NCBI GenBank assembly: GCA_016841265.1
Contig: JAENZL010000002.1
Span: 133,009 to 197,008 of the forward strand
Direction of reading: 5' to 3'
From: Methanobacteriota archaeon
GTDB lineage: Archaea > Halobacteriota > Methanosarcinia > Methanosarcinales > Methanosarcinaceae
Length of the DNA: 64,000 nucleotides
Shown here: piece after piece, positions 1-64,000 of the stretch
Numbering within the stretch: position 1 is the stretch's first letter
How the letters are laid out: each line of letters begins with the position of its first letter
The notes under the pieces: model-generated
The model's input: only the letters and a program-made list of their open reading frames with translations
The model's database searches: none
What the model was told of the DNA's origin: nothing
Translations under genes and position numbers: made by a program

Positions 1-49
1 GAATGAGAATATGTCTGAGGCAAGTTTAATGAAAAAAAGTTCCGGGGTG

Positions 50-472
50 TTACCGGAATTTGTTAAGGGTTTCAAGAAGTGCTTCTTCATTCCTGGCCAG
101 GGCGTCTACAGACAGTTCAATCATCAGGTTTACTATACCGTCAGAAAGTTCTCTGAAATCGGTCCGGAGCCCAATGATTGGTTTGCCTTTCGCGTAAGCG
201 TAGCCGATTTCCCATGCCGTGCCCGAGTCCACGTCCACACCGTCAAGGACTGCGACTACAAGGTCCGAACCGTCCACTCCTTCCACGCAGCGCTGGAAAA
301 TATATTTCTGGTTCTGGTTTTCATGCTCTTTTTTTGCGTCTTCGGCATCTTCCTGGGGCAAAAAGACTGTAAAGCCATTCTCAAGGAGCATATCCCTTAA
401 TTTCCGGTTGAATTCAAGTTCCGCATGGGTGAAAAGGGGGCCTGCAAGGTAAATTGTCTTTTTTTCGTTCAA
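50..472 (-). CDS. Nucleoside 2-deoxyribosyltransferase-like protein
   Basis: A small cytosolic protein of the nucleoside 2-deoxyribosyltransferase family, whose members cleave or exchange the N-glycosidic bond of (deoxy)nucleosides or nucleotides. Seen: an N-terminal YLAGPLF motif, a central VDGSDLVVAVLDG strand and a GTAWEIGYA motif carrying the expected catalytic Glu. The frame is open to a GTG at 490, but GGAGG followed by eight A residues points to the TTG at 472, giving about 140 residues, the normal family length. It is divergent from argC with about 200 bp between them. The substrate cannot be told from sequence; a nucleotide salvage or house-cleaning role is inference. Confidence 0.8.
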   Translation of the reverse strand: MNEKKTIYLAGPLFTHAELEFNRKLRDMLLENGFTVFLPQEDAEDAKKEHENQNQKYIFQRCVEGVDGSDLVVAVLDGVDVDSGTAWEIGYAYAKGKPIIGLRTDFRELSDGIVNLMIELSVDALARNEEALLETLNKFR

Positions 473-673
473 TTTTTTTTCCTCCGCCACTTTTTAAGGT
501 ATTTTTTTCACGGGATTTCCTGAAAAAGAAAGGGAACGGTTCGTGAAATAGTTTGCTGATTTTAAGTTCCTGGACAGTTTATTGTCCCAAAAGGGTTTTT
601 GGTCCTCTCAGCAGTCTTTCCCAATAACAAGTTTAATCATATGGTGCACACATTACAAAGGTGAGTGAAGACC

Positions 674-1684
674 ATGATCAAGGCAGGAATTATAGGAGCT
701 TCCGGATATACGGGAGGAGAACTCTTACGCTTACTGGTTAATCACCCTGACGTTAAACCGGAGCTTGCCACTTCCCGGAGTCTTGCAGGAAAACCCGTAG
801 CAGGTACCCACAGGCACCTTGAAGGCTTTCTGGATCTCAGGTATGAAAACCCGGACCCCGAAGAGATAAGGGAACGCTGTGATGTAGTATTTGTGGCGGT
901 GCCCCATGGGACTGCGATGAACTACGTCCCCGAATTGCTCCAGGACAGCACGAAAGTAATAGACCTGAGCGCTGATTACAGGCTTGAAACTTCGGTATTC
1001 GAGAAAATTTACGGCCTTACTCATGCCGACCCGAGAGCTGCTGTCTACGGGCTTGTGGAACTTCACCCTGAGGCTGCAAAAGAAGAACTGGTTGCAAATC
1101 CGGGTTGTTTTCCTACGGGTGCGATCCTCTCTGCAGCCCCCCTTGCGGCGGCAGGGCTTATAGATATGGCGATTTTCGACTCCAAAACCGGGGTTTCAGG
1201 AGCAGGCATAAGTCCTTCGGGGACTTCTCATTATCCCAACATTGCGGAAAACATAATCCCTTACAAGCTTACCGCACACAGGCACAGGGCAGAAATTTTC
1301 CAGGAACTTAACCGGCTCGACGGAAAGCTCAGGAACATCAGTTTCACCCCCCACGTGATCCCCACTATCAGGGGTATCCTCACGACCGCGCATATATTTA
1401 CTAAAGAGCCCCTTTCAACCGGGGATGTACAGGCGCTTTATGAGGAGTTTTACAGGGACAAACCCTTTGTGCGGCTCCCGGGAGTCCCGTCCCTCACTGC
1501 AGTCCGGGGTTCGAACTTCTGTGATATTGGCTTTGAGGCGGATGCGGAAAACAACCGCGTGGTAGTACTCTCGGCAATTGACAACCTGGTAAAAGGGGCA
1601 TCAGGACAGGCAATCCAGAACATGAACCTGATGTTCGGGCTTGAAGAGACCCGCGGGCTCTGGATACCCGGGACTGCACCGTAA
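674..1684 (+). CDS. argC: N-acetyl-gamma-glutamyl-phosphate reductase
   Basis: Third step of arginine (ornithine) synthesis: NADPH-dependent reduction of N-acetylglutamyl phosphate to the semialdehyde. Seen: N-terminal Rossmann motif GASGYTGGEL, the active-site Cys in NPGCFPTGA near residue 145, PHGTAM, and the C-terminal DNLVKGASGQA block. The frame is open from a GTG at 665, but AAAGGTGAG lies correctly upstream of the ATG at 674, which gives 336 residues, the usual length. argJ follows about 1 kb downstream with a CBS protein between. The sequence closely resembles Methanosarcina ArgC as I remember it. Confidence 0.96.
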   Translation: MIKAGIIGASGYTGGELLRLLVNHPDVKPELATSRSLAGKPVAGTHRHLEGFLDLRYENPDPEEIRERCDVVFVAVPHGTAMNYVPELLQDSTKVIDLSADYRLETSVFEKIYGLTHADPRAAVYGLVELHPEAAKEELVANPGCFPTGAILSAAPLAAAGLIDMAIFDSKTGVSGAGISPSGTSHYPNIAENIIPYKLTAHRHRAEIFQELNRLDGKLRNISFTPHVIPTIRGILTTAHIFTKEPLSTGDVQALYEEFYRDKPFVRLPGVPSLTAVRGSNFCDIGFEADAENNRVVVLSAIDNLVKGASGQAIQNMNLMFGLEETRGLWIPGTAP

Positions 1685-2009
1685 ATCATAAACAGTGTTG
1701 CTCAGGCAGCTTCCTTTCCGTGCTAACGTTATTGTATTGAATTTCTGAACTGACAGTTATGTACTGTGCTGACAATTATCTACTTTGCTGGTAGTTATCT
1801 GCCTTGCTGACAGTTATCTGCCTTGCTGGTAGTTATTATATTGTGCTGAAAGTTCTGTGTTGAAAGTTCTGTGCTGTGTTGGTAGCTATGATAGCTATTA
1901 CTGTGCTGAAAGTTCTGAATTAAAAGGTCTGCAGACCGCATGGTAGGCGAGAACATATAACTGGTGACGTATAAAAATAAAGAATGGAATCCATTTCAGG
2001 GGTAGTCAG
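1685..2009. repeat. Gap with 19-bp imperfect tandem repeat
   Basis: The 325-bp gap between argC and the CBS gene holds no credible ORF. From about 1751 to 1840 a unit close to AGTTATCTGCCTTGCTGAC is repeated, alternating CTGAC and CTGGT ends. It decays into TGTGCTGAAAGTTCTG-type copies up to about 1920. The last 90 bases, up to a GGGGTAGTCAG stretch just before the ATG, should hold the promoter and ribosome binding site of the CBS gene. Confidence 0.75.
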
Positions 2010-2474
2010 ATGAAGGTAAAAGATGTCATGAATCCGGACGTGGTCTTCTGTAAGCCTGAAGACAGTGTCCGCGACACCGCAAAAATCTTGAAAGAACACG
2101 ATATCAGCGGGGCTCCGGTTATTGAGAACGAAAAGCTTGTGGGAATCGTGAGTGAAGCTGATCTGCTTAAACTCCTGGTTCTTCCCGAACACGGAGGGCT
2201 CTGGCTCCCGAGTCCCTTTGAGGTGATTGAGGTCCCGATCAGGGAACTCCTTAGCTGGGAGGAGACCAAGAAAATGCTCTCGGACATTGGCACAAGGCAG
2301 GTCGGGGAGATTATGAAGAAGGACGTTTTCACTATATCTTCCGAGGCGTCCGTGGAGGAAGCTTCCGAGCTTATGATTCGGCACAGGATCAACAGGCTTC
2401 CTGTGGTTGAAGAAGAACGCGTTGTTGGCATTGTCACCCGCGGGGATATAATCCAGGGACTTTCAAAAATCTGA
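2010..2474 (+). CDS. CBS-domain pair protein
   Basis: A stand-alone protein of two CBS domains (about residues 5-60 and 95-150), 154 residues in all. Such Bateman modules bind adenine nucleotides or S-adenosylmethionine and act as energy or ligand sensors, usually by regulating a partner. Seen: MKVKDVMNPDV at the start, SGAPVIENEKLVGIVSEADLL in the first copy, and NRLPVVEEERVVGIVTRGDII in the second. No catalytic domain is attached. It lies between argC and argJ on the same strand, but its gaps are wide and repeat-filled, so an operon is doubtful. The stop codon lies inside the first copy of the tandem repeat that follows. Confidence 0.88.
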   Translation: MKVKDVMNPDVVFCKPEDSVRDTAKILKEHDISGAPVIENEKLVGIVSEADLLKLLVLPEHGGLWLPSPFEVIEVPIRELLSWEETKKMLSDIGTRQVGEIMKKDVFTISSEASVEEASELMIRHRINRLPVVEEERVVGIVTRGDIIQGLSKI

Positions 2475-2622
2475 TTTGTTAAGGATCTGATCTGTTAATG
2501 GATCTGATTTGTTAATGGATCTGATTTGTTAATGGATCTGATTTGTTAATGGATTTGATTTGTTAATGGATTTGATTTGTTAATGGATTTGATTTGTTAA
2601 TGGATCTGATTTGTTAATGGAT
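2471..2622. repeat. 17-bp tandem repeat, about nine copies
   Basis: Unit CTGATTTGTTAATGGAT, near-perfect, with C/T variation at the first base. The first copy contains the stop codon of the CBS gene (TGA at 2472-2474), so the array abuts the coding end directly. The unit contains stop codons in more than one frame, so frameshift readthrough would end quickly. The argJ ribosome binding site follows about 60 bp after the array. Confidence 0.95.
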
Positions 2623-2690
2623 CTGATGTCCGAATTGAATTCTAATATGAACGTTATTAAACTGAAGGGAGATTGGACAGGGGGTTTTCC

Positions 2691-3878
2691 ATGAAGAAAA
2701 TAGATGGTGGTATCTGTGCGGTCCAGGGTGTGTCCGCTAACGGGACCAAGGAAGGAAAGGCGGGGCTTGTGGTCATTCTGGCGGAAGGGCCGGCTGCAGG
2801 TGTCTTTACCAGGAATAAGGTCACTGCGGCTCCTGTGCTTTTGACCAGGCAAAGAATCGAAACCGAAAACCGTCTCTCTGCCGTGATCGTGAACAGTGGG
2901 AATGCAAATGCTTTTACCGGGGACGATGGCTACCTTGACGCAATGGAAATGGCGTCGATGCTTGCCGTAAAACTTGACCTTGACCCCGAACTGGTTGCCG
3001 TTGCGTCCACAGGGGTAATCGGAAGGAGGCTTGACCTCGGGTTGATCGAAAAGCAGCTTCCTGAAGTGCTCGGGGCTATGGGAAGTTCCCCCGGTTGCAG
3101 CCTGGCGGCTGCAAAGGCAATCATGACTACGGATAAGGTTCCAAAGGAAGCTGCCGTAGAACTTGACTGTGGGGTCAGGATAGGGGCGATTGCAAAAGGT
3201 TCCGGGATGATCGAGCCCAACATGGGAACAATGCTCTGCTTTGCCTATACTGATGCTAACGTGCCTGCCGATGTGCTGGAAGCGGCGCTCCGCAAGGCTG
3301 TGGAAAAAAGCTTCAATATGGTTGTTGTGGACGGGGACACCAGTACGAATGACATGGTGCTGTTTACCTCCACTTGCATGTCTCGAGTCAAGCCCTGCCT
3401 GGAATGCCTGGACGAGTTTGAGGAGGGACTCCTTTACGTAATCACCGAGCTTGCAAAAATAATGGCAAAAGACGGGGAAGGCGCCACAAAACTGATCGAA
3501 GCCAGGGTAACGGGTGCGAAAGAGTATGAAGACGCCAGGCTGGCTGCAAAAGCCATAGTCCGGTCTCCCCTTGTGAAGACTGCGATTTTTGGAAAAGACC
3601 CTAACTGGGGCAGGATCGTGGCTGCGGCCGGGTACTCGGGAGCCGAACTTGAGCAGGACAAACTTTCCCTTTCCTTCACAGGCGGGGGAAAGGAAGTTGA
3701 GCTTGTGAAAGCGGGGGAAATCTCCGGCTCTGCAGACCTCGGGCTCCTGAAAAAGATCATGGAAGCTGAGGAAATCGTCATAACCCTTGACCTTGGGATG
3801 GGGGAGGAATCGGCAACCGCCTGGGGCTGTGACCTCACTTACGACTATGTCCGGATCAATGCCGAATATACTACCTGA
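2691..3878 (+). CDS. argJ: Glutamate N-acetyltransferase (ornithine acetyltransferase)
   Basis: Moves the acetyl group from N-acetylornithine to glutamate in the cyclic arginine pathway; some members also use acetyl-CoA. ArgJ proteins self-cleave before a conserved Thr. Here the site is in KGSGMIEPNMGTML, with Thr near residue 180, so the alpha and beta chains would split between Gly and Thr (many relatives have Ala-Thr). NSGNANAFTG and NWGRIVAAAGYSG are also typical. The frame is open from a TTG at 2673; the ATG at 2691 with GGGGG six or seven bases upstream is the better start, giving 395 residues. Confidence 0.96.
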   Translation: MKKIDGGICAVQGVSANGTKEGKAGLVVILAEGPAAGVFTRNKVTAAPVLLTRQRIETENRLSAVIVNSGNANAFTGDDGYLDAMEMASMLAVKLDLDPELVAVASTGVIGRRLDLGLIEKQLPEVLGAMGSSPGCSLAAAKAIMTTDKVPKEAAVELDCGVRIGAIAKGSGMIEPNMGTMLCFAYTDANVPADVLEAALRKAVEKSFNMVVVDGDTSTNDMVLFTSTCMSRVKPCLECLDEFEEGLLYVITELAKIMAKDGEGATKLIEARVTGAKEYEDARLAAKAIVRSPLVKTAIFGKDPNWGRIVAAAGYSGAELEQDKLSLSFTGGGKEVELVKAGEISGSADLGLLKKIMEAEEIVITLDLGMGEESATAWGCDLTYDYVRINAEYTT

Positions 3879-4080
3879 TGGCGCCTGAACGGGCCGCAGA
3901 AATGAGTAGGCTCCCCGGGTTCGGGCAATGTTATATAAAATGAAAATAAATTAACCTGAAAGAAAAATAAACTTAATGAAGGGATTAATAGATTAAAGAG
4001 CCCTTTTTACTGCCTATACTGCGTGAAAAGACTCTTTGGTCTTTCTATTGTTTCATTTAATTCTCCAGGGGGTTTTTTAA

Positions 4081-5556
4081 GTGGACCTAGCAGAATGGGA
4101 TCAGCGCCACAGAGATGCATTTTATAGCGTTAAGGAAGCTCTTCCTTATCTGGACGGGATCTTTGTTGCCTACAATAGCAATATTGATGCTATCAAACAT
4201 TTGAAAGAAGAAGACCTTGCAAAGCTACTCGAGCTTTTCGAAGATGCCAAAATCCAGGAAAAGATTTCCGCATACCCGAGGGAGATCAAAGAACCTCTCG
4301 ATTTCCTCGCCCGCTTGATTATTTCAATGAGGGACGGAAAAGCCGCCGAGGTCCCTACATATACCGCGGAAACCCATGAATGGTTAAAGGAACACCTGGG
4401 CTTTGACTATGCCCGCATGGGGGGACAGGCCGGGATCATTGCGAACCTTCTGGTTCACCTGGACCTGAAAAAGGTTGTCGCTTACGTGCCCTGGCTCTCG
4501 GAAGAACAGGCCGGCTACTTTGCTCCCTCGGAAAATCTCCTCCACCCGAAGGTAGAGGGAGGGAAAGTCCTCCTGAAACACCCTCTTGAGGCTTATAAAC
4601 CGGGGATAGACTCCAAAGTCAACTGGATTCTCGAGTATTCGAAAGACCTGAGCGTGAGCTGCGGGGGAAACACTTTCAAGGTCCCCAGGGATAACCGCCT
4701 GATAATTTCTTCTCGCCCGAAATGGCTTCGTCTGGACATGGATAAGGAGATTTACGAACAGCTCGACTCCCTGGGTCATGTTGACGGGGCAATTCTCTCA
4801 GGCTACCAGATGATCAAGGAAGAATACGAGGACGGGACAACGTATAAGGACTATGTGGCAAACTCCGTCAGGGCAATTGAAAAACTGAAGACCCTTAACC
4901 CCGAACTGCGCATCCATGTGGAGCTTACTTCTATCCAGAACCGGGTGATAAGGAAAGCCATCCTGGAAGATATCGTTGCCGGACACGTCCATTCCCTTGG
5001 CCTGGACACTGTAGAAGTGGCAAATTCCCTGAACGTCCTGGGGCATGAAGAGCTCGCCTACGCGGTGATCCGGAAAGGGGAAAACGGGATCATGGCGCTT
5101 TACCAGGGAGCTGTTCAGCTGCTCGAAGACCTCGCCCTTGAGCGCGTCCATGTGCACTGCCTTGGCTTTTACATATGTGCTCTTGCAAAAGGCCATCCTC
5201 TTACCCTGAAAGAGCACAGGGACTCCCTGCTCTTTGCCTCCTCCCTTGCAGCCACTCAGGCCCTCGAGGGGAAAATAGATAATCTGGATGAAGCCGAAGC
5301 CGGGCTGGAAGTCCCTGTTTCGGAAAAAGGGCTCGAAGACCTGGAGAATTTCAAGCTCTACTGCGTTGGCAGAAAACTCTGCTCTCCGGATGAATTCGAG
5401 TACGGCTACATCTACGGCGTGAAACACGACGCTGTCATTGTCCCTTCAAAAGTGGTCAGTAAGCCCAGGGCCACCGTGGGGATCGGAGATGCGATTTCCG
5501 CAGGAGCCTTTGTTGCCATGCTCGCTAAGATGAAGCAGAAATGGGCCGGGAAGTAA
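4081..5556 (+). CDS. pfkC: ADP-dependent phosphofructokinase/glucokinase
   Basis: An ADP-dependent sugar kinase of the archaeal modified Embden-Meyerhof pathway, phosphorylating fructose 6-phosphate (and possibly glucose) with ADP as donor. Seen: the early NSNIDAI sugar-binding segment, MGGQAGIIAN, HVELTSIQNR, and the C-terminal GIGDAISAG motif with the catalytic Asp near residue 470. Length 491 fits the family (about 450-490). The start is GTG at 4081 after a GGGGG tract. A second family member follows 300 bp downstream. Methanosarcinales enzymes of this family can be bifunctional, so substrate specificity is not settled here. Confidence 0.93.
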   Translation: MDLAEWDQRHRDAFYSVKEALPYLDGIFVAYNSNIDAIKHLKEEDLAKLLELFEDAKIQEKISAYPREIKEPLDFLARLIISMRDGKAAEVPTYTAETHEWLKEHLGFDYARMGGQAGIIANLLVHLDLKKVVAYVPWLSEEQAGYFAPSENLLHPKVEGGKVLLKHPLEAYKPGIDSKVNWILEYSKDLSVSCGGNTFKVPRDNRLIISSRPKWLRLDMDKEIYEQLDSLGHVDGAILSGYQMIKEEYEDGTTYKDYVANSVRAIEKLKTLNPELRIHVELTSIQNRVIRKAILEDIVAGHVHSLGLDTVEVANSLNVLGHEELAYAVIRKGENGIMALYQGAVQLLEDLALERVHVHCLGFYICALAKGHPLTLKEHRDSLLFASSLAATQALEGKIDNLDEAEAGLEVPVSEKGLEDLENFKLYCVGRKLCSPDEFEYGYIYGVKHDAVIVPSKVVSKPRATVGIGDAISAGAFVAMLAKMKQKWAGK

Positions 5557-5859
5557 ATTTCCTTAACTATAGTCAAGTACCCAAATTCCTTACAATTCCT
5601 TTACAATTCCTTTATAATTCCTTTATAATTCCTTTATAATTCCTTTATAATTCCTTCACAAATCTCAAGTGAAAGTTTAACCACATAAAGGACAGAAACA
5701 CGGAATAAAGGAAATTGGGGCACAATCCTTCCGTGCTTTCCGTGTCTTCCGTGGTTATAATCTAAGTGTAAATATTTGCTTTCGGGACTAAAATGAAAAT
5801 TCCCTTAGCTGAAAGAAAATTCACCTGGCTCAAAAACCGATTAATGAGGACCTATTTAG
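5557..5859. repeat. Gap with 11-bp tandem repeat and a long inverted repeat
   Basis: From about 5583 to 5656 a unit TTCCTTTATAA is repeated about six times. It is followed at about 5676-5760 by an imperfect inverted repeat whose arms begin AACCACATAAAGGACAG and end TTCCGTGTCTTCCGTGGTT. The arms could fold into a hairpin of roughly 35 bp. No ORF is convincing here. The bases before 5860 lack an obvious ribosome binding site. Confidence 0.8.
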
Positions 5860-7368
5860 ATGAAGATACTCTGCGGCTACAACGTTAACATCGATTCGGT
5901 GTACAGGATGGGCGGGGCCGAGCTTTCCGAACTGCTGGAGTCCTTCGAAAGCTCCGAGATCCTGGAAAAAATAGATTCGCCGCCTGGCAGGATTGATTCG
6001 AAATCCGATTTTGCGGCAGGTCTTGCCTACTGCATGAAAAACGGGTGTGGGGCTGAATGGCTGGTGTCCAATCCTTCGGTATTCGACTTCCTGAAAGGTC
6101 ACTATTTCGAAAAGTCCCTGGTGAGGATGGGGGGTAATGCCGGGATCATGACCAACACTCTCTCCGGACTCGGGGCTTCACTGGTTATCCCGAATGTTGC
6201 TGTTCCTTCAAAGACCCAGCTCTCTTTGTTTTCCAGGAAAAATGTGTATTTCCCCTGTAACTCTTCAGCGAAGGGTCCGGAAGAGGCTGAAGTCAAGAAT
6301 CAAGTTGACAAGAATCAAGTTGACAAGAATCAAGTTGACAAGAATCAAGTTGACAGGATTAAAGTTGACAAGAATCAAGTTGATACCTCTGCCCCTGAGC
6401 AGGACCCTATCCACTTCGTCTTTGATTTTTCGGAAGGTGAGAGCTTTTCCATTTACGGGAAGCAGTTCACAGTCCCCAGGGAAAACCGTTTCATAGCGAC
6501 CTGTGACCAGCTTAACTTCAGGCTTTTCATCAATCCTGACTTTGATGCCTACGCCCTGCAGCATGCCGGGGAGATGGACGGGGCTTTGATTTCGGGGTTC
6601 CACCTCCTGCTCGAGGAGTATCCCGATGGGGGCAGCTACCTGGAAATTGTTGAACAGGCCCTTTCCCGCGTCCTGGCCTGGAAAGCCAGGAATGAAAGGC
6701 TCAGGGTTCACCTGGAGCTCGGGCATTTTGCTAACCGGAACCTTGCCTGCACTGTTTTTTCAAAGTTCGCGTCAATAGTTGACAGTTTGGGAATGAACGA
6801 GGATGAACTTGCAAGTTTCTACGAGCTTCACGGAATCCCGGTCGAAGAGCTTCTCCGGATGAACGCGGAAGCTGTGGGAAAAGCCGCTTCCTGTCTGGCT
6901 TCTCTTCACAGGCTGCAAAAACTTGTTGTCCATACGAGGGAGTTCGTACTGGCTGCGGTCAGATGGGACGATACCGGGGCTTCTGCCTGCGGCTGCCCGG
7001 AAAGGCCTGCACTTATCAGAAGGCCTTTTTATTCCCGGAAGGTTGAAATCGAAATCGAAGCCCTGGAGTTCGGGGTCAAATGTGCAGGCACATATGCAGC
7101 TACGGGCAGGCTGGACGGACGGGACTTTGTGGAAATGGAAGCCCCGGAACTTCAGGAAAGTGAACCCGGAAGGAAAGAGGTGGGGCGCTTCCTTGAAGCC
7201 TTCGGAGGAGAAGCTTTCGGAAATGGGGCTTTTGCCTTCAGGGGTGGCTATATGCTGTGCATGCTTCCCACACTGCTTTCGAAATCCCCCGTGACCACCG
7301 TGGGGCTGGGCGATACGCTCACGGCAGGGACTTTTTTAAGGAGGCTCGAGCTGGATGTACAGGCTTAA
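5860..7368 (+). CDS. Second ADP-dependent phosphofructokinase/glucokinase family protein
   Basis: A paralogue of the preceding kinase, 502 residues. Seen: YNVNIDSV at the N-terminus, MGGNAGIMTN, HLELGHFANR, and GLGDTLTAG with Asp near residue 485. The GXGD catalytic motif is therefore kept, while surrounding residues differ from the first copy. Residues about 147-175 are a run of NQVDK pentapeptides encoded by a 15-bp tandem repeat, placed between the MGGNAG segment and the FDFSEG segment, probably a surface loop. The 3' end overlaps the start of the glycosylase gene by 14 bp, implying coupled translation. Substrate unknown; it could be a diverged glucokinase or phosphofructokinase. Confidence 0.85.
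   Translation: MKILCGYNVNIDSVYRMGGAELSELLESFESSEILEKIDSPPGRIDSKSDFAAGLAYCMKNGCGAEWLVSNPSVFDFLKGHYFEKSLVRMGGNAGIMTNTLSGLGASLVIPNVAVPSKTQLSLFSRKNVYFPCNSSAKGPEEAEVKNQVDKNQVDKNQVDKNQVDRIKVDKNQVDTSAPEQDPIHFVFDFSEGESFSIYGKQFTVPRENRFIATCDQLNFRLFINPDFDAYALQHAGEMDGALISGFHLLLEEYPDGGSYLEIVEQALSRVLAWKARNERLRVHLELGHFANRNLACTVFSKFASIVDSLGMNEDELASFYELHGIPVEELLRMNAEAVGKAASCLASLHRLQKLVVHTREFVLAAVRWDDTGASACGCPERPALIRRPFYSRKVEIEIEALEFGVKCAGTYAATGRLDGRDFVEMEAPELQESEPGRKEVGRFLEAFGGEAFGNGAFAFRGGYMLCMLPTLLSKSPVTTVGLGDTLTAGTFLRRLELDVQA
6299..6385 (+). repeat. 15-bp in-frame coding repeat
   Basis: Unit AATCAAGTTGACAAG repeated about six times inside the second ADP-dependent kinase, encoding NQVDK. One copy is altered to RIKVD. 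Because the unit is a multiple of three, copy-number change keeps the frame. Confidence 0.95.
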
Positions 7369-8203
7369 GCCCGAGCTGTTCGACCTGAACTATACCCTGG
7401 ACTGCGGGCAGGTCTTCCGCTGGAACCGGGAAGGGGACTGGTGGACGGGTGTTGTGGGAGGACAGGTTGTCCGTGTCTCCCAGGAAGAAGTCCGCGGGGA
7501 AATTCTCATAGATTCGGATTTGCAGCCTGATTTTTTTGTGAATTATTTCCGCCTGGATGACGACCTCCATTCGATCTACAGAAGCGTTAACAAAGACCTG
7601 CTCATCGACAGGGCGATCAAAAGGTACTGCGGACTTCGCCTTATCAGGCAGGACCCCTGGGAATGCCTGATTTCCTACATGCTTGCCACGGCGTCGAGTA
7701 TCCCCACGATCCAGAAAAGGATCTACCTCCTGAGCAGGTTTTTCGGGGAAGAACTTGAAGACGGGTATTACAGTTTCCCTGCCCCGGCAGCTCTTGCAAA
7801 TGCAGACCTTTCTCTGCTTGATAAATGCAAACTGGGGTTCAGGACCGAGAGGATAAAAGCCGCTGCCGAGGAGGTTCTTTCCGGGGAACTGGACTTTGAC
7901 GTCCTTTACAGGCTTGAATACAAATATGCCCGGGAAAGCTTGATGAGAGTCAGGGGTATCGGGGAAAAGGTCTCGGACTGCGTCCTGCTTTTTGCCTTTG
8001 AAAAAATGGAAGCCTTCCCCGTGGACACCCACATCCGGCAGATCATCCAGCACTACCACATTGATGACGAGTACTTTGAAAACTGTAAGAATTTGAGCAG
8101 GATGGGAGACTGGGGCAGGGAATATTTTGGGCCTTACTGCGGCTATGCCCAGCAGTATCTCTTCTACCAGAAAAGGGTTGAGGGTTTTGTTCCCCTTTTT
8201 TGA
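7355..8203 (+). CDS. ogg: 8-oxoguanine DNA glycosylase/AP lyase (OGG1 type)
   Basis: Base-excision repair enzyme that removes 8-oxoguanine and nicks the abasic site. Seen: the helix-hairpin-helix in RVRGIGEKVSDC with the catalytic Lys near residue 205, and the conserved Asp near residue 224 in FPVDTHIRQI, as in the OGG1 and AlkA superfamily. The N-terminal FDLNYTLDCGQVFRW segment is also typical of OGG1. Length 282 fits archaeal OGG1. The ATG lies inside the last codons of the upstream kinase gene, so the two are probably cotranscribed. It converges with cca, with about 50 bp between. Confidence 0.92.
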   Translation: MYRLKPELFDLNYTLDCGQVFRWNREGDWWTGVVGGQVVRVSQEEVRGEILIDSDLQPDFFVNYFRLDDDLHSIYRSVNKDLLIDRAIKRYCGLRLIRQDPWECLISYMLATASSIPTIQKRIYLLSRFFGEELEDGYYSFPAPAALANADLSLLDKCKLGFRTERIKAAAEEVLSGELDFDVLYRLEYKYARESLMRVRGIGEKVSDCVLLFAFEKMEAFPVDTHIRQIIQHYHIDDEYFENCKNLSRMGDWGREYFGPYCGYAQQYLFYQKRVEGFVPLF

Positions 8204-8255
8204 AACACTGTTGAGTATGATTTCTTACGGGAATGATTTCCTGGAAGAGGGCTTT

Positions 8256-9662
8256 TCAAAGCCAGTTCCTTAAAAACACCCTGAAACCCGGGTCTTTTAA
8301 GCTCCGGACCTCTGCGTTTTCCAGGACTTCAACCCCCCGATTTATGCTTTTCTGGATGTGTTTTCCCAGGGATTGCTGCCCGAGATGTTCTTTGAGAAGT
8401 TCGGCTGCAAGGGGGTACTTGCGGCGGATTTCAAAGACGTATTTCCCGTTTTCAATATAACCCGCAAAGACGCCTTCTGCGTTTTCGTACTTGGCTTTGA
8501 ACTGTTCTGCATGTCCCGGGACCCAGACCGGGGGTCCGGTGTGTTTTTTGATGTTGGGGAGATTGTTTGAAATCAGTTCGAGCATGATGACGGTTTCCTG
8601 TCTTCCGGCCCAGACCCCGGTCTTGATTACGGAAAACCCTTGTTCCTCCAAGAGGAATGCTGCTGCCTGTTCTGTCTTGTAGAGCTGCGGGTAGAGCACG
8701 TCTTCCACGACGTCAGGGGTTTTGAAGACAACGGCAAGCTGGCCGCTTCCCCGCATTTCCATTTTTTCAAGGAGTTCTTCGTCTCCGACAGGAGAGGGGG
8801 ATTCAGGGAAAAAGAAGTTCAGGTCCGGGTTTTTGAGAAATTCTCTGCAGTGGTCGATGAACATACAGAATTTATCCAGGGAGAGCGCGGCTGCCACGTT
8901 TCGCTTAGGGTCCGTCGGGTCGACCATTACCAGGGGCTCTTCGTGCTCGATTTCGGCATGTTGCATGAGATCTATTTTTTTACCCGGTTTCCAGGACCCG
9001 GCTGCCTGGACGGCATTTTCAAAGGAGCCGTAGTGGATGACCAGGAGTTCGGTCAGGTAGCCTGAAAAGCCCTGGGTCCTCAGTTCCGAGCCGTAGACTC
9101 CATCTCCGCGCATGAACTGTTTCATGAGGAGTACATCGTCTTCCAGCCCCACTATACGGACCTTTACAAACTCGTTGTGAAAAGGCGTCCTGTCCACTGC
9201 CGATTTGATCCGGGCTGCCGAAGCGACCCTGAAGCAGGGGACCAGGTCTACATCAAAGCCTTTGAACCTGATGTTCAGGTAGGGGTGTTCGGCATGGCGG
9301 TCTTCGGCGTGTTCCGCACCTTTTGCAATTTCCCTTGCTATTGCCATGCCCTGGGTTTCAAGGTCTTCCCTGGCAGTTTCCTCCGGGAAGCTGATGAAGA
9401 TGTCGATGTCATGTGTCCCCGAAAGCCAGGTCCCCCGGGCTGCTGATCCCACAACTTTTGCAAAAACGTCCGGGACGCCTAGCTGCTCCGCATCCTCTTT
9501 TACTTTTGCAACCAGTTCTTCCTGGACGACCAGGAGCCGTTCTCTTTCGGCTTGTGAAGGCTTTATTCTTTCAAGAACTGCAAGTTTCAAATTTTCAGGG
9601 ATGCTGCTTTGTGTTTCCATGCCAGGGTTGGCTCCATATTTTTTTACCATTTGCTTTTCCAT
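8256..9662 (-). CDS. cca: CCA-adding tRNA nucleotidyltransferase (archaeal class I)
   Basis: Adds or repairs the 3'-CCA of tRNA. Seen: the polymerase-beta nucleotidyltransferase signature GSAARGTWLSGTHDIDIF near residues 72-89, with the two metal-binding Asp residues in DID, and KFCMFIDHCREFL and HTGPPVWVPG further on, as in archaeal CCA enzymes. Length 468 or slightly less: Met 5 and Met 15 are possible alternative starts and no Shine-Dalgarno decides clearly. It is transcribed divergently from the transporter gene at 9962. Confidence 0.93.
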   Translation of the reverse strand: MEKQMVKKYGANPGMETQSSIPENLKLAVLERIKPSQAERERLLVVQEELVAKVKEDAEQLGVPDVFAKVVGSAARGTWLSGTHDIDIFISFPEETAREDLETQGMAIAREIAKGAEHAEDRHAEHPYLNIRFKGFDVDLVPCFRVASAARIKSAVDRTPFHNEFVKVRIVGLEDDVLLMKQFMRGDGVYGSELRTQGFSGYLTELLVIHYGSFENAVQAAGSWKPGKKIDLMQHAEIEHEEPLVMVDPTDPKRNVAAALSLDKFCMFIDHCREFLKNPDLNFFFPESPSPVGDEELLEKMEMRGSGQLAVVFKTPDVVEDVLYPQLYKTEQAAAFLLEEQGFSVIKTGVWAGRQETVIMLELISNNLPNIKKHTGPPVWVPGHAEQFKAKYENAEGVFAGYIENGKYVFEIRRKYPLAAELLKEHLGQQSLGKHIQKSINRGVEVLENAEVRSLKDPGFRVFLRNWL

Positions 9663-9961
9663 TTGTATAGTTCAAAGTTGTGTTTTTGAACTTATAATTT
9701 GTGGGTTTCCCGGCAAGAGTTTCCTGAGCAGGGATGATTTTTGTATTTCCGGGTTTCCGAAATTAATGCTCTCTCTAGATTCGCTCTGGCATACCGGGAT
9801 GGGGTCTGAAGATTCCTGCACAATTTAAATAAAATGAATGATATTTACAGCACTTTAATACGGAAATTTCTTAATTATTTCAGCTCATTTGTCTTTCATC
9901 CCCCATACTTACTCCAGCCCATACGTTCCCATGCTTTCAAAAACACGGTTGTGATCGAAAA

Positions 9962-10681
9962 ATGCTTGTCTGGTTATACTGGGTCGTCAGCTTAACAATT
10001 GCCACCTTTGCATCTGTTTACATAATCAAAAAACTTCCTGAGAATGGCTTTACCGTGCTCACCGCTTTTTATGTGGTCTACCTTCTAGCATCCCAGGTGA
10101 TGGCTACGCGAATAATTGTCTTCGACCTTGGGTTTTATTCTTTCTTCGCCCCCGCCGCAGTCTTCATCTATCCTTTCATTGCCCAGGTGGTGGACATGAT
10201 TAACGAAGTTTACGGGGAGCGCAGGACGCATCTTTCCATTCTAATAGCCTTTGCGACCCAGGTGCTTTTCGTGATCTTCATAGGCATGGCAACAACCCTC
10301 AGCCCTGCACCGTTTTTTGAGCTTGAGGATGCCTGGATGACCCTTTTCGGGTTAAGTATCAGGATTACCATCGCAAGCTGGCTTTCCTTTCTGGTCTGCT
10401 CGAACCTTGATGCCTGGGTTTTTTCAAGCCTCAAAAAGCGCTTTGCTAAAAGGGAACAAAATTTCAAGCATGACACCATGCTTAACCCCTACATCTGGCT
10501 TCGTTCAGGAGCAAGCGACATCATCAACCTGACCCTGGACTCCCTCATCTTTGTCTTTGTAGCTTTCTACGGAGTGATGCCCGTAATCCCGCTACTCATA
10601 GGACAGTTGATAAGCAAGAACATCATCGGTTTCCTGGACAACCCCTGGTTTGTCCTGTATAAACGGCTTTTGAAAGATTGA
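9962..10681 (+). CDS. Queuosine-precursor transporter family (YhhQ/VUT) membrane protein
   Basis: An integral membrane protein of the YhhQ/DUF165 family, whose bacterial members import the queuosine precursor preQ0. Seen: about six hydrophobic segments, the FAPAAVFIYPFIAQVVDMINEVYG region with its Asp and Glu, and the SNLDAWVFSSLKKRF loop. In an archaeon the precursor could serve archaeosine synthesis; that is inference, with no tRNA modification gene alongside. Length 239 is usual. GTTGTGAT lies just before the ATG as a possible ribosome binding site. Confidence 0.8.
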   Translation: MLVWLYWVVSLTIATFASVYIIKKLPENGFTVLTAFYVVYLLASQVMATRIIVFDLGFYSFFAPAAVFIYPFIAQVVDMINEVYGERRTHLSILIAFATQVLFVIFIGMATTLSPAPFFELEDAWMTLFGLSIRITIASWLSFLVCSNLDAWVFSSLKKRFAKREQNFKHDTMLNPYIWLRSGASDIINLTLDSLIFVFVAFYGVMPVIPLLIGQLISKNIIGFLDNPWFVLYKRLLKD

Positions 10682-10956
10682 GTGGGAAAAGGTCCTTTTT
10701 TCTTTTTTTCCGTTTCTTCTTTCCTTTTTTTCTTTTTTTCCTTTTTTTCCTCAGGAGTGTTTTTCATGATGCTGTTTTTTTCAAGAAGGGGGTTTTCAGG
10801 CAAATACGGCCTGTAAATTACTCCGATTTTTGAAGGTGCAGAAAATGCATATACTGGAAAAAACAATTGTAATATATTTACGTGTTAACGGAAGTAATTT
10901 TTATTTAGGAAAATTCTTTCACATTTTCAACGTGAAATACATAAAGGAGGCTTAAA
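10682..10956. promoter_or_regulatory. T-tract terminator region and S-layer gene promoter
   Basis: From 10695 to 10760 there are repeated T5-T7 runs, an archaeal-type termination tract for the transporter gene. A TATA-like TAATATATTTA sits at about 10870-10880. A very strong ribosome binding site, AAAGGAGG at 10943-10950, lies six bases before a TTG start codon at 10957. Confidence 0.6.
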
Positions 10957-13560
10957 TTGGGGATTAAAAATTATTTTAAAATTTTATGCGTATTTTTAAC
11001 GATAGGGCTGCTTCTCGGAACTGCAGCCGCGGCTTCAGATTCAGGAGACCGCGTGTGGGACGAAAATGCAAACCAGAGTCTTACATACACCTGGACGCCA
11101 CAGACGTATTCGGGTTTCTATTATGACCTGGATACCGGGGAAGGCTCGGAAAACCTGACCGTCCAGCTTAAGGAAGGCAGCCGGGTCATTGAGGATGGAA
11201 ATCTGCAGTATTTCACAAAGCCCATAGAAACGGAATTCGAATATGGGGGCTGGGGTTCGTACCAGGTCATAGGGTTCATGGCAGAGCGCTACTTTGCGGG
11301 ATATACTGAAAATACCGACTTTGTGAATGACGACGTTAGCGTTATTTCGGACGGGCAGCTTTCGAAAGTACTCCTTGATGATGATGAGGAACGTTCCCTT
11401 TATTCAGGGTCTTCTCTTTTGCTTTCCGAAGGCTATTCCCTGAACATTGTTGAAGTTGACATCAGCGGGGATAAGGTCTGGGTCCAGCTTGAAAAGGACG
11501 GGGACGTTATCGAAGACTCCTTCCTTTCTTCTAATGATGACTACGTTTATGAAACGGACCTCGGGGATACGGAAGACGTCCCACTCATTGCTGTTCACTT
11601 CTCTGAGATTTTTACCGGCAGGGAGACTACTGCAGTATTTGTCGAGGGAATATTCCAGGTATCGGACGAATACGTTAAAATCGAGGGAGGAGATGAGTTC
11701 GGGGAACTCGAAGTAGGTTCTATTTCAAGCTCGGGAATCAGGATGGAAAATGAAGATTCCATTTCCCTTAGCAAGGGGGATACTGTCGAGCTTATGGGCA
11801 AACTTGGTTTTGTGGTGGCTGATGCCGATGAACTCCGTTTTGCCCTTGAGGTAGAGGCCTCCGAACCCGGGATTTACGAGTTGAGGGGTACGGTCTACGA
11901 TGAAATTTTCAATACGACGGTATGGACGCCTTTCAACTTTGAAGGTTTCTACTACAACATCGATGAAGACGTCTCGACCGAAAGACTTGTCATCAAAGAA
12001 CTTGACGGGCGGTCGATTGACGACGAGATGCTCGTCTACTCCACAAAACCGGAACTCGTGGAGTTCGAGCGGGAAGACTGGGGAGGCTATGAAGTCATCG
12101 GTTTCCTTGCTGAGAAGTACTTTGCAGGGTACCCTGAAGGCGCCTTCGGGGATTCGGACCGTGTGAGTGTGCTTTCGGACAACATTCTTTCAAAGGTCCT
12201 GATTGATGAGGACGATAAAAAGTCGCTTTTCACCGGTTCCTCCCTGGTCCTCGAAAATGGCTATTCCCTCAAGGCAGCGGAAATCGATGTCAACGGGGAC
12301 AGTGTTCTTTTTGAACTTTCCAAAGACGGAGACCTGCTGGAGACGGGCATTGTAAGTTCCAACGGGGACTATGTTTACGAAGCCGAACTAGGGGGTGCAG
12401 ATGATGTCCCGATGATTGCGGTCCATGTAAGCACAGTCTTCAGGGGGACGGAAGTTGATGCCATATTCGTGGAAGGAATTTTCCAGATATCGGACGATTA
12501 CCTTGAGCTTGAGGAAGGTGATTCCTTCGGAGAGATGGAAATCGTCTCTGTATCCTCTTCCGGTGTAATAATGGAAAATGAGGACTCCATCTCGCTATCG
12601 AGGGACGACACCATTGACCTTATGGAAAACGTCAAATTCAGGGTTGCCGATTCTTCTGAACTTCGCTTCTATCCCTTTGTTGAGGCGGTTAAAGGCGACG
12701 GGGGACAGCTGGATATTGACATGCCCGATACCCTGGTGGTCGGAGAGGAAGTTGAAATTCTTGTTACCGCAAGAGGTGTTGCAATTGGGGATGTCGAGCT
12801 GTTCTTTGAAGGTGAGAGTATAGGGGTCACTGGAGATGAAGGAAGCCTCGGGTACACGCCTGACACTGAAGGCAGCTTCACGGTTTCTGCGGAAAAGGGC
12901 GGATATGTCTCCGGAAGCAAAGAGGTGGATGTCCTGGCAGAAGGTTCCAGAAAACTGGTAATCGAAGTCTCTCCGGACCCCGTCCAGGAAGGGGATACCA
13001 TAAGCATAAAGGTTACGGATTCCATTGGCGACAACCCTGTCTCCGGGGCTGATGTCTTCTTCGGAGGAGAGGATATCGGGGAAGCGACGAATGAAGCAGG
13101 TATCGTTTCCTACTGGGTGACCACTCCGGGAACTTACAAAATTAACGCTTCTAAAGCCGGATATGAAGACGGGGAAGCGGTCATAGAGGTGCTGGAGCAC
13201 AGAGCTGAATTCGTGTTCACAAACCTTACTATCGAGCCTGCTTCCGTTGAAGCTGGGGCGTCTGTTATGGTCACAGCACAGGTTGAAAACACCGGAAATG
13301 CCGAAGACGAAAGTACCGTGGAATTGCTTGTCAACGGCGAAGCCGTGGATTCAGAAACAATAAGTCTGGGGGCCGGGGAAAGCACGACTCTCGAATTCTC
13401 CCACCCGGAAGAAGAGCCCGGAACGTACACCGTTGAAATCGGGGGCCTTAGCGGAAGTTACGAGGTCACGGAAAAGACCCCCTTCCCGGGCTTTGCGCTG
13501 ACCCTGGGAATAATGCTTACGGTGTTCGTGGTGTTCAGGAGGAGAAAAGGAAAGAACTGA
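10957..13560 (+). CDS. S-layer family protein with two DUF1608 domains and PGF-CTERM tail
   Basis: A large exported cell-envelope protein of 867 residues. Seen: a signal peptide (hydrophobic residues about 8-25, ending LLLGTAAAA), two homologous DUF1608 S-layer modules (about 40-310 and 320-590), each with a YSGFYYDLD or FEGFYYNID start and a YFAGY motif. Two beta-sandwich repeats (about 605-770, each with GYVSGSKEV- or GYEDGEAVI-type ends) and a CARDB-like module (about 775-845) follow. The C-terminus is TPFPGF, a hydrophobic segment and RRRKGKN, a PGF-CTERM signal for archaeosortase. The major Methanosarcina S-layer protein has tandem DUF1608 domains but is shorter; the extra domains suggest a paralogue. 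It starts at TTG with a strong AAAGGAGG. The composition is strongly acidic. Confidence 0.9.
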   Translation: MGIKNYFKILCVFLTIGLLLGTAAAASDSGDRVWDENANQSLTYTWTPQTYSGFYYDLDTGEGSENLTVQLKEGSRVIEDGNLQYFTKPIETEFEYGGWGSYQVIGFMAERYFAGYTENTDFVNDDVSVISDGQLSKVLLDDDEERSLYSGSSLLLSEGYSLNIVEVDISGDKVWVQLEKDGDVIEDSFLSSNDDYVYETDLGDTEDVPLIAVHFSEIFTGRETTAVFVEGIFQVSDEYVKIEGGDEFGELEVGSISSSGIRMENEDSISLSKGDTVELMGKLGFVVADADELRFALEVEASEPGIYELRGTVYDEIFNTTVWTPFNFEGFYYNIDEDVSTERLVIKELDGRSIDDEMLVYSTKPELVEFEREDWGGYEVIGFLAEKYFAGYPEGAFGDSDRVSVLSDNILSKVLIDEDDKKSLFTGSSLVLENGYSLKAAEIDVNGDSVLFELSKDGDLLETGIVSSNGDYVYEAELGGADDVPMIAVHVSTVFRGTEVDAIFVEGIFQISDDYLELEEGDSFGEMEIVSVSSSGVIMENEDSISLSRDDTIDLMENVKFRVADSSELRFYPFVEAVKGDGGQLDIDMPDTLVVGEEVEILVTARGVAIGDVELFFEGESIGVTGDEGSLGYTPDTEGSFTVSAEKGGYVSGSKEVDVLAEGSRKLVIEVSPDPVQEGDTISIKVTDSIGDNPVSGADVFFGGEDIGEATNEAGIVSYWVTTPGTYKINASKAGYEDGEAVIEVLEHRAEFVFTNLTIEPASVEAGASVMVTAQVENTGNAEDESTVELLVNGEAVDSETISLGAGESTTLEFSHPEEEPGTYTVEIGGLSGSYEVTEKTPFPGFALTLGIMLTVFVVFRRRKGKN

Positions 13561-13888
13561 AATGGATTCGGAAATAACCGATGGATTCGGAAATAACCGA
13601 TGGATTCGGAAAGTGATGAGTTAGAAGGAGTTGTAATTTTTTTCTTCCTTCTTCCTTTTTTTCCTTATTTTGGTTTCTTTCCTTATTTTGGTTTTTTCAG
13701 TTTATTTGCTTTCTTTTCCGCGCTTTTTTACGTCGTTTGACTACGTTGCGAAATTACAACTATGAATGAATAATGGGCCTGTATAAAAGGAATAAGTAAT
13801 CAGCTATGAACGGATATAAATAGGATATGAGGCAGAATGTAAGAACCTGCAAAATGCAAGTTGCAAATCCCTGATATCGGTCGATACC
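13561..13888. repeat. Gap with 20-bp repeat and T-rich tract
   Basis: Just after the S-layer stop, GGATTCGGAAATAACCGAT is repeated about two and a half times (13562-13609). T-rich stretches up to about 13725 look like an archaeal terminator for the highly translated S-layer gene. The promoter of the next gene must lie in 13740-13880; TATAAATAGG at about 13816 is a candidate TATA box. Confidence 0.7.
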
Positions 13889-14377
13889 ATGCTTGAGTTC
13901 TTGTATGATTTAATCACTGAATATGCTTACATAAACCTTTTTGTCCTGAGTTTTCTGGCTTCTACGATTCTTCCTTTCGGGGCAGAGGCACTGTTAGTTG
14001 CGCTTGTCTACCAGGGTTTCAATCCTTTTTTTGTTGTTATGGTGGCGACAATAGGGAATTTTCTAGGAGCTTGCACTACATACTACATCGGGCTGAAAGG
14101 CCGTGGTGCTCTTGATAAGTACTTTTCTCCTTCGGAAGAGAAACTTGCTAAGAGTGAACGCCTCTTTAAGAAATACGGGGTATACACCCTCCTCTTGAGC
14201 TGGGTGCCTGGGATCGGGGATGTCATCACCATGGCTGCGGGGCTGATGAACCTTCCCTTTGTGGTATTTTCTGTCCTGGTATTTGCAGGAAAATTAGGGC
14301 GCTACGCTGTCCTTGCTTATTTTACCGTGTTCCTTAACTCCAGCCTCTCTTTATTATCGGCTTCCCTTCTCGGCTGA
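13889..14377 (+). CDS. DedA/YqaA-like membrane protein (VTT domain)
   Basis: A membrane protein of the DedA/SNARE-associated superfamily, YqaA-like branch, 162 residues. DedA relatives are linked to lipid scrambling or envelope homeostasis; no substrate can be assigned here. Seen: hydrophobic N-terminal helices around FLASTILPFGAEALLVAL, the GNFLGACTTYYIG re-entrant segment, an amphipathic loop LAKSERLFKKYG, and the SWVPGIGDVITMAAGLM motif, which matches the conserved proline/glycine-rich second half of the family. It stands alone on the plus strand. Confidence 0.85.
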   Translation: MLEFLYDLITEYAYINLFVLSFLASTILPFGAEALLVALVYQGFNPFFVVMVATIGNFLGACTTYYIGLKGRGALDKYFSPSEEKLAKSERLFKKYGVYTLLLSWVPGIGDVITMAAGLMNLPFVVFSVLVFAGKLGRYAVLAYFTVFLNSSLSLLSASLLG

Positions 14378-15096
14378 CTTTTCTGTCAGTTAATTTTCAA
14401 AGACCCCTTTCTTCCCTTTTCCTTTTTCCCCTTTCCTTTTTCCTCTCTTTTTCTTTTTCTTCTCTTTTCTTCTCTTTTTCCTTTTCTTCCCTTTTTTGAA
14501 TTTCCTTTCCATTTCCAAAATCAAGTGAATTTTATTTCGTATCCTTTAATCTTTCCCTTCCGTGTTAAGCTCTTACAAAGAATATACCGTGTACGAAATT
14601 AATCGGCATCTTTATCTATTATAACGTTCAATAATTAATTGTAAAAACAAATTTAATTGATTTACCTCCAAAACGCTCTGCTATTATGAACCTTTCTTCC
14701 GGATTCAAAAAACGCGACTAAGCTAAAGTTATAACCTCCATTTTTTTTATTTTTTTCTTTTACTTCTTTTTTATTATTTCTTTTAGCTTCATTATAGCTC
14801 TCATGCATAATATAATTCGGATTTTATTCGGGTTTTGAATCAAATTAACTTGTCTATTCCTGCAGGATCATCTTTTCCCATATATTTATATATCTGAATA
14901 TAATTTTATGTCTCTCATGCACTTGCTTTTTTGAAACCGTAAGCTTTATGTATTGCTCTACACAATTTAACTTGCTTTAACATCAATAATATTTACTTGA
15001 TCCCGGAATCGCATACTGGTATTTCCGGGCTAATATACTACTGATATCCATCTCTTAAAATTCCTGACTATAATTCATTATCCAAATGGTGATTTA
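14378..15096. other. 719-bp AT-rich gap upstream of cbiM
   Basis: No convincing gene. 14395-14510 is a pyrimidine tract of C/T runs, probably terminating the DedA-like gene. 14720-14790 is another T-rich block. Several TATA-like stretches occur, for example TATATTTATATATC at about 14880, then a TTTATG at about 14946. I could not recognise a cobalamin riboswitch or any tRNA. The length is large for this window, so a long leader or a small RNA is possible but not shown. Confidence 0.5.
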
Positions 15097-15792
15097 ATGC
15101 ACGTGATGGAAGGTTTTTTACCGACGCCCTGGTGGCAGGTCTGGTTTGCGATCTCAATCCCGGTGATCGCATTCGGGATTTATAAAATGAACAAACTTGT
15201 AAACGAAAAACGCGAGATATTACCTCTTCTGGCTGTCGCCGGTGCATTTATCTTCGTGCTCTCTTCCCTGAAACTGCCTTCGGTTACGGGGAGCTGTTCT
15301 CACCCGACGGGGACGGGAGTCGCAGCAATTATCTTCGGGCCTGCAATTTCCGCAGTGCTCGGGGTAATCGTGCTTCTCTATCAGGCTCTTTTCCTTGCCC
15401 ACGGAGGGCTGACTACCCTGGGGGCCAATGTCTTTTCCATGGGTATTGTGGGTCCTGTGGTGGCATACCTGGTCTATAAAACAGGGATGAAAGCCAACCT
15501 GAACTTCTATCTCGTTGTCTTCTTAGCTGCCACGCTTGGGGATTGGGCAACTTATGTGACTACCTCCGTGGAACTTGCCCTAGCTTTCCCTGACCCGACA
15601 GGTGGTTTTGTCACTTCTTTCGGGAGGTTTGCTACTGTTTTCGCACTAACACAGGTCCCTCTGGCAATTATGGAAGGGGCGGTTACGGCGTTGCTTTTCA
15701 AATATGTGATCAACGTTAAGAGCGACGTTCTTGTGGAGCTTAAAGTAGTCGAAGAATCAGTTGTCCGCAAACTAAGGGGGCTTAGCTCATGA
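15097..15792 (+). CDS. cbiM: Cobalt ECF transporter substrate-binding subunit CbiM
   Basis: Membrane S-component of the energy-coupling-factor cobalt importer. Seen: the N-terminal MHVMEGFLP, whose His 2 takes part in metal binding in CbiM/NikM proteins, then [14 protein letters not shown], which is also conserved, and several transmembrane helices. Length 231 is typical. The gene overlaps cbiN by 4 bp and heads cbiMNQO. Cobalt is needed for the corrinoids of methanogenesis. CbiM and NikM are similar, so nickel is the alternative; the presence of CbiN rather than a NikN-type subunit favours cobalt. Confidence 0.93.
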
Positions 15793-16124
15793 GCCGGAAA
15801 CTCGAACTTATCGTCCTTGCCATTATCCTGGTCTTTGCAGTCCAGTTCGTCTACATGTCCTCAACAACAGACGCCGAATACGGTGGGGCTGACGGGGAAG
15901 CCGAGGGTGTTATTGAGGAACTCACCGGCGGAACCTATGTGCCTATCGCAGAACCCTTTTGGGAACCTCCAAGTGGTGAAATCGAAAGCCTTCTTTTCGG
16001 GCTCCAGGCAGCCATAGGGGCAGGGATCATCGGTTACTTCCTCGGGTATTACAGGGCAAAAAACCTTTATGAAGGTGAAGTCGCTTACAAAGGCAAGAAC
16101 CGGGATAGTGAAACTCGTTCATAA
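15789..16124 (+). CDS. cbiN: Cobalt ECF transporter auxiliary subunit CbiN
   Basis: Small bitopic membrane subunit that assists metal loading of CbiM. Seen: an N-terminal transmembrane helix (about residues 5-22), an extracytoplasmic loop with [13 protein letters not shown] and [19 protein letters not shown], and a second helix [13 protein letters not shown]; these are the standard CbiN features. Length 111 is normal. It overlaps cbiM (ATGA), so translation is coupled. A perfect hairpin with a T run follows its stop. Confidence 0.92.
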
Positions 16125-16138
16125 TGTTGGCAACTGAG

Positions 16139-16170
16139 CTTTCCTTTTCATTTGTAAAAGGAAAGTTTTT
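16139..16170 (+). terminator. Hairpin plus T run between cbiN and cbiQ
   Basis: A perfect 10-bp inverted repeat, CTTTCCTTTT and AAAAGGAAAG around a 7-base loop, followed directly by TTTTT. It looks like an intrinsic terminator or a processing site in the middle of the cbi operon. Confidence 0.55.
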
Positions 16171-16227
16171 ATCTTTTGCCTTTTATTTTTACTTCTTAGT
16201 CCTAATTCATCAGTGACGGGTTACCTA

Positions 16228-17010
16228 ATGACAAACATACTTGATGACTATGCTCTTATGAGCCCTCTAAGGTACCGGAATAACTGGCTTAAACTGACAA
16301 TCGTAGCTTTCGGTCTGCTTGCGGGAGTCTCGGCCTATTCTCCTATCCCACCTTTTTTCATAGCGCTTTGCATGAGTTTTGCAACGGTTTTTCTCGGGAA
16401 AACCCCGTTCCGTTTCTATCTCAAACTCCTTCTGGCTCCTCTGGGCTTTGCAGCGGTGGGGGTTTTGATCATCGCTTTTTTCTCAGGTACCGGGGCTGAA
16501 CTTTATTCTTTCAGGCTTGCGAGCTATCCCCTGACTGTCCGAGCAGATGGCCTGGAACTTGCGATGCTGGTGCTTGCAAGGTCTATTAGCGGGATGTGCT
16601 GCCTTTACTTCCTGGCTCTGACCACCCCAATGATCGAGCTGTTCTCGGTTCTTAAAAAATCCGGCTTGCCCGGGTCTGTGGTTGAACTTTCCATGCTGAT
16701 TTATCGTTATATCTTTGTTTTCCTGGACATGGCAGTTCAAATAAAGTTTGCACAGACTGTCAGGCTCGGCTACGGGAATTTCAAAAAGTCCTTCCGCTCT
16801 TTCGGGATGCTCGGGAGTACGCTTTTCATCCGGTCATGGGACCAGGGTGAAAAACTCTTCGTATCTATGAACTCAAGATGTTATGACGGGAAAATGACAA
16901 TGTTTGAAACCAGAAGGCCTGTCAAACTGCCTGAACTGCTGCTAACGTCCGCATATTTCTTATCCACCCTCACATTGTTCTATCTTACAAGAGGTGTGTC
17001 CATCATTTGA
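16228..17010 (+). CDS. cbiQ: Cobalt ECF transporter transmembrane subunit CbiQ
   Basis: EcfT-type transmembrane subunit that couples the ATPase to CbiM. Seen: several hydrophobic helices, and the two coupling-helix regions, VLARSISGMCC and the late SMNSRCYDGKM (the Ala-Arg-X and Gly-containing motifs of EcfT). The frame is open from a GTG at 16213; the ATG at 16228 (MTNILDDYALMSP) is the more likely start, giving 260 residues. It is 12 bp before cbiO, so cbiQO form a tight pair, separated from cbiMN by a hairpin. Confidence 0.9.
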   Translation: MTNILDDYALMSPLRYRNNWLKLTIVAFGLLAGVSAYSPIPPFFIALCMSFATVFLGKTPFRFYLKLLLAPLGFAAVGVLIIAFFSGTGAELYSFRLASYPLTVRADGLELAMLVLARSISGMCCLYFLALTTPMIELFSVLKKSGLPGSVVELSMLIYRYIFVFLDMAVQIKFAQTVRLGYGNFKKSFRSFGMLGSTLFIRSWDQGEKLFVSMNSRCYDGKMTMFETRRPVKLPELLLTSAYFLSTLTLFYLTRGVSII

Positions 17011-17022
17011 GAGGCGAAAAAC

Positions 17023-18384
17023 ATGACTATTCTTGAAACAAGAGGGCTTACGTACTCCTATCCAGACGGAAACGTGGCTCTCAAGGACATTAATATCAAG
17101 ATTGATAAAGGGAAAAAGATTGCATTTGTCGGGCAGAACGGGTCCGGAAAATCAACTCTTTTTATGCTCCTGAACGGGACCATGAAACCCGGGGAAGGCG
17201 AAGTCCTTTTCCACGACGTACCTTTCAAATACAACTCGAAATCATTGAGGGAAATAAGGAAATCCGTGGGAATCGTGTTCCAGAACTCTGATGACCAGCT
17301 TTTTGCTCCTACCGTCTACCAGGACGTGGCCTTTGGCCCTGCAAACCTTGATTACCCGAAAGAAAAGCTGGAGACCTGTGTTAACAGGGCGCTTGAACAG
17401 GTAGGGCTTACCAATTTTAAGGACAGGCCACCCCACCACCTGAGCGGAGGGCAGAAGAAGCGGGTTGCAATCGCAGGAGTTATGGCTATGGAACCCGAAG
17501 TGCTCATTCTTGACGAGCCTCTTTCCAACCTGGACCCCGTGGGAGCGGACGAGATCATGGACCTCCTCAACGAGTTCAACCATTACGGGAGCACGATCAT
17601 CATCTCGACCCACGATGTCGACCTTGCATACCGCTGGTCGGATTATGTTTACCTCATGTCGGACAGCGAGCTTATCGGGGAAGGAGCACCTGAGGTCCTT
17701 TTCAGGCAGACTGAACTCCTGAAACTTGCAGGTTTGCGTTCCCCTTCTTCCCTTGAAGTCTACCATGAACTTGAGAGGAGGGGCCTTGCAAAAGGCTATC
17801 TGTCCCCCAAGACTCTGCCTGAACTCGTAAATGCGCTGCGGCCTCCCGAGTTGATGTGGGTGGACGCGCCTCACGGGGTCAAAGAAGACGATACTCTTAA
17901 CCTGGGAATCCTTTACGGGGAATATTCTCCCAACTCTCCCTACGAGGCTATTAACGCAAGAGTCCTGCACATTCATCCGGACGGCAAAGCCATCGTTGAG
18001 TTGAAACGCCGCAGCATCAAGGCCGGGGGTATCCTGCTCTATGATACGGATAGTTATTCTTACCCTGAGATCCTGAATATTATAGAAGAAGGGGACGTCA
18101 CCTTTGTAGGGGCCATGGGCAAAAAGAGTAAAATCCTGGCCGAAGAGGACGGCATCTTCCTGGACGTTACCTCAGGCGTCATTGACAGGTCTATCCTCAC
18201 CGCCCTTTGTGGAAAACGCTGTCTCATCCTGACTGGTGGAGGCATGGTTGAACATGCATTCAAGCGGATCCGCGAGTACGTGGAATTAAGCGGAATCGAG
18301 TTGAACGTCGGTACATTCAATACGGGAGAAGAACTTCCCTGGCTGGAAGTGTTAGAAGAATCTGCCGAAGGTTTCAGGGTTTAA
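17023..18384 (+). CDS. cbiO: Cobalt ECF transporter ATPase CbiO with C-terminal extension
   Basis: ATP-binding subunit that powers the cobalt importer. Seen: Walker [10 protein letters not shown] (about 37-45), Q-loop [10 protein letters not shown], signature LSGGQKKR, Walker B VLILDEP and switch His in STHDVD, within residues 1-235. At 453 residues it is much longer than ordinary CbiO (about 275). The extra part, about 285-453, begins [14 protein letters not shown] and contains [18 protein letters not shown] and [14 protein letters not shown]. It looks like a folded alpha/beta domain. I do not recognise its function with certainty; a DUF known from methanogen transport ATPases is likely. Confidence 0.92.
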
Positions 18385-18476
18385 GGCCCGGATACCCTTT
18401 TGCTGTTTCCACTATTCATTTTTTTCTCGCAGGATCGAGTTTTTTTCTTTACTTTCCCGTGTTGCAGCCGGGTCGT

Positions 18477-19310
18477 TTAGATCGACTCGTAGCTTTTCTT
18501 AAGGAGAAGCGCATCTTCTTCGAGGTTCGGGCTTTCGCAGATTACAAGCCCTTTGACTTTGAATTCTTTCAGGGCTTTCAGGAGCTCCATGTAGTTGAAA
18601 TCGGCTTCCTTCAGGACAAGGTGTTTCTTTTCCCCGTTTTTGCCGTAATCGATCCCTGAGACGTGCATGTGCATGTTTGAGAGCCCTTCTTTTCCAAGCT
18701 CTTCTTCGACCCTGTCAAGAATAGCCTTAAATTCGGGGTAGGAATTATCCTTTCCTTCCCTCGCATGCAGGTGGGAAAAGTCCAGGCAGGGCATGACTCC
18801 TTCGATTTCCGCGCTCAGGGCGAGCACTTCCTCAAGGGTCCCGAACTGGCTGCGTTTACCCATGGTCTCGGGGCGGAGGACTGCCGGAATCTCTTCGTCT
18901 CTCAGCTTTCCGGTAAGTTCCCCGAGCGCTTCCGCCACTTTTGCATAGACGCTTTCTTTGCTGCTTTTCTGGTAGAAAGCTGCATGTAAAACCACAGACC
19001 GCGCTCCGCAGAGGCTGCCTATCCGGGCGGACTGGTAGATCCTTTCCATGCTTGCCTTCAATTTTTCCTCTTCCGGGGAGTTGAGGTTGATGTAGTAAGG
19101 GGCATGGACGCTAAGGGCTATACCTTCTTTTTTTGAGGCTTCAAAGACGTTTCTTGCCCCTTTCTCCCGCATACGCACTCCCTGCACAAACTCAAGTTCC
19201 ATGCATTCCAGGCCCAGTTCCCGGACCCGCTTTATTCCTGCGGCGCTGTTTCTCCCAGTAGAGCTTCTGGGGACCCCCGCAGTTCCGAAAAGCAGTTTTT
19301 CAGGCGGCAT
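18477..19310 (-). CDS. Endonuclease IV-like protein (AP endonuclease 2 family, TIM barrel)
   Basis: Probable zinc-dependent AP endonuclease of base-excision repair, in the xylose isomerase-like TIM-barrel superfamily. Seen: LLFGTAGVPRSS, a LECMELEFVQGVRM strand, HAPYYINL (metal-binding His), VVLHAAFY, RPETMGKRSQFGTLEEVL (conserved Glu), CLDFSHLHAR, and HMHVSGI. These match endonuclease IV order. The ORF is open to a TTG at 19409, but that adds a low-complexity lysine run (encoded by a CTT repeat); the ATG at 19310 gives 277 residues, the family length. Other TIM-barrel epimerases are the alternative. Confidence 0.82.
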   Translation of the reverse strand: MPPEKLLFGTAGVPRSSTGRNSAAGIKRVRELGLECMELEFVQGVRMREKGARNVFEASKKEGIALSVHAPYYINLNSPEEEKLKASMERIYQSARIGSLCGARSVVLHAAFYQKSSKESVYAKVAEALGELTGKLRDEEIPAVLRPETMGKRSQFGTLEEVLALSAEIEGVMPCLDFSHLHAREGKDNSYPEFKAILDRVEEELGKEGLSNMHMHVSGIDYGKNGEKKHLVLKEADFNYMELLKALKEFKVKGLVICESPNLEEDALLLKKSYESI

Positions 19311-19401
19311 GTGTTTCAAAAAAGTTTTTGCTGGTTTTCTTAGCTTCTTCTTCTTCTTCTTTTTTCTTAGTTTTTTTCCCGTTTTGAAGGGCTCAGGAAG
19401 C

Positions 19402-19734
19402 TCAGACAAGGCCCAGGAAATCTTTCAGTTCCTTTGCCCTTTCAGGGGACACCTTTTCGCTAACAACTTCCAGCAGCTCGTCCAGGTCTTCGTCCAGGGA
19501 CCTGACGTCTTCCTTGTTTTCCAGGGCCAGCCCTACCAGGTAGTCCAGCTCTTCAGGGTCCAGTCTTTCCAGCCGTTCTCTGAAATCTTCTGCAGACTCG
19601 GCAAACTTGTGCGAGATCGGTCGAAGGATGTAGGGAAAATGGTGTCCTGCTTCCCTGGATACAGTTTCTCCCCCTGCTTCCGGGGCCAGTTTGTTGAAAA
19701 TTTCGATGTCCTTTTTGCTGAATTCTCTTGGCAT
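19402..19734 (-). CDS. Conserved hypothetical protein, acidic and helical
   Basis: A 110-residue protein I cannot assign. Seen: MPREFSKKDIEIFNKLAPEAGG at the start (shown in part), an HHFPYILRPISHKFA motif, then a strongly acidic helical second half ending KELKDFLGLV. No transmembrane segment or cysteine. It lies upstream of the endonuclease IV-like gene on the same strand; if that gene used its TTG start the two would overlap. A 110-codon frame with a good codon pattern and ATG start makes it a likely real gene. Confidence 0.7.
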   Translation of the reverse strand: MPREFSKKDIEIFNKLAPEAGGETVSREAGHHFPYILRPISHKFAESAEDFRERLERLDPEELDYLVGLALENKEDVRSLDEDLDELLEVVSEKVSPERAKELKDFLGLV

Positions 19735-19950
19735 GTTATCTCTCTATAATCTTGTCCTGATTTATATTTATTGAATATCAAAACTGTTTAAAAAACGATG
19801 TTGAATAATATTGAAGGCATGCCGAAAAATTCAGTCACAAATTCAATTACAAATTCAGTCACAAATTCTATCAGAAACTTCTGCCGGAAAGTCGCCCCGG
19901 CAGAAGAACTCTGAGGGAATAAAATTTTCGTGAAAATAATTTTTGAAATC

Positions 19951-20415
19951 TCAGGATTTTGTCTTCAACCTGCCGTGTCTGTCTATCTCTCCTTTTGCGA
20001 TCCGCGTGGTAGATATCGGGGTCCTGTCTTCTGCCATTACATATTCGACATATTCTATTTTCAAGGGTTTCAGGCTCTGCTCTTCACGCAGGTGGTTGAT
20101 CTTCAGGGCTACGGGATAGGTTTCCGGGGAGACGATGATAAAGTCAAAGTCTTCTTTGACGGCGGGGCCGTAGGGGTCGCTCAGTTTCTGTATTTCATAT
20201 TTTTCTTTGGGAATCTGAAGTTTTTCGATGTACTCCTGCAGCAGGAATTCCCTGCTTTCATATTCTTCTATACTGTGGGTTTTGCTTAGCATCTCGTCCG
20301 AGGTGAGCCCTATGTATACCTTTCCATCCCCGGCTACCTCAAAAGCCTTTTTTATAAGTTTGGTATGTCCATCGTGCATGTATTGAAACGTACCACCTAC
20401 GGCGACTTTTGGCAT
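19951..20415 (-). CDS. coaD: Phosphopantetheine adenylyltransferase (archaeal)
   Basis: Fourth step of coenzyme A synthesis: joins 4'-phosphopantetheine and ATP to give dephospho-CoA. Seen: the nucleotidyltransferase GTFQYMHDGHTKL motif at residues 9-20 (HxGH type) and the C-terminal ISTTRIAKGEID block (ISSTRIR in relatives). The archaeal enzyme is not closely similar to bacterial CoaD. Length 154 is normal. It is single, divergent from radA with a 440-bp gap. Confidence 0.93.
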   Translation of the reverse strand: MPKVAVGGTFQYMHDGHTKLIKKAFEVAGDGKVYIGLTSDEMLSKTHSIEEYESREFLLQEYIEKLQIPKEKYEIQKLSDPYGPAVKEDFDFIIVSPETYPVALKINHLREEQSLKPLKIEYVEYVMAEDRTPISTTRIAKGEIDRHGRLKTKS

Positions 20416-20856
20416 AATGGGTGATATTGTATCAAATAAAAAGAAGTTTTTGGTTTTTTTTGGAGTTTTTAGATGTGTTTTCTATTTTTTCTTCCTTTTT
20501 CCTCTTTTTATGGCTGCTTCGCGAATGATTACTTACTTCTTTTTCCATTTTCTTTATCTTTTTGTTTTCTCTTCCTTCACTTTCTCTTTCCTTTCCCGTT
20601 CTTCACTTTCCCGTTCTTCACTTTCCCGTTCTTCACTTTCTCTTTCCTTTCCCGTTCTTCACTTTCTCTTTCTTCACTTTCTTGTTCTTTCTTTTTTTAC
20701 CTGCTGCTGGCTTTTTCAGTGTCAGTAGACCCTGGATGCCCTGGCACTGAATACTTTCACCCCACCTCCTCCAGCTTTATATACTTGCAAAACAATAGGG
20801 AACCAATCATTATGCACCTTACACAAACATGTGCATTGTAAAGGAGTTATTCATAA
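20416..20856. repeat. Gap with pyrimidine minisatellite and radA promoter
   Basis: From about 20575 to 20690 the plus strand repeats units like TTCACTTTCCCGTTC with CTCTTTCC variants, strictly pyrimidine-rich. It makes long spurious Ser/Phe ORFs in three frames. A clear TATA box, GCTTTATATACTT at about 20774-20786, lies about 70 bp before the radA ATG. Start-proximal AAAGGAG at 20839-20845 is the ribosome binding site. Confidence 0.8.
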
Positions 20857-21834
20857 ATGAGCGAAATGTTACTGGAAGAGTTGCCCGGAGTTGGCCCTGC
20901 AACTGCAGAAAAACTCAAGGAAGCCGGATTTAACACTATTGAGGCAGTGGCAGTAGCCTCTCCTTCCGAACTTGCCAATACAGCCGAAATCGGGGAATCA
21001 ACAGCCGCAAAGATCATCAATGCCGCAAGGCAGGCCGCAGATATCGGAGGTTTCGAGACCGGGGACACTGTCCTTGAGAGGCGGAAACTGGTGGGGAAGC
21101 TTTCCACCGGCTGTACGGAATTTAATGAAATGATGGGTGGGGGCGTCGAGACCCAGTCTATTACCGAACTGTACGGGGAGTTCGGTTCAGGGAAGACCCA
21201 GGTGGCCCACCAGCTTGCAGTAAACGTCCAGATGTCAAGGGAATACGGAGGACTGGACGGTTCGGTCATTATCATCGATACTGAAAACACCTTCCGGCCT
21301 GAAAGGATTGCCCAGATGGTACAGGGGCTTTCCGATAGATACGGCCTGGAACTGAACCCTGAAGAATTCTTGCAGAATATTCACGTTGCCAGGGCATACA
21401 ATTCCAATCACCAGATGCTGCTTGTGGACTCCGCAAATGACCTTGCAAACGAGCTCAAGGACTCTGATAAGCCAGTACGCCTGCTCATCGTCGACTCTCT
21501 CATGGCCCACTTTAGAGCCGAGTACGTGGGCAGGGGCACCCTTGCGGACAGGCAGCAGAAACTTAACAAGCACATGCACGCCCTGCTCCGTTTCGGAGAC
21601 CTGTTCAATGCTTGTGTTGTCGTAACCAACCAGGTCATGTCAAAACCCGATGCCTTTTTCGGGGATCCCACCAGGCCGGTTGGGGGGCACATCGTGGGGC
21701 ACACGGCTACTTTCAGGCTTTACCTCAGGAAGTCCAAAGGCGAAAAGAGGATCATCCGGCTTGTGGACTCTCCGAACCTGCCCGAAGGAGAAGCCGTGGT
21801 TGCGGTCACTACCTCAGGGCTGGTAGACCAGTGA
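20857..21834 (+). CDS. radA: DNA repair and recombination protein RadA
   Basis: Archaeal RecA/Rad51 recombinase; forms filaments on single-stranded DNA for homologous strand exchange. Seen: N-terminal helix-hairpin-helix ([13 protein letters not shown], residues 8-20), polymerisation-linker region, Walker [10 protein letters not shown] (about 107-115), Walker [13 protein letters not shown]2 loop region with [20 protein letters not shown], and the C-terminal [17 protein letters not shown]. Length 325 is standard and no intein is present. The AAAGGAG site and TATA box upstream fit a single-gene transcript. Confidence 0.97.
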
Positions 21835-21950
21835 TAAGGGTCCGGCAGGGCGAAGCACAAGATCTGAAGCACAAACTTCATTAAGGAAATCACAACCACA
21901 AAAATTTCCGGCGGGGAAACGTTTTAGTATCCCCTGCCAATCTCTTTTCA

Positions 21951-22631
21951 ATGAAATTCAAAGCTATCGTTGTTGATATCGACGGGACGATCACCTGTGA
22001 GAAGAGGGAACTCCACCTGAAGGCCGTGGAGAAGATACGTTCCCTGAACGTCCCTGTGATCCTTGCCACCGGAAACATTCTCTGTTATGCCAGGACAGCT
22101 TCGAAGCTGATCGGTCTTAGTGGGGCCGTGGTCGCTGAAAATGGGGGTGCAGTTACTGTTCGTTATGACGTGAACGGCACTTTTGAGGAAACTATTGAAG
22201 AGTGTGAAAGGGCTTTTGATTTTCTTTCCGAACACTTCGAACTTACAAAACTCGATCCTTTTTACCGGAAAACCGAAATTGCCCTTCGCCGGAATTTTGA
22301 CCTGGAGAGGGCCAGAATGCTCCTCAAGGAACGGCCTTTTGATGTGGAGCTTATAGACACCAAATACGCAGTCCATATCAAGAGCAGGAAAATCAACAAG
22401 GGCACAGGGCTTATAAAACTTGCCGGGATGATGGGCCTTAAACCTGAAGAATTTGTTGCCGTCGGGGATTCCGCAAATGACGTTGAAATGCTTGAAGCTG
22501 CAGGTTTCGGGATAGCCGTTGCAAACGGGGACGAGGAAATTAAAACTGTTGCCGATTACGTAACTGAAGCCACGTTCGGGGCCGGAGCGGTGGAAGCCTT
22601 CGATTTTCTCCAATCCAGGGGCTGGATATAA
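21951..22631 (+). CDS. pgp: Phosphoglycolate phosphatase (archaeal HAD family)
   Basis: HAD-superfamily phosphatase of the archaeal phosphoglycolate phosphatase group (Cof-type cap). Seen: motif I VVDIDGTIT (nucleophile Asp and acid/base Asp, residues 9-11), motif II LATGN, motif III Lys in SRKINKGTGL, and motif IV VGDSANDVEM. Length 226 is usual for the archaeal enzyme. It lies 116 bp after radA on the same strand, possibly a separate transcript. Substrate by family is 2-phosphoglycolate; related HAD phosphatases for sugar phosphates cannot be excluded. Confidence 0.87.
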   Translation: MKFKAIVVDIDGTITCEKRELHLKAVEKIRSLNVPVILATGNILCYARTASKLIGLSGAVVAENGGAVTVRYDVNGTFEETIEECERAFDFLSEHFELTKLDPFYRKTEIALRRNFDLERARMLLKERPFDVELIDTKYAVHIKSRKINKGTGLIKLAGMMGLKPEEFVAVGDSANDVEMLEAAGFGIAVANGDEEIKTVADYVTEATFGAGAVEAFDFLQSRGWI

Positions 22632-23000
22632 GCGATCATAAGTCTCAGAAAATCCGTAGTTCCCCGAAAACCTGCAATTACAAACTACAGTATACAAATT
22701 CAAATTAAGTAAACAAATTCAAATTAAGTAAACAAATCCAGGTAAGAAGTAAACAAATCCTGGTAAGAAAAAGGTTCAAAATAAAAAGGTGTTACCCCTC
22801 CTCCGGCCTTCCGGGGAACGGGTAGCGGTGAAATAAACTTAATCGTATCCACCGGGCCTGCCGCAGCAGGCAAGTGCAGCCCTTGCAGCCTTTGCATATA
22901 TTGAAAAATATGAGCTCCCGCCTGCTCTTTATTTTTCGGCACGCGGGATTCTATTCAGCCTGCTGGATGCTTTTCGGTTCTGATTTTTCTTTTTTGCTTT
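22632..23000. repeat. Gap with 19-bp tandem repeat
   Basis: At about 22693-22770 there are copies of AAACAAATTCAAATTAAGT, the later ones changed to CAAATCCAGGTAAGAAGT. The remainder holds GC-richer sequence (22795-22890) with CGGGGAACGGG and CCGCAGCAGGCAAG, but no ORF or RNA fold that I recognise. Both flanking genes end here (convergent). Confidence 0.7.
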
Positions 23001-23261
23001 TCAGTTCCCTGCCCGGGCTCTCATCTTGTCAATGATGATGTAGTCTTTGATGGCACTTACGGAATCGAAGGGCAGGAGGATGTAGTTGCCCTCTTTTTTG
23101 TATTTGGCAGTATCAAGGTTAACATTCGGTTCGACCATCAGGTCTATGAGGTGTCCGGCTTTGATCTCCAATACTATGTTGGTCAGCGTACCGATCTCTG
23201 TTCCGTCCGTTGCCATCACCTGGGTGTTGGAGATAAGGTTCCTTGCAAATACTTTAGACAT
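23001..23261 (-). CDS. PRC-barrel domain protein
   Basis: An 86-residue protein made of one PRC-barrel domain, a beta-barrel fold found in RNA processing (RimM) and photosynthetic reaction-centre proteins and common as stand-alone proteins in methanogens. Seen: RNLISNTQVMATDGTEIGTL at the start, the IVLEIKAGHLIDLMVEPN strand pair, and YILLPFDSVSAIKDYIII at the end, all typical. Function unknown. It lies on the minus strand downstream of cdc48, 140 bp away; co-transcription is possible. Confidence 0.87.
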   Translation of the reverse strand: MSKVFARNLISNTQVMATDGTEIGTLTNIVLEIKAGHLIDLMVEPNVNLDTAKYKKEGNYILLPFDSVSAIKDYIIIDKMRARAGN

Positions 23262-23401
23262 TTTTATCGTGTCTCCGTCCTCAATGTAATGTGGGATATA
23301 GGTTAGGGGTAATTCTGGATTTCTACTTATTAAATTTCGTTTTATTTATATTTATATTTTTTAAGAACTTCTTCATCTTTAGTGTTTACTCCTTTAAATT
23401 C

Positions 23402-25768
23402 TTACCTATATCCTATATAAGCACTTGGTTCGGCAGGTTTCGTACCGCCCTTAAACTGTTCTTCAATCTTTTCATAATACTGGGCGATGTTCTCCGTGAT
23501 CGTGGGCTTTACCTTCTTAAGCCCTTCCCTGAAGTGTCTCATTTCGATTTCTTCAATATCGAAATTTTCGCGAAGCGCCCGCATTACCGCTTCTCTGCAC
23601 ACCGCTTCTATATCAGCACCCACATACCCTTCTGTTTCGTCAGCAAGGGTATCAAGGTTCACGTCCGCTGCAAGGGGTATTCCTTTGGTATGAATCCCGT
23701 AAATCTTGAGCCTGCCTTTCCGGTTGGGTGAACCCATATAGACCAGCCTGTCAAAGCGTCCCGGCCTCAGGATTGCCGGGTCCAGCAGGTTCGGGCGGTT
23801 GGTTGCGGCGATTACAACCACGTCTTTCAGGGCTTCGAGCCCATCCATTTCGGTTAGGATCTGGTTAAGGACTCTTTCCGAAGTCTTGCTGTCCGAGGAT
23901 TCCATCCCTGGCATGGAAGCAATGGAGTCGATTTCATCAAAGAAGATCACGCAGGGGGCAACCTGCCTGGCTTTCTTGAAAGTCTCCCTTATTGCTTTTT
24001 CCGATTCTCCAAGCCACTTTGAAAACATTTCCGGGCCTTTGACGCTAATGAAGTTGGCGTTGCATTCCCTGGAAACTGCCTGAGCGATCAGGGTCTTTCC
24101 GGTTCCCGGGGGGCCGTAGAGCAGGATTCCCTTGGGGGCTTTTATGCCCATCTTAAGGAATTTTTGCGGGTATTTAATAGGCCATTCCACGGATTCAATG
24201 ATTGCCTGTTTGGCGTCGTCGAGCCCTCCCACATTGTCCCAGGTTACGGTTGGTATCTCCACAAAGATTTCCCTCAGGGCCGAAGGCTCGGTTTCCATCA
24301 GGGCCACTTCGAAGTTATTCTTGGTTACCACTATTTTTTCCAGTCTCTCGGGAGGTATGGCTTCTTTTTCCAGGTCAAGGTCCGGCAGGTTTTCCCTGAG
24401 GCAGCGCATGGCAGCTTCCTGGACAAGTGCAAGCAGGTCCGCACCCACAAAACCCTGGGTCCGCTCTGCCAGATACGTCAGGTATTTGTTTAACTGTTTT
24501 TCTTTCCTGAGAACTTCTGCGGAAACCTCTTCAACCCCTGCCTCTGTTTCGGGTTTTTCAGCTTCTTCGGCTACTTCGGCTTCGATTCCGGTTTCCACAG
24601 GGTCCTCGTCACTTTCAATGGGCATTCCCCGGGTGTGGATCTGCAGGATTTCGTACCTGTCGTTGATGTCCGGGACTCCGATATGGATTTCCCTGTCAAA
24701 GCGCCCGGGCCTCCGGAGTGCCGGGTCAATGGCGTCTATACGGTTAGTGGCCCCAATCACGACAACCTGTCCCCGCTCTTCCATCCCGTCCATGAGGGTC
24801 AGGAGCTGGGCAACGACTCTTCTTTCCACTTCCCCTGTCACGTTTTCCCTTTTCGGGGCAATGGAATCGATTTCATCGATGAATATGACTGACGGGGCAT
24901 CCTGGGTTGCCTCTTCGAAAATCTTCCGGAGCCTCTCCTCGCTTTCCCCGTAGAATTTCCCTACAATTTCCGGGCCTGCGATGTAGTGGAAGCTGGCCCC
25001 CGATTCGTTTGCCACGGCTTTTGCGATCAGGGTCTTTCCGGTTCCCGGAGGGCCGTAAAGGATGACCCCTTTTGGAGGCTCGATGTTCAGGTGGTGGAAG
25101 AGTTCCGGGTGTTTCATGGGAAGCTCGATCATTTCCCGAACGCGCATTATCTCTTGCCCGAGCCCACCTATATCTTCGTAGGTGACTCCCCTGGCAACCG
25201 TTTCGTAGCCCTGCACGGGTTTTTTCCTGAGTTCGATCCTGGTGGACTCGGTGATCAGGACGATTGCGTTTGCAGGATCCGTTTCAACTGCTACAAGCGG
25301 GATTACCTGGCTTGTAGTCAGGGACTCGGTCATAGGGTGGGTCATAGAGTTGATGATAGGAATGATGTCCCCCTTGAAAACCGGTCTTTTCAGGATATGC
25401 CGCTTTATGATCTCGTTTGCGTGCTCCCCGAACTGCAGTTCCGGTCCCCCTGCCTGGGTCATGCTTTCCGGAAGCGCCAGGATAACCTTGTTTGCTTCCG
25501 GGGCTTCGACCTTTTTGATGCTGACCCTTTCCCCGATTCCGACTCCCGCGTTTTGCCGGATAAAATTGTCAATGCGGACGATTCCCTGCTCCCAGTCCTG
25601 GCGGTCCGCTCTCCAGACTTTCGCGGTGGTCATTTTCTTCCCCCTGATTTCAACAATGTCACCGGGAGAGAGCTGAAGCTTCAAAAGTGCTGTTGGGTCA
25701 AGCCGGATTATTCCCCTTCCGAGATCGATAGGATATGCCTTTTCAACCTTTAACTGTATTTCTTCCAT
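23402..25768 (-). CDS. Cdc48/VAT-type AAA+ ATPase
   Basis: Archaeal Cdc48 (VAT, p97) unfoldase; a hexamer that extracts and unfolds proteins, probably feeding the proteasome. Seen: N-terminal double-psi barrel and Cdc48_2 domain (about 1-185), then two AAA+ cassettes, each with GPPGTGKT Walker A, FIDEIDSIA or FFDEIDSIA Walker B, and sensor/arginine-finger motifs (NRIDAIDPALRRPGRFD and NRPNLLDPAILRPGRFD). Between the first AAA core and its lid is an acidic insertion rich in Glu (about 390-430). The C-terminus ends IGYR, reminiscent of the HbYX proteasome-docking tail. Length 788 is slightly above the usual 730-760 because of the insertion. Confidence 0.96.
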   Translation of the reverse strand: MEEIQLKVEKAYPIDLGRGIIRLDPTALLKLQLSPGDIVEIRGKKMTTAKVWRADRQDWEQGIVRIDNFIRQNAGVGIGERVSIKKVEAPEANKVILALPESMTQAGGPELQFGEHANEIIKRHILKRPVFKGDIIPIINSMTHPMTESLTTSQVIPLVAVETDPANAIVLITESTRIELRKKPVQGYETVARGVTYEDIGGLGQEIMRVREMIELPMKHPELFHHLNIEPPKGVILYGPPGTGKTLIAKAVANESGASFHYIAGPEIVGKFYGESEERLRKIFEEATQDAPSVIFIDEIDSIAPKRENVTGEVERRVVAQLLTLMDGMEERGQVVVIGATNRIDAIDPALRRPGRFDREIHIGVPDINDRYEILQIHTRGMPIESDEDPVETGIEAEVAEEAEKPETEAGVEEVSAEVLRKEKQLNKYLTYLAERTQGFVGADLLALVQEAAMRCLRENLPDLDLEKEAIPPERLEKIVVTKNNFEVALMETEPSALREIFVEIPTVTWDNVGGLDDAKQAIIESVEWPIKYPQKFLKMGIKAPKGILLYGPPGTGKTLIAQAVSRECNANFISVKGPEMFSKWLGESEKAIRETFKKARQVAPCVIFFDEIDSIASMPGMESSDSKTSERVLNQILTEMDGLEALKDVVVIAATNRPNLLDPAILRPGRFDRLVYMGSPNRKGRLKIYGIHTKGIPLAADVNLDTLADETEGYVGADIEAVCREAVMRALRENFDIEEIEMRHFREGLKKVKPTITENIAQYYEKIEEQFKGGTKPAEPSAYIGYR

Positions 25769-26550
25769 GGATCATCCCAAAAATAGTTCTTTTTTGATTG
25801 TAATTTTTTGTTTAACAGTGTAATGTGGATGAGAACCGGATTTTTCCCCGATTTTTCCGGATTGAGCGGTTCTGGTTTTGTTTGCTCCCTATATTAGATT
25901 CTCCTTTTATTTCAAGGATGCCCGTCATCATAAGATGCCGCCTCAGAAACCTGATATTTTTCTGATGTAGCTCCGTTTATACCTCATTCCGAATAGTTAA
26001 TTATGCCTTATTTTTTCCGGGCGTTGTCTGTCAACATAAGGTTGCCTGCAGTAAAGTTTCGTGCCAATATTGGTTGCCTGCAGATTCAGTTTCGTGCCAG
26101 CATATGTTGGCTGACGATCTCAATTTACTTTCTTTTTCTCCTGACCTTTTCTCCACCCATTTTATAATGTATAGGTTATATTTCTCCTATGTCCTCTATT
26201 TATTAAATAAGTTTACCCTCTTTTCTATTTTCTCCGGTAGGGTTTATGCATTTACAGGTTTCGCAGTATAAAATTTACCGGAATAATAATTTAGAATCAC
26301 CGGAATAAATATCGGGAATTACCGGAATAATAATTTAGAATCACCGGAATAAATATTTGGAATTACCGGAATAATAATTTAGAATCACCGGAATAAGGCT
26401 CATAATTGCCGGAATAAATATTTGGAATTACTGGACTAAATATTCGGAATTACTGGACTAAATATTCGGAATCACCGGTATCAGGATCAGGAATCCATTA
26501 TATAATCCCCTTACAATTCATCATATACGCAAATCCAGGAAATTGAGAGC
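25769..26550. repeat. 782-bp gap with tandem repeats between cdc48 and nadE
   Basis: Divergent intergenic region. From about 26274 to 26480 a unit near ACCGGAATAATAATTTAGA is repeated, with a higher-order period near 40 bp because alternating copies read AATAAATAT. Later copies drift to ACTGGACTAAATATTCGG. At 26038-26100 a separate pair of copies of GGTTGCCTGCAG followed by TTTCGTGCCA occurs. No ORF is convincing. The promoters of cdc48 (minus) and nadE (plus) must lie at the two ends; TTATATAATCC at about 26499 is the nadE TATA candidate. Confidence 0.75.
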
Positions 26551-27321
26551 ATGGACCTTGAAAAAGCGCAGAACATCATTGTTGATTTTATCCGGGAAAA
26601 AGTAGACAAAGCCGGAGTTTCCGGGGCAGTTGTAGGCATCAGTGGGGGCATAGACTCCGCCCTTACCGCAACCCTTACGGTAAAGGCCCTCGGGGCTGAT
26701 AAGGTGCTGGGAATTCACATGCCCGAAGCCGGGCTGACCTCCGAATCGGACAGTGACGATGCAAAAGCCCTTGCGGACTGGCTCGGGATCGAGTACAGGA
26801 CAATTGACATATCGGGCATTGTCTCGGCTTTTATGGATTCTGTCCCTGAAAGTGAATCTGCGGACCGGCTCTCCAGGGGCAACCTGAAAGCAAGGGTAAG
26901 AATGTCCCTGCTCTATTTCCATGCAAACTGTCTGAACCTCATGGTCATGGGAACCGGGAATAAAACCGAGATTTTCCTTGGCTACTACACGAAGTACGGG
27001 GACGGAGGTGTTGATATCGAGCCCATAGGGTACCTGTACAAAACCGAAGTCTGGGAGCTTTCCCGCAAGCTCGGGGTCCCCGAGCCCATTATAAGCAAAA
27101 AACCCTCCGCAGGCCTCTGGGCAGGACAGACCGATGAGGCCGAACTCGGGATGTCCTACGGGATCGTGGACAGGGTCCTCGTGATGCTGGAAGAAAAGCA
27201 GAGTCCTGAAAGAATTGAAGAGGTCCTTTCCATCTCGGAAGAGCAGTTGGAGTCAGTCCTCAGGCGTATGCAGAGCAATGAACATAAGAGGAATGTCCCT
27301 CCGATTCCTGAATTTTCCTGA
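26551..27321 (+). CDS. nadE: NAD+ synthetase (ammonia-dependent)
   Basis: Last step of NAD synthesis: amidates nicotinic acid adenine dinucleotide with ATP and ammonia. Seen: the P-loop SGGIDSALT at residues 31-39, GTGNKTEIFLGYYTKYGDGG, and KPSAGLWAGQTDEAELG. Length 256 and absence of a glutaminase domain place it in the ammonia-using short form. Start ATG at 26551, preceded by GAAATTGAGAGC, a weak ribosome binding site. It converges with tiaS, with 94 bp between. Confidence 0.95.
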   Translation: MDLEKAQNIIVDFIREKVDKAGVSGAVVGISGGIDSALTATLTVKALGADKVLGIHMPEAGLTSESDSDDAKALADWLGIEYRTIDISGIVSAFMDSVPESESADRLSRGNLKARVRMSLLYFHANCLNLMVMGTGNKTEIFLGYYTKYGDGGVDIEPIGYLYKTEVWELSRKLGVPEPIISKKPSAGLWAGQTDEAELGMSYGIVDRVLVMLEEKQSPERIEEVLSISEEQLESVLRRMQSNEHKRNVPPIPEFS

Positions 27322-27415
27322 ATTTTCCTTGAATATTCCTTGAATATTTCCGTGAACATTACTCTGGGTCCTTATAGTGAACAGGGGAGATTTCTTCCCC
27401 GGTCGCAACTTTTCT

Positions 27416-28702
27416 TTAACGTGAAGGAAATATTCTGCAGTCAGAGCGTTTTTCCCTTACAAGGGGTTTTGCAAGGTGTCTCCTGGCACAGGGAGGGACT
27501 TCGTATAGGCCGGGTTCAAGGACCCTTTCTATTTCGCAATTGACTTTTGAAGGGGCCTGAGTCTTGCATTTCCTGCAGCGGAACCCCTGTCCTTGCCCTG
27601 CTGACTTCATGTGTTTCCCACAGGTGGGGCATTTCGGGTTTTCTTCCGTGTAGAGGGGGGCAAGTTCTTTGATTTCGATTTTTTCTATGTTCAGGGTCCG
27701 GGAGTTCACGCTCCCGAAAAGCACGACCCTGTCCCCGGGAAGCAGTTCCCTTACAAGCGCCCGGAAGTTCTTTGTCGGTTCGAAGGCCGCACAGTCAAGT
27801 TCGGCTCCCGCTTTGTCCCGGAGAGGGAAGATTACGTGCCCCCCGTGAATTGTTTCCGGAGTTGCGGATACCGTGCCCTCCACCCTGTACGAGTGCATGT
27901 CCCGGATTTCCGCAATGCTCCCCACAGGCAGGATATGCATGTCAGTGCCCTGGTTTGTCCTGTACACTGCAAAGCGTTCGGCGGGCTCAGCCCTGACAAT
28001 GGAGGCGGCTTTTGTGACCGTTTCAGGGCTTTTCCCTCTTATCCCGAAGAGGACAGGGTCCGGGGAGTGCGGCACGCATACCACAAGCCCGTTTGTGTGG
28101 TCCAGGGTGTCCCAGGTCCCCGGATATGTCTGCCTGTCGGCTTCTGCCAGACTTTCCTTTTCCACGGAGCGGGGGGTCCCCCACTTTTCCCGCTGCCTGT
28201 AAGCCAGGTGTTCATAGGTGTGGTCCCAGTCTTCCCGGTTTAGCATGGCCCCGCAGGCTGCAAGGGCGCCGATGAGCCCTCTCCCGTTCTTGAAGCTTTT
28301 TGAGGGGATCCCGAGTTCCAAGATCAGGTTTTTTGCTTCTTCGATTGTGATTACGTCCCTGACTGCTTTTTCCAGAAAGGCCCGGAGGACGGGTTTCAGA
28401 CGTTTCCCTTCGCTATCCGGGATGAAAACAGCTCCCGGATTTGTCTTTTCACATTCAAACCGGGCAAATTCTTCGATTCTGGAAATTACGCGGTCCATAA
28501 CTTTCTCAGGGTAGCAGGTCTCCAGCCTGAGGGCTACGGCTGCGTTTCCCCGGGTCTTGTGGGGGATGGTGGGGTTCAAGCGGACGAGAAGCGGAGGTTT
28601 TTCTACTTCCCCGAAGGCCTGCAGTTCTTCGAGCAGCAGGGCTCCCAGGTAAGTGGTGCACATCCCTTCATTTGAGTCCGTGTCGTCAATTCCGATAATC
28701 AT
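27416..28702 (-). CDS. tiaS: tRNA(Ile2) 2-agmatinylcytidine synthetase
   Basis: Modifies C34 of the CAU-anticodon tRNA(Ile2) to agmatidine so that it reads AUA; essential in archaea. Seen: N-terminal MIIGIDDTDSNEGMCTTYLG, the catalytic kinase-like region with NGRGLIGALAACGAML, an OB-fold-like segment (GDRVVLFGSVNSRTLNIEKIEI), and a C-terminal zinc ribbon CPTCGKHMKSAG followed by CRKCKT. Length 428 is typical. The DNA around the start codon is repeated in tandem upstream, so several decoy ATG-ATT-ATC-GG starts precede the true one. Confidence 0.95.
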   Translation of the reverse strand: MIIGIDDTDSNEGMCTTYLGALLLEELQAFGEVEKPPLLVRLNPTIPHKTRGNAAVALRLETCYPEKVMDRVISRIEEFARFECEKTNPGAVFIPDSEGKRLKPVLRAFLEKAVRDVITIEEAKNLILELGIPSKSFKNGRGLIGALAACGAMLNREDWDHTYEHLAYRQREKWGTPRSVEKESLAEADRQTYPGTWDTLDHTNGLVVCVPHSPDPVLFGIRGKSPETVTKAASIVRAEPAERFAVYRTNQGTDMHILPVGSIAEIRDMHSYRVEGTVSATPETIHGGHVIFPLRDKAGAELDCAAFEPTKNFRALVRELLPGDRVVLFGSVNSRTLNIEKIEIKELAPLYTEENPKCPTCGKHMKSAGQGQGFRCRKCKTQAPSKVNCEIERVLEPGLYEVPPCARRHLAKPLVREKRSDCRIFPSR

Positions 28703-28795
28703 TTTTCCCGAACTCCGATAATCATTTTTTCCTAACTCCGATAATCATTTTTCTGAATTCCGATAATCATTTTTCTGAATTCCGATAATCATTTT
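28692..28795 (-). repeat. 22-23-bp tandem repeat of the tiaS start region
   Basis: Copies begin at 28692, 28715, 28738, 28760 and 28782. On the minus strand each reads a purine-rich GAAAAATGATTATCGG, that is an A-rich leader, ATG and the next codons of tiaS (Met-Ile-Ile-Gly). The copy at 28692 is the real gene start; the other four lie upstream. Unit lengths of 22 and 23 are not multiples of three, so the decoy starts fall in different frames. Confidence 0.93.
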
Positions 28796-28988
28796 TCTGA
28801 ATTTCCATTTTTCCAAATTTTTTCCTGGGGTTCAGGTCCCTTTTTCCGACTCTCCAGGCCCTCCCGGGCCTTCCGGCAATTTCCTGGCGGAGGGGGGTCT
28901 GGTTCTCTTCTTTTCGATTTTACGGTATAAACATTATTCTCAATATAGAAATATATATATAGATGTTCAAACAGAATCATCTATTGCA
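28703..28988. promoter_or_regulatory. Divergent promoter region of tiaS and the HTH regulator
   Basis: Next to the tiaS repeat lies a C/T-rich block (28800-28910). The HTH gene side has AATATATATATAG at about 28948-28960, only about 30 bases before its ATG, so that transcript is nearly leaderless. No Shine-Dalgarno is seen before 28989, which agrees. Confidence 0.55.
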
Positions 28989-29972
28989 ATGACAAAAGAA
29001 GTTCTCATACATCAAATTATTGATGTATTGTCCCATGCGGGTTTTGTAGTTTCCGAACGCTGCAATATCCGGCCGCGAAGTTTTGACATTGCTGCAAGGA
29101 AGGATAAAACTCTCTTACTCTGTAAAGTTTTATTTAACATTGACGGCCTGAACGAGGCAACTGCCCGGGAAATGAAGTACCTGGCAGACTATCTGGGAGG
29201 ATCGGCTATAGTCGTGGGGGCTAAGACCAGGGATCAGATGCTTGAGGACAGCGTTGTATATATGCGCTACGACGTCCTCTCCCTGAGTGTCCAGACGCTC
29301 TTCGATTATTTTATCGAAAACATCCCTCCTCTGGTTTCCGCAGCTCCAGGGGGGCTTTACGTCTCCATTGACGGGTATATCCTGAAAAAAGCCCGTACGG
29401 ATATTTCAATGTCTCTCGGGTCTCTTGCTTCCATGGTGGGTGTCTCAAGGCGGACCATCAGCAAATACGAAGAGGAAGGTATGGACGCTTCCATTGACGT
29501 GGTGCTCCAGCTGGAAGATATCTTCGGGATTGAGCTAGCCCTGCCTATAGATATCCTGAAACCTCTGGAGGGCAGGAAGTCCAGAAAAGAGCCCAGGTAC
29601 GAAATGGAAGTTCCAGAACAGCCCCCTCAGCCCCATTCATCTCGTCCCGAGGACTCGGTCCTCAATATGATTTCCCTGCTCGGGTACGACATACTTACGA
29701 CATCACAGGCTCCTTTCAAGGCAATTTCAAAGGACAAGTCTTCCACCATCCTTACCGGGGTCAGTGAGTTCAACACCACGGTAATCAAGAGGGCTCATCT
29801 CATGAGCAGCATCTCAAGCGTCACGAAGACCGAGTCAGTTTTCATCATCAATGGGCATGCCAAAATCAAGTCCGTGGAAAACACCGTGCTGATCGAGAAA
29901 AAAGAGCTGGGGAAAATAAGTGATTCGGACGAGCTTTTGACTTTCATAGAAGAGCGTAAGGAAGGGAGTTGA
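28989..29972 (+). CDS. Archaeal HTH-type transcriptional regulator (XRE-like)
   Basis: A conserved archaeal DNA-binding protein of 327 residues, annotated in methanogens as a putative HTH-type regulator. Seen: an N-terminal alpha/beta region (CNIRPRSFDIAARKDKTLLLCKV, shown in part) resembling a nuclease-like fold, a cro/C1-type helix-turn-helix at about 140-190 (SLGSLASMVGVSRRTISKYE), then a C-terminal domain with SKDKSSTILTGVSEF. Its targets are unknown. It is divergent from tiaS. A T-rich tract with a repeated TTTTTTTCTTCATG unit follows the stop. Confidence 0.88.
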   Translation: MTKEVLIHQIIDVLSHAGFVVSERCNIRPRSFDIAARKDKTLLLCKVLFNIDGLNEATAREMKYLADYLGGSAIVVGAKTRDQMLEDSVVYMRYDVLSLSVQTLFDYFIENIPPLVSAAPGGLYVSIDGYILKKARTDISMSLGSLASMVGVSRRTISKYEEEGMDASIDVVLQLEDIFGIELALPIDILKPLEGRKSRKEPRYEMEVPEQPPQPHSSRPEDSVLNMISLLGYDILTTSQAPFKAISKDKSSTILTGVSEFNTTVIKRAHLMSSISSVTKTESVFIINGHAKIKSVENTVLIEKKELGKISDSDELLTFIEERKEGS

Positions 29973-30070
29973 ACTTTTTTCTTTTCTTCATGTTTTTTTT
30001 TCTTCATGTTTTTTTTTCTTCATGTTTTTTTTCTTCATGTTTTTATTCCTCCTATTCATGTTTTTTATCC
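29973..30070 (+). terminator. T-rich repeated tract after the HTH gene
   Basis: Four copies of TTTTCTTCATG-type units with T8-T9 runs follow the stop codon, within 29980-30065. Repeated T runs of this kind are efficient archaeal transcription stop signals. Confidence 0.5.
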
Positions 30071-30207
30071 CCCTTTTCTTTTCTTTCCTCTCTTCAAAAT
30101 TTCCCTATTTCCTCAAACTCTTCTCCTTTTTTCTTTCAGATTCTTTCTTTTGATTTTCCCGGGTTTCCAAAACCCTAATATATCACTGTTTCAATTATGG
30201 GGCATCA

Positions 30208-30816
30208 ATGACGGTAAAGATTGCAGTGCTTGTCTCCGGGCGGGGCTCGAACCTCCAGGCGATTATAGATAGCATTGAAAAGGGCTACATAAAAGATGCA
30301 GCGGTTAATCTGGTTATTTCCAATAAAGCCGATGCATATGCGCTGGAACGTGCCAGGAAACATGGAATTAACGCTGTTTTTCTTGACCCGGGAAGGTACG
30401 ACAGACCCGTATATGATCGGGAAATCCTTAAACTTCTGAATAATTCCGGTGTGGATCTGCTCCTGCTTGCAGGCTACTTCCGGATCCTTGGCAGTGAAAT
30501 CATTGAAGCGTACAGGGACCGGATTTTGAACATACACCCTTCCCTCCTCCCTGCGTTCAAGGGGCTGCATGCCCAGAGGCAGGCTTTCGAGTACGGGGTA
30601 AAGGTCGCAGGCTGCACGGTCCACTATGTTGATGAAGGGCTTGATTCGGGGCCGATTATTCTTCAGAGCTGCGTGCCGGTACTTCCCGACGATACGGAAG
30701 AAACCCTTACAGGCCGGATCCTCGAACAGGAACATATCATATATCCTGAAGCTGTCAGGCTTTTTGCGGAGGGCAAACTTAAAGTTGAGGGCAGGAAAGT
30801 AAGATCTCTGGATTAA
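30208..30816 (+). CDS. purN: Phosphoribosylglycinamide formyltransferase
   Basis: Third step of purine synthesis: transfers a formyl group from 10-formyl-tetrahydrofolate to GAR. Seen: LVSGRGSNLQAII at residues 8-20, the catalytic Asn-His-Asp set in RILNIHPSLLPAFKGLHAQ (NIHPSLLP) with HYVDEGLDSGPII following. Length 202 is typical. Its need for a folate cofactor links it to the glyA, folD, folP and metF genes downstream; many methanogens instead use the formate-dependent PurT. Confidence 0.95.
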   Translation: MTVKIAVLVSGRGSNLQAIIDSIEKGYIKDAAVNLVISNKADAYALERARKHGINAVFLDPGRYDRPVYDREILKLLNNSGVDLLLLAGYFRILGSEIIEAYRDRILNIHPSLLPAFKGLHAQRQAFEYGVKVAGCTVHYVDEGLDSGPIILQSCVPVLPDDTEETLTGRILEQEHIIYPEAVRLFAEGKLKVEGRKVRSLD

Positions 30817-31441
30817 GCCGGTGCCTTGAAAGCAATATCCGGAAATCCCATAAATAACGCCCATAAACAGCGCCCATAAACAGCGCCCATAAACAGCGCC
30901 CATAAACAGCGCCCATAAATCGGGTCCCAAAATTCCCTGTCTTAGTTCAGAATGTGAAACAGGCAGACATCAGATCGAAATTGTGTTCAATCAGGAAGGT
31001 GCTGAAAACAGGATCTATTCCTCCCTCAATGTCTTCTTTGATACCATAATGTTATATGTAGTTCAAAATTATAAGTAGTTCAGGTATTTAATGCCTTTAA
31101 TGACCTTAATGCCTGTTCAAAATTCCACATTTCAAAATTTTACGAGAAAAAAACTGTTCAGAGGTTTTTCAGGAAATTCCCTCTTTAGCAATTTACCGTC
31201 AACCAATCTTATATCATCAACAAATTCTATATCATCAACAAGTTCTATATCATCAACAAATTCTATATCAATATCTTCAGCTTCATGTGTTGCAGCCTCA
31301 ATTATCGCAAGCAACCAATTTAACACTCATTTAAATAATTCGTAATTTTAAGTTAACCGCTTAACAGCCATTAAAAAAACCTTGATTTAGAATCGTGCTT
31401 TTGAAAAAATATTAAATGCATGGATTAACCAGGTGACAGTC
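30817..31441. repeat. Gap with two tandem repeats between purN and glyA
   Basis: At 30847-30924 a 13-bp unit CCCATAAACAGCG occurs in six copies. At 31210-31270 an 18-bp unit TATATCATCAACAAATTC occurs three to four times; being a multiple of three it opens spurious frames on both strands. AGGTGA at 31432-31437 is the glyA ribosome binding site. No credible gene; a promoter for glyA is expected around 31380-31425. Confidence 0.8.
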
Positions 31442-32680
31442 ATGTCTTACATAGAAGAAATTGATCCGGAAATTGCAGCGGCTATTGAAAAGGAAGCCGA
31501 GCGTCAGGAATTCAAGCTTAACCTGATCGCATCCGAGAATTATGCGAGCAGGGCAGTTATGGAAGCCCAGGGCTCGATTATGACCAACAAGTATGCCGAA
31601 GGGTATTCAGGCAAGCGTTATTACGGAGGTTGTGACTTCGTGGACGTTGCAGAAAACCTTGCAATCTCCAGGGCAAAGGAAATTTTCGGGGCAAAATACG
31701 TCAATGTCCAGCCCCATTCGGGTTCAGGCTCCAACATGGCAGTGTACTTTTCGGTGCTGCAGCCGGGAGACACCATCATGTCCATGAACCTTTCCCACGG
31801 TGGGCACCTCTCTCACGGCAGCCCTGTAAGCTTTTCCGGGAAGCTCTACAACATCGTGCCATATGGTGTGAACAAAGAAACCGAGATGCTGGACTATGCC
31901 GAACTCCTCAATATGGCAAAGGAGCATAAGCCGAACATGATCGTCTGCGGGGCTTCGGCTTATCCGAGAGAGATCGATTTTAAGCAGTTCAGGGAAATTG
32001 CCGATGAAGTAGGCGCTTACCTCCTTGCAGACATCGCTCACATTGCAGGGCTTGTAGTTGCTGGTGTACACCAGAGCCCGGTGCCCTACGCTGACTTTGT
32101 GACCACAACCACCCACAAGACCCTCAGGGGGCCCCGTGGCGGAATGATCATTTCCAGGGATGAGGATCTTGCAAAGGCGGTAAATAAAGCAGTCTTCCCG
32201 GGCATTCAGGGCGGGCCTCTGATGCACATTATCGCTGCAAAGGCAGTTGCGTTCAAGGAAGCCATGAGTGAGAAGTTCAAGCAGGACCAGGTCCAGACGG
32301 TAAAGAATGCGGCAGCTCTTTGTTCCTGCCTTCAGGAAAAGGGCTTTAACCTCGTTTCCGGCGGAACCGACAACCATCTCATGCTAGTCAACCTGAACAA
32401 CCTGGACATTACAGGCAAGGATGCAGAGGCAGCCATGAGCAAAGCCGGGATCATTGCCAACAAGAATACCGTGCCCTTTGAAACCCGCAGTCCCTTTGTC
32501 ACCAGTGGTGTCAGGCTCGGGACCCCTTCCTGTACCACAAGGGGTATGAAGGAAAAGGAAATGGAATTAATTGCCGACTATATCGGAGCTGCAGTCAAGA
32601 ACGCTGAAAACGAACAGCTCCTGTCGGAAATAAGCGGCAAGGTGAAGGAACTCTGCACACAGTTCCCGGTCTACCGCTAA
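31442..32680 (+). CDS. glyA: Serine hydroxymethyltransferase
   Basis: PLP enzyme that interconverts serine and glycine, moving the one-carbon unit to a pterin (tetrahydrofolate in Methanosarcina barkeri, tetrahydromethanopterin in many other methanogens). Seen: [36 protein letters not shown], and the PLP-Lys motif [14 protein letters not shown] near residue 225. The frame is open from a GTG at 31433, but AGGTGA is spaced five bases from the ATG at 31442, giving 412 residues. folD follows after 27 bp. Confidence 0.96.
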
Positions 32681-32707
32681 TCTAAGAGTTTTTGGGTGTT
32701 TCATTCC

Positions 32708-33571
32708 ATGTCAGTAGAAGGCTATGAATCCAGAATCATAGACGGAAAAGCTCTTGCACAGCTTGTCGAAGAAGAAGTGAGGTCCGGAGTCGAGGACCTG
32801 GAAAGCGGCAGGGGGATTACCCCCGGGCTTGCTACCATCCTCGTAGGAGACGACCCTGCCTCCAAAATGTACGTCCGCCTCAAGCACAAAGCCTGTGATC
32901 GGGTAGGGATCAGGGCTGAAGACTACCTGCTCCCCGCAGATGCCAGTCAGGAGGAACTCCTTGCCCTGATAGCTGGCCTGAACGAAAACAAAGATGTGCA
33001 CGCAATCCTGCTTCAGCTCCCGCTTCCTCCCCAGCTATCTCCCCAGAGTGCAATGGATGCCATAGCTCCTGCCAAGGACGCAGACGGTTTCCACCCTTAC
33101 AACATGGGCAAGCTCATGATCGGGGATGAGGGACTGGTGCCCTGCACCCCCTACGGGGTCATCCGGGCTCTGGAAGAATACGATGTCCCGGTGCAGGGGA
33201 AAAATGCGGTCATTGTCGGGCACAGCAATGTGGTTGGAAAACCTATGGCTGCCATGCTCCTGAACAGGAATGCCACGGTTTCGGTCTGCCATGTCTACAC
33301 CGATGATCTGAAAAAATACACCCTTGAAGCCGACATCCTCGTTGTTGCAGTCGGGGTCAAGCACCTGATCAAAGCCGATATGGTAAAAGAAGGTGCCGTG
33401 ATTTTCGATGTGGGCATCACCAAGGAAGAAGATGGCGTATACGGAGATGTGGACTTTGAAAACGTCATCAAGAAGGCTTCACTTATTACTCCCGTACCTG
33501 GTGGCGTGGGTCCGATGACCATTGCAATGCTCATGAGACATGTGCTGATGTGTGCGGAAAAAAGCCTCTAA
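32708..33571 (+). CDS. folD: Methylenetetrahydrofolate dehydrogenase/cyclohydrolase
   Basis: Bifunctional enzyme converting methylene-tetrahydrofolate to methenyl- and 10-formyl-tetrahydrofolate with NADP. Seen: [19 protein letters not shown] (the catalytic Lys in YVxxK), [17 protein letters not shown], and the Rossmann segment [14 protein letters not shown] plus [14 protein letters not shown]. The frame is open from a GTG at 32696; GGGTG eight bases before the ATG at 32708 favours the ATG, giving 287 residues. It is an operon with glyA. The gene indicates a tetrahydrofolate pathway, unusual among methanogens but known in Methanosarcina. Confidence 0.95.
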
Positions 33572-34250
33572 AAACCGTCTTTTGATATTTTTCCCCCGGG
33601 TTCGGGGGATTTTCCACATTTTGTTTTTTTTCCCCTTGTTTTTTGTTTTTCCCTTGTTTTTAGTTTTCTCTTTTTTCCCTTGTTTTTCCCCGTTTCTCTT
33701 GTTTTTTGTTTTCTCTTTTTCTCTTTTTTTCTTTTGTTTCTCTTTTTTCGTTTACCTTCTTTCTATATCATTTGCTTTTCCGGGATACCGGTGGGGGATA
33801 TTCATTGTTCTGTTTTCCTAATTGTGTTAAATTAATTGTACACATCAATATTTTTATGTATTATTGAAACCCATTATAACATAGTTCCGTATAACTTCAA
33901 TAATAAATATATATAATAAGTTATTAAATTCCATATTAGAATTGTGCCTTATAATTTGCTTTTGATATTAATTCCAATAATAACATGCTGATATTAACAT
34001 AAATAGTAAGAATCCGGACCTTCCATTCCCGGCTTTCCCTAAAATTCCCACACCCTACACCCTTTCACATTGTATTCGAATGTTCTTTCCGGAACTTCTA
34101 ATCTGTCGGGAGTCCGGACTATCGGCCAGCAAACCCTGCAGAGTTTTCTTCTCTATTCGGGCTTTGCCGGGTTCCGGAAAGGCGGTGTTTTTTTCGGGAA
34201 GCATGTCTTTGAATATTACAATTGAAATTTATTGAATCTGGTTGTCAAAA
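33572..34250. other. 679-bp T-rich gap between folD and folP
   Basis: After the folD hairpin, 33615-33760 is dense in T runs (TTTTTCC, TTGTTTTT). 33830-34000 is strongly AT-rich, with ATATATAATAAG at about 33908 as the clearest TATA-like site. No ORF of note. The folP start region has no obvious ribosome binding site: GAATCTGGTTGTCAAAA precedes the ATG at 34251. Confidence 0.55.
33593..33615 (+). terminator. Hairpin and T tract after folD
   Basis: CCCCCGGGTTCGGGGG forms a compact GC hairpin about 20 bases after the folD stop, followed by ATTTTCC and, within 15 bases, an eight-T run. The T-rich stretch continues to about 33760. Confidence 0.5.
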
Positions 34251-35477
34251 ATGGTTGTTGATACTACTATCTGCGGTCTGAAAGTTGGAGACCGATACCC
34301 TGCGCATGTGATGGGTGTTATTAACCTGAGTCCAGAATCCTTTTTCAAAGGTTCGGTGGTTACCCCCGATTCCGTGCTCGAAATTGCCCGGAATATGGTC
34401 GAGGACGGAGCTACTTTCTTGGATGTAGGAGCCCGTTCTACCTGGAGGTTTTCAGAGCCTATCAGCAAGGCAGAAGAACTGGAAAGGCTCTTGCCTGTCC
34501 TGGAAGTTCTGGATGGGAATGTGGACGCGGTGATCTCCGTGGACACGATGTTTTCGGATATCGCAGAAGAAACTCTCAGGCGGGGGGCTGACCTCATCAA
34601 TGACGTTTCCGGCTTTACCGCCGACCCGGATATGATAAGGGTTGTAGCGGACCACGGCTGTCCTGCTGTGGTGATGGCTTCGGAAAAGGTCCCGGGAGAC
34701 CCTCTGGGGGTGGATGCAATTATCTCAGCGCTTGATTCTATTATACGGACTGCCGAAGCCGGGGGAATTGACCCGGACAGCCTGGTCCTTGACCCTGCCA
34801 TAGGCAGGTGGACCGAAGAAAAACTTTCCTTTTACGACTTTGAAACCCTTGACGATTTTGATCGTCTGAAAATCTTCGAAAAACCTCTTCTAGCTGCCCT
34901 CTCAAGAAAATCCTTCATCGGAGATGTGCTGGGAAAATCCGCGCCTGAAAGGCTTTCCGGAAGCCTGGCTGCTGCAGCCATTGCAGTCTACAAGGGAGCT
35001 CACATCATCCGTACGCACGATGTACCCGAGACTGTGGACGCCGTGAAGGTCGCAGGGGCTTTGAGGAGCCGGCCCAGCCTGGTAAAGGAAGCCCGGTACG
35101 AGGTTTCAGTGGTTGAAATCAAGACCCCTCAGGATGCTTCTCTGCTAATGCGAAAGCTGGGAGCTACAGGAGTTGGCTCGCAGGTGATGCGGGACAAAAG
35201 TGTCCATCTGGTGCTAAGGATCAGGAAGCTCACCACAACCGAGGCTCTGATTATAAAACAGGAGATCCTTGCGCGGGGAGGCGATGCCGCCCTTACTCGT
35301 GATGCGGTTTCCCATGAAACGGAGATGACAGATGTCCTTGTGATGGGGACCCTGTTGCAACTCGAACGCCTGGCCCGGAAACTGGAGGGTCAGGCCCGTT
35401 CCCTTCCCCTTATTGCCGGAATGTTACGTGAATGTATCGCAAACAGGAGTGACCTGGACTATCGATATTCGAGGTAA
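34251..35477 (+). CDS. Dihydropteroate synthase-like protein with extra C-terminal domain
   Basis: Pterin-binding TIM barrel joining a pterin to p-aminobenzoate or a related arylamine. Seen in residues 1-275: VMGVINLSPESFF (DHPS signature 1), FLDVGARSTW (signature 2), VDTMF, NDVSGF, and ALSRKSFIGDVLG. Most bacterial DHPS end there. Here a further 130 residues follow with GVGSQVMRDKSVHLVLRI, IIKQEILARGGDAAL and DVLVMGTLLQLERLA, which resemble the domain placed at the N-terminus of long clostridial DHPS proteins. The frame is open from TTG 34242; ATG 34251 is chosen. metV follows after 2 bp. It could act in folate or methanopterin synthesis. Confidence 0.85.
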   Translation: MVVDTTICGLKVGDRYPAHVMGVINLSPESFFKGSVVTPDSVLEIARNMVEDGATFLDVGARSTWRFSEPISKAEELERLLPVLEVLDGNVDAVISVDTMFSDIAEETLRRGADLINDVSGFTADPDMIRVVADHGCPAVVMASEKVPGDPLGVDAIISALDSIIRTAEAGGIDPDSLVLDPAIGRWTEEKLSFYDFETLDDFDRLKIFEKPLLAALSRKSFIGDVLGKSAPERLSGSLAAAAIAVYKGAHIIRTHDVPETVDAVKVAGALRSRPSLVKEARYEVSVVEIKTPQDASLLMRKLGATGVGSQVMRDKSVHLVLRIRKLTTTEALIIKQEILARGGDAALTRDAVSHETEMTDVLVMGTLLQLERLARKLEGQARSLPLIAGMLRECIANRSDLDYRYSR

Positions 35478-35479
35478 AC

Positions 35480-36094
35480 ATGATCATAACTTCAGCAAAA
35501 CCCCTTGAAGAGATCCTTGAAATATTAAAGGATGAGGACGATATCTTTATAATCGGATGCAATGTCTGTGCTGCAAAGCTGAAGACCGGTGGAGAACCGG
35601 AAGTCCTTGACATGTGCCGCCGGCTGGAAGAGCACGGAAAGCATGTATTGGGCTGGGCCCTTCCCACTGCAGCTTGCAGTATTCGCTCTTACGAATCCCT
35701 TGTAGAGAAAAACGAGAAGATAAAAGAGGCTCACTGCGTTCTTGTCATGGGCTGCGGAAGTGGAGTTTCTGCCACGTCCAATGTGGTGGACCTTCCTGTG
35801 TACGGCTCGAATAATACGCTTTCTCTCGGCGGATCGAGCAGCGGGAAACTTCTTACCAACCAGTGCATTATGTGCGGGGACTGTACGGTCGGGGATTTCG
35901 GAGGCTTGTGCCCGAAATCCCAATGTCCCAAGGGGCTTTTGAACGGGCCCTGCGGAGGGTCAGTTGCCGGGAAGTGCGAAGTTAACAGGGAAGATGACTG
36001 CGTCTGGGCTCTGATCTATGAACGTTTAAAGAAAATAAATAGACTTGATCTTCTTTATGTTATACATGCCCCAAAAGAGCATGCTTTTAAATAA
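35480..36094 (+). CDS. metV: Methylenetetrahydrofolate reductase partner, MetV-like (MTHFR C-terminal, Cys-rich)
   Basis: A Cys-rich protein of 204 residues corresponding to the MTHFR C-terminal/MetV family, which pairs with MetF in acetogens and methanogens. Seen: GCNVCAAKLKTGG early, CGSGVSAT, and a late cluster CIMCGDCTVGDFGGLCPKSQC (given in part) with CPKGLLNGPCGG and KCEVNREDDCVW, suggesting an Fe-S or zinc centre. The late NGPCGG block is typical. The start ATG is 2 bp after the folP stop and metF starts 24 bp after, so the three are one operon. Function in the methylene-H4folate reductase complex is by family and context. Confidence 0.85.
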   Translation: MIITSAKPLEEILEILKDEDDIFIIGCNVCAAKLKTGGEPEVLDMCRRLEEHGKHVLGWALPTAACSIRSYESLVEKNEKIKEAHCVLVMGCGSGVSATSNVVDLPVYGSNNTLSLGGSSSGKLLTNQCIMCGDCTVGDFGGLCPKSQCPKGLLNGPCGGSVAGKCEVNREDDCVWALIYERLKKINRLDLLYVIHAPKEHAFK

Positions 36095-36118
36095 TTTCAT
36101 TTCTAATATACTTATTTA

Positions 36119-36997
36119 ATGCTTTTTAATTTTAGAGAAAAACTGAATTCCAGTAAATTTCTGGTTACTGCTGAAATATCTCCTCCGAAAGGTACGAACG
36201 TATCCACCCCCCTGGAAGACGCCATCCAGTTAAAGGGCCTTGCAGATGCCCTGAACGTCACAGATAACCAGTGTTCCATCATGCATATGAGTTCCCTGGC
36301 TTTCAGCAAGCTCCTGCTTGATGAAGGGCATGAGGTAATCATGCAGCTCACCTGCAGGGACCGGAACCGGATCGGGCTCCAGTCCGACCTTCTGGGAGCA
36401 TATGCCCTCGGATTAAGGAACGTCTGTGTTATGACAGGGGACTTTCCTTCCTGCGGAGACCACCCGGGCTCTAAACCCGTGTACGACCTCGATTCAGTAC
36501 AGCTTCTGGAGCTTGTCCGAAAACTTGACAAAGGGATCGATTTAGCAGGAAATAAACTGGACGGAGGGACTTGCTTCTGTATGGGTGCGGTTTCCGGCAT
36601 AAACCCTCAAGAGGTCCTGCAGCTCATAAAACTTGGAAAAAAGGTTGGTTGCGGAGCCGATTTTATCCAGACCCAGGCAGTCTACGATGTGGGAATGTTT
36701 GAGGAGTTTGTGGAATCAACAGCTCACCTGGATGTCCCTATCCTTGCCGGCCTGATCCCCCTGAAGTCTCTGAGAATGGCTGAGTACATGAATGAGCATA
36801 TCTCGGGAATACATGTCCCTGAAGAGATCCTTTCCCGTCTGAAAACCGCTTCTGACCCTGTTGAAGAAGGCTTCTCCATAGCCTCCGGGACCATAAAAGA
36901 GCTGACCAAATTGTGTCGCGGCGTTCATATTATGCCCATCGGGTCTCATAAGAATACTCCCCGTTTGCTTTCCATGGCAGGAATTTCCCCCAAGTAA
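36119..36997 (+). CDS. metF: Methylenetetrahydrofolate reductase
   Basis: FAD-dependent TIM-barrel enzyme reducing methylene-tetrahydrofolate to methyl-tetrahydrofolate. Seen: VTAEISPPKGTN (Glu near the N-terminus), QLTCRDRNRIGLQSDLLGAYALG, a NVCVMTGDFP segment, GADFIQTQAVYD, and PILAGLIPLKS, all as in MTHFR. Length 292 is normal. The ATG at 36119 is 24 bp after metV. In Methanosarcina the tetrahydrofolate pathway is biosynthetic rather than energy-yielding; a role in supplying methyl groups, for example for methionine, is inference. Confidence 0.93.
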   Translation: MLFNFREKLNSSKFLVTAEISPPKGTNVSTPLEDAIQLKGLADALNVTDNQCSIMHMSSLAFSKLLLDEGHEVIMQLTCRDRNRIGLQSDLLGAYALGLRNVCVMTGDFPSCGDHPGSKPVYDLDSVQLLELVRKLDKGIDLAGNKLDGGTCFCMGAVSGINPQEVLQLIKLGKKVGCGADFIQTQAVYDVGMFEEFVESTAHLDVPILAGLIPLKSLRMAEYMNEHISGIHVPEEILSRLKTASDPVEEGFSIASGTIKELTKLCRGVHIMPIGSHKNTPRLLSMAGISPK

Positions 36998-37573
36998 CTT
37001 CGAAGCATCCCGAAATAACCCCCAGGAACCCGGAAAGTATCCCGAAAAACACGGCATCCGCATCATTACCCTGTGGACCGTTGCTTCAAGAAGGTAACCT
37101 TTACCCCGTGGATCGTTGCTTCAAGAAGGTAAATTCAGGATTCGGGTCGGAGGGTTCCATCTATGTATTTTCCGCTTCATGAAGTTGGGTTTCCGGCGGA
37201 CATTTTACGGCGTTAACTTTGCATACATTTGTTATGTGTTTTTTTCATTTTAACCTTTGATTTATTCCTCAAAAGTTTCTCCATATATAAGTTTTCATAT
37301 GAGGTATTTTAACTCTTTTTAAGTAGTTCTGAAGCATATATTACATGTCTTTTAAGTCTTATTTTGCCTGTCTGTATCTTTTATTGGGCATTTTCGGTCG
37401 ATTAATGTTAGCCTGGCTGCCAGAAGGCGTTGTTTTGATATTGGAATCTAAGGAATATTGAGTGTTTAGAAGATATCGGAATTTAAAGAAGATCGGGTGT
37501 TTAGAAGATATTGGGTGTTTTAAGGGCCCGGAGTTTCTCCGCAGGACCTGCGGGACTTCGGGAGGAGGCTACA
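36998..37573. other. 576-bp gap with a 35-bp direct repeat and promoter
   Basis: At 37065-37132 a direct repeat occurs twice, with core CGTTGCTTCAAGAAGGTAA, one copy right after the other. TATATAAG at about 37283 is a good TATA box and would give a 5' leader of about 260 bases for the DUF1638 gene. A 38-codon ORF (37345-37461) lies in that leader. GATATTGGGTGTTTAGAAG-type repeats occur at about 37466-37520. Confidence 0.6.
37345..37461 (+). CDS. Possible 38-residue hydrophobic peptide
   Basis: ATG at 37345 opens 38 codons to a TGA at 37459, starting MSFKSYFACLYLLLGIFGR and ending LESKEY. The middle is hydrophobic, enough for one membrane helix. A TATA box lies about 60 bases upstream, but no Shine-Dalgarno is seen. 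It may be chance; no homologue is known to me. Confidence 0.2.
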   Translation: MSFKSYFACLYLLLGIFGRLMLAWLPEGVVLILESKEY

Positions 37574-38386
37574 ATGCAGGTAATGGGTATCATATCATGC
37601 AATATTTTTGAGGATGAGATCGTCCATCTTGTGGAACATGACAGGGAGGTTAGCAAGGTCATCATAATTAAAAACGAAAATTCAGGGGGCATCGTTCGAA
37701 AACTTGAACAAATCGGCTGTCCCTTCAGGGAAGTAAATCTCGAAAATGTGGACGAGCACAGATTTTTCAGGGAACTTCACCTGGAAAATGATGATGGGGT
37801 GACCCTTGTGCTGAACATACTCGAAATCGTGGGCGCGAATCAGAGGCGCACAAAGCTGAAGTTGAACGTGTACGATGCTATCCTCCGGATGTCCCTGTTT
37901 TCGGATGGGTTGCTTCTCCTTTACGGGCTTTGCGGAAACATGCTTAAAGACATTGAAGCCGATTTCGAGCACCTGAAGTGCCCTGTTATAACCCTGAAAG
38001 ATACCGAAGGCAACATCGTTGACGACTGCATCTGCGCAACCCTCGGAGGTAAAAACTCTTTCATAGATGTCGTGAAGAGTCTTGAAGGAAAACGAACCTT
38101 CATGCTTACCCCTATGTGGGCTGCCAACTGGGAACGTATGATTGTTGCCAACGGGTTTGCACGGAGCCTGGAAGCGCTTGAAGAATCAAGGATGGTATTC
38201 AGGGTTTCGAAGTACACTCAAGTCGCAAAAATCAACACCGGACTGAGTTTCCAGCAGGACTTTGACTCAAGGGTGTATGAGTTTGCGGACTATTATAGTT
38301 TCGATGTCAGGGAAATCGAAGCTGATCAGGCAATTTTTGAACGTTGTTACAGTGAACTGAAAAGTGCGGTTATGGCTCTGGCCTGA
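37574..38386 (+). CDS. DUF1638 family protein
   Basis: A protein of 270 residues in the DUF1638 family, common in Methanosarcina and in some bacteria with corrinoid methyl-transfer systems; its biochemical role is not established. Seen: MGIISCNIFEDEIVHLV, DGLLLLYGLCGN, CICATLGGKNSF, and FMLTPMWAANWERM. The Cys residues in SCN, LCGN and DDCICA are conserved-looking and could bind a cofactor. The ORF extends to 37511, but GGAGGAGG lies six or seven bases before the ATG at 37574. It stands between metF and cofE on the same strand with wide gaps. Confidence 0.85.
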   Translation: MQVMGIISCNIFEDEIVHLVEHDREVSKVIIIKNENSGGIVRKLEQIGCPFREVNLENVDEHRFFRELHLENDDGVTLVLNILEIVGANQRRTKLKLNVYDAILRMSLFSDGLLLLYGLCGNMLKDIEADFEHLKCPVITLKDTEGNIVDDCICATLGGKNSFIDVVKSLEGKRTFMLTPMWAANWERMIVANGFARSLEALEESRMVFRVSKYTQVAKINTGLSFQQDFDSRVYEFADYYSFDVREIEADQAIFERCYSELKSAVMALA

Positions 38387-38646
38387 ACCTGTAATTCCCG
38401 TATGTCGGGTTTTCCTTTTCTACTTTTCTACTTCTCTACTTTTCTGCTTTTCTTTTCTTTTCCCCTTTTCTTCCACTTTTTAACCTTTGATTTTTCCTTT
38501 CAGATCCGCTTTTTCCTGATGGTTTTATTTTGAAATTTTGGATACATTTATCAACAACTTCCCTTATTTTAGGCTGGGACCTCCTTTTATTCCGTCTTTT
38601 GGTTCCGGATATTGAAGATAATTTATTGGTTTTCAAAGGCAGTAAA

Positions 38647-39474
38647 ATGAACTCAGAACTCACTTCCATCCAGATGTTCGGGATTAAGACCCCTATTATA
38701 AGGGCCGGGGACGATATTGTACAGATACTGGAAGTTGCACTGGAAGAAGCCTGCGTTGAACCCCTTGAAGGGGATATTTTCGTACTGGCCGAATCTGCTG
38801 TTGCCACTTCGGAAAACAGGGTAGTGGAATTGGAGCGCATAACGCCAGGGGAAAGAGCGGTGGCTCTGGGAGAAGAATACGAGCTTGACCCCAGGGAAAT
38901 GGAACTCGTGATCCGGGAGTGCGATGAAATTTTCGGAGGAGTGCCCGGAGCCGCCCTTACCATCACGAAGGGGATCCTTGCACCTAATGCAGGGATCGAT
39001 TCTTCCAATGCCCCGGAAGGGCACGTTGTCCTCCTACCCGAAGACCCGCGAAAGAGTGCCGAAAATATCCGTAAACAGCTCGAAGGACGTTACTCTTGCC
39101 GGCTGGGGGTTATTGTCGGGGACAGCAGGACCCAGCCCCTGAGGCTTGGCTGCACAGGGCTTGCGCTGGGAGTTTCCGGTTTCATAGCCGTGGAAGATGC
39201 AAGAGGTGCTTTTGATATCTTCGGAAAACCCCTGCATATAACGCACAAAGCAGTAGCTGATAACCTTGTTTCGGCTGCGGAACTCCTTATGGGGGAGGGT
39301 GGGGAAAGGGTGCCCTGCGTGCTCATCAGGGGGGCTCAGGTCAAGCTTATTGACGAGTCTCCCGAAATGCCGAAGATTTCCATGGAAGGCTGCATGTACT
39401 TTGGAAACGTCATCAAAGTTAGGAAAAGTAAAGAAGAGATTCAAAAACAGGAACAAAACCCGGCAAGCAAATGA
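38647..39474 (+). CDS. cofE: Coenzyme F420-0:L-glutamate ligase (CofE family)
   Basis: Adds glutamate residues to the lactyl-phospho-deazaflavin F420-0, using GTP; F420 is the hydride carrier of methanogenesis. Seen: IKTPIIRAGDDIVQILEVAL, a VLAESAVATSENRVVEL segment, GVIVGDSRTQPLRLGCTGLALG and AVADNLVSAAELLMGEG, which match the family. The reading frame is open upstream to a TTG at 38530, but that stretch looks non-coding; ATG at 38647 gives 275 residues, near the family length of about 250. A small hairpin (AAGCC and GGCTT) with a short T tract follows at 39504-39523. Confidence 0.85.
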   Translation: MNSELTSIQMFGIKTPIIRAGDDIVQILEVALEEACVEPLEGDIFVLAESAVATSENRVVELERITPGERAVALGEEYELDPREMELVIRECDEIFGGVPGAALTITKGILAPNAGIDSSNAPEGHVVLLPEDPRKSAENIRKQLEGRYSCRLGVIVGDSRTQPLRLGCTGLALGVSGFIAVEDARGAFDIFGKPLHITHKAVADNLVSAAELLMGEGGERVPCVLIRGAQVKLIDESPEMPKISMEGCMYFGNVIKVRKSKEEIQKQEQNPASK

Positions 39475-39780
39475 ATTTTTTAACATTTTGGGTCGGCTAA
39501 AAAAAGCCTGAAGGGCTTCCTTTTCCGGATAACTTAAAAATAAGGGCTCTGACTTTCAAGATAAGCATTATATATGCTCGGAGATAATATATACTAATTG
39601 ATCCCCGACCCTGTATTTAATATCTCATCTTACAGCTTGCGTTTACGATTCAGGATTGGGTTCCCTGGTAATTTTTCCGTACTGACTTCACGGGTGCGGA
39701 GTTTTGTCCGGCTGTCAGGCGTGGATCGATAGAAGAACATCAAAAGCTAATAAGAAGCTTTAAGGTATGCAGGTGATTTT
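39475..39780. promoter_or_regulatory. Gap before thioredoxin gene
   Basis: A weak terminator hairpin is at 39504-39518. TTATATATGC at about 39568 and AATATATAC at about 39587 are TATA-like. A possible AGGTGA ribosome binding site lies at 39770-39775, five bases before the thioredoxin ATG. No gene seen. Confidence 0.5.
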
Positions 39781-40047
39781 ATGAAACCAGTGGTATTGGA
39801 TTTTTCCGCAACATGGTGTGGACCTTGCAGGATGCAAAAACCAATTCTTGAAGAACTCGAAAAGCAGTATGCGGACAAGGTCGAGTTCAAAGTTATCGAT
39901 GTGGATGAAAACCAGGAACTTGCTACAAAATACGGCATCCATGCTGTTCCGACGCTTATCATTGAGAAAGACGGGGTCGAGGTTAAACGCTACATGGGAG
40001 TAACCCAGGGCAGTGTCCTGGCCGCCGAGATTGATAAAGTGCTTTGA
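39781..40047 (+). CDS. Thioredoxin
   Basis: A small disulphide reductase of 88 residues with the classic WCGPC active site (Cys 13 and Cys 16), followed by RMQKPILEEL, the cis-Pro loop AVPTLII and the final GVTQGSVLAAEI. Methanosarcina carries several thioredoxins; which one this matches is not decidable here. It is shorter than Escherichia coli thioredoxin (108) because the N-terminal strand and helix are missing, as in other short archaeal forms. Transcribed alone with T-rich DNA downstream. Confidence 0.92.
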   Translation: MKPVVLDFSATWCGPCRMQKPILEELEKQYADKVEFKVIDVDENQELATKYGIHAVPTLIIEKDGVEVKRYMGVTQGSVLAAEIDKVL

Positions 40048-40344
40048 TTCCTGTTTCCCGACAAAAGGCGCCCGGGGCTCTCTGTGAACCCGGGACCGCA
40101 ACTTTTTGATTAAAAACGCTGGCTTTTTCAATTTAACCGTTTCCATAAATCTTATTCTGTCAGTTTCTCCACAGCCGGAGGCTTGGTGAATTTTCAAACT
40201 TGTTTTTTTATTTTGTTTTTTGCTTTTTTATTCTATTTTTTTGTTTTTTGTTTTTTTGTTTTTTTGTTTTTGGCTCATTTCTTTCTTTTTCCTGTCTCAT
40301 CGAAAAAACGTAAATACCTTTAAGCTAATTCCCTCAGGATTGGT

Positions 40345-41364
40345 TTGATTTCTAAAAAGTTGATAGACCTTGGTGTCCTGGCGCTGAGGCAGAGGAATTC
40401 CCGCGGGAATTTCAAACCCCATGTCTCCCTTCGTTTCAGGGACGATGCCGGGGGGCTGCGCATGTTTTCCGTTGACACGACAAGGACCCCAAATAAGTAT
40501 CCTCAGCCTGACGCTTACCTGATCACTCACGCTCATTCCGACCACCATGGCAAGTCAGCGATGCTCTCGGAGCGCGCCCTATGTTCGGAAAAAACGGCAA
40601 AAGCTCTTGAAATAAGGCATGATAGGGAATATAAGGGACAGACTTTCAAGCTCGGGGAAGAGTTTGACCTGGAAGGGGTCCGGATAAAGACTTTCCCCAC
40701 GGAACATACTGCCGGGGCAACAGCCTTTCTCTGGGAAAACGATGTTGGAACCCGGATCCTGGTAACCGGGGACGTCAAGGACGCAAGCCAGCTCCCTCCC
40801 TGCGACGTGCTGGTCACAGAGGCGAATTACGGGGACCCGGAAGACCCTACCTGTCATTTTACGGATGACCTGGATAGTTTGAAAAGTGCTCTTCTCGAAA
40901 ATGGGGCAGTCGCCTTCGGGGCTTATGAGTTCGGGAAAACCCAGAGGACCGTGGAACTCCTCAGGGGGTTTGGCTACGACGGGGCGATCCGGATGGACAC
41001 GAGAGCCCGGGTGCTTACCCGGAGCATGCTCGAGACCGCCGGGGAACTGGCAGAACTGGATTGTACGCAAGAGGAAGGTGTATTCATAGTCCCGCCCCGG
41101 GATCTTAACAGGCTTCCCTGGCACCTGAAGAAATACGTGTTGAGCTGCAGGATGGATTACCCTTACCCCACAATCAGGATCAGTGACCACCTGGACGCTC
41201 CCGGGCTTGAGGAGATGGTCCGGAAACTTGACCCTGAAGTTACTCTCGTCTACCATCCCGGGGGAAACAGGCCTGCGAAGTTTTCAAAACATTTAAATTC
41301 CATAGGAATCGATTCGATATCCATAGATATGATCGGTAATGTTTTAAGTAATGAATTTGTCTAA
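40345..41364 (+). CDS. MBL-fold metallo-hydrolase, nuclease-like
   Basis: A metallo-beta-lactamase fold protein of 339 residues. Seen: the metal-binding THAHSDHH motif near residue 65, a further His in PTEHTAGA, Asp in VTGDVKDAS, and a late YHPGG. The arrangement resembles archaeal RNA/DNA-processing MBL proteins (mRNA 3'-end factor/exonuclease-like), but the beta-CASP insertion is only partly recognisable (FGAYEFGKTQRTVELL may be it). Substrate unknown. The start is TTG at 40345 with CAGGAT upstream. It lies 68 bp before the next gene on the same strand. Confidence 0.8.
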   Translation: MISKKLIDLGVLALRQRNSRGNFKPHVSLRFRDDAGGLRMFSVDTTRTPNKYPQPDAYLITHAHSDHHGKSAMLSERALCSEKTAKALEIRHDREYKGQTFKLGEEFDLEGVRIKTFPTEHTAGATAFLWENDVGTRILVTGDVKDASQLPPCDVLVTEANYGDPEDPTCHFTDDLDSLKSALLENGAVAFGAYEFGKTQRTVELLRGFGYDGAIRMDTRARVLTRSMLETAGELAELDCTQEEGVFIVPPRDLNRLPWHLKKYVLSCRMDYPYPTIRISDHLDAPGLEEMVRKLDPEVTLVYHPGGNRPAKFSKHLNSIGIDSISIDMIGNVLSNEFV

Positions 41365-41432
41365 ATCAGGGAAGTTCGCGCCGAATCCCTGAGGATTTCA
41401 AGAGATAACGGCCGTTCAGGAGAGTACGTACT

Positions 41433-41858
41433 TTGAGTAAGAAAACCCAAAGGTCCAAGGGTTTAAAGTCTACAGAGACAAAACCCGCCGAATTAATGGA
41501 AATACCCATGGAAGGCGTTACAGAAGGAACTGGAATACCTGAGAAAAAGAGCTTTATTAAGGAAATGTCTCCGGAAGAAAAGCAAAAAGCTCACCGGGAT
41601 GGAATTATAAAAACAATAGTTGCGGCCATACTTGGGATTGTCGCCGGTTTCATAGTCTTCTACCAGTACGGGGCAGGCGAAGACAGAATCTGGTATGCCC
41701 TGCTAACGATTGTCTTTGTGCTTACATATTACCTCCAGAGGTTAATCTACCCGCAGCTCCAGATCGATCCGAAGGCATTCAAGTTCAAAGACTGGTTTTA
41801 CGTGGAATTCATTGTCCTGGACTTCTTCCTTGTGACCTGGACTTTGCTCCTGAACTGA
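41433..41858 (+). CDS. Small conserved membrane protein, unknown function
   Basis: 141 residues. Seen: a charged, probably cytosolic N-terminus (about 1-55, lysine- and glutamate-rich), then three hydrophobic helices at about 62-80, 87-103 and 118-140. No known motif. The start is TTG at 41433 after an AGGAGA ribosome binding site. A strong hairpin terminator follows. I cannot name a family; three-helix proteins of this size occur throughout Methanosarcina. Confidence 0.7.
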   Translation: MSKKTQRSKGLKSTETKPAELMEIPMEGVTEGTGIPEKKSFIKEMSPEEKQKAHRDGIIKTIVAAILGIVAGFIVFYQYGAGEDRIWYALLTIVFVLTYYLQRLIYPQLQIDPKAFKFKDWFYVEFIVLDFFLVTWTLLLN

Positions 41859-42264
41859 AAAGTTCTTTTTTCCTGAACTGCAAAAGGCCTTTTCCCGGGA
41901 AAAGGTCTTTTTACCTGGTCTTTTTGCAGCCTTTTTACCATTATTCTCTTATCATTTTCGGTTTTTGATCAGGTTTCGGTGTTCAGGCCAGGCCGGGTTT
42001 CAAGATACAACAGGATAAAAGTGCTTGATAAAGACTTATAAAGCAGGGCAGGCATTTCATGAGCGCTATTAGCCGTTCAGAAACAATTCATGTATACTTA
42101 TAAAGCGGTTCATAAACAGCTCATAAACAGCTCATAAACAGCTCATAAACTTGTAGTCATACACTGTAATATCTCTCAATAATCGTAATATCTCTCAATA
42201 ATCTTAATCATCTCATATAAATCAGGAAACCGTTACATGTAAAACGTTATTTTCGGGGATCATC
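41859..42264. repeat. Gap with 11-bp and 19-bp repeats before ABCE1 gene
   Basis: Besides the terminator, 42110-42150 holds an 11-bp unit TCATAAACAGC in nearly four copies, and 42167-42205 two copies of GTAATATCTCTCAATAATC. CATAAACAGC is also the core of the 13-bp array at 30847. CGGGGATCATC just before the ATG at 42265 is the likely ribosome binding site. Confidence 0.75.
41882..41913 (+). terminator. Strong hairpin terminator
   Basis: AAAAGGCCTTTTCC and its near-perfect inverse GGAAAAGGTCTTTT form a stem of about 14 bp with one mismatch, ending in a T5 run. It lies about 24 bases after the membrane protein stop. Confidence 0.6.
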
Positions 42265-44031
42265 ATGCGAATAGCGATACTCAATAAGGATAGGTGCCAG
42301 CCCAGAAGGTGCAGTAAGGAGTGCGAAAAGTATTGTCCCAGGGTCCGGACAGGGGACGAAACCATTGTTTTCGAGGAAGACGGAAAACCGGTCATCTCCG
42401 AAGAACTCTGCGTGGGCTGCGGGATATGTGTAAACAAGTGTCCCTTTGACGCCATCATGATCATAGGGCTGCCGGAAGCTCTGCAGGAACCTACCCACAG
42501 GTACGGAACAAACGGCTTTGCCCTTTTCGGGCTTCCTGTGCCGCGGGCCGGGAAGGTGACCGGGATTCTTGGGCCTAACGGGATTGGGAAGAGTACTTCG
42601 GTCCAGATCCTTTCAGGAGCTCTGGTCCCGAACTTCGGAAAGGAGACCGGGGACTGGGATACCGTTCTCGAACATTATGCGGGCACGGCTCTTTATGATT
42701 ATTTCAGGGATGTGGTTTCCGGGAAGTTCCGGATCTCCCAGAAACCCCAGTATGTGGACTTGATCCCGAAAGCTTTCAAAGGCAAGACCTCCGAGCTCCT
42801 CGGCAAGACCGACGAACGAGGGGTACTCAATGAACTGGTAGACTACCTGGAACTCCGCGGCGTAATGGACCGCAAGATCTCGGAATTGAGTGGCGGGGAA
42901 CTGCAAAGGGTTGCAATTGCAGCCTGTGCTTCCAAGGACTCCCATTTCTATTTCTTTGATGAAATAAGCCCCTATCTGGATATCCACCAGAGGATCAAGG
43001 TAGCCCGCTTAATCCAGGAACTCTCGAAGGAGAAAGCCGTGCTCGTGGTCGAACACGACCTTGCGATCCTGGACATGCTCACCGACGCGATCCACCTTGC
43101 TTACGGGGAACCCGGCGGTTTCGGTGTGATCACTCACCCAAAGAGTGTGCGTGTGGGGATAAACCAGTACCTTAAGGGCTTCCTCCCCGAAGAAAACATC
43201 CGGATCAGGCCTGAAGCAATCAAGTTTGAGGTCCACCCTCCGACGGATACTCGTGAGTTTATTTCCAGGGTCTCTTTTGGTGGTTTTTCCAAACAGTACG
43301 GGGAAGGCTTTTCCCTGAAAGCAACCGGTGGAAATCTCCGGGACGGAGAGGTGCTCGGCATTGTTGGGCCGAACGGGATTGGGAAATCCACTTTCGTGAA
43401 AATCCTTGCCGGGGAAATCAAACCCGATGAAGGGGACCCCAACATCGATGTCAAGATCTCCTACAAGCCCCAGTACATTAAAGCCGACATCCAGATGCGG
43501 GTACAGGATTTTCTGCGGGGTATTTCAAGACGGTTCGGGACCAGCTACTACGAAGTTGAAATTGCAAAGCCTCTGCAGCTTGAAAAACTCTATGATCACA
43601 TGTTAATGGACCTGAGTGGAGGGGAACTGCAGAGGGTAGCGATTGCTGCCTGCCTGTCCAGGGATGCCGACCTCTATATCCTTGATGAGCCGAGTGCTCA
43701 CCTGGACGTGGAACAGCGCTCTATGGTCACGAGGGTCCTGAACCGCTTTGCCGAAAACAACCAGAAGACAGCCATGGTCGTAGACCACGATATCTACATG
43801 ATCGACATGCTCAGCCAGCGCCTCCTGGTCTTCGAAGGTGAGCCCTCTGTCTACGGTGAAGCTCACGGCCCCTTCAGCATGGAGAACGGTATGAACCGCT
43901 TCCTGGAAAACCTCGGGATCACTTTCCGCCGGGACGAAGAAACCAGACGTCCCCGTGTGAACAACCTGGGTTCAAGGCTTGACCGGGAACAGAAGGAAAG
44001 CGGCAACTATTACTACGCGGCGACTGAATAA
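42265..44031 (+). CDS. ABCE1/RLI ribosome-recycling ATPase
   Basis: Splits ribosomes into subunits after termination. Seen: N-terminal Fe-S domain with two 4Fe-4S clusters (CQPRRCSKECEKYCP and CVGCGICVNKCPFDA), then two ABC cassettes, each with Walker A GPNGIGKST and signature LSGGELQRVAIAA, Walker B segments FFDEISP and ILDEPSA, and a hinge. Length 588 is usual. The start ATG at 42265 follows GGGGATC. It is one of the most conserved archaeal proteins, so confidence is high. Hel308 follows after about 160 bp. Confidence 0.97.
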   Translation: MRIAILNKDRCQPRRCSKECEKYCPRVRTGDETIVFEEDGKPVISEELCVGCGICVNKCPFDAIMIIGLPEALQEPTHRYGTNGFALFGLPVPRAGKVTGILGPNGIGKSTSVQILSGALVPNFGKETGDWDTVLEHYAGTALYDYFRDVVSGKFRISQKPQYVDLIPKAFKGKTSELLGKTDERGVLNELVDYLELRGVMDRKISELSGGELQRVAIAACASKDSHFYFFDEISPYLDIHQRIKVARLIQELSKEKAVLVVEHDLAILDMLTDAIHLAYGEPGGFGVITHPKSVRVGINQYLKGFLPEENIRIRPEAIKFEVHPPTDTREFISRVSFGGFSKQYGEGFSLKATGGNLRDGEVLGIVGPNGIGKSTFVKILAGEIKPDEGDPNIDVKISYKPQYIKADIQMRVQDFLRGISRRFGTSYYEVEIAKPLQLEKLYDHMLMDLSGGELQRVAIAACLSRDADLYILDEPSAHLDVEQRSMVTRVLNRFAENNQKTAMVVDHDIYMIDMLSQRLLVFEGEPSVYGEAHGPFSMENGMNRFLENLGITFRRDEETRRPRVNNLGSRLDREQKESGNYYYAATE

Positions 44032-44193
44032 TCAGCCATATTTCGCTTTTTTGCTTTCTACGGGCGGACCTGTACGGACTGGCTTGTAAGGGTGGATTCG
44101 TAAAGGTGGATTCGTAAGGGCGGACTTTTATATCTGCCCTGAATTACTTTTTCAAAATAATTTTTTATCGGATGCGGGAGTTTCTGGTCTTTA

Positions 44194-46401
44194 ATGAAAA
44201 TCGAGTGTCTCGACCTTCCAGATGAAGTCAAGCGGTTTTACCTGGATTCCGGAATTGAGGAGCTTTACCCTCCGCAGGCGGAAGCTGTGGAAAAGGGCCT
44301 GCTTGATGGGAAGAATCTGCTTGCGGCAATCCCTACGGCGTCAGGGAAAACTTTGCTTGCCGAGCTTGCTATGTTGAAGGCGGTACTTTCGGGAGGAAAG
44401 GCGCTTTATATCGTGCCTCTCCGGGCACTTGCTTCCGAGAAGTTCAGGCGTTTCCGGGAGTTTTTAAAACTCGGGGTCAGGGTTGGGATTTCTACCGGGG
44501 ACTATGACCGGCGGGACGATGGGCTTGGAGTAAATGACATTATCGTGGCGACGTCCGAGAAGACGGACTCCCTTCTGAGGAACGATACGGCCTGGATGCG
44601 GGAGATTTCAGTTGTTGTGGCTGACGAGGTCCACCTGATCGATTCGGCGAACCGGGGGCCTACCCTGGAAGTTACGCTTGCAAAGCTCAGGAGGATGAAC
44701 CCCTCCTGCCAGATCCTGGCACTTTCAGCTACGGTCGGGAATGCCGACGAGCTTTCTGCATGGCTGGATGCCGGGCTTGTGCTGAGCGAATGGAGGCCTA
44801 CCGACCTTAGGGAGGGGGTTTTGCTTAACGGGACTTTATACTTTAAGGGTCTGGACAGGGCTATTGAACAGTCCACAAAGGACGAGGCTGTGAACCTTGT
44901 GCTGGATACCCTCCGGGAAGGGGGGCAGTGCCTTGTTTTTGAGAGCAGCCGGAAGAACTGCATGGGTTTTGCAAAAAAGGCGGCTTCTAAGGTTGGAAAG
45001 ACCCTTGTTGCGGAAGACAGGACGCTTCTTGCGGGGATTGCCGAGGAAATCCTGGAAAGCAGCGAGACTGATACCGCGGTCACCCTTGCGACCTGCATCC
45101 GGGCCGGGACTGCTTTTCACCACGCAGGGCTTACTTCGGCTTCAAGGGAGCTTGTGGAAGAGGGTTTCAGGGCAGGCCGGATCAAGATGATCTCAAGCAC
45201 ACCAACCCTGGCTGCGGGGCTGAACCTGCCTGCCCGGCGGGTGGTTATTCGAAGCTACCGGCGCTATTCTTCGCAAGATGGGATGCAGCCTATACCCGCT
45301 CTCGAGTACAAACAGATGGCAGGCAGGGCAGGAAGGCCGAGGCTTGACCCTTACGGGGAAGCCGTACTTCTCGCAAAGTCGAATGAGGAGCTTGGGGATC
45401 TTTTTGAGCGGTATATAGAGGCCGGGGCTGAGGATATCTGGTCCAAGCTCGGGACCGAAAATGCCCTCAGGACCCACGTGCTTTCCACGATTGCAAACGG
45501 GTTTGCCCATACGAAGGAAGAGCTCATGGACTTCCTGGAAGCGACTTTCTTTGCTTTCCAGTACTCGAATTTCGGGCTCTCTACGGTTGTGGACGAGTGC
45601 CTGCACTTCCTGACGCTTGAGGGCATGCTCGAGGAAGCCGAAGAACTTGTCCCCACGATGTTCGGAAAACTGGTCTCAAGGCTCTATATCGACCCTCTCT
45701 CGGCAGCAGTTGTCGTAAAGGGTCTGAGAGAGGCTGGGGGTTCCCTGACCGACCTTACCCTGCTGCACCTTATCTGCAGCACGCCGGACATGCGCCTGCT
45801 TTACATGCGGAGTTCGGACTACGAAGGGATCAACGATTTTGCCATGACCCATTCAGAGGAGTTTGTGAAAGTCCCGAACTCCTTTGATATGGTGGAGTAT
45901 GAGTGGTTTTTGCAGGAGGTAAAGACCGCACTCTTGCTTCTGGAATGGATCCGGGAAAAGCCTGAAAACGAGCTATGTTCAAAGTTCGGGATCGGAGAAG
46001 GGGACATCCGGGCAATTGCGGACATTGCCGAGTGGATCATGCATGTGGTTACCCAGCTTGCCCGGCTCCTTGACCTGAAAGGGGCTGAGAAAGCCGCAGA
46101 ACTCGAAATGAGGGTTCACTATGGGGCTGGCCCCGAACTGATGGAACTGCTCGACATGAAGGGCATAGGGCGTGTCAGGGCAAGAAAACTCTACAAGGCG
46201 GGTTTCAGGTCTCTTGCAGATCTCTCTGGAGCAGCCCCGGAGGCTGTAGCTGCGGTTGTCGGCCCGAAAATTGCGGAAAGGATTTTCAGGCAGCTTGGAA
46301 GGGATGATGCTGCCGGCACGGAGTTCTCTGCTGAAGTACAGGGGCCTGAGACTGGGGAAGAAAAAGCCGAAGCAGGGCAGAAAACGTTCAACGATTTTTG
46401 A
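44194..46401 (+). CDS. hel308: Hel308 (Hjm) DNA helicase
   Basis: Superfamily 2 3'-5' helicase acting at stalled replication forks. Seen: Q-motif region with LYPPQAEAV, Walker A PTASGKT, Walker B ADEVHLID (DEVH rather than the more common DEIH), SAT in LALSATVG, motif [12 protein letters not shown], motif [24 protein letters not shown] (in part), motif [15 protein letters not shown], and C-terminal helix-hairpin-helix [14 protein letters not shown]. Length 735 is typical. TATA-like TTTTATATC occurs at about 44125, about 70 bp upstream of the ATG. Confidence 0.95.
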
Positions 46402-46723
46402 GTTAATAGCCTGAAGTCGGGTCGGAAATTCCGAATTTCCTTCCTTTTCTCTTATTTTTCCTTTTTCCTTTCTTTTCGCTTATTTTTCCTTTTTCCTTCC
46501 TTTTCGCCTATTTTTCTTTTTTCCTTCATTTTCGCTCATTTTTCCATACAGTCTCCTTTTCTCCGCCCAAATACTGCCTCAATTTTAGGATTTCTACAAA
46601 GCCCCCCATTTTTTGTTTTTCATTTTCACCTGGATTTTAAGGGTCTTATAGGGTTTTGAGGTGAAAATATTAAATTAGATCAGGGATTTAATGGGATCAG
46701 ATTATATTTTAGAGATGGTCATC
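46402..46723. other. Pyrimidine-rich gap between hel308 and hisD
   Basis: 46438-46560 is a run of T5 and CCTT blocks with a loose repeat of CTTATTTTTCCTTTTTCC, probably terminating hel308. GAGGTGAAAATATTAAATTAG at about 46659-46679 is the likely hisD promoter zone. No gene seen. Confidence 0.55.
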
Positions 46724-48016
46724 ATGTTATTCAAAAAATTATCAGATGTTTCGGAAGCTGAAATGCAGGGACTGCTCTCCCGGGAATCCGGGCTTGCAGA
46801 TGTGGGGGAAACTGTTTCGGCCGTGCTTGCGGATGTGCGTGAAAAGGGAGATGCAGCAGTCCGGGAATATACAAAGAAGTTTGATAAGGTCGATTTTACG
46901 GATTTTGAGGTTAGTGAAGAAGAATTCGAAAAAGCGATTTCCGGAATCGATACAAAGCTCCTGGAGCACCTTAAAACCGCAGCTTCAAATATCAAAGCCT
47001 TCCACGAAGCCCAGCTCCCCGAGAAGACCTGGTTCATGGAACTCAAACCCGGGGTCGTGCTGGGACAAAAAGCTACTCCTCTTGAAAGCGTGGGGGCCTA
47101 TGCTCCCGGAGGCAGGGCCTCCTATCCTTCTACAGTGCTCATGACCGTGATCCCCGCCCGGGTTGCAGGGGTGGAGCAGGTTATTGTATGTACTCCTCCG
47201 AGGGCTGACGGTTCGGTACACCCCCTTACCCTGGCAGCGGCAAAGGTCGCAGGGGCGGACAGGGTTTTCAAGCTCGGAGGCGTGCAGGCCATAGGGGCCA
47301 TGGCATACGGGACGGAGAGCGTTCCGAAGGTTGACAAAATTGTGGGTCCGGGGAATGTCTTTGTGACGGCTGCCAAGATGCAGGTAAGGGACGTTGCCGA
47401 AATCGACTTCCCGGCAGGCCCGAGTGAAGTACTGATTATTGCGGACGAGTCTGCGGATGCTGTAATGGTAGCTTCGGATATCATCGCCCAGGCAGAACAC
47501 GACCCGAACTCGGTATCCGTGCTGGTCACGACCTCTGAAACCCTGGCAAAAGCCGTAAGTGAAGAAGTAAGTGTCCAGGCCGGGCAGACTGCAAGGAGTG
47601 AAATCGTGAAAGTTTCCCTGGAGAATGCCGCAATCCTCACTGAGAGCTCCCTGGAAATGTGTATTGACTTTAGCAACAAATTTGCTCCCGAACACCTTGA
47701 AATAATCGTATCGAATGAAGATTTCGTGCTTGACAGGATCAAAAATGCCGGATCTATTTTCGTCGGAGCCTATGCCCCTGTCCCTGTGGGAGACTACGCA
47801 TCCGGTACCAATCACGTGCTTCCTACTGCCGGTTATGCCAGGGTTTATTCGGGACTAAATATTAATCACTTCATGAAATATTCTACCATCCAGAAAATCA
47901 GCAAGGTTGGGCTTGAAAGCCTAAAAGAAACTGTAATCGCACTGGCCGAGGAAGAAGGCTTAAAGGCACATGCCGATGCTATAAGGGCGCGGTTCGGCTG
48001 GAAACCTTCTAAATAA
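46724..48016 (+). CDS. hisD: Histidinol dehydrogenase
   Basis: Last two steps of histidine synthesis: histidinol to histidine with two NAD. Seen: [20 protein letters not shown] (given in part), [37 protein letters not shown], and the zinc ligands in AQAEHDPNS and NKFAPEHLE with [22 protein letters not shown]-like blocks later. The ORF is open from ATG 46691, but the family begins at MLFKKLSDV, i.e. ATG 46724, giving 430 residues. It is a single gene with no other his gene in this window. Confidence 0.95.
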
Positions 48017-48101
48017 TGTGTACGCCATTCGATACTTATATAAAATGTAAACGCATAGAAAATTTGCTATTTTAAATAACTGAGGAGTAGTGGGGATTAG
48101 T

Positions 48102-48509
48102 ATGAAAATTAGAGTGGTTAGTTCACGGGAAGAAATTCCTACCCTGAATCCTAATGAAAAAGTTGTACACCTTGCATTCAGACCCTCGAATAGGGATGTC
48201 TTCGTGCTTGCGGAGACATGTCCGAAGATTGAAGCAATCCAGCTTCCGAAGTCGTATCGTCGAACAGTCTCAAAATCTATAGAGATGTTCCTGGAAATGC
48301 AGAAAATTAACCTTCTGGAAGGGGACGTTTGGGGACACAGGAAGGATATAAACGAGTACTACAATGTGTCTCAGAACTTACTGGAGAAGATGCAGGAATT
48401 AAAGGCTGATCGTATATCCAACGATATCATTGCTGAAAAACTTTCGAGAGAAAGCAAGTTGAACACCGATATGATCATGTACATTTTAAACCAGAAGAAT
48501 GTGGCTTGA
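48102..48509 (+). CDS. DUF1699 family protein (copy 1)
   Basis: A 135-residue protein of the DUF1699 family, found mainly in Methanosarcina; its function is not established. Seen: MKIRVVSSREEI, NEKVVHLAFRPSNRDVF, a CPKIEAIQLP segment, SKSIEMFLEMQKI, the invariant VWGHRKDINEYY, and a C-terminal RESKLNTDMIMYILN stretch that resembles a helix-turn-helix end. A GTG start at 48090 is possible; ATG 48102 after GTGGGGATTAG is preferred because copy 2 has the same arrangement. The second copy lies beyond a tnpB element. Confidence 0.83.
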   Translation: MKIRVVSSREEIPTLNPNEKVVHLAFRPSNRDVFVLAETCPKIEAIQLPKSYRRTVSKSIEMFLEMQKINLLEGDVWGHRKDINEYYNVSQNLLEKMQELKADRISNDIIAEKLSRESKLNTDMIMYILNQKNVA

Positions 48510-49095
48510 GCTACTCTTCTGTTCAGATATTTTTCGGTTGAGGTGATAATTTTTTTCTTTGCATCTGAAAAGGGGCTTGTAGTAAGGTATGGGTCCGGGT
48601 TTTTGTATCCGGGGGGTTTAAAGAGATTTTCAGGGCAATCCGGGATCTTTCGTTCTTAATAGTAATCTCTAAGAGGTAATCCTGTAGATAGTTCCTACTT
48701 ATGGACAGATTGCATCATTAGAGTTGCACCGGTATATTTGCATCATTAGGGTTGCACAGGCATACTGGTTGTAATTTCTGCGTGAGATCGTTTTCCGCAT
48801 TCAGGATTTCCTGATCAGGACGTTTCATCCTTGTCTACGGGATATTTTTTCTGTCCCCTATCAAGTATAAATCCGGTTTCCATACCCTTATTTAATTAAT
48901 CCGCTTTAATCCACGTTGTTATATCTTGATTCTTCGCCGGGGGTATTTTTAGAACATTCGTTTTATATTAATCTCTACTTTTTAAAATAAAGTTTTAACT
49001 TTGGAACACTTAATTTCAATTGAGATTTTTAAGTATTTCACTTCTTCCTTCTTTTAATGCTTTTTTTCTCAAACAGCATAGGGCAAGTTGAATGA
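48510..49095. other. 586-bp gap after DUF1699 copy 1
   Basis: At 48709-48765 there are two copies of TTGCATCATTAGAGTTGCAC followed by a GGTATA/GGCATA end. AT-rich sequence continues to the tnpB left end. I see no gene or clear hairpin. Near 48950-49050 there are several TATA-like stretches (TTTATATTAATC). Confidence 0.55.
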
Positions 49096-49102
49096 ATTTT
49101 AT

Positions 49103-49218
49103 CTCCGAAGGCGGGAAGACTCCTTCCTCGGAGGCCGCAGGCCGACAGGTGGGAGATGGGAGCCGTCAACTTCCCAACACTACAATAAAATAACTCTCTA
49201 TTAATAATATAAGAATTT
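49103..49218 (+). other. Structured left-end element upstream of tnpB
   Basis: About 115 bp with hairpins: CTCCGA pairs with TCGGAG (49103-49133), GGCCGCAGGCC, and GGGAG with a CTTCCC further on. The same element occurs before the second tnpB at 63585-63700. In it the first stem reads CTCCA and TGGAG, which is a compensated change, so the pairing is kept. It may be the single-strand hairpin set used in transposition. Confidence 0.65.
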
Positions 49219-49250
49219 CCTTATATAACTTCAAAACAATTCGTAATGTT

Positions 49251-50429
49251 ATGAAAAGGGGGAACGTGTACCGGATCTATCCGGATGATGAACAAAAGAC
49301 GCTTATCGAAAAGCATATCGGTTGCGTTAGATTCATCTATAACCGTTTTCTGCACATCAAAAAGGTCTTCTACGACAAATTCAGGATCAACGTTTCCCTG
49401 ACTGAACTTGACAAGTACCTTCCCATGTTCAAGGAAATCTATCCCTGGCTCAAAGAGGTCAATTCCCAGTCTCTTCAGGAAGCCAGAAAAAACTTGCATG
49501 ATGCTTTCTCCCGCTTTTTCAAAGGACAAAACGGTTTTCCTCAATGGAAAACAAAGAAGGACATCAACAAATCTTTCCAGATCCCTCAGAGGTACAAGCT
49601 CAACCTGACAACTTCGCAGGTGTTTCTTCCGGGAATTGGCTGGATGAAAATCAAGATGCATCGTGACCTGTTCAGTCCGGAGTTTTTCGAGAACATGATC
49701 GAGACTTCCGAAGTTAACGGGGAGGTCATTGTCGAAAAGGACCTAAATGCCGAATTCCTGAGAACGGCAACCGTAAAAAGGACCCCTACAGGAAAGTACT
49801 ACATTTCCATCCTGACGGAAGACCGGGAAGAGTACCCGGAAATGCAGGAATACACAGAAGAAACTACTGTCGGGGTTGACCTCGGGATCAAGGACTTTGC
49901 GATCCTTTCCACCGGAGAAAAGATAGAGAACCCTAAATTTCTGAAAAAGTCTTTGGGTCGCCTGAAAACTCTCCAGAGGAGGGTCAGCAGGAAACAAAAA
50001 GGGTCCAACAACAGGAAAAAAGCCGTAAAACAGCTTGCTCTAATCCATGAGAAAATCTCCAACCAGAGACACGATTTCCAGCATAAGGAGTCAAACACTC
50101 TTTTGAGCGACAACCAAGCCCATGCTATTGCAGTGGAATCGTTGAACATCAAGGGGATGAAGAAAAACCATAAACTTGCTCAGGCTATCAGTGATTCGGC
50201 ATGGGGAAGCTTTGTAAGTAAACTGGAATATAAGGCTAAAAGACTCGGCAAAACCGTGATAAGGATCGGGATGTGGGAGCCTTCTACAAAGACCTGTAAC
50301 GTTTGCGGATACCACAACAAGGACATAACTCTGGCTGTCCGGGAGTGGGAATGCCCTGCCTGTGGGACGTTCCATGACAGGGACATTAACGCCGCTATCA
50401 ACATCAAAAAGTTTGCACTGGCAACTTAA
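49251..50429 (+). CDS. tnpB: RNA-guided endonuclease TnpB
   Basis: IS605-family TnpB, 392 residues; such proteins are omega-RNA-guided DNA nucleases ancestral to Cas12. Seen: the RuvC-like catalytic set, GVDLGIKDFA (first Asp), AVESLNIKGM (Glu) and DRDINAAINI (last Asp), plus a CNVCGY and CPACG zinc ribbon. N-terminal YRIYPDDEQKTLIEKHIGC and FIYNRFL are the usual start. All catalytic residues are present, so it looks active. No tnpA is beside it. Its right-end DNA carries guide-RNA-like hairpins. Confidence 0.93.
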   Translation: MKRGNVYRIYPDDEQKTLIEKHIGCVRFIYNRFLHIKKVFYDKFRINVSLTELDKYLPMFKEIYPWLKEVNSQSLQEARKNLHDAFSRFFKGQNGFPQWKTKKDINKSFQIPQRYKLNLTTSQVFLPGIGWMKIKMHRDLFSPEFFENMIETSEVNGEVIVEKDLNAEFLRTATVKRTPTGKYYISILTEDREEYPEMQEYTEETTVGVDLGIKDFAILSTGEKIENPKFLKKSLGRLKTLQRRVSRKQKGSNNRKKAVKQLALIHEKISNQRHDFQHKESNTLLSDNQAHAIAVESLNIKGMKKNHKLAQAISDSAWGSFVSKLEYKAKRLGKTVIRIGMWEPSTKTCNVCGYHNKDITLAVREWECPACGTFHDRDINAAINIKKFALAT

Positions 50430-50439
50430 TCAAAAAAGC

Positions 50440-50546
50440 ACCCGTGGGACACGGGGAAGAGCCTGTGGATTCGTGGAGGTTGCTCCGGAATATGAAGCAG
50501 GAAGCCCCTTCATCGGCTCCGAAGGAGACAGGGAGGGGTAGTTCAC
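50440..50546 (+). ncRNA. Putative omega RNA (right-end guide scaffold)
   Basis: Directly after tnpB: CCCGTGGGACACGGG hairpin at about 50441-50455, then a GGAAGCCCCTTC arm that pairs with GGGAGGGG, ending GTAGTTCAC. This layout matches known right-end guide scaffolds of TnpB elements. The guide would be the flanking DNA after 50546 (GCTAAATTGGAAACTTAT). The call rests on pattern, not on expression data. Confidence 0.6.
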
Positions 50547-50630
50547 GCTAAATTGGAAACTTATTTAAGCTTGGTTATCCAATTAATTTTATTAGTCTTT
50601 GATTTAATCGAAGATATGTGGGGGATTAGA

Positions 50631-51038
50631 ATGAAAATCAGAGTTGTCAGCTCAAGAGATGAGATCATCTCATTGAACCCTAACGAGAGGGTAGTCCATC
50701 TGGCGTTCAGGCCTTCAAACAAGGATATTTTCCTGCTTGTAGAGACCTGCCCGAAACTCGAGGTCGTCCAGCTTCCCAGGTCCTACAAACGGACTATTTC
50801 GAAATCAATCGAAATGTTTCTGGAAATGCAGAAAGTCGAGTTAATTGAAGGCGATGTCTGGGGGCACAGGAAGGACATAAATGAATATTACACCGTACCC
50901 TCTTCCGTGATCGAGAGAATAAAGGACATGAAGGGGGAAGGGGTTCCTGCCGAAGAGGTGGCAGTAAAGGTAGCAAAAGAAAGCAAGCTGAACTCGAAGA
51001 TGGTGATGTATATACTGAACCTGAAACAGATCGAGTAA
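50631..51038 (+). CDS. DUF1699 family protein (copy 2)
   Basis: A 135-residue paralogue of the copy at 48102. Seen: MKIRVVSSRDEI, VVHLAFRPSNKDIF, SKSIEMFLEMQKV and VWGHRKDINEYY are shared; the C-terminal third (from about residue 88) is diverged except for KESKLNSKMVMYILN. Both genes have GGGGATTAG just before the ATG. The ORF runs upstream to an ATG at 50553, but conservation starts at 50631. The tnpB element is 84 bp upstream. Confidence 0.85.
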   Translation: MKIRVVSSRDEIISLNPNERVVHLAFRPSNKDIFLLVETCPKLEVVQLPRSYKRTISKSIEMFLEMQKVELIEGDVWGHRKDINEYYTVPSSVIERIKDMKGEGVPAEEVAVKVAKESKLNSKMVMYILNLKQIE

Positions 51039-51084
51039 GCGGCTTTTCCTGACTTTTTTCTTGATTTTAAAAATGAATCTTCAT

Positions 51085-51112
51085 GGGGCAGAAGCCTGTT
51101 TAGCTTTGCCCC
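51085..51112. terminator. Hairpin between convergent genes
   Basis: GGGGCAGAAGC and GCTTTGCCCC form a stem in the gap between DUF1699 copy 2 and trpB2. It may serve as a bidirectional terminator; a T4 run follows about 18 bases later on the plus side. Confidence 0.45.
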
Positions 51113-51244
51113 GATTTCAAAAATCCCTTTTATCGGCCTGCCTTCCTTTTACAGGTCGTTTTTATAGGTCGTTTTTTACAGATTGCTTTTTCAGTTCGGT
51201 TTGACAGGCCGTTTTTATGTTTCGTCTCTCTTCTTACGAGCCGT

Positions 51245-52543
51245 TTATTCCATTTCGCCGCTGAAGTATTTGTCATAGGAAGCCATGTCAAAGTGCCCGT
51301 GTCCGCTCAGGTTGAAGAGGATCGTTTTCTCTTCCCCGGTCTGCTTGCACTTGAGCGCTTCGTCAATTGCACAGCGGATTGCGTGTGAGGATTCCGGGGC
51401 CGGCACAATTCCTTCCGTGCGGGCAAACTGGACAGCAGCTTCGAACACGGTCCTCTGCTCGTAGGAAACGGCGTCAATTAAACCTTCGGCGTGGAGTTTG
51501 CTTATTATTGGAGAGTCCCCGTGGTAGCGAAGTCCCCCTGCATGGATGGCGGGCGGGACATGGGTGTGCCCGAGGGTATACATCTTGAGCAGCGGGGTCA
51601 TTTCAGCCGTGTCCCCGAAGTCATACCTGTACTCTCCTTTCGTAAGGGTGGGGCAGGACGTGGGTTCCACTGCAATCACTTTTGCATCGTGTTTGCCTTC
51701 AAGCTTGTCTTTAACGTACTCAAGAGCGATGCCTCCCAGGTTACTTCCCCCGCCACAGCACCCGATTACAATGTCAGGGTACGTTTCTACCTGTGCAAGT
51801 TGCTTTTTACTCTCTTCCCCGATAATGGTCTGGTGCAGTATCACATGGTTGAGGACGCTTCCGAGGGAGTATTTCGTGTTTTCATTAAGTGCGGCATCTT
51901 CCACGGCTTCACTTATGGCAATTCCCAGGGTTCCCGGAGTATCGGGCTGTTCTTTCAGGACCCAACGTCCGAATTCCGTGTCCGGGCTCGGGGAGGGGAC
52001 GACTTTTCCGCCCCAGAGGGTCATGAGGGATTTCCGGTAGGGTTTCTGGTAGAAACTGGAACGGACCATGTAGACCTTGCACTCGATATCGAAATAGTTG
52101 CAGGCAAGGGACAGAGCACTTCCCCACTGCCCGGCTCCTGTTTCGGTGGTTATCCTTTCCGTGCCCTCTTTCATGTTATAGTAAGTCTGGGCAATGGATG
52201 TGTTCGTCTTGTGGCTGCCCGCCGGGCTTACCCCTTCATATTTATAATATATCTTCGCAGGGGTCTTGAGGAGCTTTTCCAGCTGATGGGCTCTGTAAAG
52301 AGGGCTTGGCCTCCAGAGCCTGTATATTTCAAGGACCTCTTTAGGGATGTCGATATACCGGTCACTGCTCATCTCCTGCTTGATAAGCTCTTTTGCAAAA
52401 ATAGGTTCCAGGGCCTCGGGACTTATTATTTCCCTTGTTTTCGGATCAAGAGGTGGGTCCAGAGGGGTGGGGAGGTCAGGAAGAACGTTATACCATCTTT
52501 TTGGCATTTCGTTCTCATCAAGGATTATTTTTGTCTGTTCCAT
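51245..52543 (-). CDS. trpB2: Tryptophan synthase beta chain-like (TrpB2 type)
   Basis: PLP-dependent enzyme of the TrpB2 group, which makes tryptophan from indole and serine, often without TrpA. Seen: the long N-terminal extension [15 protein letters not shown] characteristic of TrpB2, the PLP-Lys motif SPAGSHKTN (Lys near 112), [20 protein letters not shown], and [12 protein letters not shown]. Length 432 exceeds TrpB1 (about 400). No trpA or other trp gene is adjacent. Start ATG with GGGAT upstream. Confidence 0.93.
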
Positions 52544-52926
52544 ATTATCCCTTTTCTGTATATGCGTGAATGGCTACTTTTTTGCACAGATTTGTACTTT
52601 GCTGTATTTAATTGTTATCTCGTCTGCAGGCGTGGGATATGCCCCACGCATCTATTCTTTGCCAAAAGCGGCGTTTTTTCGTCCGGAAAAAACGGCAAGT
52701 TCCGGATTTATGGTCCGTAATTTGCAAAAATTGAATGAAATATTGCAGGATTGAAAAATATGCCGGATATTGAAAATGTCGAATAGAATCTAATGTCGAA
52801 GTAAAACCGGATGCAGAAATAATAAATTGATGCCAAAAATACTGAATTAATGCCAAAAATAAAAAAATTCTGGTAACAAAATGTTGAATACGGGGTGTGG
52901 AAAAAAGGAAGCCTGCCAGAGGCTTT
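52544..52926. other. 383-bp gap between trpB2 and thiDN
   Basis: At 52797-52868 there are repeats around ATGCCAAAAATACTGAATTA. The promoter of trpB2 (minus strand) should be near 52570-52620, where TACTTTGCTGTATTTAATTG gives a weak TATA. GGCGTGGGATATGCCCCACGC at about 52629-52649 is an inverted repeat (GCGTGGG with CCCACGC), possibly a regulator site for trpB2. Confidence 0.55.
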
Positions 52927-54282
52927 TTACTTCAACCTGCCGGCAAGTTCCACCGCAATTTTTGCAACTTCCGTGGCACTCTTGCCGAGCAGGCGGACCA
53001 TGGGTTCTTTTCCTGTGCTGCCTTCATCATAAATCATGTCAGGTACGCTCTCGTAAACCCTGATTGCCTCGGCTGTGCCCCAGTCCATGGAGCTAACATT
53101 TTCGGGTTCTTTTTCTCTGTCAAAGGAAGAATCCGTAAGTCCCATTTCCCTGCAGGCGGTAAGGACTTTTTCGGAGTACCTTACGTTTACGGCTGCCCTG
53201 ACCCGGGGGTTGTAGCGGAGGGCGGCAAGAATTATCCTTGCAACGTGCCGGCTTGCCCCGAAGTCCACACAGCCCACAGGTACTGCCCTGTTCCTGTGTC
53301 TTACAATTCTTCCCTCCACGGCAGCGACGTCCTCGCAGGCTTCAGCGCCGGGAATGCCCATCCCTATGTTGCAACCTACCTCGGCGACCAGTTTTGCAAA
53401 ATCGGGGCTCTCAGTAAGGATCGAGACTGCAGCTTTCACGTCCCTGAGAACCCTGTAGCGCTCCATTTCTTCCAGGGTCTTGCCTATTGGGTTTACGGGG
53501 TTCACCCCTCCGCCTGCGGGAATGCTTCTCTGGATTGCCTGCACCACGAACTTTTTTGCTTCCAATGCGGCTGTTTCCAGGCTTTCTCCCCTGGCAAGGT
53601 ATGCGGTCATTGCTGCAGAGTAGGTGCAGCCAGTGCCGTGAGTCCCTCCTTTTACAAAGTCTCCGGGAATCCGGGTGAATGTATCGGTGTCTGCTTCATA
53701 GAGCAGGTCTGTTGCATCCAGGTGCCCACCGGTAACGACCACCGCTCCGGCTCCAAGGTCCACGATTTTTCTTGCAGCCTTCTTTGCGTCTTCCCGGGTT
53801 TTTACGGGAATCCCGGCAATTGCACCTGCTTCGGCGGCGTTCGGGGTCGTGACTTTGCAGAGTGGAAGGAGTTCTTCAATAAGGGTGGACAGGGCTTCTT
53901 TTCGGAGGAGGTCGCCTCCGGCTTCGGCAGCCATTACAGGGTCGATTACAAGGGAAAGCCCGTGCTTTTTTACCCCTGCCGCAACCTCCCTGATGATCCC
54001 GGAAGAGGCGAGCATGCCCGTCTTTGCCCACCGGACATCCATATCCGTACAGACCGCCTCGACCTGGGCGGAAACGGCGGTTGGGGCCAGGTCAAAGGCA
54101 TTGATGACTCCTGTGGTGTTCTGGGCCGTGACCGAGGTAATGGCGCAGGTCCCGTGCACCCCGAGGGCTGCAAAGGTCTTGAGGTCAGCAGCGATCCCGG
54201 CTCCTCCTCCGGAGTCCGAGCCTGCGATCGTCATTACAATGGTTTTTTCTGGTATGGCGGGCTTTCCTGTCATTCTACTCAT
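52927..54282 (-). CDS. thiDN: Bifunctional HMP-P kinase/thiamine-phosphate synthase ThiDN
   Basis: Thiamine synthesis: the N-terminal ThiD part phosphorylates hydroxymethylpyrimidine phosphate and the C-terminal ThiN domain joins it to thiazole phosphate. Seen: [18 protein letters not shown] near residue 20, [39 protein letters not shown] (ribokinase-type catalytic Asp/Gly loop), then from about 270 [30 protein letters not shown]-like and [13 protein letters not shown] typical of ThiN. Length 451 fits archaeal ThiDN. It is monocistronic here. Confidence 0.94.
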
Positions 54283-54998
<716 letters not shown>

Positions 54999-55149
54999 TC
55001 TATATCAAGCACTTAATCTATTAACGTTCAACTTTGCGAGCATTGGATCTTTAAAAACAAGCCGCAAAAAACAATCCGGAATAACGAAATCGCTTCGGAC
55101 AATCAGATATTACTTTAAAATATGTTGATTTTTATCAGGAGATTTAGGA

Positions 55150-55320
55150 ATGAGTAAAGGTACTGCATCAATGGGAAAAAAGCAGAAACACACGCATGTC
55201 AAATGCAGGAGATGTGGCAGTGTATCTTATAATGTGCATACAAAACAGTGTACCTCATGTGGTTTTGGAAAAACGCCCCGCATGAGAAGCTATAAGTGGA
55301 AGGCAAAGTGCAAGTATTGA
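55150..55320 (+). CDS. rpl37e: 50S ribosomal protein L37e
   Basis: Zinc-ribbon ribosomal protein of 56 residues. Seen: [20 protein letters not shown] start, [11 protein letters not shown] and [17 protein letters not shown] with the four Cys of the zinc site. It is short, but the family is about 60 residues in archaea, and the frame is complete from ATG to TGA. It lies 151 bp after LSm and 49 bp before purF. Confidence 0.96.
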
Positions 55321-55369
55321 ACTGGGCTACTCCACTTTTACTATTTTTTACCTGAACCGGAGGTTCATA

Positions 55370-56785
55370 TTGAAAGAAGAATGCGGGGTTGCAGGTATTA
55401 TTCTCCCCGAGAGCAAGCCTCAATCCAGTACCGTCGCATTCAAGCTTTACTATGCTCTCTATGCTCTCCAACACAGGGGGCAGGAATCCACGGGTATAGT
55501 GGTGTACGACGGTGCGGTTCCCCATTCCATCAAGGGCATGGGACTTGTGCCGGATGTTTATACTAAGGAATCCCTTAAGCACCTGACCGGAAACGTAGGT
55601 ATCGGACACGTCCGGTATTCAACTACCGGTGGGTCAAAGATTGAAAACTGCCAGCCTTTTGTCCTTAATTTCAAAGGCGGGACAATCGCCATTGCCCATA
55701 ACGGGAACCTGGTCAACGCCAGGAACCTCAAGGATGAGCTTGAATGTGAGGGCAGGATTTTTGTCAGTGATTCCGATACCGAGCTCATCGGGCATCTCCT
55801 CGTGAAGGAGCTAATAAAGCACGGACCCGTAGAATCGATTCAGAATGTAATGCGCAGGCTTGTGGGCTCTTATTCCCTGGCGATCCAGCTTGACGGCGTC
55901 CTGTACGCAGTCAGGGATCCCTTCGGCTTCAAACCCCTTTGTTTCGGGGAAGTTGACGGTGGGTATGCGATTGCTTCGGAAAGCGTAGCTCTGGACACCC
56001 TTAATGGCACCCTTACCCGGGATGTCAGGCCAGGGGAAATTGTCGTCTTTACGGAAGACGGCTTCGAAAGCCACCAGGTTTCAAATGAACCTCATCCTGC
56101 ACACTGCGTTTTCGAGTTTATTTACTTTGCAAGGCCTGACTCTATTATCGACGGAAAGCTTGTTTACAAGATCCGGGAAAACATCGGAAGGGAACTCGCA
56201 AGAGAGCATCCGGTTGATGCGGATATCATTTCTCCCGTTCCTGACTCAGGGATTACGTCCGCAATCGGCTATTCCCGGGAATCCGGCATCGAATACCTGG
56301 AAGGCTTGATGAAGAACCGCTACATAGGCCGTACCTTCATCCTGCCGGGCCAGGAAATGCGTGAAACCGCAGTCAGGCTTAAGATGAACGCTATCCAGGA
56401 CAACGTCAAAGGCAAAAAAGTGGTCCTGGTGGACGACAGCATTGTCCGGGGCACGACCTCGCGGCGCATCATCGATATGGTCCGGAAAGTCGGGGCATCC
56501 GAAGTGCACGCGCGGATAGGAAGCCCTGCGATTATAGCCCCCTGCTACCTCGGAATTGACATGGCGACCCGGCAAGAGCTGATCGCCTCGTACAAGACCG
56601 TAAAAGAGGTTGAGGGCCTGATCAACTCGGACTCTTTGGGATACCTGAGCATCGATGGGCTTATGCGGGCTCTGGGCTGCAATAGAAATGACATGTGTGT
56701 TGGCTGTCTCACCGGCGAATATCCCGTGGAAATCCCCGGGGAACAGTGCAGGAAGAAACAGCTACATCTAGACGATTTTGAATAA
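55370..56785 (+). CDS. purF: Amidophosphoribosyltransferase
   Basis: First committed step of purine synthesis: PRPP plus glutamine gives phosphoribosylamine. Seen: the Ntn nucleophile Cys after a four-residue pro-peptide (MKEE then CGVAGI), HRGQESTGI, GHVRYSTTG, and the PRPP-binding VVLVDDSIVRGTT in the C-terminal domain. Length 471 is standard. The start is TTG at 55370, 49 bp after L37e, after GGAGGTTC. A strong terminator hairpin follows the stop. It completes the LSm-L37e-purF group. Confidence 0.96.
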   Translation: MKEECGVAGIILPESKPQSSTVAFKLYYALYALQHRGQESTGIVVYDGAVPHSIKGMGLVPDVYTKESLKHLTGNVGIGHVRYSTTGGSKIENCQPFVLNFKGGTIAIAHNGNLVNARNLKDELECEGRIFVSDSDTELIGHLLVKELIKHGPVESIQNVMRRLVGSYSLAIQLDGVLYAVRDPFGFKPLCFGEVDGGYAIASESVALDTLNGTLTRDVRPGEIVVFTEDGFESHQVSNEPHPAHCVFEFIYFARPDSIIDGKLVYKIRENIGRELAREHPVDADIISPVPDSGITSAIGYSRESGIEYLEGLMKNRYIGRTFILPGQEMRETAVRLKMNAIQDNVKGKKVVLVDDSIVRGTTSRRIIDMVRKVGASEVHARIGSPAIIAPCYLGIDMATRQELIASYKTVKEVEGLINSDSLGYLSIDGLMRALGCNRNDMCVGCLTGEYPVEIPGEQCRKKQLHLDDFE

Positions 56786-56788
56786 GCA

Positions 56789-56838
56789 GGAAAGTTCTTT
56801 CCAGACGTGATTGTAACAATCCGTCAGGAACTTTCTTT
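56789..56838 (+). terminator. Long nested hairpin terminator after purF
   Basis: Outer stem GAAAGTTC with GAACTTTC (56790-56835), inner stem GACG-GATTG with CAATC-CGTC (56804-56825, one bulged T), followed by a T4 run. It is among the best intrinsic-type terminators in the window. Confidence 0.65.
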
Positions 56839-56930
56839 TCTTAAATTCTTCTGGTTTTTTTCAGTTTTTGTTTTCAGTTTTTGTTTTCTCTTTTAGTTTT
56901 CTCGCTCATCTGCTGTTTGGTGGTTTCCGC

Positions 56931-57329
56931 TTATCTGGTGCTTAGCAGCGTCACGTTTACTGTCCTGTTCCTCGGCCCGTCCATTTCGGCAAAAAAGATG
57001 CTCTGCCAGGTCCCGAGTTCCAGTTTCCCTTCCGTGATGGGCAGGGCTTTGCTTGCTCCTAGCAGCACGGCTTTCAGGTGGGCATCCCCGTTGTTGTCGA
57101 TCCTGTCATGCCGATACCCTGCCCCCTCGGGCACGAGCCTGTTCAGGAGTTCAAGGATGTCTTCCCTGAGCCCACTTTCGTTCTCGTTGATTATAATCCC
57201 GGCTGTGGTGTGCCGGGTGCTCAGGATACACGCGCCCTGTTCGGTGCCGCTTTTCCTGACTCCTTCCCTGACTTCGGCAGTGATGTCTATTAATTCGATG
57301 CGGTTCTCTGTCTTTACATTGAGCTTCAA
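56931..57329 (-). CDS. YjbQ family protein (UPF0047, secondary thiamine-phosphate synthase)
   Basis: A 132-residue protein of the YjbQ/UPF0047 family, reported to have weak thiamine-phosphate synthase activity and of uncertain true role. Seen: ILSTRHTTAGIIINENE, HDRIDNNGDAHLKAVLLG, and GTWQSIFFAEMDGPRNR, all conserved. The start is TTG at 57329 after GGGGA. It converges with purF. ThiDN is about 3 kb away on the same strand, so a thiamine link is possible but not shown. Confidence 0.88.
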   Translation of the reverse strand: MKLNVKTENRIELIDITAEVREGVRKSGTEQGACILSTRHTTAGIIINENESGLREDILELLNRLVPEGAGYRHDRIDNNGDAHLKAVLLGASKALPITEGKLELGTWQSIFFAEMDGPRNRTVNVTLLSTR

Positions 57330-57907
57330 ATTCTTGTCCCCTATTAGTTGGCTCTTTTTATTCCATGTATAAATATTCGGACGCCAGGCATAGCTGATAT
57401 ACTTGTGTACCTGGTGAACTTGTATAGCTGATGGATTTGATCATCAAGGAAAAAAGGGCAAGTTTGGATTTATGGCTTTTTGATCGGGGGAATTCGTCTT
57501 AATCAAAGGATTTTTTTCAGGCGGGGTTCAGGAAGATCTCAGGAGAGGGACTTTCAAGAAAAAAGTAGGTGCAGATAATGGAATCCCTTGGAAAGGATCG
57601 GACCCCTAAATAATCCGATTCTTTCCTGTTTTTCTGTTCTTTTTTGGTTGAACGGCGGTGTAGTTTTTAAAGTTGCTCTGATTGAACTACGTTTTTTTAG
57701 TGAACCGTTTTTTAGCTATCGTTTTTTAGTAAACGTTTTTTAGTGAACCGTTTATTTTTGGAGTGGACGTGGGAAGTTGATTGTTTTTGAGTTAAACAGA
57801 GTTATGGCAGCTTTGATTTTTATGGAGGAAATCCCGTTTTTCGTGCAGAAAATTCGTTAGGAGTTGCGGAGGAGTTTGCTCCCCGAGGTCCCTGAATTTC
57901 CGTCTGT
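57330..57907. other. 578-bp gap
   Basis: No credible gene. At about 57680-57755 there are repeats of GTTTTTTAGTGAACCGTTT. Upstream of yjbQ (minus strand), TATAAATATTCG around 57366-57377 (minus strand reads a TATTTATACATGG) is a plausible TATA region. The rest is AT-rich filler. Confidence 0.55.
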
Positions 57908-58048
57908 TCATGCTGTGCATTTTGAGAGGGAAATGATCCCGAAGCGTTCCAGAATTTTGATTTTTGCGGGAGAGAGGAACTTACGGTCTTTTAGCAGGAT
58001 CCCATGTAAGACGGGTTTCAGGGTATTTTCCTTAACTTCTTCTTTCAT
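57908..58048 (-). CDS. Putative small protein of 46 residues
   Basis: ATG at 58048 opens 46 codons: MKEEVKENTLKPVLHGILLK then a basic segment with LSPAKIKILERFGIISLS, ending at a TGA at 57908. AAAGGTGAGT lies seven bases before the ATG; this matches the Shine-Dalgarno of argC in this window, a strong argument for translation. No family recognised; two basic clusters (KDRK and KIKILER) suggest a nucleic-acid or protein partner. A three-copy CTGGACTTTATG repeat lies just upstream (58082-58117). Confidence 0.45.
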   Translation of the reverse strand: MKEEVKENTLKPVLHGILLKDRKFLSPAKIKILERFGIISLSKCTA

Positions 58049-58375
58049 TTTTGACTCACCTTTGTATGTTGAATTTGTGTTCTGGACTTTATGCTGGACT
58101 TTATGCTGGACTTTATGTGGAAGTTGACTTTTCATTCGACCTATACTCGGTAACATATTACCTACTTACTAATAATTAAATATTTCGCTCGGCAACGCTC
58201 TGCCTGTAAAATAGTTTAAAAACAGTTATTTACCGGGTATCGAGGGTGTTTTTTGGGCGCAGTGTATATTTTTTAGGTCTCAGGTCAACTTGCCAGGCAG
58301 ACGAGTATTATCGATATCATAAGCTCCATTGTCCACAGTACAAGTCTCCATTAGATCCAATCTCAAAAGGTTAGC
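58049..58375. other. Gap between the small ORF and the small membrane protein gene
   Basis: Contains the three-copy CTGGACTTTATG repeat (58082-58117), then AT-rich DNA with TATATTTTTTAGG at about 58264. No gene seen. Confidence 0.5.
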
Positions 58376-58377
58376 AG

Positions 58378-58701
58378 TCAAGTTAGATATTCCTTATAAA
58401 AAATCGCCGCAAAAAAGGTAATAACCAGACATGTAAAAGTAAAGGCAAGCACAAGAATTGTTCTTCTCTCTTCTTTCTTAGACAATTGTGTTGGCATTCC
58501 ATTTACATATAAAAGATACATCAATGGTAATAGGGGTGGAAATATCCAGAAGAAATATTTGACATCATCGTATGAAACCACATCCGCTGCTGTCATTGCA
58601 ATTAATGTGATTAACAACCATCCTATAGCAAGATCGATCCAGATGATTGCCTTTTTATTTAATGACGGAAAAAAAGAAAGAATGTCTAAATTTTTACTCA
58701 C
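58378..58701 (-). CDS. Small membrane protein, unknown function
   Basis: About 107 residues. Seen: three hydrophobic helices at roughly 17-36, 46-64 and 82-103 (WIDLAIGWLLITLIAMTAADV; FFWIFPPLLPLMYLLYV; VLAFTFTCLVITFFAAIFY, in part), with a KKEERR cytosolic loop between the last two. The longest frame begins with a GTG at 58710, but GGTGA is best spaced for the GTG at 58701. Nothing recognisable. It lies downstream of MATE exporter 1 on the same strand. Confidence 0.65.
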   Translation of the reverse strand: MSKNLDILSFFPSLNKKAIIWIDLAIGWLLITLIAMTAADVVSYDDVKYFFWIFPPLLPLMYLLYVNGMPTQLSKKEERRTILVLAFTFTCLVITFFAAIFYKEYLT

Positions 58702-58874
58702 ATATTTCACCTTCTTTGACTTCTTCTCTTACGTATGGATACAACTACAATTTAACCATATCGATCAATTAGTTCTCCCGTGTTTCTTTTGAGGTACACC
58801 CTGATTTTCCGGGTTCAATGTGTATTTTTTAGGTAAAATCGTTTTACGGGCAAAGTGGCTAATTAAAGCTGTTT

Positions 58875-60311
58875 TCAGGCTCCGTGTTCAACCGCAATCC
58901 TGATCGGTCCTGAATTTATTGTTGTGTTCAGGAACGTTCTTGCCCATACAAAGGTGATCATTGCCCCAATTCCGTTTCCTACAATAAGTCCCCACCAGAT
59001 TCCGTTTTCTCCCATATTGAAAGTGAAGGCGAAGAGGGCGGCGAAGAGGGGGGTCATGATAATTGTCCTCAAAATGGTGGCAATGAGGGCATTGATGCCT
59101 TTTCCGGCTCCCTGGAAAAAGGAAGAGGAAAGCATCCCGAATGCGACCGTTGGATAAAATATGCAGAGGATCCGCAGAAATATTTCCAGGTCTTCTGCAA
59201 TATGGGCTGCGGTATCGGCCTGGGTAAAGACGGCAGCTATCTGGGGGGCAAAGGCAAAGGTAAGGATGCCAAGCCCCGTCTCGATGAGCAGCCCCAGTTT
59301 TATAGAGTAAGAAAGGGCAGTTTCCGCTTTTTCAAAGACCCTGGCTCCGAAAGAGGCTCCGGTTATGGAGACCACGGCTGTCGCAATCCCCATCAGGGGG
59401 GATATCGCAATAGTGGCAACCCTCCAGCCCGTGGAGTAAACAGCTACCCCGTCGGTATCGCTGACTGCGATGATAAGGAGGTTCATTATGATCATTGTAA
59501 GGGACATCGTAAGCTGCTGTACCGAAGCCGGTACCCCTACCCTGAATATGTCTTTTACGATGCCTTTTTTGAAGCTGAAGTCCCGGAAGTCAAAAGAAAC
59601 GTAGGTGTCCTTCCTGAAAAAGAGCCAGTTGAACATAAGAAGCGAGGAAACCGCAAGGGAAAGCACCGTAGCCCAGGCTGCTCCCGCAATCCCGAGTCCC
59701 AGGGTATAGATGAAGATGGGGTCCAGGATGATGTTTAGCCCTGCTCCGAGCACCATAGCTTTCATCGCCCGTTTTGAGTCCCCTTCAGCCCTTATGATGG
59801 AATTGGCCACGTTCGTGAAAAAGACCACGATGCTCCCGAGGAAAATAACCCTGGCATAGGCAACTGCAAGGCCCGTGGTCTTCCCGGCCCCTGCCAGGGT
59901 GAAGATCTCAGGGGCGAATATATAGAACGGTATGGAAAATGCCAGCACCAGGATGAGCATCATTATCATCGTGTGCACGGCAACGTTATCTGCTCCTTCC
60001 TTGTCCCGGGCCCCGATCCTGCGGGAAATTGCGGCTCCGCCCCCGATCCCGAGCCCGTTGGAAAGGGCCATGCTGATAAAAAAGAAGGGAAATACAAAAC
60101 CCATGGCTGCCAGGGCATCGGCTCCCAGTCCAGCGACCCAGTAGGTGTCGACCAGCTGGTAAACGGTTTGTACGGACATGGCAACCATCATGGGGATGGC
60201 CAGTTTGATGATGGCTTTTTTAGGGTCGCCAAGGAGGATGTCGACACCTTTATTTTTAGGTCCTGTTCCGGAGCCGCCGAGATTTGCATTCTCTGGTGGG
60301 TTAGCGTTCAT
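58875..60311 (-). CDS. MATE family efflux transporter (copy 1)
   Basis: Twelve-helix multidrug and toxin extrusion transporter, 478 residues, driven by Na+ or H+ antiport. Seen: GDPKKAIIKLAIPMMVAMSVQTVYQLVD, the first-helix start (given in part), GGGAAISRRIGARDK, and a later SFGARVFEKAETA, as in the NorM/DinF branch. Substrate unknown. It is 176 bp after the TrmB-like gene in the same direction. Very similar to copy 2 at 61955 along the whole length, so the two arose by duplication. Confidence 0.92.
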   Translation of the reverse strand: MNANPPENANLGGSGTGPKNKGVDILLGDPKKAIIKLAIPMMVAMSVQTVYQLVDTYWVAGLGADALAAMGFVFPFFFISMALSNGLGIGGGAAISRRIGARDKEGADNVAVHTMIMMLILVLAFSIPFYIFAPEIFTLAGAGKTTGLAVAYARVIFLGSIVVFFTNVANSIIRAEGDSKRAMKAMVLGAGLNIILDPIFIYTLGLGIAGAAWATVLSLAVSSLLMFNWLFFRKDTYVSFDFRDFSFKKGIVKDIFRVGVPASVQQLTMSLTMIIMNLLIIAVSDTDGVAVYSTGWRVATIAISPLMGIATAVVSITGASFGARVFEKAETALSYSIKLGLLIETGLGILTFAFAPQIAAVFTQADTAAHIAEDLEIFLRILCIFYPTVAFGMLSSSFFQGAGKGINALIATILRTIIMTPLFAALFAFTFNMGENGIWWGLIVGNGIGAMITFVWARTFLNTTINSGPIRIAVEHGA

Positions 60312-60487
60312 TTTTTTATTCCTGTGATCATCAAGTTTTCTTCCGTCCTGAGGTTTTCTTCCGGCCTGTTTTTTTCCTTTTGGCCCACGTTTTTCTTCCC
60401 CGCTTTTTTCCCCTAATTTCTTTTCCCCTAACTTCTTTTTTCCAGGCTACCTTTTAAAACCCGTGTTCTCGGATAAGGAGCTGGCTA

Positions 60488-60868
60488 TTAGGTCCTGGCT
60501 ATTAAGTTCTGGTTACTCGAACCCGCCGGAGGCTGAAGTCCGCAGCACTGTTTTTCGATTTCCAATCCGATGGAATTGAGTTCTTTTTGGGTTTCGTTAA
60601 GGGAAATCAGGAATTCTTTTTTGAGTTTCCTTGTCAGCTGTTCCGGGTCAAGTCCCTTGAAATATGTGGGATTTCCTTCCTTTACTTCAACATATCCTTT
60701 CCTGACCATTCTCTCCAGTACACCGTAGATCTTGGGCCTTGGGACGTGGGTATTCTCGTGAATTTCCCGGGCTGTAGCTTCATTTAAGCTGAGAAGCCCA
60801 ACGTAGGTCTTGGCCTCGTTTTCCGTAAACCCCAATTTCTGAAGGTTGTCTATGAGTTTCGAACTCAT
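60488..60868 (-). CDS. TrmB-like transcriptional regulator, DNA-binding domain only
   Basis: A 126-residue regulator with a TrmB-type winged helix: LGFTENEAKTYVGLLSLNEATAREI then PRPKIYGVLERMVRKGYVEVKEG and a following coiled helix. TrmB proteins usually carry a sugar-binding sensor domain; it is absent here. Short TrmB homologues of this form exist in Methanosarcina (for example MreA, a regulator of methanogenic genes, by literature memory). The C-terminus has a Cys-Cys pair (KQCCGL), which could be redox- or metal-sensitive. It is 66 bp downstream of the MarR gene. Confidence 0.85.
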   Translation of the reverse strand: MSSKLIDNLQKLGFTENEAKTYVGLLSLNEATAREIHENTHVPRPKIYGVLERMVRKGYVEVKEGNPTYFKGLDPEQLTRKLKKEFLISLNETQKELNSIGLEIEKQCCGLQPPAGSSNQNLIART

Positions 60869-60934
60869 CGTAAGCCTCCGGAATTATTTTGTTTATTATT
60901 TTCCAGTTACCAGCTTTTTTTTCGTTTTTTCTGT

Positions 60935-61393
60935 TCAGGATTTTTCTTCCAGCTTCTTTAAAACTTTCGTCATCGTTTCCAGGCTCTCCTGGTAACTGAT
61001 GATGTCCTCTTCATCCAGCTTTTCAAGGACTTCGGAGGCTGCGGACTCGATCTCTGCGGTGAGCTCGTTTCTGCATTCATTTCCTTTTTCGGTAAGGGAT
61101 ACCAGGGTTTTCCTGCGGTCTCCGGGGTCTCCTCTCCTGCAGACCAGTTCCTCTTTTTCCAGGGCATCGATCATACTTGTCAGGCTCCCCTTCTGGAGGT
61201 CCAGGCATTTTCCCAGGGCAGAGGGAATGATTTCTTCTTTTCCTCCGATGATCATAATCGCTCTTTTCTGGTTCTTGTTCAAATTATGGGGGCCGCCACT
61301 GGCCTCGTGAAAAATGTTTGCAAAATTCTTATGGAAAAGGTGAAGCAGCTCAAACTGGAGTGTTACTGCCTCTTTTATTCTTTCCTGTTTCAT
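60935..61393 (-). CDS. MarR family transcriptional regulator
   Basis: A 152-residue winged-helix regulator. Seen: dimerisation helix at the N-terminus, helix-turn-helix SALGKCLDLQKGSLTSMIDALEKEELV (in part), and the wing motif GDPGDRRKTLVSLTEKG. MarR proteins usually repress neighbouring efflux genes and are released by a ligand. It lies upstream of the TrmB-like gene and MATE copy 1 and downstream of MATE copy 2, all on the minus strand. Its promoter region contains GAATTC motifs (see the regulatory entry). Confidence 0.92.
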   Translation of the reverse strand: MKQERIKEAVTLQFELLHLFHKNFANIFHEASGGPHNLNKNQKRAIMIIGGKEEIIPSALGKCLDLQKGSLTSMIDALEKEELVCRRGDPGDRRKTLVSLTEKGNECRNELTAEIESAASEVLEKLDEEDIISYQESLETMTKVLKKLEEKS

Positions 61394-61954
61394 GTGTCCT
61401 CACACCCCGGTGCTCCATTATTGCGGATCCGGACGATAAGATCAATGGTCTGTTTTATGGTCTGTTCACAAAGGGTTATGAATTCATTTTTTTGAATTCA
61501 CCTTGTTTTTGTTCTTGTTGTTTGGATTCTTATCGTCCTAATCCACATTGTCGCAGATCTTATCGTTTGTTTACTTACTGTTCGATTTCAAACCAAAAAT
61601 GTACGAATTCTATTTATACCTTATGATTTTGGACGGAATTTGAAATGTGATTCTTTAAAAAATCATTGTTATACAACCGTTTTTCCGGTTTTTTCCTCCC
61701 TGTTTATTCCCTGTTTATTCCCTGTTTATTCCCTGTTTATTCCCTGTTTATTCCCTGTTTATTCCTCGAAATATACCTTCACCTGGAAAAATATGCCCAC
61801 GTTTCCGGCAGAAAAAATGGTTGGAAAAAGAGTGGTCGAAATAAATGGTTGGAAAAAAATAGTGTTTGAAAGAAGCTGGATAGAAAAGAGGTGAATTGAA
61901 AAATAATGATAAAAATGATAGAGAAGAGCCTTTTTTCAGGCTCTAGCTTTTTTC
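61394..61954. promoter_or_regulatory. Promoter region of the marR operon, with operator-like palindromes and an 11-bp repeat
   Basis: On the minus strand GGTATAAATA (61611-61620) is a good TATA box; its plus-strand complement abuts a GAATTC at 61605-61610. Two further GAATTC sites, 61480-61485 and 61494-61499, lie 90-110 bases upstream of the marR start and each sits in a short palindrome (ATGAATTCAT and TGAATTCA). These are operator candidates. At 61698-61763 an 11-bp unit CCCTGTTTATT occurs six times. The stop of MATE copy 2 is at 61955. Confidence 0.6.
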
Positions 61955-63415
61955 TCAGGCTGTGCTCTCCGCCGCCACCATTGTCCGGTTTTCGGTTTTC
62001 AAAAGCCCGCTCAGGTAATATCTTGCCCATACATAGGCAACCATTGCGCCAAGCCCGTTTCCTATTACCAGTCCCCACCAGACACCGGTCTGTCCCATGT
62101 CAAGTTCAAAGGCAAAAAGCAGAGCAAAAAGCGGGGTAAATACAAGGGTCCTGAGGATGGTTGCTGCAAGGGCGTTCATGCCTTTGCCTGCGCCCTGGAA
62201 AAGGGAGGACGAAAGCATTCCCAGGGATACGGTGGGGTAAAAGATACAGATGATCTTGAGGAAGGCGGTCAGGTCGGGAGCGATATGGGCTGCGGCTTCA
62301 GCCCGGGTAAAGGCTGCCGCGATCCAGGGGGCGAGCAAAAAAGTCCCGACTGCGATTCCAGCTTCAATCATCAGCCCGAGTTTTATTGCATAGGAATGGG
62401 TGGTCCTGGCTTTTTCGAAGTCTCCCGCCCCGAAGGCAGCCCCGGATACCGAGACCACAGCCATTGAAATGCCTATCAGGGGCGCGATTGCAATGGTTAC
62501 GACCCGCCAGCCCGTGGAATAGACCGCAACCCCGTCGGTGCTGCTGACTGAGACGATTATGAGGTTCATGATAAGCGCCATCATAGCCATCGTGACCTGC
62601 TGCACGGAGGCAGGAACCCCTACCCTGAAGATGTCCCGGGTAATTCCCCGGTCAGGTTTGAAGCCCCCAAAGTCAAAGGAGACATAGCTGTCCTTCTTTA
62701 CAAAGAGCCAGTACAGCATCAGGACGCAGGAAAGCCCGAATGAGAGCAGGGTTGCCCAGGCTGCTCCCGCTATCCCCAGGTCAAAGGTGTAGATGAAGAT
62801 CGGGTCGAGTATGATATTCAGGACAGAACCGATCACCATAGCCTGCATGGCTCTTTTTGAGTCCCCTTCGCTCCGAATGATCGCGTTTCCAACGTTGGCA
62901 AAGAAGACAATGATACTGCCTCCGAAGATCACCTTTGAATAGGCAACCGCCAGGGGCACTGTCCTGCCTGCTCCGCTGAGTATGAAAATTTCTTCCAGGA
63001 AGGAAAGGGAAAGTACGGTAAATAGGGCTACCATTACCAGCATTATAACGATCGTGTGCACGGCAACGTTGTCAGCCCCGGCTTTGTCCCTGGCCCCTAT
63101 CCTGCGGGAAATCGCGGCTCCCCCGCCTACTCCCAGGCCGTTGGTAAGAGCCATCTGGATGAAAAAGAAAGGAAAGATGAAACCCATGGCTGCCAGGGCA
63201 TCCGCCCCGAGTCCCGAGACCCAGAAGGTGTCCACAAGGGTGTAGAGTGTCTGCACGGACATTGCCACTACCATGGGGATTGCCAGTTTCCTGATGGCTT
63301 TTTTAGGATCCCCGTGAAGGGTTTTTACACCCTCTGTCTTTTTGTCCGTCAAACCTGGGGTTTCCTCAGTTTCGGATATTTTTCCGGCTGTTTTTCCGGC
63401 TGTTTTTTCTTGCAT
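61955..63415 (-). CDS. MATE family efflux transporter (copy 2)
   Basis: Second MATE transporter, 486 residues, closely similar to copy 1 along its whole length: GDPKKAIRKLAIPMVVAMSVQTLYTLVD (in part), GGGAAISRRIGARDK, and AGAAWATLLSFGLS. The N-terminal 20 residues have a low-complexity KTAGKTAGK stretch. It is first in the minus-strand series MATE 2, marR, trmB-like, MATE 1, but the 560-bp gap after it holds the marR promoter, so it may be a separate transcript. Substrate unknown. Confidence 0.92.
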   Translation of the reverse strand: MQEKTAGKTAGKISETEETPGLTDKKTEGVKTLHGDPKKAIRKLAIPMVVAMSVQTLYTLVDTFWVSGLGADALAAMGFIFPFFFIQMALTNGLGVGGGAAISRRIGARDKAGADNVAVHTIVIMLVMVALFTVLSLSFLEEIFILSGAGRTVPLAVAYSKVIFGGSIIVFFANVGNAIIRSEGDSKRAMQAMVIGSVLNIILDPIFIYTFDLGIAGAAWATLLSFGLSCVLMLYWLFVKKDSYVSFDFGGFKPDRGITRDIFRVGVPASVQQVTMAMMALIMNLIIVSVSSTDGVAVYSTGWRVVTIAIAPLIGISMAVVSVSGAAFGAGDFEKARTTHSYAIKLGLMIEAGIAVGTFLLAPWIAAAFTRAEAAAHIAPDLTAFLKIICIFYPTVSLGMLSSSLFQGAGKGMNALAATILRTLVFTPLFALLFAFELDMGQTGVWWGLVIGNGLGAMVAYVWARYYLSGLLKTENRTMVAAESTA

Positions 63416-63736
63416 TTTTAGCGCCCTGGATTCCTGCTTGTTTTTCGATCAGGATTTCTTTTAGATCATGATTGTTTTTAAGTTTGATTTCTAACCACAC
63501 ATTGGACGCTGTATTTATATATTTTGATTTTTGGGGGTGTTGGCGGGTGGTATATTTTGGAAGTTTAGGCAGCCGGGATTTTAACTCCAAAGGCGGGAAG
63601 TCCCCTTCCCTGGAGGCCGTAGGCCGACAGGTGGGGGATGAAAGCCGTCAACTTCCCGACACTACAATTCAATAACTTACTATATATTATACAAAAATTC
63701 CTATATATACCCACACTGGCATATTTTAAATGTCCC
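63416..63736. other. Gap with structured element before second tnpB
   Basis: 63585-63700 repeats the left-end element of the first tnpB: CTCCA with TGGAG stem, GGCCGTAGGCC hairpin, GCCGTCAACTTCCC and CACTACAAT. The rest, including the MATE copy 2 promoter (minus strand), is AT-rich. TAAATATGGATTT-like TATA sites exist on the minus strand near 63500. Confidence 0.65.
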
Positions 63737-64000
63737 ATGCAACTAACTGAAAAGATCAAAATCCATCCTACAGATGAACAGGTAGATGTTCTCTGGACTA
63801 CCTCCAACCTCTCCAGATTGACCTACAATTTTGCTCTGACAGAAAGGCTGGAAACATGGAGAAACGAACAACGTAGTGTCAGGTACGAAGAACAACAAAA
63901 CAAGCTTCCTGAAATGAAAAAAAAGTTTCCTCAGTACGCTAAGGTCTATTCCAAAGTGTTGCAGGGAATTCTCAAAAAGCTTGATGCTAACTACAAATCT
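63737..64000 (+). CDS. tnpB: TnpB N-terminal part, cut by window end
   Basis: ATG at 63737 opens a frame running off the window: MQLTEKIKIHPTDEQ, then VLWTTSNLSRLTYNFAL, with ERLETWRNEQRSVRYEEQQ and a KLPEMKKKFPQYAKVYSKVL segment (in part). This is the N-terminal domain of IS605-type TnpB (YRIYP-type start and helix). It differs from the 49251 copy in sequence, so it belongs to another subtype sharing the same left-end element. Catalytic residues lie outside the window. Confidence 0.85.
   Translation, partial: MQLTEKIKIHPTDEQVDVLWTTSNLSRLTYNFALTERLETWRNEQRSVRYEEQQNKLPEMKKKFPQYAKVYSKVLQGILKKLDANYKS

Follow-up and report, generated by a model that had tools for sequence, protein, structure and literature searches.

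A tandem array of the tiaS translation start in a genus of Methanosarcinaceae, probably a tolerated short satellite

The stretch of DNA analysed here (64,000 nucleotides; hereafter the window) comes from an archaeon of the family Methanosarcinaceae. On its minus strand, the ORF at 27416..28702 (428 aa) is identified from its domain content as tiaS, which encodes the tRNA(Ile2) agmatidine synthase. The product carries the Pfam domains TiaS_TCKD, TiaS_FLD, and Zn_ribbon_TiaS, with the OB fold just under its cut-off, and matches the NCBIfam model NF040849 (TiaS) with an E-value of 7e-136 and 453 bits, a score below the curated cut-off of 600. The TiaS proteins of Methanosarcinaceae open with MIIGIDDTDS; because this motif begins the protein throughout the family, the start of tiaS is securely placed at the ATG at 28702, which lies in the last copy of the array described below. 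TiaS has been described as essential in Haloferax volcanii (PMC5178350). A gene for an HTH transcriptional regulator of the PRK04140 family (28989..29972, plus strand) is oriented divergently from tiaS. Between the two genes, a TATA-like stretch (28934..28962, no strand assigned), which is kept in relatives, is presumed to be the core promoter. If tiaS is transcribed from this stretch, then the array would lie inside its 5' leader and would be transcribed through.

At the start of tiaS, TRF delimits a tandem array on the minus strand (28688..28803; period 22, unit of 22-23 bp, 5.2 copies, 91% matches, score 179), the last copy of which is the gene's own start. On this strand the copies read AAAAATGATTATCGGA(A/G)TT.. 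and contain six ATGs in total, at 0, -23, -46, -68, and -90 relative to the tiaS ATG and at -106 in a truncated copy; from -90 through 0, the spacings are 22, 22, 23, and 23. The four upstream copies match the 15-mer ATGATTATCGGAATT at 15, 15, 14, and 14 of 15 positions, whereas shuffling the intergenic region 10,000 times produced a match of at least 14/15 only once; a chance origin of the copies is excluded. The preliminary description of this DNA had correctly reported an array with a 22-23 bp unit and four full upstream decoys, but had missed the further partial copy at -106. Similarly, the copied part had been given as Met-Ile-Ile-Gly; these first four codons are included, but the copying reaches codon 5 (Met-Ile-Ile-Gly-Ile).

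The upstream starts open minigenes on the minus strand that encode peptides of 8-15 aa. The truncated copy (ATG -106; 28767..28808) encodes MEIQKNDYRNSEK and stops at a TGA that shares bases with the decoy 2 ATG. Decoy 1 (ATG -90; 28745..28792) encodes MIIGIQKNDYRNSEK, with a TGA overlapping the decoy 3 ATG, while decoy 2 (ATG -68; 28732..28770), with the peptide MIIGIQKNDYRS, ends at a TAG at -32. Decoy 3 (ATG -46; 28722..28748) encodes MIIGVRKK, with a TGA that overlaps the ATG of decoy 4, and decoy 4 (ATG -23; 28699..28725) encodes MIIGVREK, with a TGA (28701-28699) that overlaps the tiaS ATG as ATGA. The decoy peptides therefore do end quickly, as had been proposed; that most of them terminate on a later decoy start or on the tiaS start had gone unmentioned. 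They do so because the start reads ATG-ATT, which places ATGA in each full copy, and because successive copies lie 22 or 23 bp apart; by computation, a perfect endless array of the unit is closed in all three frames. This stop/start geometry thus follows from the gene-start sequence itself, and no selection is needed to produce it. The upstream decoys had also been assigned to frames other than that of tiaS, which does not hold for the -90 decoy: it is in the tiaS frame, with a TGA at -45 between the two. An N-terminal extension of TiaS through the array is ruled out by a stop in each upstream frame.

Within the genus, four genomes representing four species were compared (G000, that of the window, and G001, G002, and G003), and the array is present at tiaS in all four. 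Including the gene's own start, the copies number about 5, 5, and 10, plus a decayed 5, and matches to the pattern at tiaS number nine in G001, five in G000, four in G003, and two in G002. The comparison of relatives that had been suggested in the preliminary description thus reveals a copy number that varies between congeneric species, from about 5 to 10. The decoys of G003 lie at -91, -68, -46, and -23. In G001, a truncated copy accompanies eight full decoys, and the distal block has been homogenised (ATCAGA replaces ATCGGA); variation is concentrated in the distal units. G000, G001, and G003 all retain the same two proximal units without change, including the ATGs and the ATGA overlaps. The array of G002 has decayed: the ATG is gone from two units and the last spacing is 22. 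As a result, the last decoy of G002 (at -22, last unit 22 bp) lacks the ATGA overlap that the other three genomes show at their -46 and -23 decoys, and runs to +14; in this species a different ATG, at -53, opens a frame that by coincidence terminates on the start of tiaS. The unit sequence occurs at tiaS and nowhere else in G000, and is likewise confined to this gene in G001 and G003. A dispersed repeat family was considered and ruled out, as the unit is found only at tiaS save for two single near-matches elsewhere in G002.

In 23 genomes of the sister group (Methanosarcina-type) recovered by the family search, the array is absent and each genome has one tiaS start, with a leader that is typically CGGAAAA-ATG. 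The array unit corresponds to positions -7..+15 of this single-copy leader (..CGGAAAA-ATGATCATCGGAATT), which is kept in Methanosarcina relatives. Since the array is found in all four genomes of the genus and the sister group has a single start, the simplest explanation of the unit is that positions -7..+15 were duplicated in the genus ancestor. In another Methanosarcina, the MAG Chersky.3_35, 19 nt of the tiaS start have been duplicated independently (L042:1684-1702), giving a decoy of 12 aa. In the rest of the family, nothing comparable was found in the 20 tiaS starts that were recognised by pattern, out of 40 further regions. A weak likeness upstream of tiaS in Methanosalsum (L051) was not clearly above chance (shuffle fraction 0.07).

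Methanosarcina genomes are rich in short-unit satellites (Subirana and Messeguer, 2019; PMC6749651). With a unit of 22 nt and 5.2 copies, the tiaS array falls within the limits of satellites of this type (unit of 10-200 nt, at least four copies). Background counts were made on sampled stretches, namely the window and G001 (864 kb), with ORF starts called mechanically. These stretches contain 275 arrays of at least 2.8 copies, of which 175 are intergenic and a few are CRISPR arrays; as in Methanosarcina, many unrelated arrays are spread across the genome, and the tiaS unit is itself single-locus. Among 592 ORFs, an upstream copy of the start region was flagged at 11 places, which were then sorted by eye. 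Once CRISPR, repeats within genes, doubtful starts, and single matches had been set aside, tiaS alone remained as a convincing multiplied start, counted twice (G000 and G001). A downstream copy of the stop region was flagged in 9 of the 592 ORFs, most of them clear and nadE included. Array growth is thus common across gene ends but rare across gene starts, a bias that would be expected if start copies were more often harmful.

In the window, the stop of the neighbouring gene nadE (26551-27321) is repeated downstream in an 11-bp array (TTCCTTGAATT; 27305-27356), a mirror image of the tiaS case. Several genes of G001 also have tandem repeats of the stop region downstream (L088:2486-2570, L082:745-819, L077:11379-11440, L086:17446-17516, and L094:6085-6128), which suggests that slippage over gene ends is common in the genus. 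The same genome contains a near-perfect 17-bp array of six copies (AGTAATGTCCGTAATAA; L100:4283-4386) that ends on the doubtful start of a HIT/GalT-like gene (L100:4372). This candidate for a second multiplied start was set aside: a later ATG (MSEIRKHYF), after a GAGG-like motif, is the likelier start, and the family matches, which begin at residue 106 or later, leave the start unsettled. Elsewhere in the window, the arrays at 30847-30919, 42110-42150, and 61697-61765 have in common a ATAAACAG-like core (CCCATAAACAGCG, TCATAAACAGC, and the complement of TCCCTGTTTAT) and perhaps form a related satellite family. A 204-bp array with a 22/44-bp unit (TTACCGGAATAAATATTTGGAA; 26275-26478) lies between a CDC48-type ATPase gene and nadE, and a 15-bp in-frame repeat of six copies (6294-6383) lies within a 502-aa ORF (5860-7368).

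Taken together, the tiaS array is best explained, with a probability of roughly 75%, as a short satellite that was born of slippage, terminates itself, and is tolerated. In the ancestor of the genus, a 22-bp stretch at the tiaS start (the leader CGGAAAA, the ATG, and four codons) would have been duplicated in tandem; subsequent slippage would then have gained, lost, and homogenised copies, chiefly at the gene-distal end. The gene-nearest copy would have stayed the real start because it is the only one joined to the coding sequence. It is proposed that the array is tolerated because it is self-terminating, with ATGA in every full copy and a unit that is not a multiple of three: in this genome, a ribosome starting on a decoy would meet a stop within about 15 codons, and no extended TiaS would be made. 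Both slippage as the process and the near-neutrality of the array are inferred from sequence, and the array is odd but probably harmless to the gene. Slippage had already been put forward in the preliminary description, and this reading is now well supported by the match of the unit to the leader still unduplicated in Methanosarcina, by the differences in copy number, and by the abundance of arrays. Three observations count against the satellite explanation, however. The retention of an array at tiaS is unusual, since no other convincing multiplied start occurs among the 592 ORFs; the proximal units are unchanged in three species; and the tiaS start was duplicated independently in L042.

G000, G001, and G003 share the same 46 nt immediately ahead of tiaS, while their fourfold sites differ by 12-16%. 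Although striking against the fourfold sites, this conservation failed as proof of function when set against the leaders of neighbouring genes: in a comparison of 42 genes with G001, 46/46 upstream bases are conserved in four, of which tiaS is one, and 45/46 in seven more. In its conservation the array is thus no different from an ordinary leader, which gives no grounds for claiming additional constraint on the decoys. Nor does it resemble a conserved regulatory uORF, as the proximal 46 nt are no better kept than other leaders and two decoy ATGs are lost in G002. A structured RNA leader at the array, whether a thermometer or a known riboswitch, is rejected in view of a fold z-score of +1.2 and by the absence of an Rfam match above threshold.

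These results bear on the proposal that the array acts as a translational relay, in which decoy ATGs load ribosomes, which translate minigenes of 8-15 codons and re-initiate at ATGA overlaps up to tiaS, with the copy number tuning the output. In three of the four species, the -46 and -23 decoys do end in overlaps that connect them to the start of tiaS, and a GGAG motif is located about 10 nt before the last decoy and before the tiaS start in all four; furthermore, ATGA termination-reinitiation has been demonstrated in Haloferax volcanii (Huber et al., 2019; PMC6728339), and M. mazei translates ORFs that lie in leaders (PMC11456600). However, ATGA arises automatically from ATG-ATT without selection, G002 has an altered last overlap and lacks two decoy ATGs, the copy number varies about twofold between species, and the proximal conservation equals that of other leaders, while transcription through the array is itself inferred. 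A relay therefore seems unlikely, and its more specific form, in which slippage-tunable, ATGA-coupled minigenes feed tiaS and the number of repeats sets the supply of the AUA-reading enzyme, is more doubtful still. The translational tuning raised in the preliminary description thus found no support: the number of copies ranges from about 5 to 10, decoy ATGs have been lost in one species, and conservation is that of an ordinary leader.

It is also conceivable that the decoys capture ribosomes that then terminate, which would keep TiaS low. Their start contexts are nearly identical to that of the gene and, in this genome, all terminate before or at the gene start, but stops on or near the next start favor re-initiation over ribosome loss and the number of decoys is not conserved, so that such an inhibitory leader is very improbable. 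The lowest probability is given to a role at the DNA level, through protein binding or A-tract bent DNA in the intergenic region that tiaS shares with the divergently oriented regulator gene. A repeat spacing of 22-23 bp, near two helical turns, and the divergent placement of the regulator would fit such a role; against it, relative to the conserved TATA-like stretch the array sits toward tiaS, and Methanosarcina has the same gene pair without the array.

As a probable self-terminating product of slippage, the tiaS array resembles the satellites of Methanosarcina in its unit of less than 30 bp, its four or more copies, its unique sequence, its intergenic position, and its occurrence in Methanosarcinaceae; these satellites have been attributed to replication anomalies (PMC6749651), and the same may be true here. 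Unlike them, its last unit is the translation start of a conserved gene, reported to be essential in Haloferax; a term search of the main text of that study found no mention of start codons. The sharing of bases between a decoy stop and the gene start recalls ATGA termination-reinitiation, but in contrast to the gene pairs of that study (PMC6728339), the upstream units of tiaS are minigenes of 8-15 codons made by duplication, and coupling is here putative. Similarly, about 10% of the small ORFs newly found to be translated by Ribo-seq in M. mazei lie in 5' leaders (PMC11456600). The tiaS decoys are, like these, small ORFs before a longer gene; they differ as tandem copies of the gene's own start, of putative translation. 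Among the titles and abstracts listed by a literature search, there was no report of a start multiplied by tandem repeat or replication slippage in archaea.

More generally, these observations suggest that ordinary slippage can raise a gene start to as many as about ten copies with no sign of harm in the sequence, here at a gene that is reported to be essential in a different archaeon, because units that are out of phase and start with ATGA terminate themselves. With their different decoy numbers, the four species would also form a natural series for measuring how upstream starts and ATGA re-initiation affect an archaeal gene.
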